Shown here: positions 1 to 64,000 of the stretch, one piece after another
Position numbering within the stretch: the stretch's first letter is position 1
Layout of the letters: each line of letters begins with the position of its first letter
Position numbers and translations under genes: made by a program
Origin: Aminobacter anthyllidis
GTDB taxonomy: Bacteria > Pseudomonadota > Alphaproteobacteria > Rhizobiales > Rhizobiaceae
Direction: 5' to 3'
Length of the DNA stretch: 64,000 nucleotides
Assembly (NCBI RefSeq): GCF_018555685.1
Contig: NZ_JAFLWW010000001.1
Span: 806,001 to 870,000 of the forward strand
The notes under the pieces: model-generated
What the model was told of the DNA's origin: nothing
Databases searched by the model: none
Seen by the model: only the letters and a program-made list of their open reading frames with translations

Positions 1-494
1 GCGAGCTTCATGGCCGCAAGACGCGTACGCGCCACCACCAGAACGCCCGAAGTGTCGCGGTCGAGCCGGTGCACGAGACGCGGCTTCTCGCCCTTCTTGT
101 TGCGCCAGGCTTCGAGCATGTCGTCGAGATGACGCACGATGCCCGAACCGCCCTGAACGGCAAGGCCGGCCGGCTTGTTGAAGACAAAGACCTTGGAGTC
201 TTCGTAGATCAGCATCTTGGCCAGCACATCGCCGTCGTCCTGATCGCGCATGGTGCGGGCGGTCAAAGGGCCATCGTTCTTCTTGTCGACTTCGAGCGGC
301 GGGATGCGGATGACCTGGCCGGGCTCGACACGCGTGTCGGCCTTGACGCGGCCGCCATCGACACGGATCTGGCCCGAGCGCAGCAGTTTTTGCAGGTGAC
401 CGAAGCCGAGCCCCGGAAAATGGGACTTGAACCAGCGGTCGAGCCTCATGCCCGTTTCGCCGGCTTCCACCGTGATCTGTTCAACGCCAGCCAT
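1..494 (-). CDS. rluC: RluA-family 23S rRNA pseudouridine synthase, partial (C-terminus off the left edge)
   Basis: This is the N-terminal ~164 residues of an RluA-family enzyme that isomerises uridines in 23S rRNA; E. coli RluC modifies positions 955, 2504 and 2580. An S4 RNA-binding fold comes first (about residues 15-70, including RLDRWFKSHFP), then the catalytic domain with HRLDRDTSG at about 142-150, whose Asp145 is the family nucleophile. The ATG at 492-494 starts the sequence MAGVEQITVE. The next gene on the strand upstream is crcB, 35 bases away. RluC is chosen over RluA or RluD because of the S4 domain and the rhizobial crcB-rluC neighbourhood; the paralogue assignment is inference. 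Confidence 0.88.
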   Translation of the reverse strand, partial: MAGVEQITVEAGETGMRLDRWFKSHFPGLGFGHLQKLLRSGQIRVDGGRVKADTRVEPGQVIRIPPLEVDKKNDGPLTARTMRDQDDGDVLAKMLIYEDSKVFVFNKPAGLAVQGGSGIVRHLDDMLEAWRNKKGEKPRLVHRLDRDTSGVLVVARTRLAAMKL

Positions 495-529
495 ATTTCA
501 ATCGTCCTTTGCGAAGCGGCCCAATAGCA

Positions 530-907
530 TCAGCCGATGCTTCTTGCGAGCCACATTCCCAGAAACAGCGCCAGAATGGCTGATATGACGCTGGCAAAAG
601 CATATCCGAAGGCCGGAAGCGTCGATCCGCGCTCCCACAAGGTGGCGAAATCGAGCGAAAATGCCGAAAAGGTTGTGAAGCCGCCAAGGATGCCGGTGGC
701 CACGAACAGCCTGAGTTCGTTCGATCCGCCGAACCGGCGGGCCAGCAGCCCGACGAACAAGCCCATCGCCAGGGATCCAATGACATTGATGGCCAGCGTG
801 CCCCAGGGAAAATTCGGCCCGACGAGCCTGAGCGCCAGGAGATTGGCGAGGTGGCGCAGCGCAGCGCCGATGGCGCCGCCAAGTGCAACGAGAGATAGGT
901 GCAGCAT
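530..907 (-). CDS. crcB: Fluoride efflux channel CrcB/Fluc
   Basis: A small integral membrane protein of the CrcB/Fluc family; characterised members form dimers that expel fluoride. The 125-residue length is typical. Four hydrophobic segments are visible (about 4-22, 35-55, 65-85, 98-120), with Asn41 in NVIGS and GGFTTFSAFS at about 75-84, the Phe/Thr-rich pore motif. The ATG at 905-907 is preceded by GCAGGACTT, a usable ribosome binding site; the frame is open 40 codons further upstream but that extension does not look like the family. I saw no fluoride riboswitch-like leader. It probably shares a transcript with the rluC homologue. Confidence 0.93.
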   Translation of the reverse strand: MLHLSLVALGGAIGAALRHLANLLALRLVGPNFPWGTLAINVIGSLAMGLFVGLLARRFGGSNELRLFVATGILGGFTTFSAFSLDFATLWERGSTLPAFGYAFASVISAILALFLGMWLARSIG

Positions 908-1065
908 AGCCAAGTCCTGCCTGCGCGCGAAAGTCTGGTCAATAGCACGGAACCGCTCGCGGTCCGCGCGGTGGCCGACTGCTGCCACTGAAATGGCTGT
1001 GGACAAGGCCGGCAGGCGGCAGGCCATTGTTGGGAGGGCGGCAACGGGGCTATAGCATCGCGGTC

Positions 1066-1890
1066 ATGCAACCTTCCAAAGACATCTCCCGCCTGATCGA
1101 GATCATGGCCGCACTGCGCGAGCCGGAAACCGGCTGCCCCTGGGACATCGAGCAGAATTTCGCGACCATCGCGCCCTACACGATCGAGGAGGCCTATGAG
1201 GTCGCCGACGCGATTGCCCGCAACGACATCGACCATCTCAAGGAAGAGCTCGGCGACCTGCTGCTGCAGGTCGTCTATCACGCCCAGATGGCAGAGGAAT
1301 CCGGCGAGTTCGCCTTCGGCGACGTGGTGCAAGGCATCACCACCAAGATGATCCGCAGGCATCCACACGTCTTCGGCGACGCCAAGGCGCGCGAAGCCCG
1401 TTCGGCCAAGGGCATGTGGGAAAAGATCAAGGCGGAGGAAAAGGCGGAAAAACGCGCAGCGCGGATCGCTCGCGGGCTCGATCCCGAAGATCACGGCAAG
1501 GGCTTTCTGGACAGCGTGCCGGTGGCACTGCCTGCCCTGACGCGCGCGCTGAAACTTCAGGAAAAGGCTGCTCGCGTCGGCTTCGACTGGGGCGAAGCGG
1601 CACCGATCCTCGACAAGATCGAAGAGGAGATCGGCGAACTGCGCGAAGCCATGGCCAAGGGCGACAAGGCGGCTGTGAAGGACGAGTTCGGCGACATGCT
1701 GTTTGCGCTGGTCAATCTCGGCCGCCACTTGGAACTGGATTCCGAGGCCGCCCTTGGCGGCACCAACGACAAGTTCCGCAAACGCTTCCACTATGTCGAG
1801 AAGTCGCTCGACGACGCCGGCCACAGCCTGGAAGCGGCGACGCTCGACGAGATGGAAGCGCTGTGGCAGCAGGCCAAGACGGCGAAGTAG
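1066..1890 (+). CDS. mazG: Nucleoside triphosphate pyrophosphohydrolase MazG
   Basis: MazG hydrolyses NTPs and dNTPs to monophosphate and pyrophosphate, acting as a house-cleaning enzyme and lowering (p)ppGpp in E. coli. The 274-residue protein has two MazG folds: the first carries the metal-binding EEAYE (about 41-45) and EELGD (60-64), the second EEIGELREA and DEFGDMLFALVN near residues 187-225. The upstream in-frame ATG at 1027 would add 13 unlike residues, so the ATG at 1066, giving MQPSKDISRL, is preferred. It converges on hflX with six bases between the two stop codons; a hairpin spans the junction. Confidence 0.95.
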   Translation: MQPSKDISRLIEIMAALREPETGCPWDIEQNFATIAPYTIEEAYEVADAIARNDIDHLKEELGDLLLQVVYHAQMAEESGEFAFGDVVQGITTKMIRRHPHVFGDAKAREARSAKGMWEKIKAEEKAEKRAARIARGLDPEDHGKGFLDSVPVALPALTRALKLQEKAARVGFDWGEAAPILDKIEEEIGELREAMAKGDKAAVKDEFGDMLFALVNLGRHLELDSEAALGGTNDKFRKRFHYVEKSLDDAGHSLEAATLDEMEALWQQAKTAK

Positions 1891-1902
1891 GCCGTCTTAG
1901 CC
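1872..1902. terminator. Hairpin over the convergent mazG and hflX stops
   Basis: AAGACGGC (1876-1883) and GCCGTCTT (1891-1898) form a perfect 8-base stem around a 7-base loop. GGC (1872-1874) and GCC (1900-1902) extend it past one mismatch. On the plus strand TTTGTTCTT follows, so it could end mazG transcription; on the minus strand no T-run follows. Confidence 0.6.
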
Positions 1903-3288
1903 TTTGTTCTTGCGCAGAATTTTCGCCGCGATCTCATCGCGCGCCGAGGCTGTCGCCTTGAGTGTCATCGACACGCTGCCATCGTCATTGTCGATGCGTG
2001 AAACCACGTCGCCATTGCGGTAAAGCCAGTCGATCTGGCCAAGCTGGCTTGGTTCCAGCGTGACGTCGATGGATTCGAGTTCACCCGAAACGCGCTGCTC
2101 GATCAGTCCGCTCAACGTCGGAATGCCCTCGCCGGTAATCGCCGAAATGGCGATCGGCGGAGCCTTGCGGCCGTCGGCACTGTCGGACAGCAGGCGCTCG
2201 CGGTTGCCTTCGTCGAGCTGGTCGATCTTGTTCCAGACCTCGACGACACGGTCGGTATCGGCCGCATCGACGCCCAGGTCGGACAGGATCCGCTCGACGT
2301 CGTCGGCCTGGGCCGCGGTATCGGGATCGGAGATGTCGCGCAGGTGGATGACGAGGTCGGCTTCGACCACTTCTTCCAATGTCGCCCGGAAGGCGGCGAT
2401 CAGATGCGTCGGCAGGTCGGAGATGAAGCCGACAGTGTCGGACAGGATGATCGGCGTGCCATGCGGCAGCCGCACCCGGCGCAATGTCGGATCGAGCGTC
2501 GCAAACAGCATGTTCTCGGCCAGCACGCTGGCGCCGGTCAGCCGGTTGAACAGCGTCGACTTTCCGGCATTGGTGTAGCCAACGATGGCGACGACCGGGA
2601 ATGGTACCTTGCGGCGCTTGGAGCGGTGCAGGTCGCGTGTGCGGACCACTGTTTCCAGCTCGCGCTTGAGCTTGATGATCTTTTCCTGCAGCGCGCGCCT
2701 GTCGGACTCGATCTGCGTTTCGCCGGGGCCGCCGAGGAAACCGGCACCGCCGCGCTGACGCTCAAGGTGGGTCCAGCTGCGGACCAGCCGGCCCTTCTGA
2801 TAGTTGAGATGGGCAAGCTCGACCTGAAGCGTACCTTCCTTGGTACGCGCGCGCCGGCCAAAGATTTCGAGGATCAGCCCGGTGCGGTCGAGCACCTTGG
2901 CGTTCATCTCTTTTTCGAGATTGCGCTGCTGCACCGGCGTCAGCGGATGGTCGACGATGACCAGTTCCGCGCCCTGCTCCTTCACGATACCAGCGAACTC
3001 CTCGACCTTGCCGCTGCCCAGCAATGTCGCCGGACGCGGGTCGTTGAGGGTTACAATCGCGGTATGGACGGGTTCGAGATCGATGGCCCGGGTCAGCCCG
3101 ACCGCCTCGTCGAGGCGGGCCTCGGCCGAACGCTGCAGCCGCGGACGCGCGCTGTCGTCGTCACCCTTGGGCTGGCGCGTCAGCACCGGCACGATGACCA
3201 CCGCGCGCGTGGGGGCCTTGTCGCCCCCTACCGATTCGGGTCCATTGCTGTCACCGGCCTTGGCGCCGGCGTTCCTGTCGCGTGCCAA
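1897..3288 (-). CDS. hflX: Ribosome-associated GTPase HflX
   Basis: HflX binds the 50S subunit and splits or rescues stalled ribosomes, especially after heat shock. The 463-residue product has the HflX N-terminal domain with glycine-rich GAGFLGGPGETQIE (about 181-204), then the GTPase domain: G1 GYTNAGKST (237-245), G3 DTVGF, and G4 NKID. The first ~30 residues are a low-complexity extension, so the true start could be a little later. It starts immediately after the hfq stop (no gap), as in many proteobacteria, and is the last gene of the run from the ntr genes. Confidence 0.95.
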   Translation of the reverse strand: MARDRNAGAKAGDSNGPESVGGDKAPTRAVVIVPVLTRQPKGDDDSARPRLQRSAEARLDEAVGLTRAIDLEPVHTAIVTLNDPRPATLLGSGKVEEFAGIVKEQGAELVIVDHPLTPVQQRNLEKEMNAKVLDRTGLILEIFGRRARTKEGTLQVELAHLNYQKGRLVRSWTHLERQRGGAGFLGGPGETQIESDRRALQEKIIKLKRELETVVRTRDLHRSKRRKVPFPVVAIVGYTNAGKSTLFNRLTGASVLAENMLFATLDPTLRRVRLPHGTPIILSDTVGFISDLPTHLIAAFRATLEEVVEADLVIHLRDISDPDTAAQADDVERILSDLGVDAADTDRVVEVWNKIDQLDEGNRERLLSDSADGRKAPPIAISAITGEGIPTLSGLIEQRVSGELESIDVTLEPSQLGQIDWLYRNGDVVSRIDNDDGSVSMTLKATASARDEIAAKILRKNKG

Positions 3289-3534
3289 TCAGCCGCCCTG
3301 GCTTTCCTCGCCATCGAACATCTGAACCGGCTGGCTCGGCATGATCGTGGAGATGGCATGCTTGTAGACGAGCTGCGAGTGCCCGTCACGGCGCAACAAA
3401 ACACAGAAATTGTCGAAGGAAGTAACTACTCCGGTCAATTTCACGCCGTTAATGAGGAAAATGGTGAGTGGGTTTTTGCTCTTGCGAACTGAATTCAGGA
3501 AAAGGTCCTGAAGATTCTGCGATCGTTCCGCCAT
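3289..3534 (-). CDS. hfq: RNA chaperone Hfq
   Basis: Hfq is the Sm-like hexameric chaperone that pairs small RNAs with mRNAs; in rhizobia it is needed for nif gene control in several species. The 81-residue protein is the short alphaproteobacterial form: [15 protein letters not shown] contains the Gln8-type proximal-face residue, [13 protein letters not shown] the Sm1 strand region, and YKHAIST the Sm2 motif. The ATG at 3532-3534 (MAERSQN) is the family start; the longer frame from 3570 adds a basic stretch not found in the family. The 103 bases before the gene back onto the transaminase and could hold its own promoter. Confidence 0.97.
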
Positions 3535-3673
3535 TGTTTTTTTCTTTCGCCGATCCCTGTCTGCTGCCAATGCGCCAAATTACCGGGCCCATGTCAAGCC
3601 AGCAAACACCCCCTTGCCACAACGCGCGGCAAGCTGAACGAGATGAATTTAACCATTTACGCCCAAGCGGTTA

Positions 3674-4537
3674 TCAGGCTTGGATTTTTTCCGCAACGTC
3701 AAAAAATGCTTCGCGGAGTGAAAGCGCGATCGATCCGGGATGCCCGTTGGCGACCGGATGACCGTCAATGGCAACGATCGGCATGATGACAGTCGTTGCC
3801 GCGGTGATGAACGCTTCGCGGGCCGACTTGGCTTCGTCGACGGTAAACCCGCGCTCCTCGACCTTCAGGCCGAGCTTCTTGGCCACGTCCATCAACGTCG
3901 TGCGGGTGATGCCGCGCAGGATGCCGCTGTCGGCCGGCCGAGTGACCAGATGGCCGTCCTTGGTGACGATCCAGGCATTGGTGGCAGCCCCTTCCGTGAC
4001 CTTGCCGTCGGCATCGACGAACCACGCCTCCTGGGCGCCGGCCTCCTTGGCCTGCTGGCGCGCCAGAACGTTGGGCAGCAAGCCGACAGACTTGATGTCG
4101 ACGCGCTCCCAGCGGTTTTCCGGCACTGTGATCACCTTGATCCCGGCTGCCGCCCGCTTTGCCGATGCAGCCGGGTCGGTGCGCTTGGCGGTCACAACCA
4201 GCGCAGACGGCGTGGATTCGGCCGGGAAGACGTGGTCGCGCGGCGCGACACCGCGCGTCACCTGGAGATAGACCATGCCATTGCGGACGCGGTTGCGGGC
4301 AATGACCTCGCGCATGATGTGCACGAGCACGGCACGCTTGACCGGCCAGGCGATCCTGAGTTCGGACAAGGAGCGGTCGAGGCGGTTGAGGTGGCCGACG
4401 CTGTCGACGATGAAGCCGCGCGCCACCTCGCAGACCTCGTAGACGCCGTCGGCGAACTGATAGCCCCGGTCCTCGATATGAACGCCTGCCTGGGCATGCG
4501 GGAGATAGCGGCCGTTGACGTAGGCTATGCGCGGCAT
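3674..4537 (-). CDS. dat: D-amino acid aminotransferase (class IV, PLP)
   Basis: A fold-type IV PLP aminotransferase of the D-alanine transaminase kind, making D-glutamate from D-alanine and 2-oxoglutarate for peptidoglycan. The 287 residues have the start typical of the group (YVNGRYLPH, then HIEDRGYQFADGVYEV), the catalytic Lys in VDIKSVGLLPN at about 144-154, and TEGAATNAW (about 181-189) for cofactor phosphate binding. The EDRGYQF motif favours Dat over branched-chain IlvE, but substrate choice is inferred. It lies between trkA (79 bases upstream) and hfq. Confidence 0.88.
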   Translation of the reverse strand: MPRIAYVNGRYLPHAQAGVHIEDRGYQFADGVYEVCEVARGFIVDSVGHLNRLDRSLSELRIAWPVKRAVLVHIMREVIARNRVRNGMVYLQVTRGVAPRDHVFPAESTPSALVVTAKRTDPAASAKRAAAGIKVITVPENRWERVDIKSVGLLPNVLARQQAKEAGAQEAWFVDADGKVTEGAATNAWIVTKDGHLVTRPADSGILRGITRTTLMDVAKKLGLKVEERGFTVDEAKSAREAFITAATTVIMPIVAIDGHPVANGHPGSIALSLREAFFDVAEKIQA

Positions 4538-4616
4538 GGTTTTCGTGTCCCCGAAAATTCAAACGGAGTTCTAGTCGATTTGGCCCGTGCGGCAACGCTG
4601 AATTGGCTGGTCCAGA

Positions 4617-5993
4617 TCAGAAGAATTCGAGGCTGACCCTGAACATCTGCTCAACCTGCTTGACCGCCTTGTCGAGCGCAAAGATAACGACGCGGTCCTT
4701 TGGCTTGATCTTCACCGAACCGCTTGGCTTGACCACATGGCCGTCGCGATAGATCGCACCGATGCGCATGCCGTCGGGCAGGTCGAGGTCACGCAGCAAT
4801 GTGCCGACCAGCGGCGAGGTTTCGAGCGCTTCTGCTTCGATGATTTCGGCAGCGCCGCGCTGGATCGAGTGCACCTGCCGAATGCGTCCACGCCTGACAT
4901 GCTGGAGCACGCGCGAAATGGTCACAGCACTTGGATTGACATAGGCATCGATGCCAAGCGGCTTGGTCAGGTCGTGATAAGACGGGTTATTGATCAGTGC
5001 GAGGTTGCCCTTGCAGCCCAGGCGCTTGGCCATGACGGAAGACAGGATGTTGACCTGGTCGTTGTTGGTCAGCGCCACCATCAGGTCGGCGTCCTGGATG
5101 TCGGCTTCCATCAACAGCTTCTGGTCGAGCGCGCTGCCATTGAGCACTACAGTGCGGCGCAGTTCGTCGGCGACCTTGACCGCCCGCTCCCTGCTTGCCT
5201 CGATGATCTTGATCTTAGTACGGCTCTGGCGCTGTTCGAGCGTGCGGGCAACGAACAGACCGATATTGCCACCACCGGCGATGACGATGCGCGTCGCCTC
5301 TTGTTCGTCGTGGCCAAACAGGCCAAGCGTGCGGCGGACCTGGTCCTTTGTCGTCACGACATAGGCAAGGTCGCCCGCCACCAGCTGGTCGGCAGAATGC
5401 GGAATGAACAGGCGGCCGTTGCGCGTCACACCCACGACCGTCGAAGGCAGATCGGGGAACAGTTCGCTGAGCTGGGCCAGCGGCGTGTTGATGACCGGGC
5501 AATCCTCCAGGCACTCGATCGCCACCATGATGATATGGTTTTCGGCAAAACGAACCACGTCGGTGGCGCCCGGCAGCGAGATGCGCCGAAGCACCATCTC
5601 GCCGACCTCTAGCTCGGGCGAAATGATCACGTCGATTGGCAGGTGCTCGCGCGAAAACAGATCCTGGTAATGCGGCTGCAGGTAGGATTGCGCGCGGATG
5701 CGCGCGACCTTCATCGGCACGTTGAACAGCGCGTGCGCCACCTCGCAGGCAACGATGTTGACCTCGTCGAACAAGGTCACTGCGATGATCATGTCGGCTT
5801 CTTGCGCGCCCGCAGCTTCAAGCACCTCCGGATGCGAGCCATGGCCGACGAAACCACGCACGTCGAGCTGGTCGCGCACCGCATGGATCAGCTCAGGCGC
5901 GGTATCAATGATCGAGACGTCGTTCTTTTCCGCCGCCAACCGTTCGGCGATGCCGTAGCCGACCTGTCCCGCCCCGCAGATGATTACGCGCAT
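4617..5993 (-). CDS. trkA: Trk system potassium uptake regulator TrkA
   Basis: A peripheral membrane subunit that gates the TrkH/TrkG potassium channel by binding nucleotides. The 458 residues show the two-fold RCK design: Rossmann motif GAGQVGYG (7-14) followed by a TrkA-C domain, then a second GGGNIGLF near residue 240 and a second TrkA-C domain. It follows ntrX by 34 bases on the same strand; ntrYX-trkA-hfq is a known order in Azorhizobium and other alphaproteobacteria. No trkH is present in the window. Confidence 0.95.
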   Translation of the reverse strand: MRVIICGAGQVGYGIAERLAAEKNDVSIIDTAPELIHAVRDQLDVRGFVGHGSHPEVLEAAGAQEADMIIAVTLFDEVNIVACEVAHALFNVPMKVARIRAQSYLQPHYQDLFSREHLPIDVIISPELEVGEMVLRRISLPGATDVVRFAENHIIMVAIECLEDCPVINTPLAQLSELFPDLPSTVVGVTRNGRLFIPHSADQLVAGDLAYVVTTKDQVRRTLGLFGHDEQEATRIVIAGGGNIGLFVARTLEQRQSRTKIKIIEASRERAVKVADELRRTVVLNGSALDQKLLMEADIQDADLMVALTNNDQVNILSSVMAKRLGCKGNLALINNPSYHDLTKPLGIDAYVNPSAVTISRVLQHVRRGRIRQVHSIQRGAAEIIEAEALETSPLVGTLLRDLDLPDGMRIGAIYRDGHVVKPSGSVKIKPKDRVVIFALDKAVKQVEQMFRVSLEFF

Positions 5994-6027
5994 GTGGGGA
6001 GTCTATCCTGGCTGGCCTGCATGAGGT

Positions 6028-7389
6028 CTAAACGCCAAGCGACTTGAGCTTGCGGTGAAGTGCCGACCGCTCCATGCCGATGAACTCCGCCGTCTTAGAG
6101 ATGTTGCCGCCGAAGCGGTTGATCTGGGCGATGAGGTATTCCTTCTCGAACATCTCGCGCGCCTCGCGCAGCGGCAGCGCCATGATGTGCTGGTCCGACT
6201 GGTTCGGCGCGCGTGGCATGACGTCGCCGATTTCGGACGGCAAAAGGTCAGCCGTGATCGGCTGCTCGGGATTGTCGCCGCGCGCGAGGATCAGCAGGCG
6301 CTCGACGTTGTTGCGCAGCTGGCGGACGTTGCCCGGCCAGTTGTGGGCCTGGAGCACGGCAAGCGCGTCGTCGCCGATGCGGCGCGGCTTGATGCCGGCC
6401 TGCTTGGCCATCTGCTTCATGAAATTGTCGACGAGGTAAGGAATGTCCTCGCGCCTTTCGGCAAGCCCCGGCACCATGACCGGCACGACGGCAAGGCGGT
6501 GATAAAGATCCTCGCGGAAGCGCCCCTCGGCAATCATCGCCTCGAGGTTCTGCGCCGTCGACGAGATGATGCGCACGTCAACCTTGACCCGCTTGGTGCC
6601 GCCGACGCGCTCGAACTGCTGTTCGACAAGCACGCGCAGGATCTTGTTTTGCGTCTCGCGCGGCATGTCGGCGATTTCGTCGAGATAGAGGATACCTTGG
6701 TGGGCCTCTTCCAGCGCGCCAACCTTGCGCTCGCCACCATTCGATTCGGTGCCGAACAGCTCGATCTCCATGCGCTCGGGCGTGATCGTCGCGGCGTTCA
6801 GCGCAACGAACGGGCCATTTTTCCGCGCCGACAGGGCATGGATGGCACGCGCGGCCATCTCCTTGCCGGAACCCGACGGGCCGATGATCATGATGCGACT
6901 GTTGGTCGGCGCGACGCGGTCGATGGTCTGGCGCAGCTGGCTCATCGCCGACGACATGCCGATCAGGTCATGGGTTTCGCCGCTGCGCATCTTGAGGTCG
7001 GAGACCTCGCGCTTGAGCTTCGAGGTTTCGAGCGCGCGCTCGGCGATGAGGATCAGCCGGTCCGCCTTGAACGGCTTTTCGATGAAATCGTAGGCTCCAC
7101 GCCGGATCGCCGAAACGGCTGTTTCAATGTTGCCGTGGCCGGAGATCATCACAACCGGCAGGCTGGGATGCAGCGTCTTGATTTCGTCGAGCAAAGCCAG
7201 GCCGTCGAGCCGCGAGCCCTGAAGCCATATGTCGAGGAAGACCAGCCGAGGCGCGCGGTCCGCGATGGCGGCAAGCGCACTGTCGGCGTCGAACGCCGTG
7301 CGGGTTTCGTGGCCTTCGTCGCTCAGGATGCCCGCGACCAGTTCGCGGATGTCTTCCTCGTCGTCAACGATAAGAATATCAGACGCCAT
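6028..7389 (-). CDS. ntrX: Nitrogen/redox response regulator NtrX
   Basis: Response regulator partner of NtrY. The 453 residues have a receiver domain (phospho-acceptor Asp53 in FLDIWLQ), an AAA+ domain (Walker A GPSGSGKE near 167-174, Walker B GILYLDEIADMP) and a C-terminal Fis-type helix-turn-helix (ISKTAEFIGMERSALHRKL). The sigma-54 contact loop GAFTGA is missing: where NtrC has it, this protein reads ELFGTESNGGERKVGALEEA. The ATG at 7387-7389 (MASDILIVDD) overlaps the ntrY stop by 11 bases, so the two are translationally coupled. Orthologues in Brucella and Rhodobacter respond to low oxygen and nitrogen. Confidence 0.95.
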   Translation of the reverse strand: MASDILIVDDEEDIRELVAGILSDEGHETRTAFDADSALAAIADRAPRLVFLDIWLQGSRLDGLALLDEIKTLHPSLPVVMISGHGNIETAVSAIRRGAYDFIEKPFKADRLILIAERALETSKLKREVSDLKMRSGETHDLIGMSSAMSQLRQTIDRVAPTNSRIMIIGPSGSGKEMAARAIHALSARKNGPFVALNAATITPERMEIELFGTESNGGERKVGALEEAHQGILYLDEIADMPRETQNKILRVLVEQQFERVGGTKRVKVDVRIISSTAQNLEAMIAEGRFREDLYHRLAVVPVMVPGLAERREDIPYLVDNFMKQMAKQAGIKPRRIGDDALAVLQAHNWPGNVRQLRNNVERLLILARGDNPEQPITADLLPSEIGDVMPRAPNQSDQHIMALPLREAREMFEKEYLIAQINRFGGNISKTAEFIGMERSALHRKLKSLGV

Positions 7390-9685
7390 TTCCGACCTTT
7401 TCGGTTTCTCTGCCTTGCACTGCGTCGCCGGCACCCTTGGGTGCCACAGCCTCTTCGGCCGCCGCAGGCAGGATCATGCTGATCATCGCGCCGCGCCCGC
7501 CATGGAAATCGGCTGGCGCGTCGTGAAGTTCCAATCTTCCGCCGTGGTCCTCGACAATCTTCTTGACGATAGCGAGGCCGAGCCCCGTGCCCTTCTCGCG
7601 GGTCGTCATATAGGGCTCGAGCAGCCGTTGGCGATTTTCTCGCGGCAATCCCTTGCCATTGTCGATCACGTCGATACGGATCGAGTTGCCGTCCCGCCGC
7701 GCCCGGAGCTTGATGACCCCAGATTCGCCGGTCTGGCGTTCCGCCGCCTCGATCGCCTCGGCGGCATTCTTGATGACATTGCCGAAGGCCTGGGCCATCA
7801 GGCGGCTGTCGAAGGTTCCCTTGAGGGGCCCGGGCGTGATCTCGCGCTCGAAAGCGATGTCGGCTCGGCTGACCTCGACAAGGAACGACGCCTCGCGCAA
7901 CGGCTCGCGAATGTCGATCACCTTCATTTCCGGCTTTGGCATACGCGCGAAGGCCGAGAATTCATCGACCATTCGGCCGATGTCGCCGACCTGGCGGATG
8001 ATCGTTTCGGTGCACTGATCGAAGACCTCGCGGTCCTCGGTGATGACCTTGCCATAGCGGCGGCGGATACGCTCCGCCGACAGCTGGATCGGCGTCAGCG
8101 GGTTCTTGATCTCGTGCGCGATACGCCGCGCCACGTCCGCCCAGGCCGAGGTGCGCTGCGCGGTGACGAGATCGGTGATGTCGTCGATGGTGACGACATA
8201 GGACTTGTCGCCGACTTCGCTTTCGCCCTCCTCGACGGTTACCTGCACGTTGAAGGTGCGTTCGGCGCCCGTGCGATAGAAGGTGACCTGCTCGCGGTAG
8301 ACGGCGCGGCCGGACTTGCGGCCGATCTCGAAGACCCGGCCGACATGCGGCAGCAGGATCGACAGGTTCTGGCCGAGCGACTCGGAAGCCGAGATCGCCA
8401 GCATCGCTTCGGCCGAGGGGTTGACGATGGTGATGCTACCGTAAGGATCGACGCCGATGACGCCCGCGGTGACGCCCGACAGCACGGCCTCGGAGAAGCG
8501 CCGGCGTTCGTCGATGACATCCTTGGCAGTCAGGATCTCGTTACGCTGCGACTTGAGCTCCAGCAGCATGTTGTTGAACGTGTCGCTGAGCGCGCCAACG
8601 TCGCCATCCGATTGCCGCACCGGCACCGACACGTCGAGATTTCCGGTCGCCACCTCGTCGGCAGCGCCGATCAGCTGGCGGATGGGCCGAACAATCCGGT
8701 CTGCCACCGCGATGCCGGTCCAGATCGCCGACAGGACGACAATCAACGTCAGTCCGAGATAGAGCAGTGCAAAGGCGATCTGCGTCGTGCGCCTGTTGGC
8801 GCCGAGATCGCGATACTCCTCGGTGTTGGCAGTGACGATCTGGCGTGCCTTGATCACCTCGGGATCGACCAGCCGGATCGTGTAGAGGTAGAGCCCGTCA
8901 ATCTCGCGCAGCTTGATGATTGCGCCGACGATGTTGCGGGTCTTCGGCTCGATCAGCACCGGTTTGCCGTCGGCAGCCGTCTGAACCGCGACAGCCGGCG
9001 GCTCGGGCATGGCGAAATCGGCACCGGTCTTGGCGCTCATGACGAAGGAACCGTCGGCGCGGATGAGCGCGGCGTGCGCCAGCGCGCGCAACTGCGCCTG
9101 CCGGCCCATGAAGTCGAGGAAGCCGCTGCGGTCTAAACCGTAGAGCGTACGGTTGTTGTCGAGGTCGTTGGCCATCGACAATGTCGTGCTCTGCAGGTTG
9201 CGCGCGTTTTCCTGGACATAGGCTTCGGCGATCGACAGCGACGAATTGACGATGGTCGTGGTGCGTATCTGGAACCAGCGGTCGAGCCCGATGTCCAACG
9301 TGATCGAGGCGACGATGGCGACCAGCAGTGCCGGCAGCGCCGCCACCAGCGCAAACATGGTGACGATGCGCACATGCAGCCGCGACGCCGCCTTGCCACG
9401 CTTGCGGGCCATGGCGATGCGCTGGATCTCGAAGGCAATCAGCCCGACGAGGATCAGGACGAACACCGCATTGATGCCGATCAGCGCCAGCGTCGTCGTC
9501 GAATCAGGCGTGATCGGGGTCACACCAACGAGGATTGCGAACGACACCGCCGCCGAAACCAAAGCCGCCGCAATAGCCAACACGCCCGGAAGCGCGAGAA
9601 GGCGGCGACCTTCCTGCCGGGTTTGCGCGGGGTTCTTGTCGTTAAGAGGTTGTGCCTGGCTCGCCATGCTGCCGTGTAGAGACAT
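7379..9685 (-). CDS. ntrY: Membrane sensor histidine kinase NtrY
   Basis: NtrY is the sensor kinase for NtrX. Visible parts: two N-terminal transmembrane helices, a third starting near RIVTMFALVAALPALLVAI, a periplasmic region of about 160 residues, a fourth helix (IAFALLYLGLTLIVVLSAIW), a HAMP linker (ADRIVRPIRQL), a PAS domain, the HisKA box HEIKNPLTPIQLSAERIR and a HATPase domain ending in GTGLGLAIV. Starts at 9685 (MSLHGSMAS) and 9667 (MASQAQPL) are both possible; neither has a clear Shine-Dalgarno sequence. I use 9685 because it is closest to the promoter-like element upstream; the resulting length is 768 residues. Confidence 0.93.
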   Translation of the reverse strand: MSLHGSMASQAQPLNDKNPAQTRQEGRRLLALPGVLAIAAALVSAAVSFAILVGVTPITPDSTTTLALIGINAVFVLILVGLIAFEIQRIAMARKRGKAASRLHVRIVTMFALVAALPALLVAIVASITLDIGLDRWFQIRTTTIVNSSLSIAEAYVQENARNLQSTTLSMANDLDNNRTLYGLDRSGFLDFMGRQAQLRALAHAALIRADGSFVMSAKTGADFAMPEPPAVAVQTAADGKPVLIEPKTRNIVGAIIKLREIDGLYLYTIRLVDPEVIKARQIVTANTEEYRDLGANRRTTQIAFALLYLGLTLIVVLSAIWTGIAVADRIVRPIRQLIGAADEVATGNLDVSVPVRQSDGDVGALSDTFNNMLLELKSQRNEILTAKDVIDERRRFSEAVLSGVTAGVIGVDPYGSITIVNPSAEAMLAISASESLGQNLSILLPHVGRVFEIGRKSGRAVYREQVTFYRTGAERTFNVQVTVEEGESEVGDKSYVVTIDDITDLVTAQRTSAWADVARRIAHEIKNPLTPIQLSAERIRRRYGKVITEDREVFDQCTETIIRQVGDIGRMVDEFSAFARMPKPEMKVIDIREPLREASFLVEVSRADIAFEREITPGPLKGTFDSRLMAQAFGNVIKNAAEAIEAAERQTGESGVIKLRARRDGNSIRIDVIDNGKGLPRENRQRLLEPYMTTREKGTGLGLAIVKKIVEDHGGRLELHDAPADFHGGRGAMISMILPAAAEEAVAPKGAGDAVQGRETEKVGNGV

Positions 9686-9723
9686 TGATTGCGGCGCATC
9701 TATGCAACGCATTGTGGCGATTA

Positions 9724-9753
9724 TGCAACATTTTCGCCGCAAGCGAAAATGTT
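9724..9753 (-). promoter_or_regulatory. Inverted repeat overlapping a sigma-54-like -24/-12 element before ntrY
   Basis: AACATTTTCGC (9727-9737) and GCGAAAATGTT (9743-9753) are perfect 11-base arms with a 5-base loop. On the minus strand GGC, with its GG at 9738-9737, is followed at the right spacing by TTGCA (9728-9724), so G-to-G distance is 12 as in TGGCAC-N5-TTGCA. The predicted start would lie near 9713, leaving a leader of about 28 bases. TATGCAAC also occurs twice (9701-9708 and 9722-9729), 21 bases apart. Promoter function is inferred. Confidence 0.45.
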
Positions 9754-9793
9754 TAGACAGGCTATCGACAGATAAGCGCTTTTTGCCAGCGCA

Positions 9794-11251
9794 TCAGGCA
9801 GGCCGCGACGATTTGTAGACGTTGACGCCGAGTTCGCGGATCTTCTTGCGCAGCGTGTTGCGGTTGAGTCCCAAAAGCTCGGCGGCCTTGATCTGGTTGC
9901 CGCGCGTCGCCGTCATCGAGGCCAGCACCAGCGGGTACTCGACCTCGGCGAGAATGCGCTGGTAGAGCCCGGGCGGCGGCAGGTCGCCGGCGAACATGGC
10001 GAAATAGCGCTGCAGGAAATGTTCGACCGCCTGGCCGACCGACAGGTCGTCGGGGATGAGATTGCCCCCCGGGACGACCGGCTGCTCGCCCGTCTTGAGT
10101 TCGGACTCGATGATGTCGGCCGAAATCTCGTCCTGCGGATAAAGTGCCGCCAGCCGGCGCACCAGGTTTTCCAGCTCGCGCACATTGCCCGGCCAGGGAT
10201 AGCGCTTCATCAGCTCTACGCCGCCCGAAGAGATGCGCTTGGCCTGCAGGCCTTCGCTGACGCCCTGTTTGAAGAAATGGCGGACAAGGTCCGGAACATC
10301 CTCCGAACGTTCGCGCAACGCTGGAAGGCGAAGCGGTACGACGTTGAGACGATAGAACAAATCCTCGCGGAACAGGCCTTGGTTGATCAGCGTGCGCAGG
10401 TCCTTGTTGGTGGCCGCGACGATGCGAACGTCAGTCTTGATCGGGGTGCGGCCGCCGACGGTGGTGTACTCGCCCTGCTGCAGCACGCGCAGCAGCCTGG
10501 TCTGTGCTTCCATCGGCATGTCGCCGATCTCGTCGAGAAACAGCGTGCCGCCATCGGCCTGCTCGAACCGGCCGGTGGAGCGGTTCTGCGCCCCGGTGAA
10601 GGCACCCTTCTCGTGGCCGAACAGCTCGGATTCGATGAGATCGCGTGGAATGGCGGCCATGTTGATCGCCACGAACGGTCCGTTGCGGCGGCGGCCATAT
10701 TCGTGGAGCGCGCGCGCAACCAGTTCCTTGCCGGTGCCCGATTCGCCCGAAATCATGACGGTGAGGTCCGTCTGCATCATGCGGGCGAGCATGCGGTAGA
10801 TGTCCTGCATCGCCGCCGAGCGGCCGACCAGCGGCATGGCGTCAGGCTGGTCGTCTTGGCGCTGGTCGCTCTTCGGCCGCCGCGGCTCGGAGAGCGCGCG
10901 GTTGACGATGCTGAGCAGTTCGGTGAGATCGAACGGCTTGGGCAGATATTCGTAGGCGCCGGTCTCCGACGCGCGGATCGCGGTCATGAAGGTGTTCTGC
11001 GCGCTCATGACGATGACCGGCAGTTCGGGCCGCGCCTTCTTGATTCGCGGCAGCATGTCGAAGGCGTTTTCGTCGGGCATCACCACGTCGGTGATGACAA
11101 GGTCACCCTCACCGGCGGCCACCCAGCGCCACAGCGTCGCGGCGTTGGAGGTCACGCGGACCTCATGGCCCATGCGCGACAGCGCCTGGTTGAGCACGGT
11201 GCGGATCGCCGCATCGTCGTCGGCGACAAGGATGTTTCCGCGCACGCTCAT
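9794..11251 (-). CDS. ntrC: Nitrogen regulator NtrC (sigma-54 activator)
   Basis: NtrC activates sigma-54 promoters for nitrogen scavenging (for example glnII, amtB/glnK) when phosphorylated by NtrB. The 485 residues hold a receiver domain (Asp55 in VITDVVMPD), an AAA+ domain with Walker A GESGTGKE, an intact sigma-54 loop GAFTGA, Walker [13 protein letters not shown], and a C-terminal Fis helix-turn-helix ([17 protein letters not shown]). The ATG at 11249-11251 overlaps the ntrB stop by four bases. A longer frame reaching 11350 lies inside ntrB and is not credible. Confidence 0.97.
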
Positions 11252-12390
11252 CGATGGGCTCCTTCGCTGTCGTCGTCGAGATGCACGGGCAATTCCTTCC
11301 AGGCCGGCATCAGGATCCGGAAGGTGGTGCCGCGCGGCGTCGAATCGCACTCGATCACCCCGCCATGGTCGCCGACGATCTTGGCGACGAGCGCGAGGCC
11401 GAGACCCGAGCCGTTGGGCTTGGTGGTGATGAAAGGGTCGAACAGGATCGGCAGGATGTCTTCCGACACGCCCGAGCCGTTGTCGTGCACGCAGAATTCC
11501 AGCGGCAGCGAGACACGATCCTGGGTGCCCGGGATCGACATGCGGATGCCGGGCTTGAAGGCGGTCGAAAGGGTGATTTCGCCGTGCGGGTCATGGCCGA
11601 TGGCCTCGGCGGCGTTCTTGACCAGGTTGAGGAAGACCTGGATCAGCTGGTCGCGATTGGCATAGACCGGTGGCAGCGATGGATCGTAATCCTCCAGGAT
11701 CTTGATTCCATTGGCAAAGCCGTTCCTGGCCAGTGCCTTCACATGGTCGAGCACGACGTGGATGTTGACCGGATAGCGGTCGATCGGCCGCTCGTCGGAA
11801 AACACCTCCATGCGGTCGACAAGCGAAACGATGCGGTCGGTTTCATCGATGATCAGCCGGGTCAGCGAACGATCCTCGTCGGAGGCATTCAGCTCCAGCA
11901 GTTGTGCAGCGCCCCTGATACCCGACAGCGGGTTCTTGATCTCATGCGCCAGCATGGCAGCCAGGCCGGTGACCGAGCGCGCCGCACCGCGGTGCGTCAT
12001 CTGACGGTCGATCTTGTCGGCCATCGAGCGTTCCTGGAACATCACCACCACCGAACCCGGCAGCTCGGACGCGGGGGCGACGTAGAGATCGACCATCTTC
12101 TCGATGCCGAGCCGGGGCGAAGAAACGTCGACCCGGTACTCGTTGACAGGCGTGTTGCGTGCGCGCACCTGCTCGACCAGTTGCAGGATGGGACTGCCAA
12201 AGGGCACGAAACGCGACAGCTCGCTGCGCGCCAGCATGGCGGCGCTGGAGCGGAAAAAGTCCTCGGCGTCGGCATTGGCGAAAGTGATGAAGTTATCAGG
12301 CCCGATCATGATGACGGGGCGGCGGATCGTGTTGAGCACGATCTGCGCGGCATCGACCGGTTGAGATGTCGGCGCTCGGTCGAAACTCAT
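11248..12390 (-). CDS. ntrB: Nitrogen sensor histidine kinase NtrB
   Basis: Cytosolic kinase/phosphatase for NtrC, controlled in other bacteria by PII proteins (GlnB/GlnK). The 380 residues contain an N-terminal PAS domain (about 20-120), a HisKA box [14 protein letters not shown] with the phospho-His near residue 148, and a HATPase domain with [10 protein letters not shown] (N box) and GSGLGLALV (G box). No transmembrane segment is visible, as expected. Its start overlaps the dusB stop by four bases and its stop overlaps the ntrC start, so dusB-ntrB-ntrC are coupled. Confidence 0.97.
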
Positions 12391-13415
12391 GCCGCATTCC
12401 TCTCAAAGGCACTTTCGCCGAAAGCCGTAAGCGCTTCGCGCAATGAAGAAATCACCTGCTGCGGCTCAAACGATGTCAGCACTCGCCGGCGCAGTTCGTC
12501 CGGCAGCGCGGCGGTGTGGCGATCGAGATACCAGCCGAGATGCTTGCGCGCCTGGCGCAGCCCGCTCTCGATGCCGTAGAGCGCCAGCATGTCCTCGTAG
12601 TGGGCAACGACATAGTCGGCCATCTCCAGGGATGACCGGGGCACGCCTGTTGCAACGCTCTTGCCCGCGGCAGCGGCAATCGTGCCCGCGGTCCATGGCG
12701 CGCCGTAATGCGAGCGCCCCGCCATGACCGCGTCAGCGCCCGATTGTTCGAGGATCCCGGCTGCATCTTCAGCTGTTGCCACATCGCCATTGGCGACGAC
12801 GGGAATGCTGACCGCCTGCTTGACGCGCGCAATGGCGCGCCAGTCGGCCTTGCCCTGATAAAACTGGCAGCGCGTGCGCCCGTGCACGGTTACCATCCTG
12901 ACGCCGGCCTGCTCGGCGCGCCGGGCCAGTTCAGGCGCATTGAGCACGTCATCGTCCCAGCCGAGACGCATCTTGAGGGTCACGGGTACTTCAACTGATC
13001 CAACGACGGCATCGATCAGGGTCAGCGCGTAGTCGAGGTCACGCATCAGCGCAGAGCCGGCATAGCCGCCCGTCACCTTCTTGGCCGGGCAGCCCATATT
13101 GATATCGATTACATCGGCGCCTTCGCCAACGGCGATTCGCGCCGCTTCGGCCATGTGTGCGGCTTCGCGGCCGGCCAGTTGCACCATGTGCACCGGCAGG
13201 CCGGAATGGCGGATGCGGAAGCCGCTCGAGCCACGCCCCTTGGCGAGTTCGCCGCTCGCAACCATCTCCGACACGACGAGGCCGGCGCCATGGGCATGAG
13301 CGCGCGTGCGAAAAGCCTCGTCGGTGACACCCGACATCGGCGCCAGGAACACCCGATTGCGGATCGTCACATCGCCGATCGAAAGCGGCTCACCGAGTTT
13401 TTCCAGATCAGTCAT
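12387..13415 (-). CDS. dusB: tRNA-dihydrouridine synthase DusB (NifR3)
   Basis: FMN enzyme reducing uridines in the tRNA D-loop. The 342-residue protein has the Dus barrel: [14 protein letters not shown] near the start, NMGCPAKKV with the catalytic Cys near residue 98, TVHGRTR, and the phosphate-binding VANGD. In Rhodobacter and rhizobia this gene (nifR3/orf1) heads the ntrBC operon. The ATG at 13413-13415 ([11 protein letters not shown]) fits the family; an upstream frame from 13478 would run into the regulatory palindrome and is rejected. Confidence 0.95.
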
Positions 13416-13442
13416 GCACAAAAACAAAGCACCATTCTCTGC

Positions 13443-13477
13443 TGCACAATGAGTAGCCACGATTGGCTCATTGTGCA
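13443..13477. promoter_or_regulatory. 35-base palindrome in the dusB-ntrBC / ispDF divergent region
   Basis: TGCACAATGAG (13443-13453) and CTCATTGTGCA (13467-13477) are perfect 11-base inverted arms around 13 bases. Each outer end contains GCAC/GTGC, the half-site of NtrC operators, and further GCAC copies occur at 13416 and 13429. It lies 28 bases upstream of the dusB ATG and 79 bases upstream of ispDF. NtrC autorepression of the orf1-ntrBC promoter is known in Rhizobium, so an operator role is plausible but unproven; the 17-base NtrC spacing is not matched. Confidence 0.5.
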
Positions 13478-13555
13478 ACTGCGAAATGACAGCCGAATGC
13501 GGCGCTTTCTGGATTCCTCTAGCCTTCCGCAGGCCTCGCGGCTAAGCCTCTGCTC

Positions 13556-14779
13556 ATGAATCCGAAGCCGTTGCCGAACCAGCAGAATTCGAAGGTCGCC
13601 GTCGTGGTCGTGGCGGCCGGGCGCGGCGAGCGTGCAGGACAGGCTGACGGTCCGAAGCAGTATCGCCGGATCGGCGGCAAGGCGGTGATCTGGCACACGC
13701 TGAAGGCATTTCTCGACCATCCGCGGGTCGGACCGATCGCCGTCGCCATCCACGCCGACGACGGCGAGCTTTTCGCAGCGGCCGCCGGCGAATTGGCCTC
13801 GCGTGTCACTACAGTCGTGGGCGGCGCCACGCGACAGGATTCGACGCGCTTTGCGCTGATCGCATTGCAGGAAGCCAGGCCGCAGGCTGTGCTGATCCAT
13901 GACGGGGTCCGTCCGTTCATCGGCCCCGAGGTCATCGACCGGGCCATAGCAGGCATCGACGCCAGCCACGGATCGCTGCCGTCGCTGCCGGTGTCCGACA
14001 CGCTCAAGAAAGAAGCCTTCGACCGCACCGTGGCCGAAACCGTGCCGCGCGCGGGCCTGCATTCGGCGCAAACGCCGCAAGGCTTTCCGTTCGAGCCGAT
14101 CTTTTCCGCGCACCAGCGGGCCTTCGAGGCCGGCCGCAGCGACTTCACCGACGATTCCGCCATTGCCGAATGGGCCGGCATCCCGGTGCGCCTGGTGCTC
14201 GGCTCGCCCGACAACGTCAAACTCACCTGGGCTAAGGACATCGCCATGGCCGACCAGCGCCTTTCTGGCCAAGCAATCAGCTTTCCCGACGTCCGCACCG
14301 GCAACGGCTACGACGTGCACTCGTTTGAGCTAGGCGATCACGTCTGGCTGTGCGGCGTGAAGATCGCCCACTCCAAGAAGCTGAATGGCCATTCCGACGC
14401 TGATGTCGGACTGCACGCGCTGACCGACGCGCTGCTGGCCACCTGCGGCGCCGGCGACATCGGCACGCATTTCCCGCCATCCGACCCGCAGTGGAAGGGC
14501 GCTGCCTCGCGCCAGTTCGTCGAGCACGCTGCAAAGATCGTTCGTGGGCGTGGCGGGCGCATCGCCAATGCCGACATCACGCTGATCTGCGAGGCGCCGA
14601 AGGTCGGACCGCATCGCGAGGCGATGACCGCCGAACTGGCCGACATGCTGCGCATCGCCCCCGAGCGCATCTCGATCAAGGCGACGACCAACGAGAAGCT
14701 GGGCTTCATTGGGCGCGAGGAAGGCATCGCGGCGATCGCAACCGCAAGCGTGGTCTATCCCGGAGAGTTGCCGGAATGA
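13556..14779 (+). CDS. ispDF: Bifunctional IspD/IspF (MEP isoprenoid pathway)
   Basis: Two steps of isoprenoid precursor synthesis on one chain. The IspD half (about 12-235) transfers CMP to MEP and carries [17 protein letters not shown] near its start. The IspF half (about 245-405) makes the cyclic diphosphate and shows the zinc ligands in GYDVHSFE and the later [19 protein letters not shown]. Fusion of the two is common in alphaproteobacteria; IspE is not part of it. The 407-residue length fits. The stop overlaps the cinA start as ATGA. Confidence 0.97.
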
Positions 14780-15282
14780 GCGACGTCACCGCCCTCGCCT
14801 CGGCCCTGCTCGACGCCTGCTTCGCCCAGGGCATGATGATCGCAACGGCCGAAAGTTGCACGGGCGGCATGATCATCGCAGCGCTGACCGACATCGCCGG
14901 CTCGTCGGCCGTCGTCGATCGCGGCTTCATCACCTATTCCAACGAAGCCAAGATGGAGATGCTCGGCGTCTCCGAGGCGACGCTCAAGGCGCACGGCGCG
15001 GTGTCGCGCGAAACGGCACTGGAGATGGCCGCAGGCGCGCTTGCCCATTCGCGCGCCAGCCTGGCGCTTGCTGTAACAGGCGTTGCCGGCCCGGGTGGCG
15101 GCTCTGCCGAAAAGCCGGTCGGCCTCGTCTGGTTCGGTGTCGCCAGGAAGGGAATGCCTGTCGAGGCCGAGTTCCGAACATTCGAAGACAAGGGCCGCGA
15201 CTTCATCCGCCGCGAGACGGTGAGGACAGCGCTAGGGCTCGGCTTGCGCGCCGTCGGTCAGCCCGGCTTCACCGGCCCGTAG
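14776..15282 (+). CDS. CinA C-terminal domain protein (NMN amidohydrolase PncC-type)
   Basis: A stand-alone CinA C-terminal domain, the fold that in E. coli PncC deamidates nicotinamide mononucleotide to feed NAD recycling. The 168 residues include the characteristic [11 protein letters not shown] (about 24-34), [12 protein letters not shown] (52-63) and [16 protein letters not shown] (99-114). No N-terminal molybdopterin-binding-like CinA domain is present. Translation starts inside the ispDF stop (ATGA overlap). Its last 25 bases overlap the 3' end of the converging START-domain gene. Enzymatic role is inferred from the family. Confidence 0.92.
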
Positions 15283-15719
15283 ATCGCATCCGCCCGCTTT
15301 TCGAAAGCTTCGGCGAACATGCGGAAGGCGCGGTCGAACATAGTGCCCATTAGCGCACCCAGGATGCGGTTCTTGAACTCGTAATCGATGAAGAATTCGA
15401 CTCCGGAGCCACCGTCCGGTGCCGGGACGAATTTCCATTCGTTGGTGAGGTAGCGGAACGGACCGTCGAGATACTTGACGTCGATGGTGTTTTCCTCGGG
15501 CGTGAGCAGCACTTGCGTGGTGAAGGTCTCGCGGAATGCCTTATAGCCGACGGTCATGTCAGCCACGAGAATCTCACGGCCGTCGCGCTCGCGCCGCGAC
15601 CGAACGTTGAGTGCTTCGCAAAGCGGCAGGAATTCAGGATACCTCTCCACGTCGGCCACCAGGGCGAACATCTTGTCCGGCGGGTGGCCGACATGGCGCG
15701 TGGTTTCGAATTTGGGCAT
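15258..15719 (-). CDS. START/Coq10-type lipid-binding protein (type II toxin RatA family)
   Basis: A 153-residue polyketide cyclase/START-fold protein of the COQ10/RatA group. Coq10 homologues bind ubiquinone and help respiration; the E. coli member RatA was described as blocking 70S assembly. Visible marks are MPKFETTRHV at the start, VADVERYPEFLPLCEAL (about 21-37) and a C-terminal helix ending [10 protein letters not shown]. The ATG at 15717-15719 is used; the upstream extension to 15794 overlaps lipA and is unlike the family. It follows lipA by ten bases and is probably co-transcribed; a ubiquinone-related role seems likelier than a toxin in this setting. Confidence 0.85.
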   Translation of the reverse strand: MPKFETTRHVGHPPDKMFALVADVERYPEFLPLCEALNVRSRRERDGREILVADMTVGYKAFRETFTTQVLLTPEENTIDVKYLDGPFRYLTNEWKFVPAPDGGSGVEFFIDYEFKNRILGALMGTMFDRAFRMFAEAFEKRADAIYGPVKPG

Positions 15720-15729
15720 CCGGTGCTGG

Positions 15730-16692
15730 TCAGGCCTTTTTCGCGAGCAGCGCTTCACGCGCGGCGCGCAACTTGGCGAAATCATCGCCGGCATGATGCG
15801 ACGAGCGCGTCAACGGGCTCGACGCGACAAGCAGGAAGCCCTTTGACTTGCCGACCGTGGCGTAGGATGCGAACTCGTCCGGTGTCACGAACTTCTTGAC
15901 CGGATGGTGCTTCTTCGAAGGCTGCAGATACTGGCCGATGGTCATGAAATCGACGTTGGCGGTGCGCAGGTCGTCCATTAGCTGAAGGATCTCGTGACGC
16001 TCCTCGCCCAGGCCAACCATGATGCCGGACTTGGTGAAGATCGAGGGATCAAGCTCCTTGACCCGCTGCAGCAGGCGGATCGAATGGAAGTAGCGCGCGC
16101 CGGGACGCACCGTCAGATAGTTCGACGGCACGGTTTCCAGGTTGTGGTTGAAGACGTCGGGACGGGCGGCGACGACGATCTCGAGCGCGCCTTCCTTGCG
16201 CAGGAAATCAGGCGTCAGGATTTCGATCGTCGTCTGCGGCGTGAGCCGGCGAATGGCGTGGATGACGTCGGCGAAATGCTGGGCGCCACCGTCGGCAAGA
16301 TCGTCGCGGTCGACCGAGGTGATGACGACATGGGTCAGGCCCATCTTGGCAACGGCCTGGGCGACGCTCTCCGGCTCATTCGGATCGACGGCGGTCGGGA
16401 TGCCGGTGGCGACGTTGCAGAAGGCGCAGGCGCGGGTGCAGATCTCGCCCAGGATCATGAAGGTGGCGTGCTTCTTTTCCCAGCACTCCCCGATGTTGGG
16501 GCAGCCGGCCTCTTCGCAGACGGTCACCAGCTTGTGCGACTTCACGATCTCGCGCGTTTCCTGATAGCCACGCGATACCGGCGCCTTGACGCGAATCCAG
16601 TCCGGCTTGCGCAGAACTTCCTGGTCGGGCCGGTGGGCCTTTTCCGGGTGCCGCACGCGCGGACGGTCTTTGAGATCGAGAACGGTGACCAT
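15730..16692 (-). CDS. lipA: Lipoyl synthase LipA
   Basis: Radical SAM enzyme that inserts two sulfurs into octanoyl groups on lipoyl domains. The 320 residues carry both cluster motifs: the auxiliary [12 protein letters not shown] (about 59-70) and the radical [11 protein letters not shown] (about 85-92), plus a C-terminal [12 protein letters not shown] including the RSS serine that ligates the auxiliary cluster. Its position in the pdh block matches its substrates, the lipoyl domains of PdhB and PdhC. No lipB is seen in the window. Confidence 0.97.
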
Positions 16693-16704
16693 CAGTCTAT
16701 CCTA

Positions 16705-16986
16705 TCAAGGCCGCGGCGATTGCGAGCGGCCGAAAATCCAGAGCAGGATCAGCGCGCCGGCGATGGCGACGATCAGGTTGCCCATGAACCCGTAATAATT
16801 GATGCCGAGCAACCCCGCCAGAGTGCCGCCGACAAACGATCCGGCGATACCAACGAGGATGTTGGTCAAAAAGCCGTGGTCGCGATTCATCGTGCGTTCG
16901 GCGACGTAGCCGGCGAGGAAACCGACCAGCAGCATGCCGAAGAAACCAACCCCTGGCATGCCGAGAATTCCGTAGCTCTGTTCCAT
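16705..16986 (-). CDS. GlsB/YeaQ/YmgE family stress-response membrane protein
   Basis: A 93-residue hydrophobic protein of the transglycosylase-associated (GlsB/YeaQ/YmgE) family. Three membrane segments are seen (about 6-27, 36-56, 64-86), separated by the short polar turn ERTMNRDHG. The family is linked to envelope and acid stress but has no proven biochemical role. The ATG at 16984-16986 gives MEQSYGILGM, which suits the family; the frame runs 15 codons further upstream without support. It lies between lpdA (81 bases) and lipA (12 bases), probably as a passenger in the operon. Confidence 0.85.
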   Translation of the reverse strand: MEQSYGILGMPGVGFFGMLLVGFLAGYVAERTMNRDHGFLTNILVGIAGSFVGGTLAGLLGINYYGFMGNLIVAIAGALILLWIFGRSQSPRP

Positions 16987-17067
16987 CAGTCGTCTCCGGC
17001 AATCGCGGACGTTCAGCGCATATAGTGCCATCAGGCGCGCCGCAACAGGCGCGCCGATGCGTGGACG

Positions 17068-18513
17068 TTATGCGTTGAGCGCACGTCCGTAGGCGTCGAG
17101 CACGCTTTCCTTCATGGTTTCCGAGATGGTCGGGTGCGGGAAGATGGTGTGCATCAGCTCTTCCTCGGTCGTTTCGAGGTTCATGGCGACGACAAAACCC
17201 TGGATCAGTTCGGTGACTTCAGCGCCGACAAGATGCGCGCCGAGCAGCTGGCCGGTCTTCTTGTCGAAGATGGTCTTGACCATGCCCTGGTCCTCGCCGA
17301 GCGCGATCGCCTTGCCGTTGGCGACGAAGGGGAAGCGGCCGACGCGGATGTCCTTGCCTTCGGCCTTGGCCTTGGCTTCGGTCAGGCCGACTGAGGCGAC
17401 CTGCGGGTTGCAATAGGTGCAGCCCGGGATCTTGAGCTTGTCCATCGGATGCACGTTGGGCAGGCCGGCGATCTTCTCGACGCAGATGACAGCCTCGTGC
17501 TCTGCCTTGTGCGCCAGCATGGGGGGACCTGCAACGTCGCCGATAGCGTAGATGCCCGGTACGTTGGTCTTGCCGTAGCCGTCGATGACGATGCAGCCAC
17601 GGTCGGTCTTGATGCCGAGTGCCTCAAGGCCGATGTTTTCGATGTTGCCCTGCACGCCGACGGCCGAGATCATGCGGTCGGCGGTGATCTTCTCGACCTT
17701 GCCGTCCTTCATCTCGACATGGGCGGTGATCGAGTTGGCGCCCTTCTCGACCTTGGTCACCTTGGCTTCGAGGTGGATTTTCATGCCCTGCTTGTCGAAC
17801 TGCTTCTTGGCGAAGGCCGAGATTTCTGCGTCTTCCACCGGCATGACGGCGGGCATGACCTCGACCACGGTCACATCGACGCCCATGGTGCGGTAGAACG
17901 AGGCGAACTCGATGCCGATGGCGCCCGAGCCCATGACCAGCAGCGACTTCGGCATCTCCGGCGGCACCATGGCCTCGAAATAGGTCCAAATCAGCTTGCC
18001 ATCCGGCTCGATGCCGGGCAGCGCGCGCGGGCGGGCGCCGGTGGCGATGATGATGTGCTTGGCGCTGTAGGTGCCCTCGCCCAGCGTGTTCTTGGGCAGC
18101 GGCGCCTGCGGCTCCATCGGCTTTTTCGACGACTTGGAAACGATGATCTGGCCGGGCTTGGTGAGCTTCGCCTCGCCCCAGATGACATCGACCTTGTTCT
18201 TCTTCATCAGGAAGCCGACGCCGCCATTCATGCGCTGGGCGATGCCGCGCGAGCGCTCGACGATGGCCTTGAGGTCGGGCGAGATCGAGCCTTCGAGCTT
18301 CAGGCCGTAGTTCTTGGCGTGCTCGGCCAGATGCAGCACCTCGGCCGAGCGCAGCAGCGCCTTGGTCGGGATGCAGCCCCAGTTGGAGCAGATGCCGGCG
18401 AGGTGCTCGCGCTCGACCACGGCCGTCTTGAGGCCGAGCTGGGCCGCGCGGATCGCCGCGATGTAGCCGCCGGGACCGGAGCCGATGATGATGACGTCGT
18501 AATTCTCAGCCAT
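17068..18513 (-). CDS. lpdA: Dihydrolipoyl dehydrogenase (E3 of pyruvate dehydrogenase)
   Basis: FAD enzyme that reoxidises dihydrolipoyl groups and passes electrons to NAD. The 481 residues show the FAD motif GSGPGGY (11-17), the redox disulphide CSNWGC (Cys42/Cys47), an NAD-binding GSGAIGIEFA, and the C-terminal catalytic FPHPTISE. The ICSNWGC variant instead of TCLNVGC is typical of the PDH-dedicated E3 in alphaproteobacteria. It follows pdhABC, separated by an esterase and a GNAT gene, and is 18 bases after the GNAT stop. Confidence 0.96.
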   Translation of the reverse strand: MAENYDVIIIGSGPGGYIAAIRAAQLGLKTAVVEREHLAGICSNWGCIPTKALLRSAEVLHLAEHAKNYGLKLEGSISPDLKAIVERSRGIAQRMNGGVGFLMKKNKVDVIWGEAKLTKPGQIIVSKSSKKPMEPQAPLPKNTLGEGTYSAKHIIIATGARPRALPGIEPDGKLIWTYFEAMVPPEMPKSLLVMGSGAIGIEFASFYRTMGVDVTVVEVMPAVMPVEDAEISAFAKKQFDKQGMKIHLEAKVTKVEKGANSITAHVEMKDGKVEKITADRMISAVGVQGNIENIGLEALGIKTDRGCIVIDGYGKTNVPGIYAIGDVAGPPMLAHKAEHEAVICVEKIAGLPNVHPMDKLKIPGCTYCNPQVASVGLTEAKAKAEGKDIRVGRFPFVANGKAIALGEDQGMVKTIFDKKTGQLLGAHLVGAEVTELIQGFVVAMNLETTEEELMHTIFPHPTISETMKESVLDAYGRALNA

Positions 18514-18531
18514 GAGTGTCTTGCCTCTTGA

Positions 18532-19113
18532 TCAAGTCGCGCTGCGCGTGAGCAGCACCCAGTCGTGTTTCTTGCTGTAGGTGTCGGTCGATACGGATGG
18601 CTGGCGCGCGATTTCCTCGAAACCGCAGGATTTGTAGAGACCAAGCGCCACGTCGTTGTCGCTTTCAGTGATCAGGCTGACCGGACGTGCGCCGGCGCGC
18701 GCGAGCTCGTGGTCGACGAGCTTTCGGCCGACGCCATGTCCGCGATGGTGCTGGTAGACGCCGACGCTGTCGATGAACCAGTGGCCGATCGTCTTTTGCT
18801 GAAGCACCAGGATCGGCTCGAACACCGGATGCGGTGCTTCCTCGTCGGCGAATGATGGCTCGACGACATGGCCGATCACCACGCCGGCGATCTCGCCATC
18901 GACCTCGGCGAGGCTGGCATTCGTCCAGCCGGCACGGTCGTCGTCGCAGCTTAGCTGATTGCGGCCATGTTCGAGCGCGGTCTGCGTCGTACCTTCCAGC
19001 ACCGCGCCATACCAGAGCCACGACGCAAGCCCGTGCGATGACAGGTCGACGAGGATGGCAAGCTCGGCGGCATCGCGCCGCTCGGCCCTGCGGATTGTGA
19101 CTGTGCCGGCCAA
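18532..19113 (-). CDS. GNAT family N-acetyltransferase
   Basis: A 193-residue GNAT-fold protein that should transfer an acyl group from acyl-CoA to an amine. Motif A is clear: FIDSVGVYQHHRGHGVGRKLVDHEL, with the CoA pyrophosphate loop at about 128-133, and ALGLYKSCGFEE (about 158-169) is motif B. The substrate cannot be told. It starts three bases after the SGNH esterase stop and lies just upstream of lpdA, so it is part of the pdh transcript. The position is shared, as I recall, with other rhizobia such as Sinorhizobium, which argues for selection. Confidence 0.85.
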   Translation of the reverse strand: MAGTVTIRRAERRDAAELAILVDLSSHGLASWLWYGAVLEGTTQTALEHGRNQLSCDDDRAGWTNASLAEVDGEIAGVVIGHVVEPSFADEEAPHPVFEPILVLQQKTIGHWFIDSVGVYQHHRGHGVGRKLVDHELARAGARPVSLITESDNDVALGLYKSCGFEEIARQPSVSTDTYSKKHDWVLLTRSAT

Positions 19114-19116
19114 GCT

Positions 19117-19755
19117 CTAGAGCTCCAGCATGACGCGCACGATCGGCGCGATGGCGTGGCCGATGGCCCGCGTGTTTTCTGCATCGAGATGCACGCCGTC
19201 GAGCGGTGTCGTCTCGGCAACCGAGCCGGCGTCGAAGAAGCCGCAACCGACCTCGTCGGCGAGCGCCGCATAGAGCGGCGCAAGCTCTCTGGAGGCCTTG
19301 TCGCCGCCCGCGAACATGTCCTTGTACTCGGCATTTTCGGTGCGGCTGACGGCGGGAGGCGAAACCAGCAAGATCTGCGGCGCCGGATAGCCCATGCCGT
19401 GATCATAGCCAAGGACGATTGAGACCAGCCGCGCCATGCCCTGCCTGGCGGCCAGCGGGTTGCCGTGGATCCATGGCTTCATGTCGTTGGCGCCGAGCAT
19501 GATGACGACGAGATCGATCGGCGCGTGCGTGCCGAGGATCGTCGGCAACAGCCGCGCGCCGTTGCGGTCCGCGGCAGCGAGATGGTCGTCGAAAGCCGTG
19601 GTGCGGCCGTTCAGGCCCTCGGCAATGACGTTGACGCTCGCGCCGAGTTCCTTCTGCAGGACGCTTGGCCAACGGTCGTCAAACGCATGACGGCCCGGAC
19701 CTGCGGCATTGTAGCCCCAGGTCAGCGAGTCGCCGTAGCAAAGCACAGTCTTCAT
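19117..19755 (-). CDS. SGNH-family arylesterase
   Basis: A 212-residue SGNH (GDSL) hydrolase. Block I is GDSLTWG with nucleophile Ser10, block III is GAND (about 89-92), block V is DGVHLD with the catalytic Asp/His near 190. The length and the GDSLTWGYNAA start resemble the octameric arylesterase of Sinorhizobium (SMc01033) and mycobacterial MsAcT, which also does acyl transfer in water. No signal peptide, so cytosolic. It is 48 bases after pdhC; this intergenic gap contains a strong hairpin. Natural substrate unknown. Confidence 0.87.
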   Translation of the reverse strand: MKTVLCYGDSLTWGYNAAGPGRHAFDDRWPSVLQKELGASVNVIAEGLNGRTTAFDDHLAAADRNGARLLPTILGTHAPIDLVVIMLGANDMKPWIHGNPLAARQGMARLVSIVLGYDHGMGYPAPQILLVSPPAVSRTENAEYKDMFAGGDKASRELAPLYAALADEVGCGFFDAGSVAETTPLDGVHLDAENTRAIGHAIAPIVRVMLEL

Positions 19756-19772
19756 GATCGAAGTCCTCGAAT

Positions 19773-19792
19773 CCCCTCCCTTGCGGGAGGGG
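19773..19792. terminator. Hairpin between pdhC and the esterase gene
   Basis: CCCCTCCC-TTGC-GGGAGGGG is a perfect 8-base stem with a 4-base loop. It has no T-run on either side, so it may weaken rather than stop read-through from pdhC. Short palindromes of this composition are also common dispersed repeats in rhizobial genomes, which is the alternative. Confidence 0.4.
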
Positions 19793-19803
19793 AAATGGGG
19801 GAA

Positions 19804-21177
19804 CTACACCAGCATGCCCATCGGGTTTTCGATGAAGCGCCTGAAGGCCGAGAGAAGCTCGGCACCGAGCGCGCCGTCGACGGCACGATGATCGGTCGAC
19901 AGCGTCACCGACATCACATTGGCGATCTTGATCTCGCCATTCTTGACCACCGCCCGCTCCTCGCCCGCGCCGACCGCCAGGATGGTGGCGTGCGGCGGGT
20001 TGATGACGGCGGAGAAGTCCTTGATGCCGAACATGCCGAGGTTGGACACGGCGCTGGTGCCGCCCTGGTATTCCTCAGGCTTGAGCTTGCGGTTGCGGGC
20101 CCTGCCGGCAAGGTCCTTCATTTCATTGGAAATGACTGACAGCGTCTTGATGTCGGCCTGGCGGATGATCGGGGTGATCAGCCCGCCCGGGATCGACACG
20201 GCAACACCGACATCGGCGTGCTTGTGCTTGACCATGGCCTGGTCGGTCCACGACACATTGGCGTCGGGAACGGCCGTCAGCGCCAGCGCCATGGCCTTGA
20301 TGATCATGTCGTTGACCGACAGCTTGTAGGCAGGCACGTCGCCCTTTTCGGTCTTGCGCACCGGAGCCGCAGCGTTGAGCTGGGCGCGGAGCGCCAGCAG
20401 CGCGTCGATCTCGCAGTCGAGCGTCAGGTAGAAATGCGGGATCGTGCTCTTGGCTTCGACAAGGCGCCGCGCGATCGTCTTGCGCATGTTGTCGTGCGGG
20501 ATGAGCTCGTAGCTGCCTTCTTCGAACAGCTTGAGCACCTGGTCGTCGGACATGCCTTTCGGAGCGGGTGCAGCAGCACCTGCCGCGGGAGCCTTGGCGG
20601 CCGGCGCCGCCTTGGCACCGCCACCTGCGATCGCTGCTTCGACGTCGGCCTTGACGACACGGCCATGCGGGCCGGTGCCGGCAACGGCCAGGATGTCGAC
20701 ATTGGCGTCCTTGGCGATGCGGCGGGCCAGCGGCGATGCAAAAGTGCGGCCGTCGGCTGCCGATGCGGCAGAACCGTTGGTGGCTGCTACGGCGGGCGTA
20801 GCTGCCGGAGCAGCGGCAACCGGCGCAGCAGCTGGAGCCGCAGGTGCTGCGGCAGCGGCCGGGGCTTCGGCCTTGGCAGGCTCGGCCTTTGCCGGGGCGG
20901 CATCACCGCCCTTGGCAGCGGCAGCGACATCCTCGCCTTCGCTGGCGAGGATGGCAATCAGCGCGTTGACCTTGACGCCTTCGGTGCCGGCCGGAACCAG
21001 CAGCTTGGCGACAATGCCCTCATCGACGGATTCGACTTCCATCGTCGCCTTGTCGGTTTCGATCTCGGCGATCACGTCGCCGGGCGAAACCTTGTCGCCT
21101 TCCTTGACCAGCCACTTCGAGAGATTGCCCTCTTCCATGGTCGGCGAAAGGGCAGGCATGGTGATATTGATCGGCAT
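19804..21177 (-). CDS. pdhC: Pyruvate dehydrogenase E2, dihydrolipoamide acetyltransferase
   Basis: Core of the PDH complex; moves acetyl from lipoyl to CoA. The 457 residues read: one lipoyl domain with the modified Lys43 in ETDKATME, an Ala/Pro-rich linker (about 85-140), a peripheral-subunit-binding domain (ASPLARRIAKDANVD, near 145-180), and the catalytic domain ending in the active-site STDHRAVDG (about 427-435). The lipoyl domain is nearly the same as that of PdhB. It starts 18 bases after the pdhB stop. Confidence 0.97.
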   Translation of the reverse strand: MPINITMPALSPTMEEGNLSKWLVKEGDKVSPGDVIAEIETDKATMEVESVDEGIVAKLLVPAGTEGVKVNALIAILASEGEDVAAAAKGGDAAPAKAEPAKAEAPAAAAAPAAPAAAPVAAAPAATPAVAATNGSAASAADGRTFASPLARRIAKDANVDILAVAGTGPHGRVVKADVEAAIAGGGAKAAPAAKAPAAGAAAPAPKGMSDDQVLKLFEEGSYELIPHDNMRKTIARRLVEAKSTIPHFYLTLDCEIDALLALRAQLNAAAPVRKTEKGDVPAYKLSVNDMIIKAMALALTAVPDANVSWTDQAMVKHKHADVGVAVSIPGGLITPIIRQADIKTLSVISNEMKDLAGRARNRKLKPEEYQGGTSAVSNLGMFGIKDFSAVINPPHATILAVGAGEERAVVKNGEIKIANVMSVTLSTDHRAVDGALGAELLSAFRRFIENPMGMLV

Positions 21178-21195
21178 GATGACCTCCCGCCCGTG

Positions 21196-22578
21196 TCAGC
21201 GATACGTGACTGCTTTGACCGCCTCGATCACTTCGCCGACATTCGGCAGAGCGAGCTTTTCGAGATTGGCGGCGTAAGGCATCGGCACGTCCTTGCCGGC
21301 GATGGTGATGACAGGCGCGTCGAGATGATCGAAGGCGCGCTGCGACACCTGGTTGGCGATGAAATCGCCGACCGAGGACTGCGGGTAGCCTTCTTCGACA
21401 ACCACCAGCCTGTTGGTCTTCTTGACAGAGGCGATGATGGTGTCGAAGTCGAGCGGACGAATGGTCCTGAGATCGATGATCTCGACGTCGATGCCCATCG
21501 CGCGCAGCTCGGCCTCGGCCTTGATCGCGTAGGTCATGCCGATGCCGAAGGAAACGATGGTGACGTCCTTGCCGGTCTTGTGGATGCGCGCCTTGCCGAT
21601 CGGCAGCACGAAATCGTCGAGCTTCGGCACATCGAAAGAGTGGCCGTAGAGGATTTCGTTTTCGAGGAAGATGACCGGGTTGGGGTCGCGGATCGCTGCC
21701 TTGAGCAGGCCCTTGGCGTCGGCGGCCGAGTACGGCATCACCACCTTGAGGCCCGGAATGTGGCTGTACCACGCCGCATAGCACTGCGAGTGCTGCGCAG
21801 CGACGCGGGCAGCCGCACCGCTCGGTCCACGGAAGACGATCGGCGCGCCCATCTGGCCACCCGACATGTAAAGCGTCTTGGCGGCCGAGTTGACGATCTG
21901 GTCGATCGCCTGCATGGCGAAGTTGAAGGTCATGAATTCGACGATCGGGCGAAGGCCGGCCATCGCGGCACCGACGCCGACGCCGGCGAAGCCGTGCTCG
22001 GTGATCGGCGTGTCGACGACGCGGCGCGGACCGAACTCCTGCAACAGGCCTTGCGTGATCTTGTACGCGCCCTGGTACTCGGCAACCTCCTCGCCCATGA
22101 TAAAGACGTCGCCGTCGCGGCGCATCTCCTCGGCCATGGCGTCGCGCAATGCTTCGCGGACGGTCGTCGACACCATTTCGGTGCCGGCGGGGATGTCGGG
22201 ATCGGCTGCTACTTCGGTCTTTGGCGCGGCGGCAACGGGTGCAGCAGCCGGAGCGGCGGCGGCGGGTGCAGCAGCGGTGGCAGGCGCTTCGGCTTTGGCC
22301 GGGGCGGCGCCCTTGCCGATGTCGGCAGCGCTTTCACCATCCTGCAGCAGCACGGCGATGGGGGTGTTGACCTTGACGCCTTCGGTGCCGGCAGCGATCA
22401 GCTGCTTGCCCAGAATACCTTCGTCAACGGCTTCCACTTCCATGGTCGCCTTGTCGGTTTCGATTTCGGCGATGACGTCGCCGGCGACGATCTTGTCGCC
22501 TTCGTTCTTCAACCACTTCGACAGATTGCCCTCTTCCATCGTCGGCGAGAGCGCAGGCATGAGAATTTCGATCGGCAT
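21196..22578 (-). CDS. pdhB: Pyruvate dehydrogenase E1 beta with N-terminal lipoyl domain
   Basis: E1 beta subunit, pairing with PdhA for thiamine-diphosphate decarboxylation of pyruvate. At 460 residues it is over 100 longer than a plain E1 beta: residues 1-80 are a lipoyl domain (Lys43 in ETDKATME), followed by an Ala/Pro/Lys linker (about 85-125) and the transketolase-like domain from about 135 ([26 protein letters not shown]). This fusion is known in alphaproteobacteria such as Zymomonas and Sinorhizobium. The start is 15 bases from the pdhA stop. Confidence 0.97.
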
Positions 22579-22592
22579 GTTCGCGCCCTCCC

Positions 22593-23636
22593 TTAGATCA
22601 AGATATCGGTCCAGAGCTCGGCAACATCCGGCTCGGGATCGGTCTGAGCAAAGTCTGCGGCGTCAGCCACAATGTCGCGAACATCCTTGTCGACCGCCTT
22701 GAGGTCGTCTTCGCTGGCCCACTTCTTGGCGATGAGGCGCGCCTTGACCTGTTCGATCGGGTCGTGCTCGGAGCGCATCTTCTGCACTTCGTCCTTCGAC
22801 CGGTATTTCGCCGGATCGGACATCGAGTGGCCGCGATAGCGGTAGGTCTGCATCTCGAGGATGATCGGGCCGTTGCCCGAGCGGCACCATTCGGTGGCGA
22901 GATCGCCGGCAGCCTTGACCGCGCGCACATCCATGCCATCGACCTGGATGCCGGGAATCTTGAACGACAGGCCGCGCTGCGAGAAATCGGTCTCGGCCGA
23001 GGCACGCGACACCGCGGTGCCCATGGCGTAGCGGTTGTTTTCGATGACGTAGATCACCGGCAGCTTCCACAGCGAGGCCATGTTGAAGCTTTCGTAGACC
23101 TGGCCCTGGTTGGCAGCGCCGTCGCCGAAATAGGTCACCGAGACATTCGGGTTTTCGCGGTAGCGGTTGGCAAAGGCCAGACCGGTGCCGAGCGACACCT
23201 GGGCGCCGACGATGCCGTGGCCGCCGTAAAAATGCTTTTCCTTGGAGAACATGTGCATGGAGCCGCCCTTGCCTTTCGACAAGCCGCCCCGACGCCCGGC
23301 CAACTCGGCCATGACGCCCCGCGCCGAAAGCCCCATCGCCAGCATGTGGCCGTGGTCGCGATAAGCGGTGATCATCTGATCGCCTTCGATCAGCGACATC
23401 TGCAGTCCGGTGACGACGGCCTCCTGGCCGATATAAAGGTGGCAGAAGCCGCCGATGAAGCCCATGCCGTAAAGCTGGCCGGCTTTTTCTTCGAAGCGAC
23501 GGATGAGCAGCATCTCGCGATAGGCCGCGACATCCTGTTCCTTGGTGAAGTCAGCCGGCTTGGGTGTTACCGGAGCAGATTGAGATTTTGAGTCAGATTT
23601 GGCTTTGGCAGGCGCTTTTTTGGCGGCGGTGGCCAT
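22593..23636 (-). CDS. pdhA: Pyruvate dehydrogenase E1 alpha
   Basis: E1 alpha, binding thiamine diphosphate. The 347 residues begin with a Lys/Ala-rich tail of about 30, then [16 protein letters not shown], the cofactor motif [17 protein letters not shown] (about 187-203), and [11 protein letters not shown], the phosphorylation-loop region of the family. GGGAGTG-type ribosome binding bases (AGGGAGTG) precede the ATG at 23634-23636. It heads the pdh operon; the 174 bases upstream contain inverted repeats and no gene. Confidence 0.97.
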
Positions 23637-23671
23637 GCATCACTCCCTAGTGGTGTCTCTTTGCGGACAAT

Positions 23672-23725
23672 GAGGAGATCATGCATAATCTCTCCTCTCC
23701 ATGACCAAAACGCTAGCATGGAGAG
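23672..23725 (-). promoter_or_regulatory. Two inverted repeats upstream of pdhA
   Basis: CTCTCCATG (23695-23703) pairs with CATGGAGAG (23717-23725), perfect 9-base arms 13 bases apart. Nearer the gene, GAGAT (23675-23679) and ATCTC (23688-23692) flank ATGCAT. Together they cover about 36-90 bases before the pdhA ATG, where an operator or leader structure would be expected. The cognate regulator, if any, is not in the window. Confidence 0.4.
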
Positions 23726-23810
23726 TGACGCTGCGCCATGCGGAAAAATGCATAGCAGGCATGCGGTTAAGCGTCTAAAAACGTTGGATTTCTTGCTGAT
23801 TAACTTGAAG

Positions 23811-24140
23811 TCAGTTAATACGGCGCCCAGATGGCCGCATTATGGTCAGCTCATCAGCATGGGACATATTCAAGGCGTTGCGCGCCTGTTCGTCAAGCAT
23901 GTCCTTCTCCAGCGAGCCGTCGTGGAGCATATGCACGCGGCGCTCGACGTCGAGGCGCTGTGCCCTGACGGTGTCGAGCCGAGCCTGGAGTTCGACGGCG
24001 CGCGCTTCGAGGCGATATTTGGAATAGATGCCGAATTCGCCATGGTAGGCGTGGAAGCCGAAATAGGACAGGAACATCGCCGCCAGCGCCGGCACGATCA
24101 GGCGTCCGGTATTTCTCTGCTTGTGCTGGCGTGTCCACAT
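23811..24140 (-). CDS. Septum formation initiator FtsB/DivIC-like protein
   Basis: A 109-residue bitopic protein of the FtsB/DivIC family, which bridges FtsL and FtsQ in the divisome. A short basic cytoplasmic end (MWTRQHKQRN) is followed by one membrane helix (about 14-33) and a coiled-coil region (about 42-75, EARAVELQARLDTVRAQR), then DGSLEKDMLDEQARNALNM, the conserved C-terminal segment. The ATG at 24138-24140 is chosen as the basic-then-hydrophobic start. In rhizobia this gene commonly sits between eno and pdhA, as here. Confidence 0.87.
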   Translation of the reverse strand: MWTRQHKQRNTGRLIVPALAAMFLSYFGFHAYHGEFGIYSKYRLEARAVELQARLDTVRAQRLDVERRVHMLHDGSLEKDMLDEQARNALNMSHADELTIMRPSGRRIN

Positions 24141-24230
24141 GGTGCGCAAAACCTTTCGCACCCTTGTCGCCCGATCATACTTAATGCCGGGTTACGGCAG
24201 CCTCGGTTCGCGCGAAAAAACGGGGCGACT

Positions 24231-24686
24231 TCAAAACAGAAGCTGCTGCGCCCGCGACAGCGCAAATCCCGCGCCCCGCCCGTTGGTGCAGGTCACGCCC
24301 GAGCGCTCGGAGACGCAGCTAATGTTTCCGCGTTCGAAGGTCTCGCCATAAGCCAGTTCCGGATAGTCGCCGACGATCGTGTCGCCAACACACATCAGCA
24401 CGCCGCGTCTCGACGTTTCATCCAGGCTGAAATCGTTGCCCCAGTCCAGTTCGCAATCCTGCGGGCGCGGTGGCAGTGGTGTTGTCTTGTCGGCGATATT
24501 GCATCGGACCGATGCATCGTCGTCGAAGAACATGCATTGAATGTTGCCGGTCGGCGAACGGAAACCGTCCGCCGAATCCTGCGCCAGCGCTGGCGACGCA
24601 TGAAGCCAGATGGAAGTCGTGGCCACCAGCAGGCAGCAAGCCAGCCTGTTTGCTCTCTCGCTTTGCCACCTGCCTGATGTGCCCAT
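24231..24686 (-). CDS. DUF6636-type exported protein
   Basis: A 151-residue secreted protein with a signal peptide (hydrophobic LACCLLVATTSIWL then ASPALA-QD, cleavage near residue 36). The mature part starts FRSPTGNIQCMFF, which with paired cysteines (CMFF, VRCNI, DCELDWG, VLMCVG, ISCVS, VTCTN) is characteristic of DUF6636 proteins. Six cysteines in the mature chain suggest disulphides in the periplasm. Function unknown. It begins four bases after the eno stop and is followed by ftsB/divIC 90 bases on, so it likely rides on the eno transcript. Confidence 0.75.
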   Translation of the reverse strand: MGTSGRWQSERANRLACCLLVATTSIWLHASPALAQDSADGFRSPTGNIQCMFFDDDASVRCNIADKTTPLPPRPQDCELDWGNDFSLDETSRRGVLMCVGDTIVGDYPELAYGETFERGNISCVSERSGVTCTNGRGAGFALSRAQQLLF

Positions 24687-24690
24687 CCGG

Positions 24691-26088
<1,398 letters not shown>

Positions 26089-26195
26089 TCACTTTAGACA
26101 AAACGCTGTCATCATAATTCATCCGATCAGGCAGGCATGAGCCAAACTTTCGGGTAAACTACGGGCGCGCGGGGCGAAACAGAGGGAGTTTCGCC

Positions 26196-26318
26196 ATGTC
26201 CGAGTTAAGTGGTATCCTGAGTTTGTTCTTCATCGCCGCAGCGTTCCTGACCTCATGCGACAGTCAACCGCCCCCGCAAGGCGTGTCGCAGGTGCGAATT
26301 CTTCCGACACCAAGGTAG
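26196..26318 (+). CDS. Very small predicted lipoprotein (40 residues)
   Basis: An ATG at 26196 preceded by GAGGGAG (26182-26188 region) opens a 40-residue frame: MSELSGILSLFFIAAAFLTS then Cys21. The hydrophobic stretch followed by LTSC fits a lipobox, leaving a 20-residue proline-rich mature peptide (CDSQPPPQG...TPR). A clear intrinsic terminator follows 15 bases after the stop, making this a complete single-gene unit. Resembles entericidin-like and other tiny outer-membrane lipoproteins only in design; I do not recognise the family. Confidence 0.6.
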   Translation: MSELSGILSLFFIAAAFLTSCDSQPPPQGVSQVRILPTPR

Positions 26319-26333
26319 GTCGCCCGCACAAAG

Positions 26334-26363
26334 AAAAGCCCCGTGGATGCGGGGCTTTTTTTT
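26334..26363. terminator. Intrinsic terminator between the small lipoprotein and PRC-barrel genes
   Basis: AAAAGCCCCG-TGGATG-CGGGGCTTTT followed by more T forms a GC-rich stem with an 8-base T-run on the plus strand. Four As before the stem give a shorter T-run on the minus strand, where the PRC-barrel stop lies six bases away, so it probably serves both. Confidence 0.85.
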
Positions 26364-26369
26364 GTCGGG

Positions 26370-26735
26370 TCAGTGCCAGTACGGCGCGACCCGGTAATGT
26401 TCGAACGAAGCGTCGCGCGCCAGGCGGCCATCATCGTCGGTCAGCTCATTGATCGAATAGGACGGCGCGGCCTTCAGCTGATCCCTGGAGAACGGAACGA
26501 CATAGCCGCCGCGGCCCTTGTCGTAGTCCAGCGTCGACCACGGGATGGCGTGATATTTTTCACCAATGCCGAGAAAGCCGCCGAATCCGATGACGGCAAA
26601 CATGATGCCGTTGGACATCTTGTCGAGCATGACGTCCTCGATCGTGCCGATGGTTTCGCCGGCGGTGTTGTAGACATTGGTGCCGATGACCCGCGATGCG
26701 GGAATGGCTGCGGTATGGCCAGTCTGGGTCGTCAT
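26370..26735 (-). CDS. PRC-barrel domain protein
   Basis: A 121-residue PRC-barrel protein, the beta-barrel fold found in photosynthetic reaction centre subunit H and RimM. The domain covers about 12-90: SRVIGTNVYNTAGETIGTIEDVML, then FAVIGFGGFLGIGEKYHAIPW. Rhizobia carry several such small soluble PRC proteins; they are stress-associated and otherwise uncharacterised. The ATG is preceded by GAGGAGCAGG. It lies 91 bases downstream of dodecin on the same strand; its 3' side shares a terminator with the small lipoprotein gene. Confidence 0.88.
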   Translation of the reverse strand: MTTQTGHTAAIPASRVIGTNVYNTAGETIGTIEDVMLDKMSNGIMFAVIGFGGFLGIGEKYHAIPWSTLDYDKGRGGYVVPFSRDQLKAAPSYSINELTDDDGRLARDASFEHYRVAPYWH

Positions 26736-26826
26736 GATCCTGCTCCTCGTTGGTTAGGGTTCAGGGGTAACGGGCCCCCGACGCGGAGGTTCCAACATTT
26801 TCCAGATGATGGGTGTTACCGACCGA

Positions 26827-27030
26827 TCAGTCGCTGAGGATGAAGGTCACCTTCATGTTGACGCGGTAGGCGACGATCTTGCCGTTTTCGACGACGACCT
26901 TCTGGTCCTGGATCCAGGCGCCTTCGACATTCTTGAGTGTCTTCGAGGCGCGGGCGATGCCCTCTTCGATGGCGTCCTTGAAGCTCTTGGTCGACGATGA
27001 GGTGATTTCCGTAACGCGGGCAACAGACAT
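26827..27030 (-). CDS. Dodecin (flavin-storage protein)
   Basis: Dodecins are dodecameric spheres that bind riboflavin, FMN or FAD pairs. The 67-residue product is the usual size: VARVTEITSSSTKSFKDAIEEG, the flavin-stacking Trp in VEGAWIQDQKV (about 36-46) with the neighbouring Gln, and the closing strand RVNMKVTFIL. ATG at 27028-27030 (MSVARVTEI) is the family start; the 22-codon upstream extension is rejected. It stands between kdsA (95 bases upstream, with a short GCCCGG/CCGGGC hairpin) and the PRC-barrel gene. Confidence 0.93.
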   Translation of the reverse strand: MSVARVTEITSSSTKSFKDAIEEGIARASKTLKNVEGAWIQDQKVVVENGKIVAYRVNMKVTFILSD

Positions 27031-27125
27031 GGGTTTCCTCCAGGCTGATACGCTCAGTCGCGGAGCAAGCGTACGCCCGGCACGAACCGGGCTCAAGCTG
27101 GAGTTGAAAGGCAGCAGCGCCTGAG

Positions 27126-27962
27126 TTACTGGCCCTTGGCGATGCGGTCGAAGGCCATCAGGCGTTCGAGCAGTGCCGGCATGTCCTTGAACGGCACCAT
27201 GTTGGGGCCATCCGACGAGGTCGACTTGTCAGGGTCCTCATGCGTTTCGATGAACACGCCGGCGACGCCTACGGCAACTGCCGCGCGCGCCAGCGTCTCG
27301 ACGAAGCGGCGCTCGCCGCCCGAGGTGGTGCCCTGCCCGCCCGGCTGCTGCACCGAATGGGTGGCATCGAAGATCACCGGCGCGCCAATGTCGGCCATGA
27401 TCGGCAGCGCACGCATGTCGGAGACGAGCGTGTTGTAGCCGAAGGACGCGCCGCGCTCGGTGACCAGCACGTTCGCGTTGCCCGAACCGGTGACTTTGGC
27501 GACCACGTTCTTCATGTCCCAGGGCGCCAGGAACTGGCCCTTCTTGACGTTGACGACCTTGCCGGTCCTGGCGGCAGCGATGAGCAGGTCGGTCTGGCGG
27601 CTGAGGAAGGCCGGGATCTGCAGCACGTCGACGACTTCGCCAACGATCGCGCACTGCTCTTCGGTGTGGACGTCGGTGATGACGGTCACGCCGAGTTCCT
27701 TGCGCAGGTCGGCGAAGACCGGCAGCGCGGCGTCGAGGCCAGCACCGCGCGTGCTCGACAGCGAGCTACGGTTGGCCTTGTCGAAGCTCGACTTGTAGAC
27801 AAAGCCGATGCCGAGCTTCTGGGTCAGCTCCTTGAGCTTGCCGGCCATGTCGAAGGCATGCTGGCGCGATTCGAACTGGCACGGGCCGGCGATCAGCGAC
27901 AGCGGTGCATCATTGGCGAACAGGGTCTTGCCGACCGTGACATTTGCATTCGGCTTGGTCAT
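27126..27962 (-). CDS. kdsA: 3-deoxy-8-phosphooctulonate synthase (KDO-8-P synthase)
   Basis: Condenses phosphoenolpyruvate with arabinose-5-phosphate for the Kdo of lipid A-core. The 278 residues show [10 protein letters not shown] (about 23-32), the active-site [10 protein letters not shown] (about 58-67), TDVHTEEQ, and the C-terminal [15 protein letters not shown]-like segment. Its ATG overlaps the stop of the upstream VOC gene (ATGA). Placement with eno and pyrG nearby is common in rhizobia, where PEP supply is shared. Confidence 0.97.
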
Positions 27963-28810
27963 TTCAGGTCCTCGAATATGAAGGTCGCACCCTGCCCCGG
28001 TGCAGGCGGCACCACCAGGCGATTGCCGTCTAGATCGTGTTCGATGGCGTGTTCGACAAGAAGTGCCCTTGTCGCGGCAAGGCTATCGACGGCAAAAACC
28101 ATGGTTTCAAGGCGAACTCCGCCGGCATTCGGCGCGTTCCGGATGGATAGCCGCGCGTTTGCCAGTGGCACGCCAGCACCATCAGCCTTGCTGTGTGCGA
28201 CGGTCGCAAGCAGCTTGCCCGCTGCCACGACATCTCCGGCAGCGAGTTCAACGGCGAGCACACGCCTGGCACCATTGGCATGCGCCTGAAGCGCCGACCG
28301 GTCGACAGCAGGCGCGTTGGCGCGCTGGCAAGTGAAGAAAAAGGCGTCCGCGACAGCGTTCGGCTGCGCAGCAAAGGCGAGCCTGAACGAGGCCAGGTCG
28401 GATTTGCCTGATGCGTCGACGAACGGACGCGAAAAATCGAGCCGGCTGCCGGCGGATACGCCTGCCGCCACGAACTCGGAATGGTCGGAGTCGGCATCAC
28501 CGGTTCCGAACACAATAGCCGAAAAGCCCTCGTCGCCATGTGCGTCGCGGAAAAGGCGATCGCGCGCGACAAACTCATTGCCCTCGACGATCGCCTTGTC
28601 GGCCGCGCCCTTGTCGCCGATGGCAAGCGGCTCCAGGAAGGTGCCGTCGCTGAGATAGACGCAGCAGTTGATCGTGCCGAAGGGGTGCGTGCCTTGCGGC
28701 GAGACGTTGAAGCCGAGTGCCGCAAGCCGCCGCCGCGCAAGCGCGAGATCGGCAGTGGGCAGAACTACATGGTCGAGCGGTCGCGGGCTCTCGGAGGGAC
28801 TTTTCGTCAT
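27959..28810 (-). CDS. VOC-family (glyoxalase-like domain) protein
   Basis: A 283-residue protein of the vicinal-oxygen-chelate fold, glyoxalase-like type. The opening [35 protein letters not shown] (only partly quoted: [21 protein letters not shown]) is typical: His14 would be the first metal ligand. A second, more diverged half follows from about 150. Chemistry is unknown; the relatives are often annotated as glyoxalases or dioxygenases without proof. It is coupled to kdsA by a four-base overlap and preceded by DUF1697 52 bases away. Confidence 0.8.
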
Positions 28811-28862
28811 CGCTGCGCTGTGCCTGAAATCCTGATGTGAAGCAAGACTGAGCCCTGCGGGC

Positions 28863-29405
28863 CTACGATGCCACCATTTCGCCGAGGCGGCGCACGGTGT
28901 TCCAATTGCGCGACGTGCCTATTCCGCCGGCGCGCTTGGGCGTCAGCGCGCCGAGCAGCCGGGACGAAGCGGTATTGCGGGAGAAATAGAGCCAGATGTC
29001 GCCGTCGACCGAGGTGAGCTTTTCGTCGGCGGCAGCATAAGGGTGAAGTCGCTCCATGACTTCGGCGGTCACCGGCTCGCGCATCACGCGTACGCCGACC
29101 TGATCGGGATGAAGTTCGGATTCCCCGGGAAACGGATTAGCGGCGACAAGTTTCCGCCAGGCGGCAGCATCTCGCACGATGATGTCGACATGCTTGCCGA
29201 ATTTCGGCGCAAAGGCCGCTTCGAGTTCGCGCTCCAGAGCGGAAACCGATTTGCCCTCGGCTTCGAATACGAGATTTCCGGTCGCCACCAGCGTGCGCGG
29301 ATTTTCAAGACCCAAGTCCGTGGCCATGTCGCGCAGGTCGGACATGATGACGCGCCGGCCGGGGCCGAGGACGATGCTGTAGAGAAGCGCTACATAGGTG
29401 GTCAT
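28863..29405 (-). CDS. DUF1697 family protein
   Basis: A 180-residue DUF1697 protein. Family features are the first strand TYVALLYSIVLG, then DLRDMATDLGLENPRTLVATGNLVFEA (residues about 20-46; the stretch ATGNLVFE is the most conserved) and SRNWNTVRRLGEM near the end. The family has a ferredoxin-like fold and no proven function. The ATG at 29403-29405 is used because MTTYVALL fits family starts. It lies 61 bases downstream of pyrG; a perfect hairpin occupies that gap. Confidence 0.9.
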   Translation of the reverse strand: MTTYVALLYSIVLGPGRRVIMSDLRDMATDLGLENPRTLVATGNLVFEAEGKSVSALERELEAAFAPKFGKHVDIIVRDAAAWRKLVAANPFPGESELHPDQVGVRVMREPVTAEVMERLHPYAAADEKLTSVDGDIWLYFSRNTASSRLLGALTPKRAGGIGTSRNWNTVRRLGEMVAS

Positions 29406-29428
29406 GCGCGGCGCAGCCACCGGGAAAT

Positions 29429-29462
29429 CATGCGCGCCGGCGCATTTGCCACGGCGCGCATG
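29429..29462. terminator. Hairpin after pyrG
   Basis: CATGCGCGCC (29429-29438) and GGCGCGCATG (29453-29462) are perfect 10-base arms with a 14-base loop. It begins five bases after the pyrG stop on the minus strand. No T-run follows, so it may be a factor-dependent stop or RNA-end stabiliser rather than an intrinsic terminator. Confidence 0.45.
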
Positions 29463-29466
29463 GATA

Positions 29467-31095
29467 TCAGACCAGCCGGCTCTGTTCGACAGCAGCCTCG
29501 ATGAAGCTTGCAAACAGCGGATGCGGCTCGAGCGGGCGGCTCTTCAGCTCCGGATGGTACTGGACGCCGATGAACCAAGGATGGTCGGGATACTCGACCG
29601 TCTCGGGCAGCACGCCGTCAGGCGACATGCCGGCGAAGACCAGACCGCAGTCTTCGAGGCGGTCCTTGTAGTCGATGTTGACCTCGTAGCGGTGGCGGTG
29701 ACGCTCGGAGATATCGGTGTCACCATAGATCTCGGCGATCTTGGAGCCCTCGGTCAGCTTCGCGTCGAATGCGCCGAGACGCATCGTGCCGCCGAGATCG
29801 CCCGAAGCCCGGCGCTTTTCGAGCATGTTGCCCTTCAGCCACTCGGTCATCAGGCCGACAACCGGCTCCTTGGTCGTTCCGAACTCGGTCGACGAGGCGT
29901 TTTCGATGCCGGCGAGCGAACGCGCGGCTTCGATGCAGGCCATCTGCATGCCGAAACAGATACCGAAATACGGCACCTTGCGTTCGCGTGCGAACTTCGC
30001 TGCCAGAATCTTGCCTTCCGAACCGCGCTCGCCGAAGCCGCCGGGCACGAGAATGCCGTGCACCTTTTCCAGGAATGGTGCGGGATCTTCCTTCTCGAAG
30101 ACCTCGCTCTCGATCCAGTCGAGCTTGACCTTGACGTTGTTGGCGAGGCCGCCATGCGACAGCGCCTCAATCAGCGATTTGTAGGCATCCTTGAGGCCGG
30201 TGTACTTGCCGACCACGGCGATGGTGACCTCGCCTTCCGGATTGTGGATCAGCTGCGAGACATTCTGCCAGGCATCGAGGCGCGGCTTGGGCGCCGGGTC
30301 GATGCCGAAAGCGGCCAGCACTTCCGAATCGAGGCCTTCCTTATGGTAGGCCAGCGGCACGTCGTAGATGTGGCCGACGTCGAGCGCCTGGATGACTGCC
30401 GATTCACGCACGTTGCAGAACAGCGACAGCTTGCGGCGCTCTTCCTTCGGGATGTCGCGATCGGCACGCACCAGCAGGATGTCGGGTGCGATGCCGATCG
30501 AACGCAGCTCCTTGACCGAATGCTGCGTCGGCTTGGTCTTCAGTTCGCCCGCCGTCGGGATGTAGGGCATCAGCGTCAGGTGGACGTAGACCGCGTTGTT
30601 GCGCGGCAGATCGTTGCCGAGCTGGCGGATCGCCTCGAGGAACGGCATCGCCTCGATGTCGCCAACGGTGCCACCGATCTCGCACAGCACGAAGTCGTAT
30701 TCGTCATTGCCGTCGAGGATGAAGTTCTTGATCTCGTCGGTGACGTGCGGGATGACCTGCACGGTCGCGCCGAGATAATCGCCGCGCCGCTCGCGTTCGA
30801 TGATGTTCTTGTAGATGCGGCCGGTGGTGATGTTGTCGCTCTGGTTCGCCGAACGCCCGGTGAAGCGCTCGTAGTGACCGAGATCGAGGTCGGTTTCCGC
30901 CCCGTCGTCGGTCACGAACACCTCACCATGCTGGTAAGGCGACATCGTTCCCGGGTCGACATTGAGATACGGATCGAGTTTTCGGATGCGCACGCGATAT
31001 CCGCGTGCTTGCAGAAGAGCCCCTAGGGCCGCTGCGGCTATGCCTTTTCCAAGGGAAGAGACCACGCCGCCGGTAATAAAAACATATCGCGCCAT
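29467..31095 (-). CDS. pyrG: CTP synthase
   Basis: Makes CTP from UTP, ATP and glutamine. The 542 residues comprise the synthetase domain ([15 protein letters not shown]-loop at about 10-23; [28 protein letters not shown]) and a class I glutamine amidotransferase domain from about 290, with the catalytic Cys in [10 protein letters not shown] and the His/Glu pair in VQYHPELKS near the C-terminus. An ATG nine bases upstream is possible; [10 protein letters not shown] is the standard start. The leader of about 130 bases runs up to the transpeptidase terminator. Confidence 0.98.
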
Positions 31096-31205
31096 GGGAT
31101 TCATCGCTTAACGCGGCCAAATCGATTCCGCCAGAGAAAAATCCGCCGCGTCGGACTTTTCCCTATCTGGCTGTTCAGTGTTGCTGCCGGTAGGCCGCGC
31201 AAACA

Positions 31206-31229
31206 AAAAGGCCGGCGTGACCGCCGGCC
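31206..31229 (-). terminator. Intrinsic terminator of the L,D-transpeptidase gene
   Basis: On the minus strand GGCCGGCG-GTCA-CGCCGGCC is followed by TTTTTG. The perfect 8-base GC stem (31210-31217 with 31222-31229) and five Ts make a standard rho-independent terminator 25 bases after the transpeptidase stop. It insulates pyrG downstream. Confidence 0.85.
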
Positions 31230-31253
31230 CGCTATCAGCGTTATGAAAACGCC

Positions 31254-32345
31254 TTACATGACGATGACTTCGGAGCCCATCCTCACGCGGCTGTAGAGAT
31301 CCATGACATGGTCGTTGACCATGCGGAAGCAGCCGTTCGAAGAGTTCGTGCCGATCGTCTGCGGCTGATTGGTACCATGGATGCGGATATGGGTATCCTT
31401 CTTGCCCTGGTAAAGGTAGATCGCACGCGCGCCGAGCGGGTTTTCCGGTCCGCCGTTCATGCCGTCCTTGTACTGGCCGTACTTCTTGGGCTCGCGTTCC
31501 TGCATTTCCTTGGTCGGGATCCAGCGCGGCCATTCCTGCTTGTCGCCGATGGTCGCCTTGCCCTTGAACTCAAGGCCTTCGCGGCCGACCGCGATGGCAT
31601 AACGGCGCGCCGTCGAAGACGATTCGATCAGGTAGAGGTAGCGCGAGCTGGTATCGACGACGATCTGGCCACGCTCATAGCCGGGGAACGTCACTTCCTG
31701 CGGCTCGAAATCGGACTTCACCTTGAACTGCTTCTTGGCCTGCTTGGCCTGCAGCACGGCATCGAGCGCGCGCGTCTGCGGCAGCATCGACTGCTGCGGC
31801 GCGCTGCCGCCGAAGATGCCGGCGAGCAGGCCGGTCTGGCGCGGACGATCCTGGCTTTCGCTGCGCAGCTCGCCGTTGTTGCCGGCAGAGGCCACTTCCG
31901 CCACGTCGGGCGCAAGCGGCTCGATCGGCTTCATCACTTCGAGCGGCTGGAGATTGCGCTTGGGTGCCGGTGTAGCAGCGGCGACCTGAGTGGTTGCCTT
32001 TTCGGTCTTCTTCAGGCGGGCAAGTTCGCGCGCCTGATCGGCCTTTGCCTTCGCCGCAGCCCGCATCGCCATCTTCTTGGCTTCGAGCATCTTGAGACGG
32101 GCTGTTTCCTTGTCGGCCTTGATCTTGGCTTCGAGATCCTTGATTCGCGACAGGTCCTCGTCGGTTGGTTTCTTCTTTTTCTTGAGCAGCTTGAGTTCAG
32201 CCGCGTCGCTCTTGGCGGCGACTGAAATAACGTCGCTTACGACAGGCTGTGGTGCCGCGGCCGTGCCAGCCGAGGTGGCGGCAAAGGCTGTGGAGCTCAT
32301 GAAGGTGGCGCAAAGGCCAGCAAGAAGGATGCGGCGGAGCTGCAT
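31254..32345 (-). CDS. L,D-transpeptidase (YkuD domain), exported
   Basis: Periplasmic enzyme expected to make 3-3 peptidoglycan cross-links or attach proteins to peptidoglycan. The 363 residues: signal peptide (about 1-23, ending SSTAFA-A), a Lys-rich coiled-coil-like region (about 45-110, KKKKKPTDEDLSRIKDLEAK), a disordered middle, and the YkuD domain from about 225, with IHGTNQP and SSNGCFRM, catalytic Cys339. The N-terminal ATG at 32343-32345 (MQLRRILLAG) begins a classic signal peptide. The coiled region before the catalytic domain may hold a partner or the wall. Confidence 0.92.
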   Translation of the reverse strand: MQLRRILLAGLCATFMSSTAFAATSAGTAAAPQPVVSDVISVAAKSDAAELKLLKKKKKPTDEDLSRIKDLEAKIKADKETARLKMLEAKKMAMRAAAKAKADQARELARLKKTEKATTQVAAATPAPKRNLQPLEVMKPIEPLAPDVAEVASAGNNGELRSESQDRPRQTGLLAGIFGGSAPQQSMLPQTRALDAVLQAKQAKKQFKVKSDFEPQEVTFPGYERGQIVVDTSSRYLYLIESSSTARRYAIAVGREGLEFKGKATIGDKQEWPRWIPTKEMQEREPKKYGQYKDGMNGGPENPLGARAIYLYQGKKDTHIRIHGTNQPQTIGTNSSNGCFRMVNDHVMDLYSRVRMGSEVIVM

Positions 32346-32503
32346 GGCGAAGGATCCCGAACGTTCAACGCAAATTTTCTTGCGACAACGCGCAGTGCCC
32401 CCAAGGCTCCCCCGCCGATATGCCGCAACCCAGCTATAATCGATTAGCCGGAGGCGCCTCAAGGGAGGCACCACCGGCTGACCAATCGAATTGTCGTGAT
32501 TTA

Positions 32504-32519
32504 TGCGGCATTTGCCGCA
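32504..32519. repeat. Small palindrome in the secG/transpeptidase gap
   Basis: TGCGGCA-TT-TGCCGCA is a perfect 7-base inverted repeat in the 216-base gap 32346-32561. The same gap contains AGCCGG...CCGGCT (about 32446-32480). Either could end secG transcription or belong to the transpeptidase promoter; no T-run distinguishes them. No gene is seen here. Confidence 0.35.
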
Positions 32520-32561
32520 ACTGTGTTCAAACAACAACAGGTTGTGGCAAAGGGTAAATAA

Positions 32562-33032
32562 TTAGTTAGGAACCTGCGGTGTCGCAGGGGCTGCCGGAGT
32601 GGCTGGAGCGGGCTGTTCGGTGCCCGAAGCGGCAGGCGCAGCCGGTTGAGTCGCAGGCGCGGCAGGTGCGGTGGCGTCGGATGCCGGGGCAGCCGGAGCG
32701 GCAGTGCCCGGCGCAGCGGGAGCGGTCGAGCCGCCGAGCTGATCGAGAACGCCCTTGCCAGTCGTGCCACCTTGAGTGGTCGGCGCGCGATCGAGGATGT
32801 CGGTCGGCTTCTCGCCGTAACGAGCAACGATCGACAGCGTCAGCGACGTCACGAAAAACACCGTCGCCAGGATGGCCGTGGCCCGCGTCAGTGCGTTGGC
32901 GGCACCGCGTGCAGTCATGAAGCCCGAACCGCCACCGATGCCAAGGCCACCGCCTTCAGAGCGCTGCAGGAGCACAACGCCGACAAGGGCGAGCACGACC
33001 ATCAAGTGAATGACGATGAGGACGGTTTCCAT
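32562..33032 (-). CDS. secG: Preprotein translocase subunit SecG
   Basis: Small SecYEG subunit. Residues 1-75 are the conserved part: helix one (METVLIVIHLMVVLALVGVVL), the cytoplasmic LLQRSEGGGLGIGGGSGFMTARG, then helix two (about 50-72). The remaining ~80 residues are an Ala/Pro/Thr-rich tail, common in alphaproteobacterial SecG. Total 156 residues. The ATG at 33030-33032 is chosen at METVL; a longer frame from 33089 lies in the tpiA-secG gap. It follows tpiA on the same strand after 156 bases. Confidence 0.95.
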   Translation of the reverse strand: METVLIVIHLMVVLALVGVVLLQRSEGGGLGIGGGSGFMTARGAANALTRATAILATVFFVTSLTLSIVARYGEKPTDILDRAPTTQGGTTGKGVLDQLGGSTAPAAPGTAAPAAPASDATAPAAPATQPAAPAASGTEQPAPATPAAPATPQVPN

Positions 33033-33153
33033 TGCGCTTCCTGGGATCTTTCCTGACGGGGACTGGCCGCGCGCCGAAGCGCCCGGCATTCCGGAGGCGG
33101 CTCAATACAATGCTTTCTAGGCATTTCCAAGCCCGCCGGCCGAATATGGGGTG

Positions 33154-33181
33154 ACACGTTGCCTTTGCAACGGCCACGTGT
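33154..33181. terminator. Hairpin downstream of tpiA
   Basis: ACACGT at 33154 and ACGTGT ending 33181 flank CGTTG/CAACG inner arms, giving an interrupted stem seven bases after the tpiA stop. It has no clear T-run; I list it as a possible terminator that separates tpiA from secG. Confidence 0.35.
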
Positions 33182-33188
33182 GGCGAAA

Positions 33189-33953
33189 TCAGAGCTTGCG
33201 GTAGGCCTCGGCGATACCGAGGAAGTCGGCTGCCTTGAGGCTGGCGCCGCCGACGAGCGCGCCATCGACGTTGGCAATCGCCAGCAACTCGCTGGCATTG
33301 GACGGCTTGACCGAGCCACCATAGAGAATGCGCATCTTGGCAGCCGAGGCACCCAATTTCGCGGCAAGGCGCTCGCGGATATGCGCATGCGCTTCGGCGA
33401 CGTCGGCGGCTGTGGGCGTCAAGCCGGTGCCGATCGCCCAGACAGGCTCATAGGCAATCACAGCGTTGACCGGCGTCGCGGTCGTCGGCACCGAGCCTTC
33501 GATCTGGCGCGACAGCACCTGCAGCGTCGTTCCGCCTTCGCGCTCAGCATGGGTTTCGCCGACGCAGATGACGGCCACCAGCCCTGCCCGCCATGCCGCT
33601 TCCGCCTTGGCACGGACAATGTCGTCGGTTTCGCCATGGTCGGTGCGGCGTTCCGAGTGCCCAACGATGACGTGGCTGGCGCCGGCGTCCTTGAGCATTT
33701 CCGCAGAGACGTCGCCGGTATGGGCGCCGCTCTCCTTGGCATGGCAATCCTGCCCACCGGCTTTGACCGGCGAGCGGTGAAGGATTTCGGCCGCGCGAGA
33801 AAGCAGCGTCGCCGGCAGGCACAACAGCGCTTCGGTCTCCGCATCGAGACCGCTCATGAAACCACCGGAAATGCTGCGCAATTCGTTGAGCGAGTTGCTG
33901 GTACCGTTCATTTTCCAGTTGCCGGCAACGAGTGGGCGGATTCCTGGCGTCAT
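33189..33953 (-). CDS. tpiA: Triose-phosphate isomerase
   Basis: Glycolytic isomerase. The 254-residue barrel has all catalytic residues: Lys14 in GNWKMNG, His in VIVGHSERR (near 98), Glu in [11 protein letters not shown] (near 168), and the phosphate-binding YGGSVKPSN near residue 215. It is divergently arranged with the PpiD-like gene; the 147 bases between must carry both promoters. Grouping with eno and pyrG reflects central metabolism clusters seen in rhizobia. Confidence 0.98.
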
Positions 33954-34100
33954 TGTGCTCTTCCCTCGAAATCGATGTTCGCTCGGGCAACCTCACTACC
34001 AAAAACAGGCCACAAAGCAATCGACACTGGCGGCGAAGGGCGCTATTGCGCTTCGTTCATGCAGGCGCATGCGATCATGCGCGTATACGGGATCTGATAC

Positions 34101-35996
34101 ATGCTCGAATCGATGCGAAGTGCTGCGGGAACCTGGGTTGCTAAGCTTCTGCTTCTGCTGCTCGTCATCAGCTTCGCGATCTGGGGCATTTCTGGACAGA
34201 TGCTCAACCAGTTCGGCGGCGACAAGGTCGTCACTGCCGGCGGCACGTCAGTTTCAGGCGTCGAATACCGCCTCGCCTATGACCGTCAGCTGAACGTCAT
34301 GTCGCAGCAGTTCGGTCAGCGGCTGACCCGCGACCAGGCGAACGCTCTCGGCATCGACAACCAGGTTCTTTCCCAGCTCGTCGCAGGTGCCGTGCTTGAC
34401 GAACAGGCGCGCAAGCTCGGTCTCGGCCTGTCCAAGGACCGTCTCGCCGAACTCACCTGGGATGACCCGACCTTCCGTGGAGCCGACGGCAAGTTCGACC
34501 GCCAGGCTTTTGAATACATCCTGCGCCAGATCGGCATGCGCCCCGAAGACTATCTGAAGAACCGCGCCCAGGTTGCGGTACGCCAGCAGATCGTCGAAGC
34601 GGTTTCCGATGGCCTCGAGGCTCCCGACACCTTCCTGCGTGCCGTCGCGCTGTATCGCGGCGAAGATCGCACCATCGACTACCTGCCGCTGCCGAAGTCG
34701 CTCGTCGAGCCGATTGCGGCGCCAGCCGACGATGTGCTCAAGGCCTGGTTCGAGGAAAACAAGAAGAACTACGCAGCACCCGAATTCCGCAAGCTCAGCT
34801 ACGTCAAGCTCGAGCCAGAAGACATCATGGATGCCGCCGCCATCACCGACGAGCAGGCGCGCCAGGATTACGACAAGAACAAGTCGCACTTCACAACGGC
34901 GGAGACGCGCAAGATCGACCAGCTGGTCCTCGGCGCCGATGCGGCCAAGGCGGCTTCCGACGCGATCAAGGGCGGCGCGACCTTCGACAAGGTTGTCGCC
35001 GACCAGGGCAAGACCGCGGCTGACGTGGCGCTTGGCACGCTGACCAAGGACAAGATCGCAGACAAGGCCGTCGCCGATGTCGCCTTCGCGCTGCAGGCCA
35101 ACCAGGTAAGCGACGTGATCCAGGGCGCTTTCGGCCCGGTGCTGGTCCGCGTCAGCGAGATCACGCCCGAGGCAGTCAAGACGTTCGACGAGGTCAAGGA
35201 CCAGATCCGCAAGGAGCTCGCGCTGGCCGAGGCCAACCGCATCCTGCTCGACGTCCATGACCAGTACGAAGACGCCCGCGCCGCCGGCGAGTCGATGAAG
35301 GCTGCCGCTGACAAGCTCAAGCTCAAGATGGTGACGATCGACGCCATTGACCGCGCTGGCCAGCAGCCGGACGGCACCGTCGTCAACACATTGCCTGACT
35401 CAAGTAACCTGATCCAAGCGGTCTTCTCGGGCGAAGCCGGAATTGAAAACCCACCGCTCAACGTCGGCACCAACGGCTTCGTGTTCTACGAAATTGACGA
35501 GATCACTCCGGCTCGCGACCGTACGCTCGACGAGGTGCGCGAAAAGGTCGTCGCCGACTGGACGGCAGCCGAAGCAACGAAGCGCCTCAAGGCAAAGGCC
35601 GATGAGCTCGAAAAGCGCCTCAAGGACGGTGCAGCCCTTGACGTCATCGCCGGCGAACTCAAGCTCGAAAAGCAGACCAAGCGCGGCCTCAAGCGCGAAG
35701 CCGACGATGCCGATTTCGGCCGCGAGGGTGCGTCGGCCATGTTCGCCATGGGCCAGGGCGGCACCGGCATCATTCCGGCACCGGCCGGCGATGCGCAGAT
35801 CCTGTTCAAGGTCACTGAGGTGTTCGAGCCGGCCGGCGCCGACAAGAGCGCCGTGCCGGAGGACGCCCAGAAGCAGTTTGCCTCTGGCATGTCGGACGAC
35901 CTGCTCGACCAGATCGTCGCCCAGCTTCAGGGCGAATACCAGGCAACGATCAACCAGGCGGCAATCACGCGCGCACTGGCGGTGGGGACGCAATGA
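34101..35996 (+). CDS. Membrane-anchored periplasmic foldase, PpiD/SurA-like
   Basis: A 631-residue periplasmic chaperone of the PpiD type, anchored near the Sec exit. Short cytoplasmic start, one membrane helix (about 14-33, [17 protein letters not shown]), a SurA-N-like chaperone region (about 40-190), a parvulin-like domain (about 255-350, [13 protein letters not shown]...[10 protein letters not shown]) and a long helical C-terminal part. The parvulin active site looks degenerate, as in E. coli PpiD, so chaperoning rather than isomerisation is expected. Its stop overlaps the trpD start (ATGA). Confidence 0.9.
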
Positions 35997-37003
35997 GCGC
36001 ACTCAAGCCGCATATCGCCAAGGTCGCGTCAGGCACCCCCCTCACCTTCGAGGAGGCGCGCGAGGCATTCGACATCATCATGTCGGGCGAAGCGACGCCC
36101 GGCCAGATCGGCGGCTTCCTGATGGCGCTGCGCGTACGCGGCGAGACCGTCAGCGAAATATCAGGCGCTGTCGCCACCATGCGCGACAAGATGCTGCGCG
36201 TTGAAGCCCCCGCCGATGCCATCGACATCGTCGGCACAGGCGGCGACGGCTCGCACAGCGTCAACATCTCGACCGCCTCGGCCTTCGTCATCGCCGGCGC
36301 CGGCGTACCTGTCGCCAAGCACGGCAATCGTGGCCTGTCATCGCTGACCGGTGCAGCCGACGTGCTGACCGCCCTTGGGGTCAATATCGACCTCTCGCCC
36401 GAGGCCATCGGCCGCTGCATCCGTGGCGCCGGCGTCGGCTTCATGTTCGCACCGGCGCATCATCCGGCGATGAAGCATGTCGGCGCGACCCGCGTCGAAC
36501 TCGGCACCCGCACCATCTTCAACCTGCTCGGACCGCTCTCCAATCCCGCCGGCGTCAACCGCCAGCTGGTTGGCGTGTTTTCGCCTGAATGGGTACAACC
36601 GGTTGCCGAAACGCTGAAGGAACTCGGGGCCCAGCACGTCTGGGTCGTCCATGGCGACGGTTATGACGAGATCACCACCACTGGTGAAACCCATGTCGCA
36701 GCCCTGCAGGACGGCGTCATCAGCACCTTCACGCTGTCGCCTGAACAGGTCGGCATCAGCAGGCACACACGCGAAGAACTGCGCGGCGGCGATTCCGCAT
36801 ACAATGCCAGTGCCCTGCGCGGCGTTCTCGAAGGTGCCAAGGGTGCCTATCGCGACACGGTGCTGATGAATGCTGGCGCCGGCCTCGTCGTCGCCGACAA
36901 GGTGGCGACAATCGGCGAGGGGGTGGCACTTGCCGCCGAGGCAATCGACAGCGGGCGCGCGCTTGCCGTGCTCGACCGCCTGATTGGCGTTTCGAACGGA
37001 TAA
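35993..37003 (+). CDS. trpD: Anthranilate phosphoribosyltransferase
   Basis: Joins anthranilate to PRPP in tryptophan synthesis. The 336 residues carry the PRPP motif [14 protein letters not shown] (about 82-95), KHGNRGLSS (107-115) and [14 protein letters not shown] (about 168-181). It is the stand-alone form, without a TrpG glutamine amidotransferase domain. The start is a four-base overlap with the foldase, four bases precede trpC. trpE/trpG must lie elsewhere. Confidence 0.97.
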
Positions 37004-37007
37004 TGAC

Positions 37008-37820
37008 ATGGCCGACATCCTGCGCCAAATCGAAGCCTACAAGCGCGACGAGATCGCCGCCGCCAAGGCGCTGCTGCCGCTCGCCGAACTCAAGGCGCGT
37101 GCGCGCGACGTCGCAAAGCCGCGCGGTTTCCTGGCGGCGCTCGAAGCCAAGCGCCGCGACAACCGTTTTGGCCTCATCGCCGAGATCAAGAAGGCAAGCC
37201 CCTCCAAGGGCTTGATCCGTCCGGATTTCGATCCGCCCGCGCTCGCCAAGGCCTATGCCGAAGGCGGTGCGGCCTGCCTGTCGGTGCTGACCGACACGCC
37301 GTCCTTCCAGGGCGCGCCCGAGTTTCTGACCGCCGCGCGCGACGCCTGCGCCCTGCCCGCCTTGCGCAAGGACTTCATGTTCGAGCCTTACCAGGTGCAC
37401 GAAGCCCGTGCCTGGGGCGCGGACGCCATCCTGATTATCATGGCAAGCCTCAGCGATGACGACGCCAAGCGGCTCGAGGAAGCGGCCTTCGAACTTAGCA
37501 TGGACGTGCTCGTCGAGGTCCATGACGAGCACGAGACGGAGCGCGCGCTAAAACTGTCGTCGCGCTTGCTCGGCATCAACAACCGCAACCTGCGCACATT
37601 CGAAGTCAGCCTCGACACGTCGGAGCGTCTGGCGCCGATGGTGCCGACCGATCGGTTGCTCGTTGGCGAAAGCGGCATCTTCACCCACGCAGATTGCCTC
37701 AGGCTGCAAAAATCCGGCATCGGCAGCTTCCTCGTCGGCGAAAGCCTGATGCGGCAGGCCGATGTGGCCGCCGCCACCCGCGCGCTGCTCGACGGCGTGC
37801 CTCAGACCGCAAGCGTCTGA
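37008..37820 (+). CDS. trpC: Indole-3-glycerol phosphate synthase
   Basis: Closes the indole ring, the step after TrpF. The 270 residues show [12 protein letters not shown], the catalytic [12 protein letters not shown] (about 56-67) with Lys residues, [11 protein letters not shown], the Lys of [11 protein letters not shown], and [12 protein letters not shown] near 185. Not fused to TrpF. The ATG at 37008 fits the family; a frame starting at 36984 lies in trpD. Two bases separate its stop from moaC. Confidence 0.97.
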
Positions 37821-37821
37821 C

Positions 37822-38304
37822 ATGGCGACAACCCTCACTCATATCGGTGCCACTGGCGAAGCCAACATGGTCGATGTCGGCGACAAGGCCGAGACCACGC
37901 GCACGGCGATCGCCGAAGGCCATGTTGTCATGCGCACTGAAACCCTGGCGCTGATCCTGTCGGGCAATGCCAAGAAAGGCGACGTGCTCGGCACCGCGCG
38001 CATTGCCGGCATCATGGCCGCCAAGCGTACGCATGAGCTTGTACCGCTTTGCCATCCGATCCTGCTGACCAAGGTTTCGGTCGAGATCGAGCCGGACGAG
38101 GCCCTGCCCGGTCTTCGCGTGACAGCACTTGCGCGCGTCACCGGCAAGACCGGCGTCGAGATGGAGGCGCTGACCGCCGCATCGGTCGCCTGCCTGACCA
38201 TCTACGACATGGCCAAGGCGGCCGACCGCGGCATGGTCATTTCCGGCATCAGGCTGGTCGAGAAGACCGGCGGCAAGTCGGGCGATTACAAGGCAGCCGA
38301 ATAG
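37822..38304 (+). CDS. moaC: Cyclic pyranopterin monophosphate synthase MoaC
   Basis: Acts with MoaA in the first step of molybdenum cofactor synthesis. The 160 residues show [14 protein letters not shown] at about 14-27, [15 protein letters not shown] (75-89; the active site includes these residues), and [20 protein letters not shown] (about 112-131) as the most conserved stretch. Start is one base after the trpC stop; the trp-mo link is conserved in rhizobia but has no metabolic explanation I know of. Confidence 0.97.
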
Positions 38305-39510
38305 ATGGCGCTGCTGCCGGTCGCCAAGGCTCTGGAGCGCCTGCTCGATGGCGCCGAACCCGCTGGTACGGAAACTGTTGGGCTCGGCGAGGCCTCGGGA
38401 CGCGTTCTCGCGGCACCCTTGCACGCCTTGCGCACCCAGCCACCGTTCGACGCTTCCGCGATGGACGGCTATGCCGTGCGCGTCGCCGACATCGCATCGC
38501 TTCCGGCGCGGCTGAAGGTCATCGGCGAGGCCCCCGCCGGCAAGCAATTCACCGGAACCGTGGCGCAAGGCGAGACGGTGCGCATCTTCACCGGAGCACC
38601 TGTGCCCCTGGGGTCAGACACCGTCGTCATTCAGGAAAACGTCAACGATCTCGGCAATGGCGAAATCGAGGTACTGGAACCGGCGGTACTTGGCCGCAAC
38701 ATCCGCGCCAGGGGCCTCGATTTCAAGCAGGGCGACCTCATACTCGACGCCGGCCGCGTGCTCGATCCGGCCGCATTGTCGCTCATCGCCGCCGCCAATC
38801 ACCCTGAGATGGCCGTGGTCCGCGCGCCACTGGTCGCCATCATCGCCACCGGCGACGAGCTGCTGCCACCCGGCAGCAATCCCGGCCCCGACCAGATCAT
38901 CGCCTCCAACGCCTATGGCGTCGGTGCGATTGCCCAGTCGGTCGGCGCACACGTGCTCGATCTCGGCATCGCCCCCGATCGCACCGAGGCGATCTCGGCG
39001 CTGGTAACAAAGGCGCTCGATGCCGAAGCCGACGTGATCGTGACTCTCGGCGGCGCTTCGGTCGGCGACCACGATCTGGTCCATGGCGTACTGACCGGGC
39101 TCGGCATGGATCTCGATTTCTGGAAGATCGCCATGCGCCCCGGCAAGCCTCTGATGTTCGGCCGCCTCGGCGACACGCGGTGCATAGGCCTGCCTGGCAA
39201 TCCGGTCGCCAGCCTGATCTGCGCGCACATCTTCCTGAAGCCCCTGCTGGCAAAGCTTGGCGGGCGGCCCTATTCGCCCGACATCCGCACCGGCGTGCTC
39301 GACACGGCGATGGCAGCCAACGACCTGCGCCAGGATTTCGTGCGCGCCATTGCCCGCGAGACCCCCGACGGCCTCATCGTCACGCCGTACACCATCCAGG
39401 ATTCGTCGATGCTGCGCACGCTCGCCGACGCCAATTGCGCCCTCATGCGCGAGCCCTTCGCACCGGCTGCTGAATCTGGCAGCGCCTGCCGCGTGATGAT
39501 GCTGCGCTGA
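38305..39510 (+). CDS. moeA: Molybdopterin molybdenumtransferase MoeA
   Basis: Inserts molybdate into adenylylated molybdopterin. The 401 residues have the MoeA order: domain I/II with ASAMDGYAV (about 49-57) and GAPVPLGSDTVV, domain III with the MoCF fold (IIATGDELLPPG, about 176-187; GGASVGDHDLV, near 247), and the C-terminal beta-barrel domain IV from about 325. The ATG directly follows the moaC stop TAG. lexA comes 107 bases later with its own SOS promoter. Confidence 0.96.
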   Translation: MALLPVAKALERLLDGAEPAGTETVGLGEASGRVLAAPLHALRTQPPFDASAMDGYAVRVADIASLPARLKVIGEAPAGKQFTGTVAQGETVRIFTGAPVPLGSDTVVIQENVNDLGNGEIEVLEPAVLGRNIRARGLDFKQGDLILDAGRVLDPAALSLIAAANHPEMAVVRAPLVAIIATGDELLPPGSNPGPDQIIASNAYGVGAIAQSVGAHVLDLGIAPDRTEAISALVTKALDAEADVIVTLGGASVGDHDLVHGVLTGLGMDLDFWKIAMRPGKPLMFGRLGDTRCIGLPGNPVASLICAHIFLKPLLAKLGGRPYSPDIRTGVLDTAMAANDLRQDFVRAIARETPDGLIVTPYTIQDSSMLRTLADANCALMREPFAPAAESGSACRVMMLR

Positions 39511-39546
39511 ACGAAGCAGCCGCCTCCCTTCACTAAATATAAACAG

Positions 39547-39575
39547 TTGCAGAACACAACTGGAACAGATAGTGT
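39547..39575 (+). promoter_or_regulatory. lexA promoter with SOS box
   Basis: GAAC (39552-39555), seven bases, GAAC (39563-39566) is the alphaproteobacterial LexA operator. It lies within the 17-base spacer between TTGCAG (39547-39552) and TAGTGT (39570-39575), a credible -35/-10 pair, so LexA binding would block the polymerase. A second, imperfect GTTC-N7-GTTT follows at 39578-39592 in the other orientation. LexA autorepression is established in this class. Confidence 0.8.
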
Positions 39576-39617
39576 TTGTTCTGGGTTTGTTTTTCTTCTG
39601 ATTCCTCGGGGGTGGCG

Positions 39618-40334
39618 ATGCTGACGCGCAAACAACATGAGCTTCTGCTGTTCATCCACGAGCGATTGAAGGAGACAGGCATCCCGCCATCCTTCGACGA
39701 AATGAAGGAAGCACTCGACCTCGCGTCCAAATCCGGCATTCACCGCCTGATCACGGCTCTCGAGGAACGCGGCTTCATCCGGCGCCTGCCCAACCGGGCG
39801 CGCGCGCTTGAAGTGCTGCGCATGCCAGATTCGATCGCGCCAGGCTTGAACGCGGCGCGGAAATTCTCGCCCAGCGTCATCGAAGGCAGCCTTGGGCGCA
39901 GACCAGAGCCGTCCCGCTCGATGTCCGCGGGCAATGACGACGACGCAGGTTCGGCCGTCACCATTCCGGTGATGGGACGCATCGCCGCCGGCGTGCCGAT
40001 CGATGCCATACAGCACAAGACGCATTCAATCGCCGTTCCGCCAGACATGATCATGGGCGGCGAGCACTATGCGCTCGAGGTGAAGGGCGACTCGATGATC
40101 GAGGCCGGCATCTTCGACGGCGACACTGTCGTCATCCGCAGTTCGACCACTGCCAACCCCGGCGAGATCATCGTCGCGCTCGTCGATGATGAGGAAGCGA
40201 CGCTCAAGCGTTTCCGCCGCAAGGGCGCATCGATCGCGCTCGAGGCCGCCAATCCGGCATATGAAACCCGCATCTTCGGGCCCGACAGGGTCAAGGTCCA
40301 GGGCAAGCTTGTCGGGCTGATCCGCCGCTACTGA
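39618..40334 (+). CDS. lexA: SOS repressor LexA
   Basis: Represses DNA-damage genes until RecA filaments trigger self-cleavage. The 238 residues: winged helix DNA-binding domain (1-70; [18 protein letters not shown] is the recognition region), a linker, cleavage site Ala124-Gly125 in RIAAGVPI, Ser159 in GDSMIEAG and Lys197 in ATLKRF, the Ser-Lys dyad. The ATG at 39618 gives [10 protein letters not shown], the family start, 24 residues longer regions upstream are not used. An SOS box lies upstream. A weak hairpin follows the stop near 40344-40383. Confidence 0.98.
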
Positions 40335-40429
40335 CTTTCCGGGAGCGCAAGAGAAAGCGCTGTTTTCAATCGCTTCTCGCGCTGATCCATGTGCTTATGA
40401 GCGACCCATCCCCACGTCCGCCCACCGGG

Positions 40430-42904
40430 TTACTGTGACGGGGTTGCTGCGTATGGCGGTTTGGGGCGTTTGTCGGCGCGCTTGTAGGGCGGCAGGCCCC
40501 TCGCCTCGCGAGAGAATGCGCGCTGGGCGTGCCACGGCCGGTATGGCTCGGTCAAAGCGTGGCGAATTTCAACTTTCGGGCGGGCGCTATCCGACATGGG
40601 CGTCAGGAATATCGCGGCACTGCCGAGGCGCGCAAGTTCGCGGCTGGTGAGCACGGCCGCGGCCGAATTCGGGCAAATGTCTTTGGCTGTGGCATCGTTC
40701 ACAATGACGAGCTTGGCGCTTGCGCAGGCGCGCCTGGCGGAATCTGCGTTCTCCGCGTGGGCGATCTGCGCACCTGCGGACTGTCCAACGATGCACACGC
40801 CGTTGCCGCAGGCAAAGGACCCTAGGCTGGTCGGCGGGCTCACGCCGCCCAGGTTGAGCGAACTGCCGGCCTTTGTCGGGCTGTCTGGCGCGATGCGCGC
40901 CGGGCTGACAATTTCTTCGGACACCACCGCCCGCTTCCAGTTGTCGACGGTGAACTGGTTGGGCCGGGCGCGATTGACGGCGAGCCTGCCGTCGCCAACC
41001 GGCACACCCACAAGGCGGCCATCTTCCGAAACAAGCACGTCGGGCGTCTTGGTCTCCACCACGGTCAGGACTCCCAGCGCAGCAAGCGGCAGGGCCGCGA
41101 CGCGCAACCAGGTCGTCGCCATCGATGCGATGATCAGTGCAGCGGTGACGAGCACGACTGCGTGCGTCGACACCAGCCCCACGGCATCGACAGGTGAGCG
41201 CTCGGAAAACCACATAGCCAAGGCGATCATCGCCTTCAGGCCGAGCCCCATCGTATCGAGGAAGATCCCATCAAGCCCAAGCGGCATGAAGATGCCCGCA
41301 ACCACCGCAAATGGCATGACCAGGACCGAGACGAACGGCATGACGGCAAGATTGGCCACGAGGCTGAGCGGCGAGACGCGCTGGAAATGCCAGGCTCCGA
41401 AAACGCTCGTGGCAATGCCCGCGATCAGCGAGGTCGCGACAAGCCCGAGCGTTACGGTTGCAAGCCAGCGCCAGATCTTCGACGGCAATGACCTTTGGCC
41501 GGTCGGTGGCGCTTGCTCCTCGCGCCTGTCGGACCACCAGGCATAGGCGCCGACCAGTGCCGCCGTTGCCGCAAAGGACATCTGAAAGCTCGGCCCGACC
41601 ACCTCATGCGGCGATATAATGATGACAACGATGGCCGAGATGGCCAGGTTGCGCATGGTGAGGGCGGCACGGTCGAACAGCACGGCGACAAGCATCACCG
41701 CCAGCATGATGAAGCTGCGTTGTGCCGCGACCTCGGCGCCGGAGATGAACAGGTAGCCACCTGTCGAGACCAGAGCTGCGCCTGCCGCGACTTTCTTCAC
41801 TGGCCAATGCGAGCTGAAATTGGGAAAGGCTGCGAAGGAAAGCCGCATCAGCAGCATGACGGTGCCCGCGACCATCGCCATGTGCAGGCCCGAAATCGAG
41901 ATGATGTGATAGAGGCCTGTGCGCCGCAGCGCCTCGTTGACATCCTCCGGTATGCCGCCACGCACGCCGACAACCAGGGCTGCCGCGATTTCGCCCTCCG
42001 GCCCGCCGATCCGCTCGCGTATGCGCTGGGCAATCTTTTCACGTACGTTCTCCACAGAAGCAGAAGCACGATCACTGACCGACAATGGCTGCGTGGCTAC
42101 AGCGAGTTCAGGCCCCTTCATGAAAAAGCCGCTGGCGCCGATGCCGTCGAAAAAGCTCTCGAAGGAAAAATCGTAGCTGCCCGGCCGCACCGGCCCTGAC
42201 GGCGGCATGAGCCTGGCATAGCCCGTCACCTCAGACCCTGCCTGTACGCCCTCGGGAAGCTTGCGCGCGGTCAGCCGCACACGCTCCGGCGCATAGCGCA
42301 ACACAGGGCGCGCGGTAGCCAGAACGTCGAGCGTCAGCCGCACTCTGCCGTTGTCCAGATGATCGATCTCGACGACGCGTCCAGTGAGGGCCGTCGATAT
42401 TTCGGCACCCAGCATCTTCGTTGCCATCCGCTCCGTTTCGAACTTGGCCACCACCATGCCAAGCATGCCGGCTGCGACAGCGGCGAGTGTGTAATGGCTC
42501 AATCTGTGCGTGCGCCTCAGCGAGGCAAGCAAGGCCGGAAGTGCGAAAGCCGCGACCAGCGGGGCAAGATCCGGTTCGGTCGGCAAGGTGAAATAGACCA
42601 GCGCGCCGAAGGCCAGAAACACGGGAACGAGAAGGAACGCCGCACCACGGTCGAGCTCCGCCTCGATCGCTGCCAGCACAGATCGCGCATTGATCTGGTG
42701 GCCAGCCAGCAATTGCGATGCTTGTTGTAGCCGAGATGGGTGCCGTGGCTGCAGCGGCAATGCGCCGGCGGCTGCATCGGCGTCGGGCGCCGCTGGCTGT
42801 GCCCACGAAACAGCATGCGTAGCCGCAACAGCCAGCAAGTCGCGCTCGCTGGCCTCGACCACCGGATTGTTACCGGCTTGCCCCTCCCGCACGCGCTCGC
42901 CCAT
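40430..42904 (-). CDS. comEC: ComEC/Rec2-family DNA uptake channel protein, no beta-lactamase domain
   Basis: A polytopic protein of the ComEC/Rec2 family, which carries single-stranded DNA across the inner membrane during natural transformation. The 824 residues contain an N-terminal DUF4131 region (about 80-260, with [18 protein letters not shown]), then the Competence domain with many membrane helices (about 285-640; core [18 protein letters not shown]). After about 660 the chain is soluble ([34 protein letters not shown]) and lacks the HxHxDH metal site of the usual metallo-beta-lactamase domain. Divergent from gltX. Role in transformation is not shown for most rhizobia. Confidence 0.88.
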
Positions 42905-43012
42905 CGGGCCTGCCTCTTGCGCCCCAGACCTTCTATGCTACATCAACCGCACACAAACGCCATGCGCCGCCGGCTTTCGGCCAAGCGCGTCATGCCTCCC
43001 TTGGAAATCGCC

Positions 43013-44434
43013 ATGCCTGTCGTCACCCGCTTCGCCCCCTCGCCCACCGGCTATCTGCACATTGGTGGCGCGCGCACCGCTCTCTTCAACTGGCTCTATT
43101 CCCGCCACACCGGCGGCACCATGCTGCTGCGTATCGAAGACACCGACCGCGAGCGCTCGACCGACGCCGCAACAGCCGCGATCCTCGAGGGACTCACCTG
43201 GCTTGGCCTGACCTGGGAAGGCGAGCCGATCTCGCAGTTCGAGCGCGCGCCGCGCCACCGCGAAGTGGCCGAGGAACTCGTGCGTCTCGGCAAGGCCTAT
43301 TATTGCTACGCCTCGCAGGAAGAGCTGACCGAGATGCGCGAGAAGGCCCGCGCCGAGGGCAAGCCGCCGCGCTATGACGGTCGCTGGCGCGACCGCGACC
43401 CGTCCGAGGCACCTGCTGGCGTCAAGCCGGTCATCCGCATCAAGGCGCCGCAGGACGGTGAGACGCTCGTGCTCGACCGCGTCCAGGGCGACGTGCGCTT
43501 TCCCAACAAGGATCTCGACGATTTCATCATCCTGCGCTCGGACGGCGTGCCGACCTACATGCATGCGGTCGTCGTCGACGATCACGACATGGGCGTCACC
43601 CATATCATCCGTGGCGACGACCACCTGACCAACGCCGCGCGCCAGACCGTCATCTACACCGCCATGGGCTGGGACGTGCCTGTCATGGCCCACATCCCGC
43701 TGATCCACGGTGCGGATGGCGCCAAGCTGTCCAAGCGCCACGGCGCGCTCGGCGTCGATGCCTATCGCGCCATGGGCTACCTGCCCGAGGCGCTGCTCAA
43801 CTATCTCGCCCGCCTCGGCTGGAGCCATGGCGACGACGAGGTGATGAGCATCGAGAACATGATCGGCTGGTTCGAGATCGAGGACGTCAACAAGGGTGCT
43901 GCGCGCTTCGACTTCGCCAAGCTCGAGGCGCTGAACGGCGTCCATATGCGCCAGATGGACGACAAGAAGCTGTTCGACATCTTCGTTGCCACCTTGCCCT
44001 ACCTGCCCGGCGGCGACGCCATCCTCGGCGGGCTCGACGACACGCGCAAGTCGCAGTTGCTTGCCGCCATGCCTGGCCTCAAGGAGCGTGCCAAGACGCT
44101 GATCGAATTGGCTGACGGCGCCGGCTTCCTGTTTGCCCAGCGCCCGCTGCCGCTCGACGAAAAGGCCGCCGGCCTGCTTGCCGGTCCGGCCAAGGACATC
44201 CTCAAGGGCGCGCACGCAGCACTGGCGACGGTTGCCGCCAGCGACTGGACTGCCGCCAATGCCGAGGCGGCGATCCGCGAGTTTGCCGTCCGCGAAAACG
44301 TGAAATTGGGGGGCGTTGCCCAGCCCTTGCGAGCCGCCTTGACGGGCAAAAGCACCTCGCCTGGCGTGTTCGATGTCCTTGCCGTTCTGGGGCGCGACGA
44401 AAGTCTAGCCCGCATTTCCGATCAAATCGATTAG
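43013..44434 (+). CDS. gltX: Glutamyl-tRNA synthetase
   Basis: Class I synthetase charging tRNA-Glu (and possibly tRNA-Gln in species using the GatCAB route). The 473 residues show the HIGH-type [15 protein letters not shown] (about 9-23), [10 protein letters not shown], and the KMSKS-type KLSKRHG (about 239-245), followed by the anticodon-binding helices. The start at 43013 has TTGGAAATC upstream; in-frame ATGs at 42992 and 42962 lack a ribosome binding site but cannot be excluded. gltA follows on the same strand after 184 bases. Confidence 0.96.
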
Positions 44435-44471
44435 GTCAGCAGTGCTTTCCTAGTTTTGCATTGAAATGAGG

Positions 44472-44499
44472 CTGTTGCGGTGCAACATTGCGGCAACAG
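44472..44499. repeat. Nested inverted repeats in the gltX-gltA gap
   Basis: CTGTTGC (44472-44478) and GCAACAG (44493-44499) form one inverted repeat; inside it GTTGC-GGT-GCAAC (44474-44486) forms another. The alternative foldings lie 120-147 bases before the gltA ATG. They may act as a terminator for gltX or as a gltA control site; the rest of the 184-base gap shows nothing else certain. Confidence 0.35.
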
Positions 44500-44618
44500 G
44501 TCAATTTGAAAGCAGCGGGAAAGCTGGAAAGCGAGTTCAAGCGTTCCGGGCCTAATGGGTTGCCTTGTTATGACGATTGCGCCGCGCAAGGCGGCAACTC
44601 AGCACTAAGGAGTATGCG

Positions 44619-45908
<1,290 letters not shown>

Positions 45909-45970
45909 GCATTGCTACGACGCGCGTCCTCTCGGGCGCGCGGCCGCAGCTCGAAGCTGCAAACCACTTG

Positions 45971-46009
45971 AAAAACACCCGCCAGGCCATTGCCTTGGCG
46001 GGTGTTTTT
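45971..46009. terminator. Bidirectional terminator between gltA and lpxB
   Basis: AAAAACACCCGCCA (45971-45984) and TGGCGGGTGTTTTT (45996-46009) are perfect 14-base arms. Five Ts end the stem on the plus strand and, because the arm starts with five As, the same holds on the minus strand. It terminates gltA and, on the other strand, lpxB, whose stop codon lies inside the arm. Confidence 0.92.
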
Positions 46010-47172
46010 CATTTCACAATGTGTTTGAGAACCGCTTCCGCTGCAATCTCGCCGGACGGGCGTTCAGTCGCCATGCGCCTGACGATTTCGGCGAAGCCGT
46101 CCTTTTGCCAGCGGCGAAGGCCGCTGTCTTCGAAGAGGCCCTCGATAAAGCGCGCCATCGATTGCGGGCGCACATACTCGTTATAGGTTTCCTGCACGAC
46201 CAGCCGGTCAGCGATCAGGTTGGGCAGCGCTGCACTCCACACTGTGACCAGGCGCTGGATCATTCGCGCAAGGGTGTCGAGCTTGTAGGACGACAGCATC
46301 GGCACGCCGGCAAGCGCGAGTTCGAGCGACACCGTTCCAGAGGCGATCAAAGCAGCATCGGCTTCACCGAATGCCTGCCACTTGTGCTGCGGATCGAGAA
46401 TGATCTCAGGCTTTTGCGGCCAACCGGAGACGGCCTCTTCGACCAGGCTGGCGACATGCGGCACCGTCGGCAAAAGCAGGCGCAAACGATGACCGCGCGC
46501 GCGCAGGATCGAAACAGTCTCGCCGAACGGGCCGATGAGACTGCGCACCTCACTGCGGCGCGACCCTGGCAGCAGCAGAAGCGTCTTCTCGCGGTCAGGC
46601 GCCGTTGCAGCTTTGCCCTCCTGCATCGCCGCAGCAATCGCGATGCCCGGATCGGTCGTCAGGCGATGACCGACGAAGGTGCCGTGCGGGCCGTCCAGGC
46701 GCGCAAGTTCGGCCGGCTCGAACGGCAGGATGCAGAACACTTCGTCGACATGTGGCTTCATCGCCTTGGCCCGGCCCGGCCGCCAGGCCCAGACACTCGG
46801 GCAGATATAGTGGACGATAGGGATCGTTGGATCGAGGGCCCTCACCTTCTTTGCGACGCGCAGCGAAAAGTCAGGGCTGTCGATGGTGATGAGGCAGTCC
46901 GGCTTTTCTGCCGCCACGAAACTTGCAGTCTGGCCGATCCGCCTGATCAGGCGCGGCAGGTCGCGTACGATCGCCGTCAGCCCCATCAATGCAATCTCGC
47001 CGGCGTCGAACAACGGCGAAAGGCCGAGTTCCTGCAGATGGCGACCACCGGTGCCGACAAGCCTGACCTCGCGCCCGCTCAGGCGTTGCAGCGCCTGCAC
47101 GAGATCAGCGCCCAGCAGGTCACCCGACTCCTCGCCCGCGACGATGGCAATCTTGAGCGGCGGCAGGGTCAT
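46009..47172 (-). CDS. lpxB: Lipid-A-disaccharide synthase
   Basis: GT-B glycosyltransferase joining UDP-diacylglucosamine and lipid X to the lipid A disaccharide at the inner face of the inner membrane. The 387 residues contain KIAIVAGEESGDLLGADL (about 6-23), YICPSVWAWRPGRAKAM (about 118-134) and the C-terminal ASGTVSLELALAGVPMLSSYK (about 295-315). The ATG at 47170-47172 overlaps the lpxI stop by four bases. It is the last gene of the envelope block, ending inside the terminator. Confidence 0.97.
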   Translation of the reverse strand: MTLPPLKIAIVAGEESGDLLGADLVQALQRLSGREVRLVGTGGRHLQELGLSPLFDAGEIALMGLTAIVRDLPRLIRRIGQTASFVAAEKPDCLITIDSPDFSLRVAKKVRALDPTIPIVHYICPSVWAWRPGRAKAMKPHVDEVFCILPFEPAELARLDGPHGTFVGHRLTTDPGIAIAAAMQEGKAATAPDREKTLLLLPGSRRSEVRSLIGPFGETVSILRARGHRLRLLLPTVPHVASLVEEAVSGWPQKPEIILDPQHKWQAFGEADAALIASGTVSLELALAGVPMLSSYKLDTLARMIQRLVTVWSAALPNLIADRLVVQETYNEYVRPQSMARFIEGLFEDSGLRRWQKDGFAEIVRRMATERPSGEIAAEAVLKHIVK

Positions 47173-48062
47173 TCTTTGCTTCCCTCGCCAGAAAGGCCGA
47201 TAACGAACAGGCCGAGCCTGTCGGCGCGTTCGACGACCTCGCCATAGTCGAGCACCAGCGAGCGTCCGGCCTCGATGCCGATCCCGGCGAGACCCGCCGC
47301 ATGCGCCGCATCGATGGTTGCCGGCCCGATTGTCGGCAAATCGGCGCGCAGCTCCTGGTTCGGCTTGGCGCATTTGACCAGAACGCCGCGCTTTCGCCCA
47401 ACGATACGGCCGTTGTTGCGCAGATCACGCACGCGTTCGAGCAACAGGTCGGTACCTTCGATGCCCTCGAGAGCAATGGCGCGCCCGCCTATGGCAACCG
47501 CGGCTTGGCCAACATCGAGTGCGCCGATCGTGCGAGCCGCCTCCTGGCCGGCGCGAAGGTCGGCCCAGTCACCCTCTTGAGGCGCCAACGCACCCATGCG
47601 GCCCACGACGGCCAAAAGCTCAGGAACAACCTGATGCGCGCCGACGACCTTGATGCCGTTATCCTCTATGGTTTCGACCAGGATACGCAACAGGCCGTCG
47701 TCGCCGCGTGCAAGCGCTGCCAATGCACGAGGCAGCACGCGCAGCAGCGCCACGCTCGGGCGAATGGCCCGCCACGCCGGGCGGCGGCTGATGCCGCCCG
47801 CCAGGACGCAATGGGTGATGTTGTGGCGCTTGAGCAACGGCACGAGCGAGGCGAACTGCTCGATGGCCAGCCGTTCGCCGGAGTAATTCCATAGGCTCGT
47901 GCCGGGATCGGTCTCGCCTTCGATCAGGACGATGAAAGGCTTGTGGCCAGCCTCGGCGAGACTGTCGGCGACGTTGACCGGGAGCCGGCCGCTGCCGGCA
48001 ACGACAGCAACCCGGTCGGTCGCGGAAAGGTCTATCCTCTTTCCGCCCTCAGCCTTCGTCAT
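47169..48062 (-). CDS. lpxI: UDP-2,3-diacylglucosamine pyrophosphatase LpxI
   Basis: LpxI (DUF1009) hydrolyses UDP-diacylglucosamine to lipid X, the job done by LpxH in E. coli but with an unrelated fold; established in Caulobacter and common in alphaproteobacteria. The 297 residues: N-terminal nucleotide-binding-like domain with VAVVAGSGRLPVNVADSL (about 18-35), and C-terminal domain with GRAIALEGIEGTDLLLERV (about 203-221) and LRADLPTIGPATIDAAHAAG-type motif. It overlaps the lpxA stop by 14 bases and is coupled to lpxB. Confidence 0.95.
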   Translation of the reverse strand: MTKAEGGKRIDLSATDRVAVVAGSGRLPVNVADSLAEAGHKPFIVLIEGETDPGTSLWNYSGERLAIEQFASLVPLLKRHNITHCVLAGGISRRPAWRAIRPSVALLRVLPRALAALARGDDGLLRILVETIEDNGIKVVGAHQVVPELLAVVGRMGALAPQEGDWADLRAGQEAARTIGALDVGQAAVAIGGRAIALEGIEGTDLLLERVRDLRNNGRIVGRKRGVLVKCAKPNQELRADLPTIGPATIDAAHAAGLAGIGIEAGRSLVLDYGEVVERADRLGLFVIGLSGEGSKE

Positions 48063-48885
48063 CGGCGGCGTCTTCGGCGACGGCGTTTCTCAGCGGCGGA
48101 ACGGTGAAATGGCGCTTGCCGCGTGCCTGGATGAAATCCAAGACGTCGCGCACGATGGGCGAACCAGCGAACTCGCCTTCGACAAGAAGGATGCTCTCGG
48201 CCACCGATCGGGTTGGATCAAAGATCATCTTGTAGGCCTTGCGCAGGGCGAAGATTTCGGCGCGCGGCAGACCGGAGCGCCTCATGCCGATGACATTGAG
48301 CCCACGCAGTCGCGCCCGGTTTCCCATCACCATGCCGTAAGGGATGACGTCGCCATCGACGATGGCTCCCCCGCCGGCAAAGGCATGATGGCCGATACGC
48401 GTCATCTGGTGGACGGCGCACAGGCCGCCAAGCGTAACGTTGTTGCCGACTTCGACATGGCCACCGAGCGTCGCGACATTGGCCATGGTGACGTTGTCGC
48501 CGACGATGCAGTCATGCGCGATGTGGGCGTAGGCCAGGAACAACCCGTTGTCGCCGACTGTGGTCGTGCCACGGCTCGTGTCGGTACCGACATGCATGGT
48601 CACGCCTTCGCGGATCGTGCTGTTCTTGCCGACCACGAGCGTCGTGCGGCCGCCCTTGTGCTTGTTGTTCTGCGGCGCAGCGCCGAGTGTGGCTTGCGGA
48701 AACACCTTGCAGCCTTCACCGAGCGACGTCGCGCCCAGGATAGATACATGGCTCATCAGTTCGACGCGGTCGCCAATGATGGCATCGGCGCTGACATGGC
48801 AGAACGGGCCGACGCGCACGCCTGCGCCCAGTTGTGCACCTGCTTCGACGACGGCGGCAGGATGAATGAAGGTTTCAGTCTGCAT
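48049..48885 (-). CDS. lpxA: UDP-N-acetylglucosamine O-acyltransferase LpxA
   Basis: First enzyme of lipid A synthesis, a left-handed beta-helix trimer. The 278 residues begin with hexapeptide repeats (IHPAAVVEAGAQLGAGVRVGPF), contain the catalytic His in AYAHIAHDCIVGD (about 118-130) and close with a helical domain. The acyl-chain ruler residues cannot be judged by eye. It lies 12 bases after fabZ and overlaps lpxI. Confidence 0.97.
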   Translation of the reverse strand: MQTETFIHPAAVVEAGAQLGAGVRVGPFCHVSADAIIGDRVELMSHVSILGATSLGEGCKVFPQATLGAAPQNNKHKGGRTTLVVGKNSTIREGVTMHVGTDTSRGTTTVGDNGLFLAYAHIAHDCIVGDNVTMANVATLGGHVEVGNNVTLGGLCAVHQMTRIGHHAFAGGGAIVDGDVIPYGMVMGNRARLRGLNVIGMRRSGLPRAEIFALRKAYKMIFDPTRSVAESILLVEGEFAGSPIVRDVLDFIQARGKRHFTVPPLRNAVAEDAADDEG

Positions 48886-48897
48886 GACTCTTCTTGC

Positions 48898-49362
48898 TTA
48901 TTCCTTGGGTACCATCATCGCGGCCACTTCGGCCTCCGCGACGACAGCGCCGTCGACACGCGCATGGCACGCAAATTTCAGGATGTTGCCGCGCTTCTTG
49001 ATCTTCTTGACGTGGATCCTGAGCTGATCGCCCGGCACGACCGGCTTGCGGAACTTGGCGCCATCGACGGTCATCAGATAAACAAGCGAAGGGGTTTCGT
49101 CGATTACAAGGCGCAAGCAGATGGCGCCCGCAGTCTGTGCCATCGCTTCAATGATCAGCACACCAGGCATCACGGGATGGCTGGGGAAATGTCCCTGGAA
49201 GTGCGGTTCGTTGACGGTCACGTTCTTGATGCCGACGGCTGAGTCGTCGCCATCGATCTCGACGATGCGATCGATCAAAAGAAACGGGTAGCGGTGCGGC
49301 AGGATATTGAAAAGGCCCTGGATATCGACGGCTTCGAGCGTCTTGGTTGCCTGGTCAGTCAT
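48898..49362 (-). CDS. fabZ: 3-hydroxyacyl-ACP dehydratase FabZ
   Basis: Dehydrates 3-hydroxyacyl-ACP in fatty acid synthesis, competing with LpxA and LpxD for the same substrate pool. The 154 residues have [12 protein letters not shown] (about 21-32) and the catalytic [15 protein letters not shown] with His and the downstream Glu of IEAMAQ (near 54-75). The ATG at 49360-49362 has GTGGGAGC upstream. It overlaps the lpxD stop by eight bases. Confidence 0.97.
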
Positions 49363-50413
49363 TGCTCCCACCCCCCTTTGATTTTCCCATGGCCATTTTT
49401 CTGATCAATGCGAACTCGCGCATCGCCAATTTCATCGGTTTCGCAGGAAAACCTGCCCAAACTTCGCCCGCCGGCACGTCATGCATCAGGCCACTGCGCG
49501 CTGCCAGTTGCGCGCCCGAACCGATGGTCAAATGATCGGCCAGGCCGACGCCGCCGCCCATCATCACGTTGTCCCCGACGACGACTGAGCCGGAAATACC
49601 GCTAAGCCCCGCAATAACGCAATTGCGGCCAATGCGCACGTTGTGGGCGATCTGAACAAGATTGTCGATCTTGGTGTTTTCACCGATGACGGTGTCCGCC
49701 ATCGCGCCACGATCAACTGTCGAATTGGCGCCGATCTCGACATTGTCCTGGATAATGACACGGCCGATCTGCGGGATACGCTCCGGGCCGCGCGCGCCCC
49801 CGGCAAAACCAAAGCCGTCCTGGCCGATGCGGGCGCCTGCGTGGATGATGACGCCATTGCCGACCAGCGCATATTGGATCGAGCAGTGAGAGCCGATGTA
49901 GCAATCACGGCCGACCTGCGACGAGCGCCCGACGACCGCATTCGCAGCCACAACCGTGCCACTGCCTACTGCTGCGTTCGGGCCAATCACCGCACCGGCC
50001 TCAATGACCGCACCAGCCTCGATATGGGCGGTAGGATCAATATGGGCGAAGGGCGAAATGCCTGACTCGCCAGTAACGCCTACAGGTCGCTCGGCGTCGG
50101 GATAAAGCAGCCTGCCGATACGGGCGAAGGCAGCCTGTGGACGAGGCGTGATGAGAACAGCGATGCCGTTCGGAACCAGGTCGGCAACATCAGGCGTGCA
50201 AAGCACTGCCGCCGCATGCAGCGACTTGAGTGGTGCTGCGTTACGCTTGCCGTCGACAAACACCAGAGCACCACCGCCACCACTGCTTGCCGCAGCGATG
50301 GTCGAAATGGAGATTTCAGAATGTATGGGATCAACGAGCGTAGCGCCGGTAAGGCCGGCCACCTCGCCCACCGAAAAGCGGCGTGACGGCACAAAAAATA
50401 CCGGATCCGTCAT
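49355..50413 (-). CDS. lpxD: UDP-3-O-(3-hydroxyacyl)glucosamine N-acyltransferase LpxD
   Basis: Third lipid A step: N-acylation. The 352 residues have the uridine-binding N-terminal domain (about 1-100), a beta-helix of hexapeptide repeats ([21 protein letters not shown]), and the catalytic His in [10 protein letters not shown] (about 258-267). The ATG at 50411-50413 ([10 protein letters not shown]) is used; a longer frame to 50485 runs across the hairpin and is rejected. It follows bamA after a gap of 72 bases that holds a strong hairpin. No skp/ompH gene intervenes, unlike E. coli. Confidence 0.96.
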
Positions 50414-50445
50414 GAAATGCTGTTCCAGCCAAGCCGGGCAACCGT

Positions 50446-50470
50446 CTTCCGGGCCACGATGGCCCGGAAG
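50446..50470. terminator. Perfect hairpin between bamA and lpxD
   Basis: CTTCCGGGCCA (50446-50456), CGA, TGGCCCGGAAG (50460-50470) is an 11-base perfect stem with a 3-base loop, 16 bases after the bamA stop. On the minus strand no T-run follows, so it is more likely an attenuator or mRNA-stabilising element than a full stop; the downstream lpx genes need read-through or a local promoter. Confidence 0.55.
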
Positions 50471-50485
50471 TATCGTTCCGCGCAA

Positions 50486-52852
50486 TTAGAAGCGGGTCGA
50501 AATGCCGAAGTTGAATTCCTGCGTCTCGTCGCCGTCAACCTTCTTGACGGGCACTGCGTAGTCGATGCGCAGCGGGCCAAATGGCGAAGCCCAAAGCAGG
50601 CCGACACCAACCGAGGCACGAAGCTCCATGTCGGTCGACGTACCGAAGGTAACGTCCTTGACCTTGCTGCCATAGAGCGTCGCAGCATCTGCGAAGACCG
50701 CACCGCGAAGACCGAAGCTTTCCGGGACGACCGGGATTGGGAACTGCGCTTCAGCCGAGGCATTGAAGTAGGTCGTACCGCCGAGATGCTCTTTGGTGAG
50801 CGTGTCCTGAGGTCCGATGCCGTTGTACTTGAAGCCACGGATCATGCGATCGTTGCTCTTGAACTGGTCGAACACGCGCAGGCCGTCGTCGCCGAAGCCC
50901 TGGATGTGTCCACCACCAGCCGAAACGAGGCCAACGATGTCAAGCTCTTCCGACAAAGTCTGGTAGTAGCTTGCACGCCCCGTAAACTTGACGAACTTCG
51001 CATCACCACCGAGACCAGCAACTTCGGTCGTGAAGTTGGCATAGATACCGTTATGCGGGTTCTTCATGTCGTCGATGGTGTTGTAGACCAGCGTTCCGCT
51101 GACCGACGACTTGATCCACGGGCTGTCCTTGACACCATTGACGATTGCTGCGGAGACGCTGCAACCCGGGTTTGGGATGCCATCGCCGTTGCTGTCGCAA
51201 GACTCGGAAAGGTTATATTCTTCCTGCGAGATATTGTACGCCAGCTGCGTCGAGATGTTGTTGGTGATCGGCAGACCAAAGCGGATGGTGCCACCTGTCA
51301 CGTCGCTATCGTAGTTGTCGTACTTGCGGGTCTGACGGAACACGTCGAAACCGGCAGCGATACGGCGACCGAGGAAATACGGCTCGGTGAACGAGAAGCT
51401 GTAGTCGCGCGAGTTCTTGCCGCCACCGGCCGAGAACTTGATGAACTGGCCACGGCCGAGGAAGTTACGCTCGGTGATCGAGCCTTCCACCGACGGACCG
51501 GCATTGTCGCCACCGGTCGAATAGCCGGCGCCGATCGAGAACTCGCCGGTCGACTTCTCGACCAGATCGACAACCAGCACAACCTGATCAGGCTGCGAGC
51601 CGGGAGCTGTCGAGACTTCGACGCGCTCGAAGAAGTTCAGTGCCTCGAGGCGCTTCTTGGCGCGCTGGATCAGCACCTGGTTGAAGGCATCGCCTTCGGA
51701 AACGTCGAATTCACGACGGATCACGAAGTCACGGGTGCGCTCGTTGCCGCGGATTTCAATACGCTCGACATAGGCCTTGGCGCCCTGGTCGACGGTGTAA
51801 GCGACAGAAATGGTGCGGGTCTCGAAATTGCGGTCGCCGCGCGGCGTCACCTTGGCGAAGGCATAGCCGGCGCCGGCAACGTTCTCGGTGATCGCGATGA
51901 TCGAGTCTTCGACGTCCTTGGCGTTGTAGACGTCACCCTTGCGCGTCTCGACAAGACGCTGAAGGCTGGCGCCATCGACCTCGGGAATGCTGCTCTCAAC
52001 CGTCACATCGCCGAACGTATAACGCTGACCTTCGTCAACGGTGATCGTGATGGTGTACTGGTTGGTCGCCTCGTCGAGTTCGCCAAAGGCTGAGACAACC
52101 TGGAAATCGGCGTAGCCGTGATTGAAGTAGAAGCGACGCAGCGCCTCTTCGTCGGCCCGCAGGCGGTCTTCGTCATAAATGTCGTCACGCAGCATGAACG
52201 ACAGGAACGACGAGCGCTTGGTCGAAATGATGTCTGCGAGACGGCGATCGCCATAGGCATCGTTACCGACGAAGTTGATCGCAGCAATCTTGGTGCGGCC
52301 GCCTTCATTGATCTCGAAAACCACGTTCACGCGGTTTTCGCCGAGGTCCATGACCTTGGTGCCAACAGTGACGTCGTCACGGCCGACGCGCTTGTAGGCA
52401 TCCTTGATCGCCTGGGCGTCAGACTCCATCGTCGCCTGCGAGAACGCGCCACGCGGCTTGAGCTGAACCGCGCCACCAAGTGCCGCGTCCTTGAGCTTCT
52501 TGTTGCCCTGGAACAGCACGTTGTTGACGACCTGGTACTCGGAAACCTGGACGACCAGGGTCGAACCGACCTGGTTGATCCGGACGTCGGAGAACAGGCC
52601 GCTGCCGAACAGTGCCTTCACCGCGTCGTCGATATCGGTATTCGAGAACGACTTGCCGGGCTTGATGGTGATGTAGTTGCGGACGGTATCCGCATCGACG
52701 CGCTGATTGCCGCGCACTTCGACCCGGTTGACCACCGCCGCTTGCGCGGCTGACACGGCAACAAACTGGACCGCCACTGCGCCTGGAATGGCCAGAGCGG
52801 CTGATAGAGCCACCGCGGACGCGGCGCTCGCAAACTTAGATGCTGCCTTCAT
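50486..52852 (-). CDS. bamA: Outer membrane protein assembly factor BamA
   Basis: Central beta-barrel of the BAM complex, inserting outer membrane proteins. The 788 residues: signal peptide (cleavage near AQA-A, 36-38), five POTRA domains (about 40-430; repeats such as RVEVRGNQRVDADTVRNYI and IEIRGNERTRDFVIRREF), then a 16-strand barrel ending in the C-terminal aromatic signal GISTRF. Insertion at about 580-620 with CDSNGDGIPNPGC carries two cysteines in a loop. It lies 220 bases after the rseP stop, with an inverted repeat in that gap. Confidence 0.97.
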   Translation of the reverse strand: MKAASKFASAASAVALSAALAIPGAVAVQFVAVSAAQAAVVNRVEVRGNQRVDADTVRNYITIKPGKSFSNTDIDDAVKALFGSGLFSDVRINQVGSTLVVQVSEYQVVNNVLFQGNKKLKDAALGGAVQLKPRGAFSQATMESDAQAIKDAYKRVGRDDVTVGTKVMDLGENRVNVVFEINEGGRTKIAAINFVGNDAYGDRRLADIISTKRSSFLSFMLRDDIYDEDRLRADEEALRRFYFNHGYADFQVVSAFGELDEATNQYTITITVDEGQRYTFGDVTVESSIPEVDGASLQRLVETRKGDVYNAKDVEDSIIAITENVAGAGYAFAKVTPRGDRNFETRTISVAYTVDQGAKAYVERIEIRGNERTRDFVIRREFDVSEGDAFNQVLIQRAKKRLEALNFFERVEVSTAPGSQPDQVVLVVDLVEKSTGEFSIGAGYSTGGDNAGPSVEGSITERNFLGRGQFIKFSAGGGKNSRDYSFSFTEPYFLGRRIAAGFDVFRQTRKYDNYDSDVTGGTIRFGLPITNNISTQLAYNISQEEYNLSESCDSNGDGIPNPGCSVSAAIVNGVKDSPWIKSSVSGTLVYNTIDDMKNPHNGIYANFTTEVAGLGGDAKFVKFTGRASYYQTLSEELDIVGLVSAGGGHIQGFGDDGLRVFDQFKSNDRMIRGFKYNGIGPQDTLTKEHLGGTTYFNASAEAQFPIPVVPESFGLRGAVFADAATLYGSKVKDVTFGTSTDMELRASVGVGLLWASPFGPLRIDYAVPVKKVDGDETQEFNFGISTRF

Positions 52853-52987
52853 AATCGGCCTTTACAACCTTTTCTCGAAGTCCCCACGGCGAGAAAACCG
52901 GACGTCGCGGTAATTTCCCGTACCGTAATAACTGGATTTTCCCTACACGCAAGGCTTCTGGTTAATTTGCGCTTACTTCCCCAGCGA

Positions 52988-53007
52988 GCGTGACTTTCGC
53001 GTCACGC
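52988..53007. repeat. Inverted repeat in the rseP-bamA gap
   Basis: GCGTGAC-TTTCGC-GTCACGC is a perfect 7-base inverted repeat at 52988-53007, about 66 bases downstream of the rseP stop and 136 bases upstream of bamA. It could end rseP or be a bamA operator. The remaining ~200 bases of this gap show no gene; bamA probably has its own promoter here. Confidence 0.35.
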
Positions 53008-53073
53008 ATACTGCCCCGGATGGTAAACGCTCCCTCAATGGACCCCTTGCCGGCCCTAAATTTGTTCATGATT

Positions 53074-54213
53074 TCAGCAGCCAAACAGGTCGTTCCAGAA
53101 AACGAAGCCCATAAAGGCCAGCACGAGAATCATCCCCACACGATATACAGCTTCCATCGCCCGCTCGGAAACAGGGCGCCTGATGACAGCTTCGACTGCA
53201 TAGAACGCCAAGTGGCCGCCGTCGAGTGGAGGAATCGGCAGAAGGTTCAGAAAACCGATGCCGACCGACAAAAGTGCCACCAATTGCACCAGCCAGACAA
53301 AGCCCAACTGTGCCGCCTTGCCGGCCATGTCGGCAATTTTGACCGGACCGCCGAGCTGGCACTTGTCCTCGCGACCAACGACGAATCGCTTCAGGAACTG
53401 GCCGGTCCGCTCGATGATGTGACCGGTTTCCGAAACGGCCTGTACGAAGGCGCCTCCCGGGCTGTAGCTGATCAGCCTGGGCTGCCCCAATTCCTCGTTG
53501 TTGACGACGCCGATGACCGCAACCTTGACCGAATTGCCGAGCGCGTCCTTCTGTTCCATCATTTCAGGCGTGGCGGTGACCGTGACTTCCTTGCCGTCGC
53601 GCATCATCACGAAGGTGAGCGGGTCGCCGCCGCGTCCCGAGACAATGCGCTGGACGTCGGAGAAGGTTTCGACCTGCTGACCGTCGACGCTGACGAATCG
53701 GTCGCCTGGCTGGATGCCGGCATTCGCGGCCGGGCTCGCAGCGCGCACCTCGGCAACCGTCGGCTCCATCACGTAGCGGCCATAGGCCGAAAACAGCACG
53801 GTGAAGACCGCGATGGTCAGCAGGAAATTGAACAGAGGGCCGGCAAACACTGTTGCCGCGCGCTTCCAGACCGGCTGGGTATGAAAGGCAACCTTGCGCT
53901 CGGCAGCGCTGAGATTGTCATCCTCGCCGCTCTCCGGCTTGCTGGTGACGCTCATGTCGCCGACGAACTTGACGTAGCCGCCCAGGGGAATCGCGCACAG
54001 CTTCCAGCGGGTGCCGCGCCGGTCGTTGAAGCCGAGAAGCTCGGGGCCAAAGCCGATCGAAAAGGCTTTCACACCGATACCGCACCAGCGGCCGACCAGA
54101 TAGTGGCCCATCTCGTGCACGAACACCACGATGGTGAGCACGAACAGGAACGGCACGATGGTGCCGATCAGGAGACCATCCGTAGTCAGGAACGCGGGAA
54201 GATACTCGCTCAA
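53074..54213 (-). CDS. rseP: Site-2 metalloprotease RseP
   Basis: Intramembrane protease of the S2P family; in E. coli it cleaves anti-sigma factor RseA and clears signal peptide remnants. The 379 residues have the HEXXH zinc motif FVHEMGHYLVGRW (about 32-44), one PDZ domain (about 130-215; GIQPGDRFVSVDGQ), and the third metal ligand in LLPIPPLDGGHLA (about 321-333). Four membrane helices. It follows cdsA by 82 bases; dxr, which sits nearby in E. coli, is absent. Confidence 0.96.
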   Translation of the reverse strand: MSEYLPAFLTTDGLLIGTIVPFLFVLTIVVFVHEMGHYLVGRWCGIGVKAFSIGFGPELLGFNDRRGTRWKLCAIPLGGYVKFVGDMSVTSKPESGEDDNLSAAERKVAFHTQPVWKRAATVFAGPLFNFLLTIAVFTVLFSAYGRYVMEPTVAEVRAASPAANAGIQPGDRFVSVDGQQVETFSDVQRIVSGRGGDPLTFVMMRDGKEVTVTATPEMMEQKDALGNSVKVAVIGVVNNEELGQPRLISYSPGGAFVQAVSETGHIIERTGQFLKRFVVGREDKCQLGGPVKIADMAGKAAQLGFVWLVQLVALLSVGIGFLNLLPIPPLDGGHLAFYAVEAVIRRPVSERAMEAVYRVGMILVLAFMGFVFWNDLFGC

Positions 54214-54295
54214 ATCAAGCCCTCAACCAGATACCGTAGTGCCCCAAGTGAAGCACCGCGCCTTGCCCGAGGCTTGCGCCTTGCGGGTTGGTCGC

Positions 54296-55126
54296 TCAGG
54301 CGGGAAACAATCCCTGAGCAGGATGATCGGCAGAACCGGACATCCAGCCGATGACGTATAGGGCAAATGCAGCCGCGACAAGCCCATCGACACGGTCCAT
54401 CACCCCGCCATGGCCGGGAATGAGCGACCCCGAATCCTTGTAGCCATGCCGGCGCTTGACCCATGATTCGAACAGGTCGCCCGCTTGCGAGATCACTGAA
54501 AGCAGTACGGCCACCACGGCCAGGACGAACAGGTTGCCCGTACCGGCAACGCAGGCAAGCAAAAGCCCTGCAACGACACCGCCGACGGCGCCACCGACAG
54601 CGCCGCTGCGCGTCTTGCCAGGAGAGATGGCCGGCGCAAGCTTGGGGCCGCCGACCTTGCGGCCGACAAAATAGGCAAAGATGTCGGTTGCCCAGACAAC
54701 CGAAAACAGAAACAGGATGGCGACAAGGCCGGATGCGTCGTTGCCGCGCAGCAGGGCTAGGGACAGGCCTGAGAGCGCGGCATAGCCAAAGCCGGCAGCT
54801 TCCCACGCCCCTGCTCCGCGCAGCTTGCCAAGCCCCCAGAGGATGAGCGTAAAGACCGCGGCCAGAATGATAAGGGCGAGTGCCGGAATGCCCGCAACCA
54901 GGGCACCGGCGAACATCAGGATCAGCACCTCGGGCAACATGTTGAGGTTGCCGCCGGCCCAGCCGGTTTCGCTGTTTGGCCGCGACATGCGCGACCACTC
55001 GTAGAATATGGCCAGCGCGATTGCTGCGGTCAGCATCCGAAACGGCAGCCCACCCAGCCAAGTGAGCAACAGCACCGCAGCGGCAAGCACGATCGCCGAA
55101 ATTGTACGGAGCTGGAGATTGCTCAT
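54296..55126 (-). CDS. cdsA: Phosphatidate cytidylyltransferase
   Basis: Makes CDP-diacylglycerol, the branch point of phospholipid synthesis. The 276 residues include about seven membrane helices and the family signature near the end: SQAGDLFESWVKRRHGYKDSG then IPGHGGVMDRVD. The ATG at 55124-55126 (MSNLQLRT) is chosen; it lies seven bases from the uppS stop, so the genes are co-translated. Confidence 0.95.
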   Translation of the reverse strand: MSNLQLRTISAIVLAAAVLLLTWLGGLPFRMLTAAIALAIFYEWSRMSRPNSETGWAGGNLNMLPEVLILMFAGALVAGIPALALIILAAVFTLILWGLGKLRGAGAWEAAGFGYAALSGLSLALLRGNDASGLVAILFLFSVVWATDIFAYFVGRKVGGPKLAPAISPGKTRSGAVGGAVGGVVAGLLLACVAGTGNLFVLAVVAVLLSVISQAGDLFESWVKRRHGYKDSGSLIPGHGGVMDRVDGLVAAAFALYVIGWMSGSADHPAQGLFPA

Positions 55127-55133
55127 AGCGAAG

Positions 55134-55853
55134 TCACGAGGCGACGTCGCGGGCCGCAAGCCCACCGAAACGGCGTTCGCGGCCGGTATATTCGCGCAAT
55201 GCTTCCGACAGGTGCTCGCGGGTGAAATCCGGCCAGTAGCAAGGCTGGAAGATCAGTTCGCTGTAGGCCGACTGCCAGGGCAGGAAGTTGGACATGCGGA
55301 TTTCGCCACTGGTGCGAATGACCAGATCGGGATCAGGAATGCCCGACGTATCGAGCTCTTCGGCAAACAGCTCCGGCGTGATCTGTTCGCTGGCGATATC
55401 GCCACGCTTGACCGCTTCGGCCAAGCGCCGCGCCGCGCGCGCGATCTCGTCGCGTCCGCCATAGTTGAACGCGATGACCAGCGTCAGCGAGTCATTGCCT
55501 GCCGTCAGCGTTTCGGCTTCCTCAAGCAGGCTGCGGATATCGGGCTGCAGCGTCGTCCTGTCGCCGATGATCTGGACACGCACGCCGCTGTTGTGGAGTT
55601 CGGCAAGATCGCGCCGAATGAAGATCTTGAGCAGTCCCATGAGGTCGGTGACCTCGGACTTGGGCCGTGACCAGTTCTCCGACGAGAATGCGTAGACGGT
55701 CAGCCAGGAAATGCCGAGGTCAGCTGCCGCGCGAACAGTCCGGCGCAGTGCCTCGACGCCTGCCCGATGCCCCGCAACGCGTGGCAGGCCGCGGGCTTTC
55801 GCCCAGCGACCGTTGCCGTCCATGATGATCGCGACATGCGCGGGCGTAGTCAT
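55134..55853 (-). CDS. uppS: Undecaprenyl diphosphate synthase (cis-prenyltransferase)
   Basis: Builds the C55 carrier lipid for peptidoglycan. The 239 residues have the catalytic [21 protein letters not shown] (about 9-29, Asp12), [11 protein letters not shown], and [18 protein letters not shown]...FTREHL-type motif near 188-215. Starts 30 bases after the frr stop. Part of the conserved frr-uppS-cdsA order. Confidence 0.97.
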
Positions 55854-55883
55854 CCGTTCGCTTTCGAGGCCAGCTTCGGCCGC

Positions 55884-56438
55884 TTAGACTTGCATGATCT
55901 CGGCTTCTTTGGTCGCGAGAAGGCTATCGACCTGATTGATCGTGTCGTCGGTCAGCTTCTGGACCTTTTCGGACTGGATCCGCTGGTCGTCCTGGCTGAT
56001 ATCGCCGTCCTTCTCGGCCTTCTTGAGCGCATCCATGCCGTCGCGGCGCACGTGCCGCGTGGCGACTTTGGCGTTCTCGGCATAGGTGTGGGCAATCTTG
56101 ACCAGTTCCTTGCGGCGCTGCTCGTTGAGTTCCGGCAGCGGGATGCGCAGGTTGGTGCCGTCGACGATCGGGTTGAAGCCAAGGTTCGATTCGCGGATGG
56201 CGCGGTCGACAGCGCCGACCATCGACTTGTCCCAGACCGAAACCGAGATCATGCGCGGCTCGGGCACCGATACCGTCGCAACCTGGTTGAGTGGCATGGA
56301 CGAGCCGTAGGCCTGGACATGGACCGGATCGAGCAGGTTGCTCGAGGCGCGGCCCGTGCGCAGCGAGGCGAGGTCGTGCTTGAAGGCGTTGATGGCGCCT
56401 TCCATGCGGCGCTGAAGATCGCTGTAGTCCGTGCTCAT
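55884..56438 (-). CDS. frr: Ribosome recycling factor
   Basis: RRF splits post-termination ribosomes with EF-G. The 184 residues have the family's two-domain layout: [37 protein letters not shown] (quoted in part: [14 protein letters not shown]), [18 protein letters not shown] and the C-terminal helix with [15 protein letters not shown]. The ATG at 56436-56438 (MSTDYSDLQ) is used. 43 bases separate it from pyrH. Confidence 0.97.
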
Positions 56439-56481
56439 TGCAGTCTCCTTGGTCCCTGTTACGGGGCCATCGTTCCAATCG

Positions 56482-57204
56482 TCAGGCGTCCGCAACAACC
56501 GTGCAGCGACCGCCACCTCTCAATATTTCGCCGAACCCGCCTTTTTCATGGATCGAATAGACGATTATCGGAATGTTGTTTTCGCGCGCAAGAGCAATCG
56601 CGGCCGTATCCATGATCGACAGGCCTTTTGTGATGACTTCCGCATGCGTGATGCGCTCGAAGCGCGTCGCGGCAGGATCCTTTTTCGGATCGGCCGAGTA
56701 GACACCGTCGACCTGGGTGCCCTTGAATAGCGCGTCGGCGCCGATCTCGGCGGCGCGAAGTGCCGCGGCCGAATCGGTGGTGAAGAACGGATTACCCGTG
56801 CCGCCGGCGAAGATCACGACCTTGCCGGCATCCATGTAGGCAGTCGCCTGGCGCTGCGAGAAGCTTTCGCAAAGCTCCGGCATGGCGATTGCCGAAAGCA
56901 CAACGGCGTCGACGCCAAGCTTGACCAGCGAGGTGCGCAGCGCCAGCGAGTTGATGACGGTGGCAAGCATGCCCATGTGGTCGCCGGTGACGCGGTCGCC
57001 CCCCTTGGAGGCCACGGCCACGCCGCGGAAGATGTTGCCGCCGCCGATCACAACGCCGACCTCGACGCCAAGCGATCTCGCCTCGGCAATATCGGAAGCA
57101 ATGCGGTCGACAACCGAGACGTCGATGCCAAAATGCTGCTCGCCCATCAGGGCTTCACCCGACGCCTTAAGCAGAACACGCCGGTAGAGCGGCTTGGCGG
57201 TCAT
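56482..57204 (-). CDS. pyrH: Uridylate kinase
   Basis: Phosphorylates UMP to UDP; allosteric, hexameric, amino-acid kinase fold. The 240 residues contain [13 protein letters not shown] (about 9-21), [11 protein letters not shown] (about 53-63) and the ATP-binding [13 protein letters not shown] (about 135-147). The tsf stop lies 110 bases upstream, with a strong hairpin in the gap. Confidence 0.97.
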
Positions 57205-57244
57205 GAATTCCTCACGGCTGTTGAAAGATCGCAGTTCCGATACA

Positions 57245-57278
57245 CGAAGGGCGCCGCGATGTCACGCGGCGCCCTTCG
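57245..57278. terminator. Perfect hairpin between tsf and pyrH
   Basis: CGAAGGGCGCCGCG (57245-57258) and CGCGGCGCCCTTCG (57265-57278) are 14-base perfect arms with a 6-base loop. No T-run follows on either strand. It may separate rpsB-tsf transcripts from the pyrH-frr part, or stabilise the tsf 3' end. Confidence 0.6.
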
Positions 57279-57314
57279 GCTATCCTCAGGAAGCGCTTGA
57301 TGCAGCGCTACTTT

Positions 57315-58235
57315 TTAGCCCTTAACGGCGGCTGCAACTTCAGCTGCGAAGTCGCTCTCTTCCTTCTCGATGCCTTCACCGAGCGCAAAGCGAACGTAGC
57401 CGCTGATCTTGGCCGGCGCGCCGATCTGCTTTTCGGCATCCTTCAGTGCAGCCTCGACCGTCAGGTCGGGGTTGAGCACGAAAGCCTGCTTCAGCAGCAC
57501 GACTTCTTCGTAGAACTTGCGCATGCGGCCTTCGACCATCTTCTCGATGATGTTTTCCGGCTTGCCCGACTGACGCGCCTGGTCGGCGAAGATCGCCTTC
57601 TCGCGCTCGACAGCCGAAGCATCGACTTCGTCGGGCGTCAGTGCCAGCGGGTTGGTCGCGGCAACATGCATGGCGACCTGACGCGCGAAGGCGCGGGCCG
57701 CATCGTGGTTGCCGGCGGTCTCGATCGCAACCAGAACGCCGAGCTTGCCGAGATTGTCGGCAACAGCGTTGTGGACGTAGGTCGCGACGACGCCTTCGGA
57801 AACCGAAAGCTTGACCGAGCGGCGGAAGCTCATGTTTTCGCCGATGGTGCCGACAGCGTCCTTGATGGTGTCGGCGACGGTCTTGTCCGAACCCGGATAC
57901 TTCGCGGCAGCAACCGCGGCGGTATCGCCATAAGCAAGAGCGACCTTGGCAACGTTGGCGACGATTTCCTGGAAGGCCGCGTTGCGGGCAACGAAGTCGG
58001 TTTCCGAATTGACTTCGACGACGACGGCTTCGCGCACGCCGGCATCGACGCCGACCAGGCCCTCGGCCGCGGTGCGGCTGGCCTTCTTGTCGGCCTTGGA
58101 GATACCCTTCTTGCGCAGCCAGTCGACTGCAGCTTCCATGTCGCCGCCGGTCTCGGTGAGAGCCGCCTTGCAATCCATCATGCCCGCGCCCGAGAGTTCG
58201 CGGAGTTCTTTAACCTGTGCTGCCGAAATGCTCAT
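57315..58235 (-). CDS. tsf: Elongation factor Ts
   Basis: Exchanges GDP for GTP on EF-Tu. The 306 residues begin [25 protein letters not shown] (N-terminal domain), carry the conserved [10 protein letters not shown] (about 76-85) and the dimerisation part. Typical alphaproteobacterial length. It follows rpsB after 118 bases that contain an attenuator-like hairpin, the same arrangement as E. coli. Confidence 0.98.
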
Positions 58236-58327
58236 TGTGGCCTCTTTGCTTCAAAATGCGCGAACGCACCACCGAGGGTTCGATGATGCGCCGAACGCCG
58301 GCGCTAGCTGCGCCCAATCCTGAAAAG

Positions 58328-58349
58328 GAAGGCCGGTTGCCCGGCCTTC
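58328..58349 (-). terminator. Attenuator-like hairpin between rpsB and tsf
   Basis: GAAGGCCGG-TTGC-CCGGCCTTC is a perfect 9-base stem. On the minus strand CTTTTC follows it, four bases after the rpsB stop, giving a partial terminator that would reduce tsf relative to rpsB transcripts. A terminator-like structure between these genes is also known in E. coli. Confidence 0.65.
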
Positions 58350-58353
58350 GCGA

Positions 58354-59136
58354 TTACGCCTGGGGCGTTTCGGTCGTCGGAGCCGCGTCGAGCGCGGGCT
58401 CAACCGGGACTTCGGCCGATGCGCCGATGTCGACACCGAGCGCGCCCTGCTGGCGGGCGATACCGTCGATCGCAGCCTTGGCAACCAGATCGCAATAGAG
58501 CTGGATGGCGCGGGCGGCGTCGTCGTTGCCGGGGATCGGGAAGTCGATCTTGTCCGGATCGCAGTTCGAATCGATGATCGCGACGACCGGGATGCCAAGA
58601 CGCTTGGCTTCCTGGATGGCGATGGCTTCCTTGTTGGTGTCGATCACGAACATCAGGTCAGGGGTCGAGCCCATGTCCTTGATGCCGCCGAGGGCCTTGT
58701 CCAGCTTCTCGCGCTCGCGCTCGAGGTTCAGGCGCTCCTTCTTGGTGAAGCCGTGGGCTTCGCCAGCGAGCAGCTCGTCGAGCTTGCGCAGGCGCTGGAT
58801 CGAGTTCGAGATCGTCTTCCAGTTGGTCAGCATGCCGCCGAGCCAACGCGAGTTGACGTAATACTGAGCCGAACGCTGCGCCGCGTCAGCAACGATGTCC
58901 GAAGCCTGGCGCTTGGTGCCGACGAACAGCACGCGGCCGCCGCGCGAAACGACGTCCGAAACCTGCTTGAGAGCCTGATGCAGCAGCGGAACCGTCTGCG
59001 ACAGGTCGATGATGTGGATGTTGTTGCGGGCGCCATAGATGTAGGGCGCCATCTTCGGGTTCCAGCGGTGGGTCTGGTGGCCGAAGTGAGAACCAGCTTC
59101 GAGAAGCTGGCGCATGCTGAAATCAGGCAGTGCCAT
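58354..59136 (-). CDS. rpsB: 30S ribosomal protein S2
   Basis: Small-subunit protein. The 260 residues show [27 protein letters not shown] at the start, the conserved [11 protein letters not shown] region, the [11 protein letters not shown] stretch and the [29 protein letters not shown] core, plus a short acidic tail (APTTETPQA). The ATG at 59134-59136 has AAGGAAATAACG upstream. A 295-base leader with promoter precedes it. Confidence 0.98.
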
Positions 59137-59431
59137 CGTTATTTCCTTATCCGGTTAGCCTCCACGGACCATGACGCTTCTAGCGATATTGCTCTAAACG
59201 CCACCGGTGGGTCTCAGCCGGATTTCTCCCGGGCAGAAACCGAAGTCCGTGTGTGGAATGGGGCGGCATATAGACGTATTGCCTGGCGAGCGCAACCCCG
59301 GGACTACCGCGATTGGCGCGGAAAACGAGGCTTTCTGCGGTTCAGCGCCCTGTCTGCAGCATACAAGCGAACCGTTGGTCGGGTCCGGCAGCAGAATATG
59401 CAGAGGCGATTCCCTTCGCCAAGATGAAAGG
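59137..59431 (-). promoter_or_regulatory. rpsB promoter and leader region
   Basis: On the minus strand TTGCGC (59295-59290), 17 bases, TATATG (59272-59267) fits a housekeeping promoter, giving a leader of about 125 bases before rpsB. Near the middle GGTTTCT and AGAAATCC flank GCCCGGG as an imperfect hairpin, a possible site for S2 autoregulation. No gene is seen in the rest of the gap, which runs to the DUF4031 gene. Confidence 0.5.
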
Positions 59432-59773
59432 TCAGCTGCCGGCAGCCCAGTGCGACATGCCTGGCTCCTGCTCCGCCGGTTCCTCGACCACCTTGGGTTC
59501 GCGTCGCTTGAAGTTGCGCACGCGTACGCGGCGAAACACAGCCACGATCTCGTCGCGGCTGCATTCGATCGCGCCCAGACGCACGGCGCGATCGCGCTCG
59601 AAGCCAGTGATGTCGTAATGCGGCGCCGAGGTCTTTGGCGGCCCCTGGTAGGACGAGCGTTTAAGGCCTAGGTGAGCGGCAAAGCGATGCAGCTCGTCAG
59701 TGTCGTCGGCGAGCAGGTGGCACCAGCGATGGCCCACCCACTTCCAGATTGCCGCATCGACATAGACCGCCAC
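59432..59773 (-). CDS. DUF4031 domain protein
   Basis: A 113-residue soluble protein of the DUF4031 family: MAVYVDAAIWKWVGHRWCHLLADD, then DELHRFAAHLGLKRSSYQGPP (about 26-46) and HYDITGFERDRAVRLGAIECSRDE (52-75). Function unknown; relatives are short and conserved in many proteobacteria. It starts nine bases after the eipB stop on the same strand, so it is probably translated from the eipB transcript. The C-terminal 20 residues are acidic and less conserved. Confidence 0.85.
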   Translation of the reverse strand: MAVYVDAAIWKWVGHRWCHLLADDTDELHRFAAHLGLKRSSYQGPPKTSAPHYDITGFERDRAVRLGAIECSRDEIVAVFRRVRVRNFKRREPKVVEEPAEQEPGMSHWAAGS

Positions 59774-59782
59774 GATATCAGC

Positions 59783-60610
59783 TTACGGCTTGCATTCGCC
59801 TTGCGGCACGGGAAACAGCGAGAGATTGACCAGCTTGCCGGTCATCGAGAAGTCGCCGTAGTCCATGACCAGGTCGCGCGTCAGGCCGTTCTCGTGCAGC
59901 TTGAAGCTGATGCGGTATTCCGGCACTTCCTCGCCGCCGCCCTTGCTCTCGTCGAAATAGGCGATGTCGACCGGCCAGAACTTGTCCTTGGCAAGCGCCG
60001 CGAGCGCGGGACGCTCCGGATCGGTATCGGGCGCCTCGCTCTTCTTGCCGACGATGACGGTGGTGGTCATCACCTTGTTGGCGTCCTCGGAACCGTCGAA
60101 CAGGCTGGTTTCATAGAAGGTCTCGCCCTTTTCTGCCTTGTCGATCAACTCGACAAGGTGCTGGGTCGGGAACTGTGTCTTGGCAAGGTCGACGGAGCCG
60201 GCCTCAGGCTTTTCCAGAGCGACCTTGAGCCCGCTGGCATCGCGCGTTGCCGTGCCCTTGACCTCGCGGTCGAGATTCTGGTCGACAAAGGATTTGGTGA
60301 CAAAGGAGAAGGTCTTGCCCTCGCCGTCCTCGAACGTCGTCGTCTGCTGGTCGGTCAGCCGCGTGTTCTCGCTCGTGGCGATTTGGGTGACAAAGCGGAA
60401 TTTTACGGTGTAGCCCTCGCAGGCAGAGCCGTTGAACTCATAGACCATGCGGCCGGAAAGGCCGGTGATCCCGGAGCGGTCCGAGGCCTGGTCGAGCACC
60501 AGATCGTAGACGGCGCGGTGAGGTGCGAGCACGGGAGCCGCGAGAGCCGGCGTCAAAGGCAGCAGCGGGGTGGACAGGGTAGCAAGAAGGACAAGGCGCT
60601 TTGCGCGCAT
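59783..60610 (-). CDS. eipB: Envelope integrity protein EipB homologue (DUF1849)
   Basis: A 275-residue exported protein of DUF1849. In Brucella EipB is a periplasmic beta-spiral protein needed for cell envelope integrity. Features: signal peptide (about 1-24, ending ALA-AP), APHRAVYDLVLD at the mature start, GRMVYEFNGSACEGYTVKFR with Cys64, and Cys273 in the terminal GECKP, which can make the conserved disulphide. The ATG at 60608-60610 is immediately followed by the basic-hydrophobic signal. Divergent from ridA over 143 bases. Confidence 0.88.
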   Translation of the reverse strand: MRAKRLVLLATLSTPLLPLTPALAAPVLAPHRAVYDLVLDQASDRSGITGLSGRMVYEFNGSACEGYTVKFRFVTQIATSENTRLTDQQTTTFEDGEGKTFSFVTKSFVDQNLDREVKGTATRDASGLKVALEKPEAGSVDLAKTQFPTQHLVELIDKAEKGETFYETSLFDGSEDANKVMTTTVIVGKKSEAPDTDPERPALAALAKDKFWPVDIAYFDESKGGGEEVPEYRISFKLHENGLTRDLVMDYGDFSMTGKLVNLSLFPVPQGECKP

Positions 60611-60753
60611 ACACTGGCTCCGATCGGCGCGGCCATGACAAGCCGCCTTGAATGATGGTCCACCTTAAAAAAAGTCGTGGCGGAAGCGAGGCAAACATAG
60701 CAGTTTCGGCGCAGCCTCACCTGCCACCCGAGACTCAGAGATAAGGAAAGACG

Positions 60754-61218
60754 ATGGGCGAAACAATCGAAAAGCGGCTAAGCGATCTTGGCATCACCCT
60801 GCCCGCAGCCGCTGCCCCCGCCGCCAACTACGTGCCATTCATGGCATCAGGCAATCTCGTCTTCACCGCCGGCCAGTTGCCGCTCAAGGATGGCAAGCTC
60901 ATCGCAACCGGCCTGCTTGGCCGCGATGTCGACGTGGCAGGCGGCAAGGAAGCGGCAAAGCAGTGCGCCGTCAACATCCTGGCCCAGGCCAAGGCTGCCC
61001 TTGGCGATCTCGAAAAGATCAAGCGCATCGTCAAGATCAGCGTCTTTGTCGCCTCGTCTTCCGATTTCACCGAGCAGCACCTTGTCGCCAATGGCGCCTC
61101 GGACTTCCTGGTTGCCGCACTAGGCGAACCCGGCAAGCATGCGCGCTCGGCCGTCGGCGTCGCCTCGCTGCCGCTGAACGCCGCTGTCGAGATCGAAGCC
61201 ATCATCGAAACCGAGTGA
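60754..61218 (+). CDS. RidA/YjgF-family protein
   Basis: A 154-residue Rid-family protein; RidA hydrolyses reactive enamine/imine intermediates from PLP enzymes. Motifs: NLVFTAGQLPLKDGKL (about 34-49), and KHARSAVGVASLPLNAAVEIEAI with the key Arg near 132. It is longer than RidA proper (about 130), with a 20-residue helical N-terminus, so it is a Rid paralogue whose deaminase activity is likely but unproven. AAGGAAAGACG precedes the ATG. gdpd follows after 8 bases. Confidence 0.88.
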   Translation: MGETIEKRLSDLGITLPAAAAPAANYVPFMASGNLVFTAGQLPLKDGKLIATGLLGRDVDVAGGKEAAKQCAVNILAQAKAALGDLEKIKRIVKISVFVASSSDFTEQHLVANGASDFLVAALGEPGKHARSAVGVASLPLNAAVEIEAIIETE

Positions 61219-61226
61219 GCGGCTCC

Positions 61227-61955
61227 ATGACCGACCTCTCCTGGCTGACCGCCCGCCCGATTGCCCATCGCGGCCTGCACGACCTCAACAAGACATGCTG
61301 GGAAAACACGCTGTCCGCCTTCGAACGGGCAGCGGCGCGCGGCTATGCCATCGAATGCGACGTGCATCTGACCGCCAATGGCGACGTCGCCGTGTTTCAT
61401 GACGACGTCCTCAACCGGCTGACCGGCACGGATGGCTTCATCTGGCAGCGTACGACACGCGAGCTTGCGGCTCTTCGCGTCGGCGGCACCGCCGATCACG
61501 TGCCGACCCTCGCCGAAATGCTCAAGCTGGTCGACGGACGCGTGCCCCTGGTCATCGAGCTCAAGGGCATTCCCGGACATGATGGCGAACTTGTCGAACG
61601 GGTGGCCGCCGCCTTGCGCAACTACAAGGGCAAGGCTGCAATCATGTCCTTCGACCACTGGCTGATCCGCGACTTCTCCCGCCACGCGCCCGGCGTTCCG
61701 GCCGGACTGACCGCCTGGGGTGATCTGGATCACGAGATAGAAGCGCATTTCTCGATGCTGGCGCACGGCATCTCGTTTGTGTCCTACTCCGTCACGCACC
61801 TGCCCAACCGCTTCGTCAGCTTCGTGCGTGAAAAACTCGCCATGCCTGTCATCACTTGGACGGTGCGCGACCAGGAGGCCGTGCGGACGACCTTCGCCCG
61901 CGCCGACCAGATGACCTTCGAAGGCTTCGATCCCGACACGTTGGCGGTGGCCTGA
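61227..61955 (+). CDS. Glycerophosphodiester phosphodiesterase
   Basis: A cytosolic GDPD-type enzyme releasing glycerol-3-phosphate from glycerophosphodiesters. The 242 residues have the metal/catalytic residues of the fold: IAHRGLHD (His13), ENTLSAF, IECDVHLTANGDVAVFHDD (about 46-64) and IELKG. No signal peptide. The ATG at 61227 overlaps nothing and is 8 bases after the ridA stop. It might recycle phospholipid head groups. Confidence 0.92.
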   Translation: MTDLSWLTARPIAHRGLHDLNKTCWENTLSAFERAAARGYAIECDVHLTANGDVAVFHDDVLNRLTGTDGFIWQRTTRELAALRVGGTADHVPTLAEMLKLVDGRVPLVIELKGIPGHDGELVERVAAALRNYKGKAAIMSFDHWLIRDFSRHAPGVPAGLTAWGDLDHEIEAHFSMLAHGISFVSYSVTHLPNRFVSFVREKLAMPVITWTVRDQEAVRTTFARADQMTFEGFDPDTLAVA

Positions 61956-61993
61956 CCCTTGCAACGGCTGTTATCGAGCGTAAGTAACAGCCC

Positions 61994-63199
61994 ATGAGCA
62001 ATACGAGCGATGCCGGGTCGAAGAATGCGGATGGCGGCTACGCCGTCCGCGTCGTCTCAAGCATCAGCGAGTTCGACCGCGAGGAATGGAATACCCTCTC
62101 CGGGACATCCAAGGCCAATCCAGGACCTGCTTACAACCCATTCATTTCCTATGATTTTCTGAGCATCCTTGAGGAATCCGGCTGCGCCGTGCGCAAGACC
62201 GGCTGGCAAGGGCACCATCTCCGGCTGGAAAAGGCCGACGGCACTTTCCTCGGCGCGCTTGCCTGCTATGCCAAGTCACATAGCCAGGGCGAATATGTCT
62301 TCGACCACGGCTGGGCCGACGCCTTCGAGCGCGCCGGCGGACGCTACTATCCCAAGCTCCAGGCCTCCATACCGTTCACGCCGGCGACCGGCCCTCGCCT
62401 GCTGGCTGTCCCGGGCGTCGATGCACCCGCGACCGGGGCGGCGCTGGCAACGGCACTGCGCAGCGTAGCCGAGGGCGTCGGCGTGTCGTCGGCGAATGTA
62501 ACCTTCGCCGAGGCCGCCGAAGTCGACACCCTCGAACGCACCGGCTTCCTGCGCCGCACCGACCAGCAGTTCCACTTCTTCAACGAAGGCTTTGACAGCT
62601 ATGACGATTTTCTCGCAACCCTTGCCTCGCGCAAGCGCAAGGCGCTGAAGAAGGAGCGGCGCGAGGCGCTGGCGGAAGGCATTTCGATCGAGCGCCTGAC
62701 CGGCAAGGACATCACCGAAGCGCACTGGGACGACTTCTTCGCCTTTTACATGGACACGGGCGGCCGCAAATGGGGTCGGCCCTATCTGAACAGGACGTTT
62801 TTCTCGCTGATCGGCGAACGCATGGCCGACGATGTGCTATTGGTCATGGCCAGGCGCGGCGGGCGCTACATTGCGGGCGCGATCAACTTCATCGGCTCCG
62901 ATACGCTGTATGGCCGCAACTGGGGTTGCATCGAGGACCACCCCTTCCTGCATTTCGAGGTCTGCTACCATCAGGCCATCGACTTCGCGATCGAACGCAA
63001 GCTCAGGGTCGTCGAAGCCGGCGCGCAAGGCGAACACAAGCTGGCCCGCGGCTATCGTCCGGTCACGACCCAATCGGCGCATTATATCGTTCACCCCGGC
63101 TTGCGCCGGGCGGTGGCCGAGTATCTCGAGCGCGAACGTCGGGAGGTTGCCCAGGTCAGCGAATACCTGGAAGAGCACGGGCCGTTCCGGCGCGGCTGA
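61994..63199 (+). CDS. COG3146 family N-acyltransferase-like protein (FemAB/GNAT fold)
   Basis: A 401-residue protein of COG3146 (DUF482), built of two GNAT-like halves as in FemAB proteins. Seen: NPFISYDFLSILEESGC (about 49-65), DGTFLGALACYAKSHSQGEYVFDHGWADA, HFFNEGFDSYDDFLATLASRKRKALKKERR (about 195-225), RYIAGAINFIGSDTLYGRNWG and the late EAGAQGEHKLARGYRP. Family members are in many alphaproteobacteria; the acyl acceptor is not known. It sits between the phosphodiesterase (38 bases) and the SMR gene. Confidence 0.82.
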   Translation: MSNTSDAGSKNADGGYAVRVVSSISEFDREEWNTLSGTSKANPGPAYNPFISYDFLSILEESGCAVRKTGWQGHHLRLEKADGTFLGALACYAKSHSQGEYVFDHGWADAFERAGGRYYPKLQASIPFTPATGPRLLAVPGVDAPATGAALATALRSVAEGVGVSSANVTFAEAAEVDTLERTGFLRRTDQQFHFFNEGFDSYDDFLATLASRKRKALKKERREALAEGISIERLTGKDITEAHWDDFFAFYMDTGGRKWGRPYLNRTFFSLIGERMADDVLLVMARRGGRYIAGAINFIGSDTLYGRNWGCIEDHPFLHFEVCYHQAIDFAIERKLRVVEAGAQGEHKLARGYRPVTTQSAHYIVHPGLRRAVAEYLERERREVAQVSEYLEEHGPFRRG

Positions 63200-63202
63200 C
63201 CC

Positions 63203-63532
63203 TCAGTGGGCTATCGACTTCGAGAACAAGTTGATCACGATGACGCCCGCCATTATCAGGCCAATGCCTAGAAGTGCGGGCATATCGAGCGTCTGGCGAA
63301 ACCATATCCAGGCAATTGCCGTGATGAAGACGATGCCGGCTCCGCACCACATGGCGTAGACGATGCCGACCGGCACCTGGCGCAGCACCAGCGACAGGAA
63401 GTAGAACGCGCATGCGTAGCCGGCCAGCGCGATGACCGACGGCCACAGCCGCGTGAAGCCATTGGTTTCCTTCAGCGCGGAGGTTGCGACAACCTCGAAG
63501 GCCACCGCCACGATCAAATAGATGTAGTTCAA
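63203..63532 (-). CDS. Small multidrug resistance (SMR) transporter
   Basis: A 109-residue four-helix protein of the SMR (EmrE/SugE) family. NYIYLIVAVAFEVVATSAL includes the essential membrane Glu13-type residue (E in AFEV), and the order YLIVAVAFEV, WPSVIALAGYACAFYFLSL, GIVYAMWCGAGIVFIT, ALLGIGLIMAGVIVINL gives four helices. The start is TTG at 63530-63532 because AAGGGAGCG lies five bases upstream and the length matches; an ATG would only come 30 codons earlier. Converges with the COG3146 gene three bases away. Confidence 0.87.
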   Translation of the reverse strand: MNYIYLIVAVAFEVVATSALKETNGFTRLWPSVIALAGYACAFYFLSLVLRQVPVGIVYAMWCGAGIVFITAIAWIWFRQTLDMPALLGIGLIMAGVIVINLFSKSIAH

Positions 63533-63620
63533 CTTCGCTCCCTTTGGCCTTCCGCGGCTTGACGTTCCGCCTGCCAGCGCCGAAACATCCACCACGAAAT
63601 CGCAGCAAACGGGATAGGCC

Positions 63621-64000
63621 ATGTCGAGCGCCGCTTACGATCCAAACAACATCTTCGCCAAGATCCTGCGTGGCGAAATCCCCGCGCATCGGGTCTACGA
63701 GGACGACGCCGTGGTGGCATTCATGGATGTGATGCCGCAGTGCACCGGGCACACGCTCGTGGTGCCCAAGACGCCGTCGCGCAACCTGCTCGATGCCGAG
63801 CCCGGGACGTTCGGCAAGCTGTTCTCAGCCGTGCAGAAGGTAGCCCGGGCCGCACAACAAGCATTCGATGCCGACGGCATCGTGATATCGCAGTTCAACG
63901 AAGCTGCGGCCGGCCAGACGGTTTTCCATCTCCACGTCCACATCGTCCCACGCTTCGAGGGAGTCGCACCCAAAGGCCATGCGGCGGTGATGGAGAAACC
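63621..64000 (+). CDS. HIT family protein, partial (C-terminus off the right edge)
   Basis: The first ~126 residues of a HIT-domain protein (histidine triad, nucleotide phosphoramidase Hint-like). DNIFAKILRGEIPAH-type start (here PNNIFAKILRGEIPAHRVY), then the triad HLHVHIVPR at about 98-106 with the catalytic His. GGGATAGGCC precedes the ATG at 63621, 88 bases from the divergent SMR start. Hint enzymes release AMP from lysyl-AMP; the natural substrate here is unknown. Confidence 0.92.
   Translation, partial: MSSAAYDPNNIFAKILRGEIPAHRVYEDDAVVAFMDVMPQCTGHTLVVPKTPSRNLLDAEPGTFGKLFSAVQKVARAAQQAFDADGIVISQFNEAAAGQTVFHLHVHIVPRFEGVAPKGHAAVMEK

Follow-up and report, generated by a model that had tools for sequence, protein, structure and literature searches.

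What does a 35-base palindrome do at the head of the dusB-ntrBC operon of Aminobacter anthyllidis, and which regulator, if any, reads it? The palindrome, TGCACAATGAG-N13-CTCATTGTGCA, lies at positions 13443-13477 of the window, by which we mean the whole stretch of 64,000 nucleotides that was analyzed. Its arms pair with 0 mismatches, exactly where a first-pass annotation had placed them, and it is central to the gap between the divergent genes dusB and ispDF, for which the reported length of 140 bp is also correct (dusB ATG at 13415 on the minus strand, ispDF ATG at 13556). On comparative evidence, we propose with good confidence that the region acts as an autorepression switch of dusB-ntrBC, operated by NtrC through a tandem operator laid over the promoter. 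In suggesting NtrC and autorepression, the first-pass annotation followed the right lead; the palindrome as a unit, however, is likely not the operator, because a strong, conserved NtrC-type site (O2, 13415-13431) falls outside it, on the dusB start codon.

The minus strand carries a dusB-ntrB-ntrC operon that includes the gene for NtrC itself. The first gene, dusB (12390-13415), scores over its curated cut-off (TIGR00737, 329.7 bits against 293.3), as does ntrC (9794-11257, with the start codon chosen inside the listed frame; TIGR01818, 702.9 bits against 558.6), which encodes the proposed repressor, a protein whose C-terminal part is Fis-like. In place between the two is ntrB (11248-12390), whose best NCBIfam match, NR(II), reaches 183.3 bits and so stays under the curated 240. 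On the plus strand, ispDF occupies 13556-14779 (NF006899, 522.4 bits; cut-off, 417). No tRNA was found in the window. A seven-codon reading frame, ATGGTGCTTTGTTTTTGTGCATGA at 13412-13435, overlaps the dusB start via ATGA; judged by eye, it is kept neither in several other genera nor in one locus of the genus (L036), and it therefore probably arose by chance.

The palindrome is a singular object in its own genome. The window holds no other match even when up to 3 mismatches are allowed, 100 shuffles gave 0 matches, and in the genome of 6,714,122 bases (6.7 Mb) it occurs as a single copy, also with 3 mismatches in the ten-base arms. A search of a plasmid collection returned no match. Palindromes of such size are common enough in the DNA of the window to be called not rare: inverted repeats with perfect arms of at least 11 bases and loops of at most 30 number 6, against a shuffle mean of 1.05 and maximum of 4. 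Two inverted repeats elsewhere in the window, at 45969-46011 and 57245-57278, have longer perfect arms (at least 13) than the palindrome. Within the palindrome, TGC and GCA stand 29 bp apart, compared with 11 bp in a single canonical NtrC dyad, and the earlier remark that the spacing is unlike that of a normal NtrC site was right.

Comparison of 10 Aminobacter genomes answered whether the arms are lost in close relatives, a point that the first-pass annotation had raised. They are kept: 8 of the 10 genomes have perfect ten-base arms and the other 2 carry one mismatch, such that every genome retains 9 or all 10 of the inner-arm pairs. Only 2 of the 10 have the 11th pair as well, and the conserved arms are therefore 10 bp long. 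Two substitutions fall within the ten-base arms, one per genome, and both are uncompensated. All 11 columns of the dusB-proximal arm are invariant across the genus, as are 8/11 of the distal arm and 4/13 of the bases between them.

Outside the genus, the picture changes. Among 67 loci of other genera that carry the tandem site described below, only the outer TGC/GCA of the arms is general, and the arms of a locus pair with each other no better (mean, 4.07/11) than when partners are swapped (4.25; permutation p 0.94). The dyad symmetry of the palindrome is not the conserved object. The exact form with nine-base arms occurs in 19 stretches among 84,980 species genomes, of which 6 are in the genus and 13 in unrelated groups. 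The palindrome is thus a local elaboration.

The first-pass annotation had allowed for binding by another regulator. In one such reading, the whole palindrome would serve as operator for a dimeric or tetrameric, Aminobacter-specific protein that controls both dusB-ntrBC and ispDF. Such an operator would fit the near-perfect retention of the ten-base arms in 10/10 genomes of the genus around variable intervening bases, as well as the central position in the divergent gap. Nevertheless, we hold it unlikely: the palindrome is single copy, its symmetry beyond TGC/GCA is absent from the 67 loci of other genera, neither arm substitution is compensated, and the arms coincide with two elements of separate standing, the predicted -35 region and a dyad that we call O1. 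The palindrome itself is probably not the functional unit; we describe it as O1 and the -35 region superimposed, an arrangement specific to the genus and belonging to neither strand.

What is conserved widely is a pair of 17-bp dyads on the minus strand, 28 bp apart. O2, TGCTTTGTTTTTGTGCA at 13415-13431, is a TGC-N11-GCA dyad that ends on the first letter, A, of the dusB start codon ATG, and it is the probable main NtrC site; 16 of its 17 columns are invariant in the 10 genus genomes. O1, TGGCTACTCATTGTGCA at 13443-13459, is a dyad of the TGN-N11-GCA type (TGG-N11-GCA in the source sequence) that overlaps the predicted -10 box and transcription start, and it is probably a weaker NtrC site. Its invariant columns number 15/17, a conservation partly attributable to the -10 box. 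The dusB-proximal arm of the palindrome is contained in O1 and forms the better half of this weak dyad. Between the two sites lies an 11-bp linker (13432-13442) that is fixed in length and free in sequence, with 3/11 columns invariant in the genus.

The extent of this arrangement was assessed in 118 oriented dusB upstream regions, comprising 110 loci and 8 further genus loci, with 10 of the genus in all; ten of 121 genomes, which had distant or partial Dus matches only, were left out, as was G056. The tandem pattern (TGN-N11-GCA, 11 nt, TGC-N11-NCA) is present in 77 of the 118 loci (10 of the genus and 67 of other genera), whereas in 100 dinucleotide-shuffled sets it averaged 0.06 and never exceeded 1. 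Both spacings are sharply defined. Linker lengths of 11 occur in 77 loci and of 10 in 6, and any other length from 0 to 25 occurs in at most 4; likewise, TGC-N11-GCA is found in 88/118 loci, while other inner spacings from 5 to 17 give 3 to 11. The layout also reaches beyond the family: among the 28 best-scoring loci (26 families of the order) taken from 59 genomes of other families, the tandem occurs with a linker of 11 in 13/28 and with a linker of 10 in 3. In the same 28 best-scoring loci, TGC-N11-GCA occurs in 17/28 against a mean of 0.8 in a mononucleotide shuffle, a weaker control than the dinucleotide shuffle used for the tandem. In its own genome, the tandem pattern yields 11 matches on both strands, compared with 4 for a control pattern, and by eye only the match at dusB is AT-rich.

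The exact tandem is missing in 41/118 loci, and TGC-N11-GCA is missing in 30/118. In one group (L116, L118, L119, L122, and L124-L128), a TGC-N11-GCA dyad seen by eye farther upstream of dusB replaces the tandem, which is perhaps another solution to dusB control. Four loci with NtrC nearby have no TGN-N11-GCA in the scored stretch, and in one of these (L106), a TGC-N11-GCA noted by eye lies just beyond it. NtrC itself was sought in 27 chosen genomes. In G072, NtrC matches reach no more than 366 bits (cut-off, 558.6), and dusB has neither TGC-N11-GCA nor the tandem, but TGN-N11-GCA is present; the case is a weak one because it is a single usable genome and 30 of the 118 loci lack TGC-N11-GCA in any event. 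Seven small family genomes of 1.1-2.0 Mb (G005, G006, G044, G076, G091, G093, and G111) have only distant Dus matches and no NtrC above the cut-off, which suggests that dusB and ntrBC were lost together.

The evidence that these dyads are NtrC sites comes from their form and from where else the form recurs. TGC-N11-GCA is the rhizobial NtrC motif at activated and repressed promoters alike, with footprint and mutation data at S. meliloti PnfeR1, according to the available part of a study in that species (PMC10746234). A matrix trained on the O2 sites of other genera was scored on the window and the source genome. In the dusB promoter region, it picks out O2, which ranks 1 of 63,984 window positions with a score of 17.1 (next, 11.0); O1 scores 6.3 and ranks 23/63,984. 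In the source genome, the matrix also finds the motif upstream of glnB-glnA (TGCCGCATTTTTGTGCA, 13.0), glnK-amtB (TGCTTACATAATGTGCA, 15.5), and glnII (TGCTCAAAAAACAGGCA, 18.2), where the names AmtB and GSII come from inspecting the listed proteins by eye. The loci of four further glutamine-synthetase-like genes score at most 7.8, and additional matches at glnA, within the gene and behind it, score 10.4 and 12.2.

A second alternative concerns O2 more than the palindrome, and it holds that O2 and the leader TTTTTGTGCATG form a translation-start or RNA signal and not a protein site on DNA. Judged by eye, many genera have a leader that is constant in length and rich in U ahead of the start codon, which is what such a signal might look like. 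However, in 39 of the 77 tandem rows, no ATG overlaps the end of O2, so O2 is not a start-codon signal. Moreover, the motif recurs upstream of glnBA, glnK, and glnII, the group that includes L116 and L118 carries it farther upstream instead, and the one match from Rfam (E 0.38, far under the gathering score) lies outside the region. We consider this reading quite improbable.

If O1 and O2 are NtrC sites, what they would repress is a sigma-70-type promoter of dusB-ntrBC, predicted on the minus strand with a -35 box GTTGCA (13474-13479, partly in the distal palindrome arm) and, 17 bp away, a -10 box CTACTC (13451-13456). The call rests on conservation: TTG...CTA is kept at fixed spacing, with the three TTG columns matching in 75, 71, and 72 of the 77 tandem rows, TA in 77/77, and the preceding C or T in 75/77; in the genus, 6/6 columns of the -35 box are invariant. 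The boxes share their spacing with the rhizobial promoter consensus CTTGAC-N17-CTATAT, as given in the accessible portion of PMC2573895. Taken as a single sequence, the promoter matches at 6/12 positions, fewer than the 7/12 reached elsewhere on its strand. Scanning with the E. coli hexamers for a generic sigma-70 promoter found none. Each promoter box overlaps one palindrome arm.

Just upstream of the -35 box on the minus strand is a conserved block, TGTCATTTCGCAGT at 13478-13491 (CTGTCATTTCGCAGT at 13478-13492), in which 14/14 columns are invariant across the 10 genus genomes. It includes CTGTCAT, a perfect PhoB half-box. A full PhoB box has the form CTGTCAT-N4-CTGTCAT in the available text of PMC2573895, and this candidate was rejected, the first half being perfect and the second half reading CAGTTGC.

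In the model that we favor, RNA polymerase would read into dusB from the sigma-70 promoter inside the palindrome, NtrC dimers would sit on O2, the strong site, which extends from the leader as far as the start codon, and NtrC would also occupy O1, the weaker site, over the -10 box and +1. Held 28 bp apart, a step that does not correspond to an integral number of helical turns, the two sites might be bound jointly, and once occupied, they would exclude RNA polymerase and keep NtrBC levels in bounds. From the sequence, its conservation, the fixed spacing, and the motif shared with the upstream regions of glnBA, glnK, and glnII, we infer the binding of NtrC, the order in which the sites are occupied, repression, and the position of the start site, predicted at about 13443-13445. 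The palindrome would then have arisen in Aminobacter when the sequence surrounding the -35 box turned into a mirror copy of one half-site of O1.

That mirror copy raises the question of whether Aminobacter has a third point of contact. The heptamer TGCACAA is centered at 13418 in O2 and at 13446 in O1, and a third (13471-13477, assigned to neither strand; TTGTGCA on the plus strand) is centered at 13474, another 28 bp on and inverted. It is conceivable, though doubtful, that NtrC forms a three-point array here that would cover the start codon, the -10 box and +1, and the -35 box at once. At the third place, TGCACAA is found in 4/34 TTGC-type loci of other genera, where 0.66 is expected from column frequencies if relatedness is ignored. 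Were the array real, the order-wide 28-bp step would mark an NtrC assembly dedicated to repression and unlike the enhancer arrangement that activates, and dusB-ntrBC might be coupled to ispDF through the inverted third point.

On the ispDF side, the effect that the first-pass annotation had expected finds no support; promoter-like boxes belonging to ispDF itself stand about 40 bp past the palindrome. Its predicted promoter on the plus strand, CTAGCC-N17-CTAAGC at 13519-13547, ends 8 nt before the ATG, and the mRNA, with a start predicted at about 13553-13556, may therefore be leaderless. This form (CTGG.. or CTAGCC, N17, CTA, and ATG or GTG within 16 nt) is seen in 30/117 loci (10 from the genus), against a mean of 0.84 and a maximum of 4 under a mononucleotide shuffle, which is weaker than the dinucleotide control; one locus (L018) that stops at a contig end is counted among the 118 and left out of these 117. 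The distance from the dusB anchor to the start of the -35 box is 99-105 bp in 27 of these 30 loci. The predicted ispDF promoter has the palindrome upstream of it, with no overlap between the two, and an action of the palindrome region on ispDF is possible.

Finally, that the palindrome works as a folded hairpin or cruciform, in RNA or DNA, is very improbable: the single strand, folded as DNA, does better than 200/200 shuffles (z -5.1), but perfect arms by themselves account for this score, the pairing is lost outside the genus, and with the predicted start at the palindrome edge, the dusB mRNA would not include both arms.

How does this autorepression switch compare with known systems? The closest are the rhizobial dusB (ORF1/nifR3)-ntrBC operons, such as S. 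meliloti PdusB and R. etli ORF1-ntrBC, which share the gene order, a motif of the TGC-N11-GCA type, and NtrC encoded in the operon (PMC10746234, available part). In S. meliloti, NtrC binds PdusB in an electrophoretic mobility shift assay (EMSA), and the operon is described as negatively autoregulated, as reported in the same portion of that paper. There, PdusB transcription increases in nitrogen-poor media (PMC10746234), and repression would thus be at most partial and no simple shut-off. Autorepression is already known in these relatives; the new detail is the fixed tandem geometry of O1 and O2 across many genera, together with a palindrome found at dusB only in Aminobacter. No description of a fixed tandem appeared in the literature searched, in the parts available, and older data for R. 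etli or R. leguminosarum may already show two sites. In Caulobacter, NtrC likewise represses its own operon, according to the available part of PMC10274813; the Caulobacter protein is without the GAFTGA loop (PMC10274813), and the likeness is at the level of control.

Within the source genome, the NtrC enhancer sites of glnBA, glnK-amtB, and glnII share the 17-bp motif with dusB. Each of these sites is near a sigma-54-like box (at most 2 mismatches, with a pattern that also yields scattered chance matches), whereas the dusB region (13381-13570, both strands) contains no -24/-12 box of the form TGGCAC-N4-5-TTGC with up to 3 mismatches. A motif that neighbors sigma-54-like boxes at three nitrogen loci and overlies a sigma-70-type promoter at dusB would fit activation at the former and repression at the latter. 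NtrC is known mainly as an activator, and a repressing operator whose layout is fixed across many families within an order offers a clear, testable model for the two roles of one regulator.
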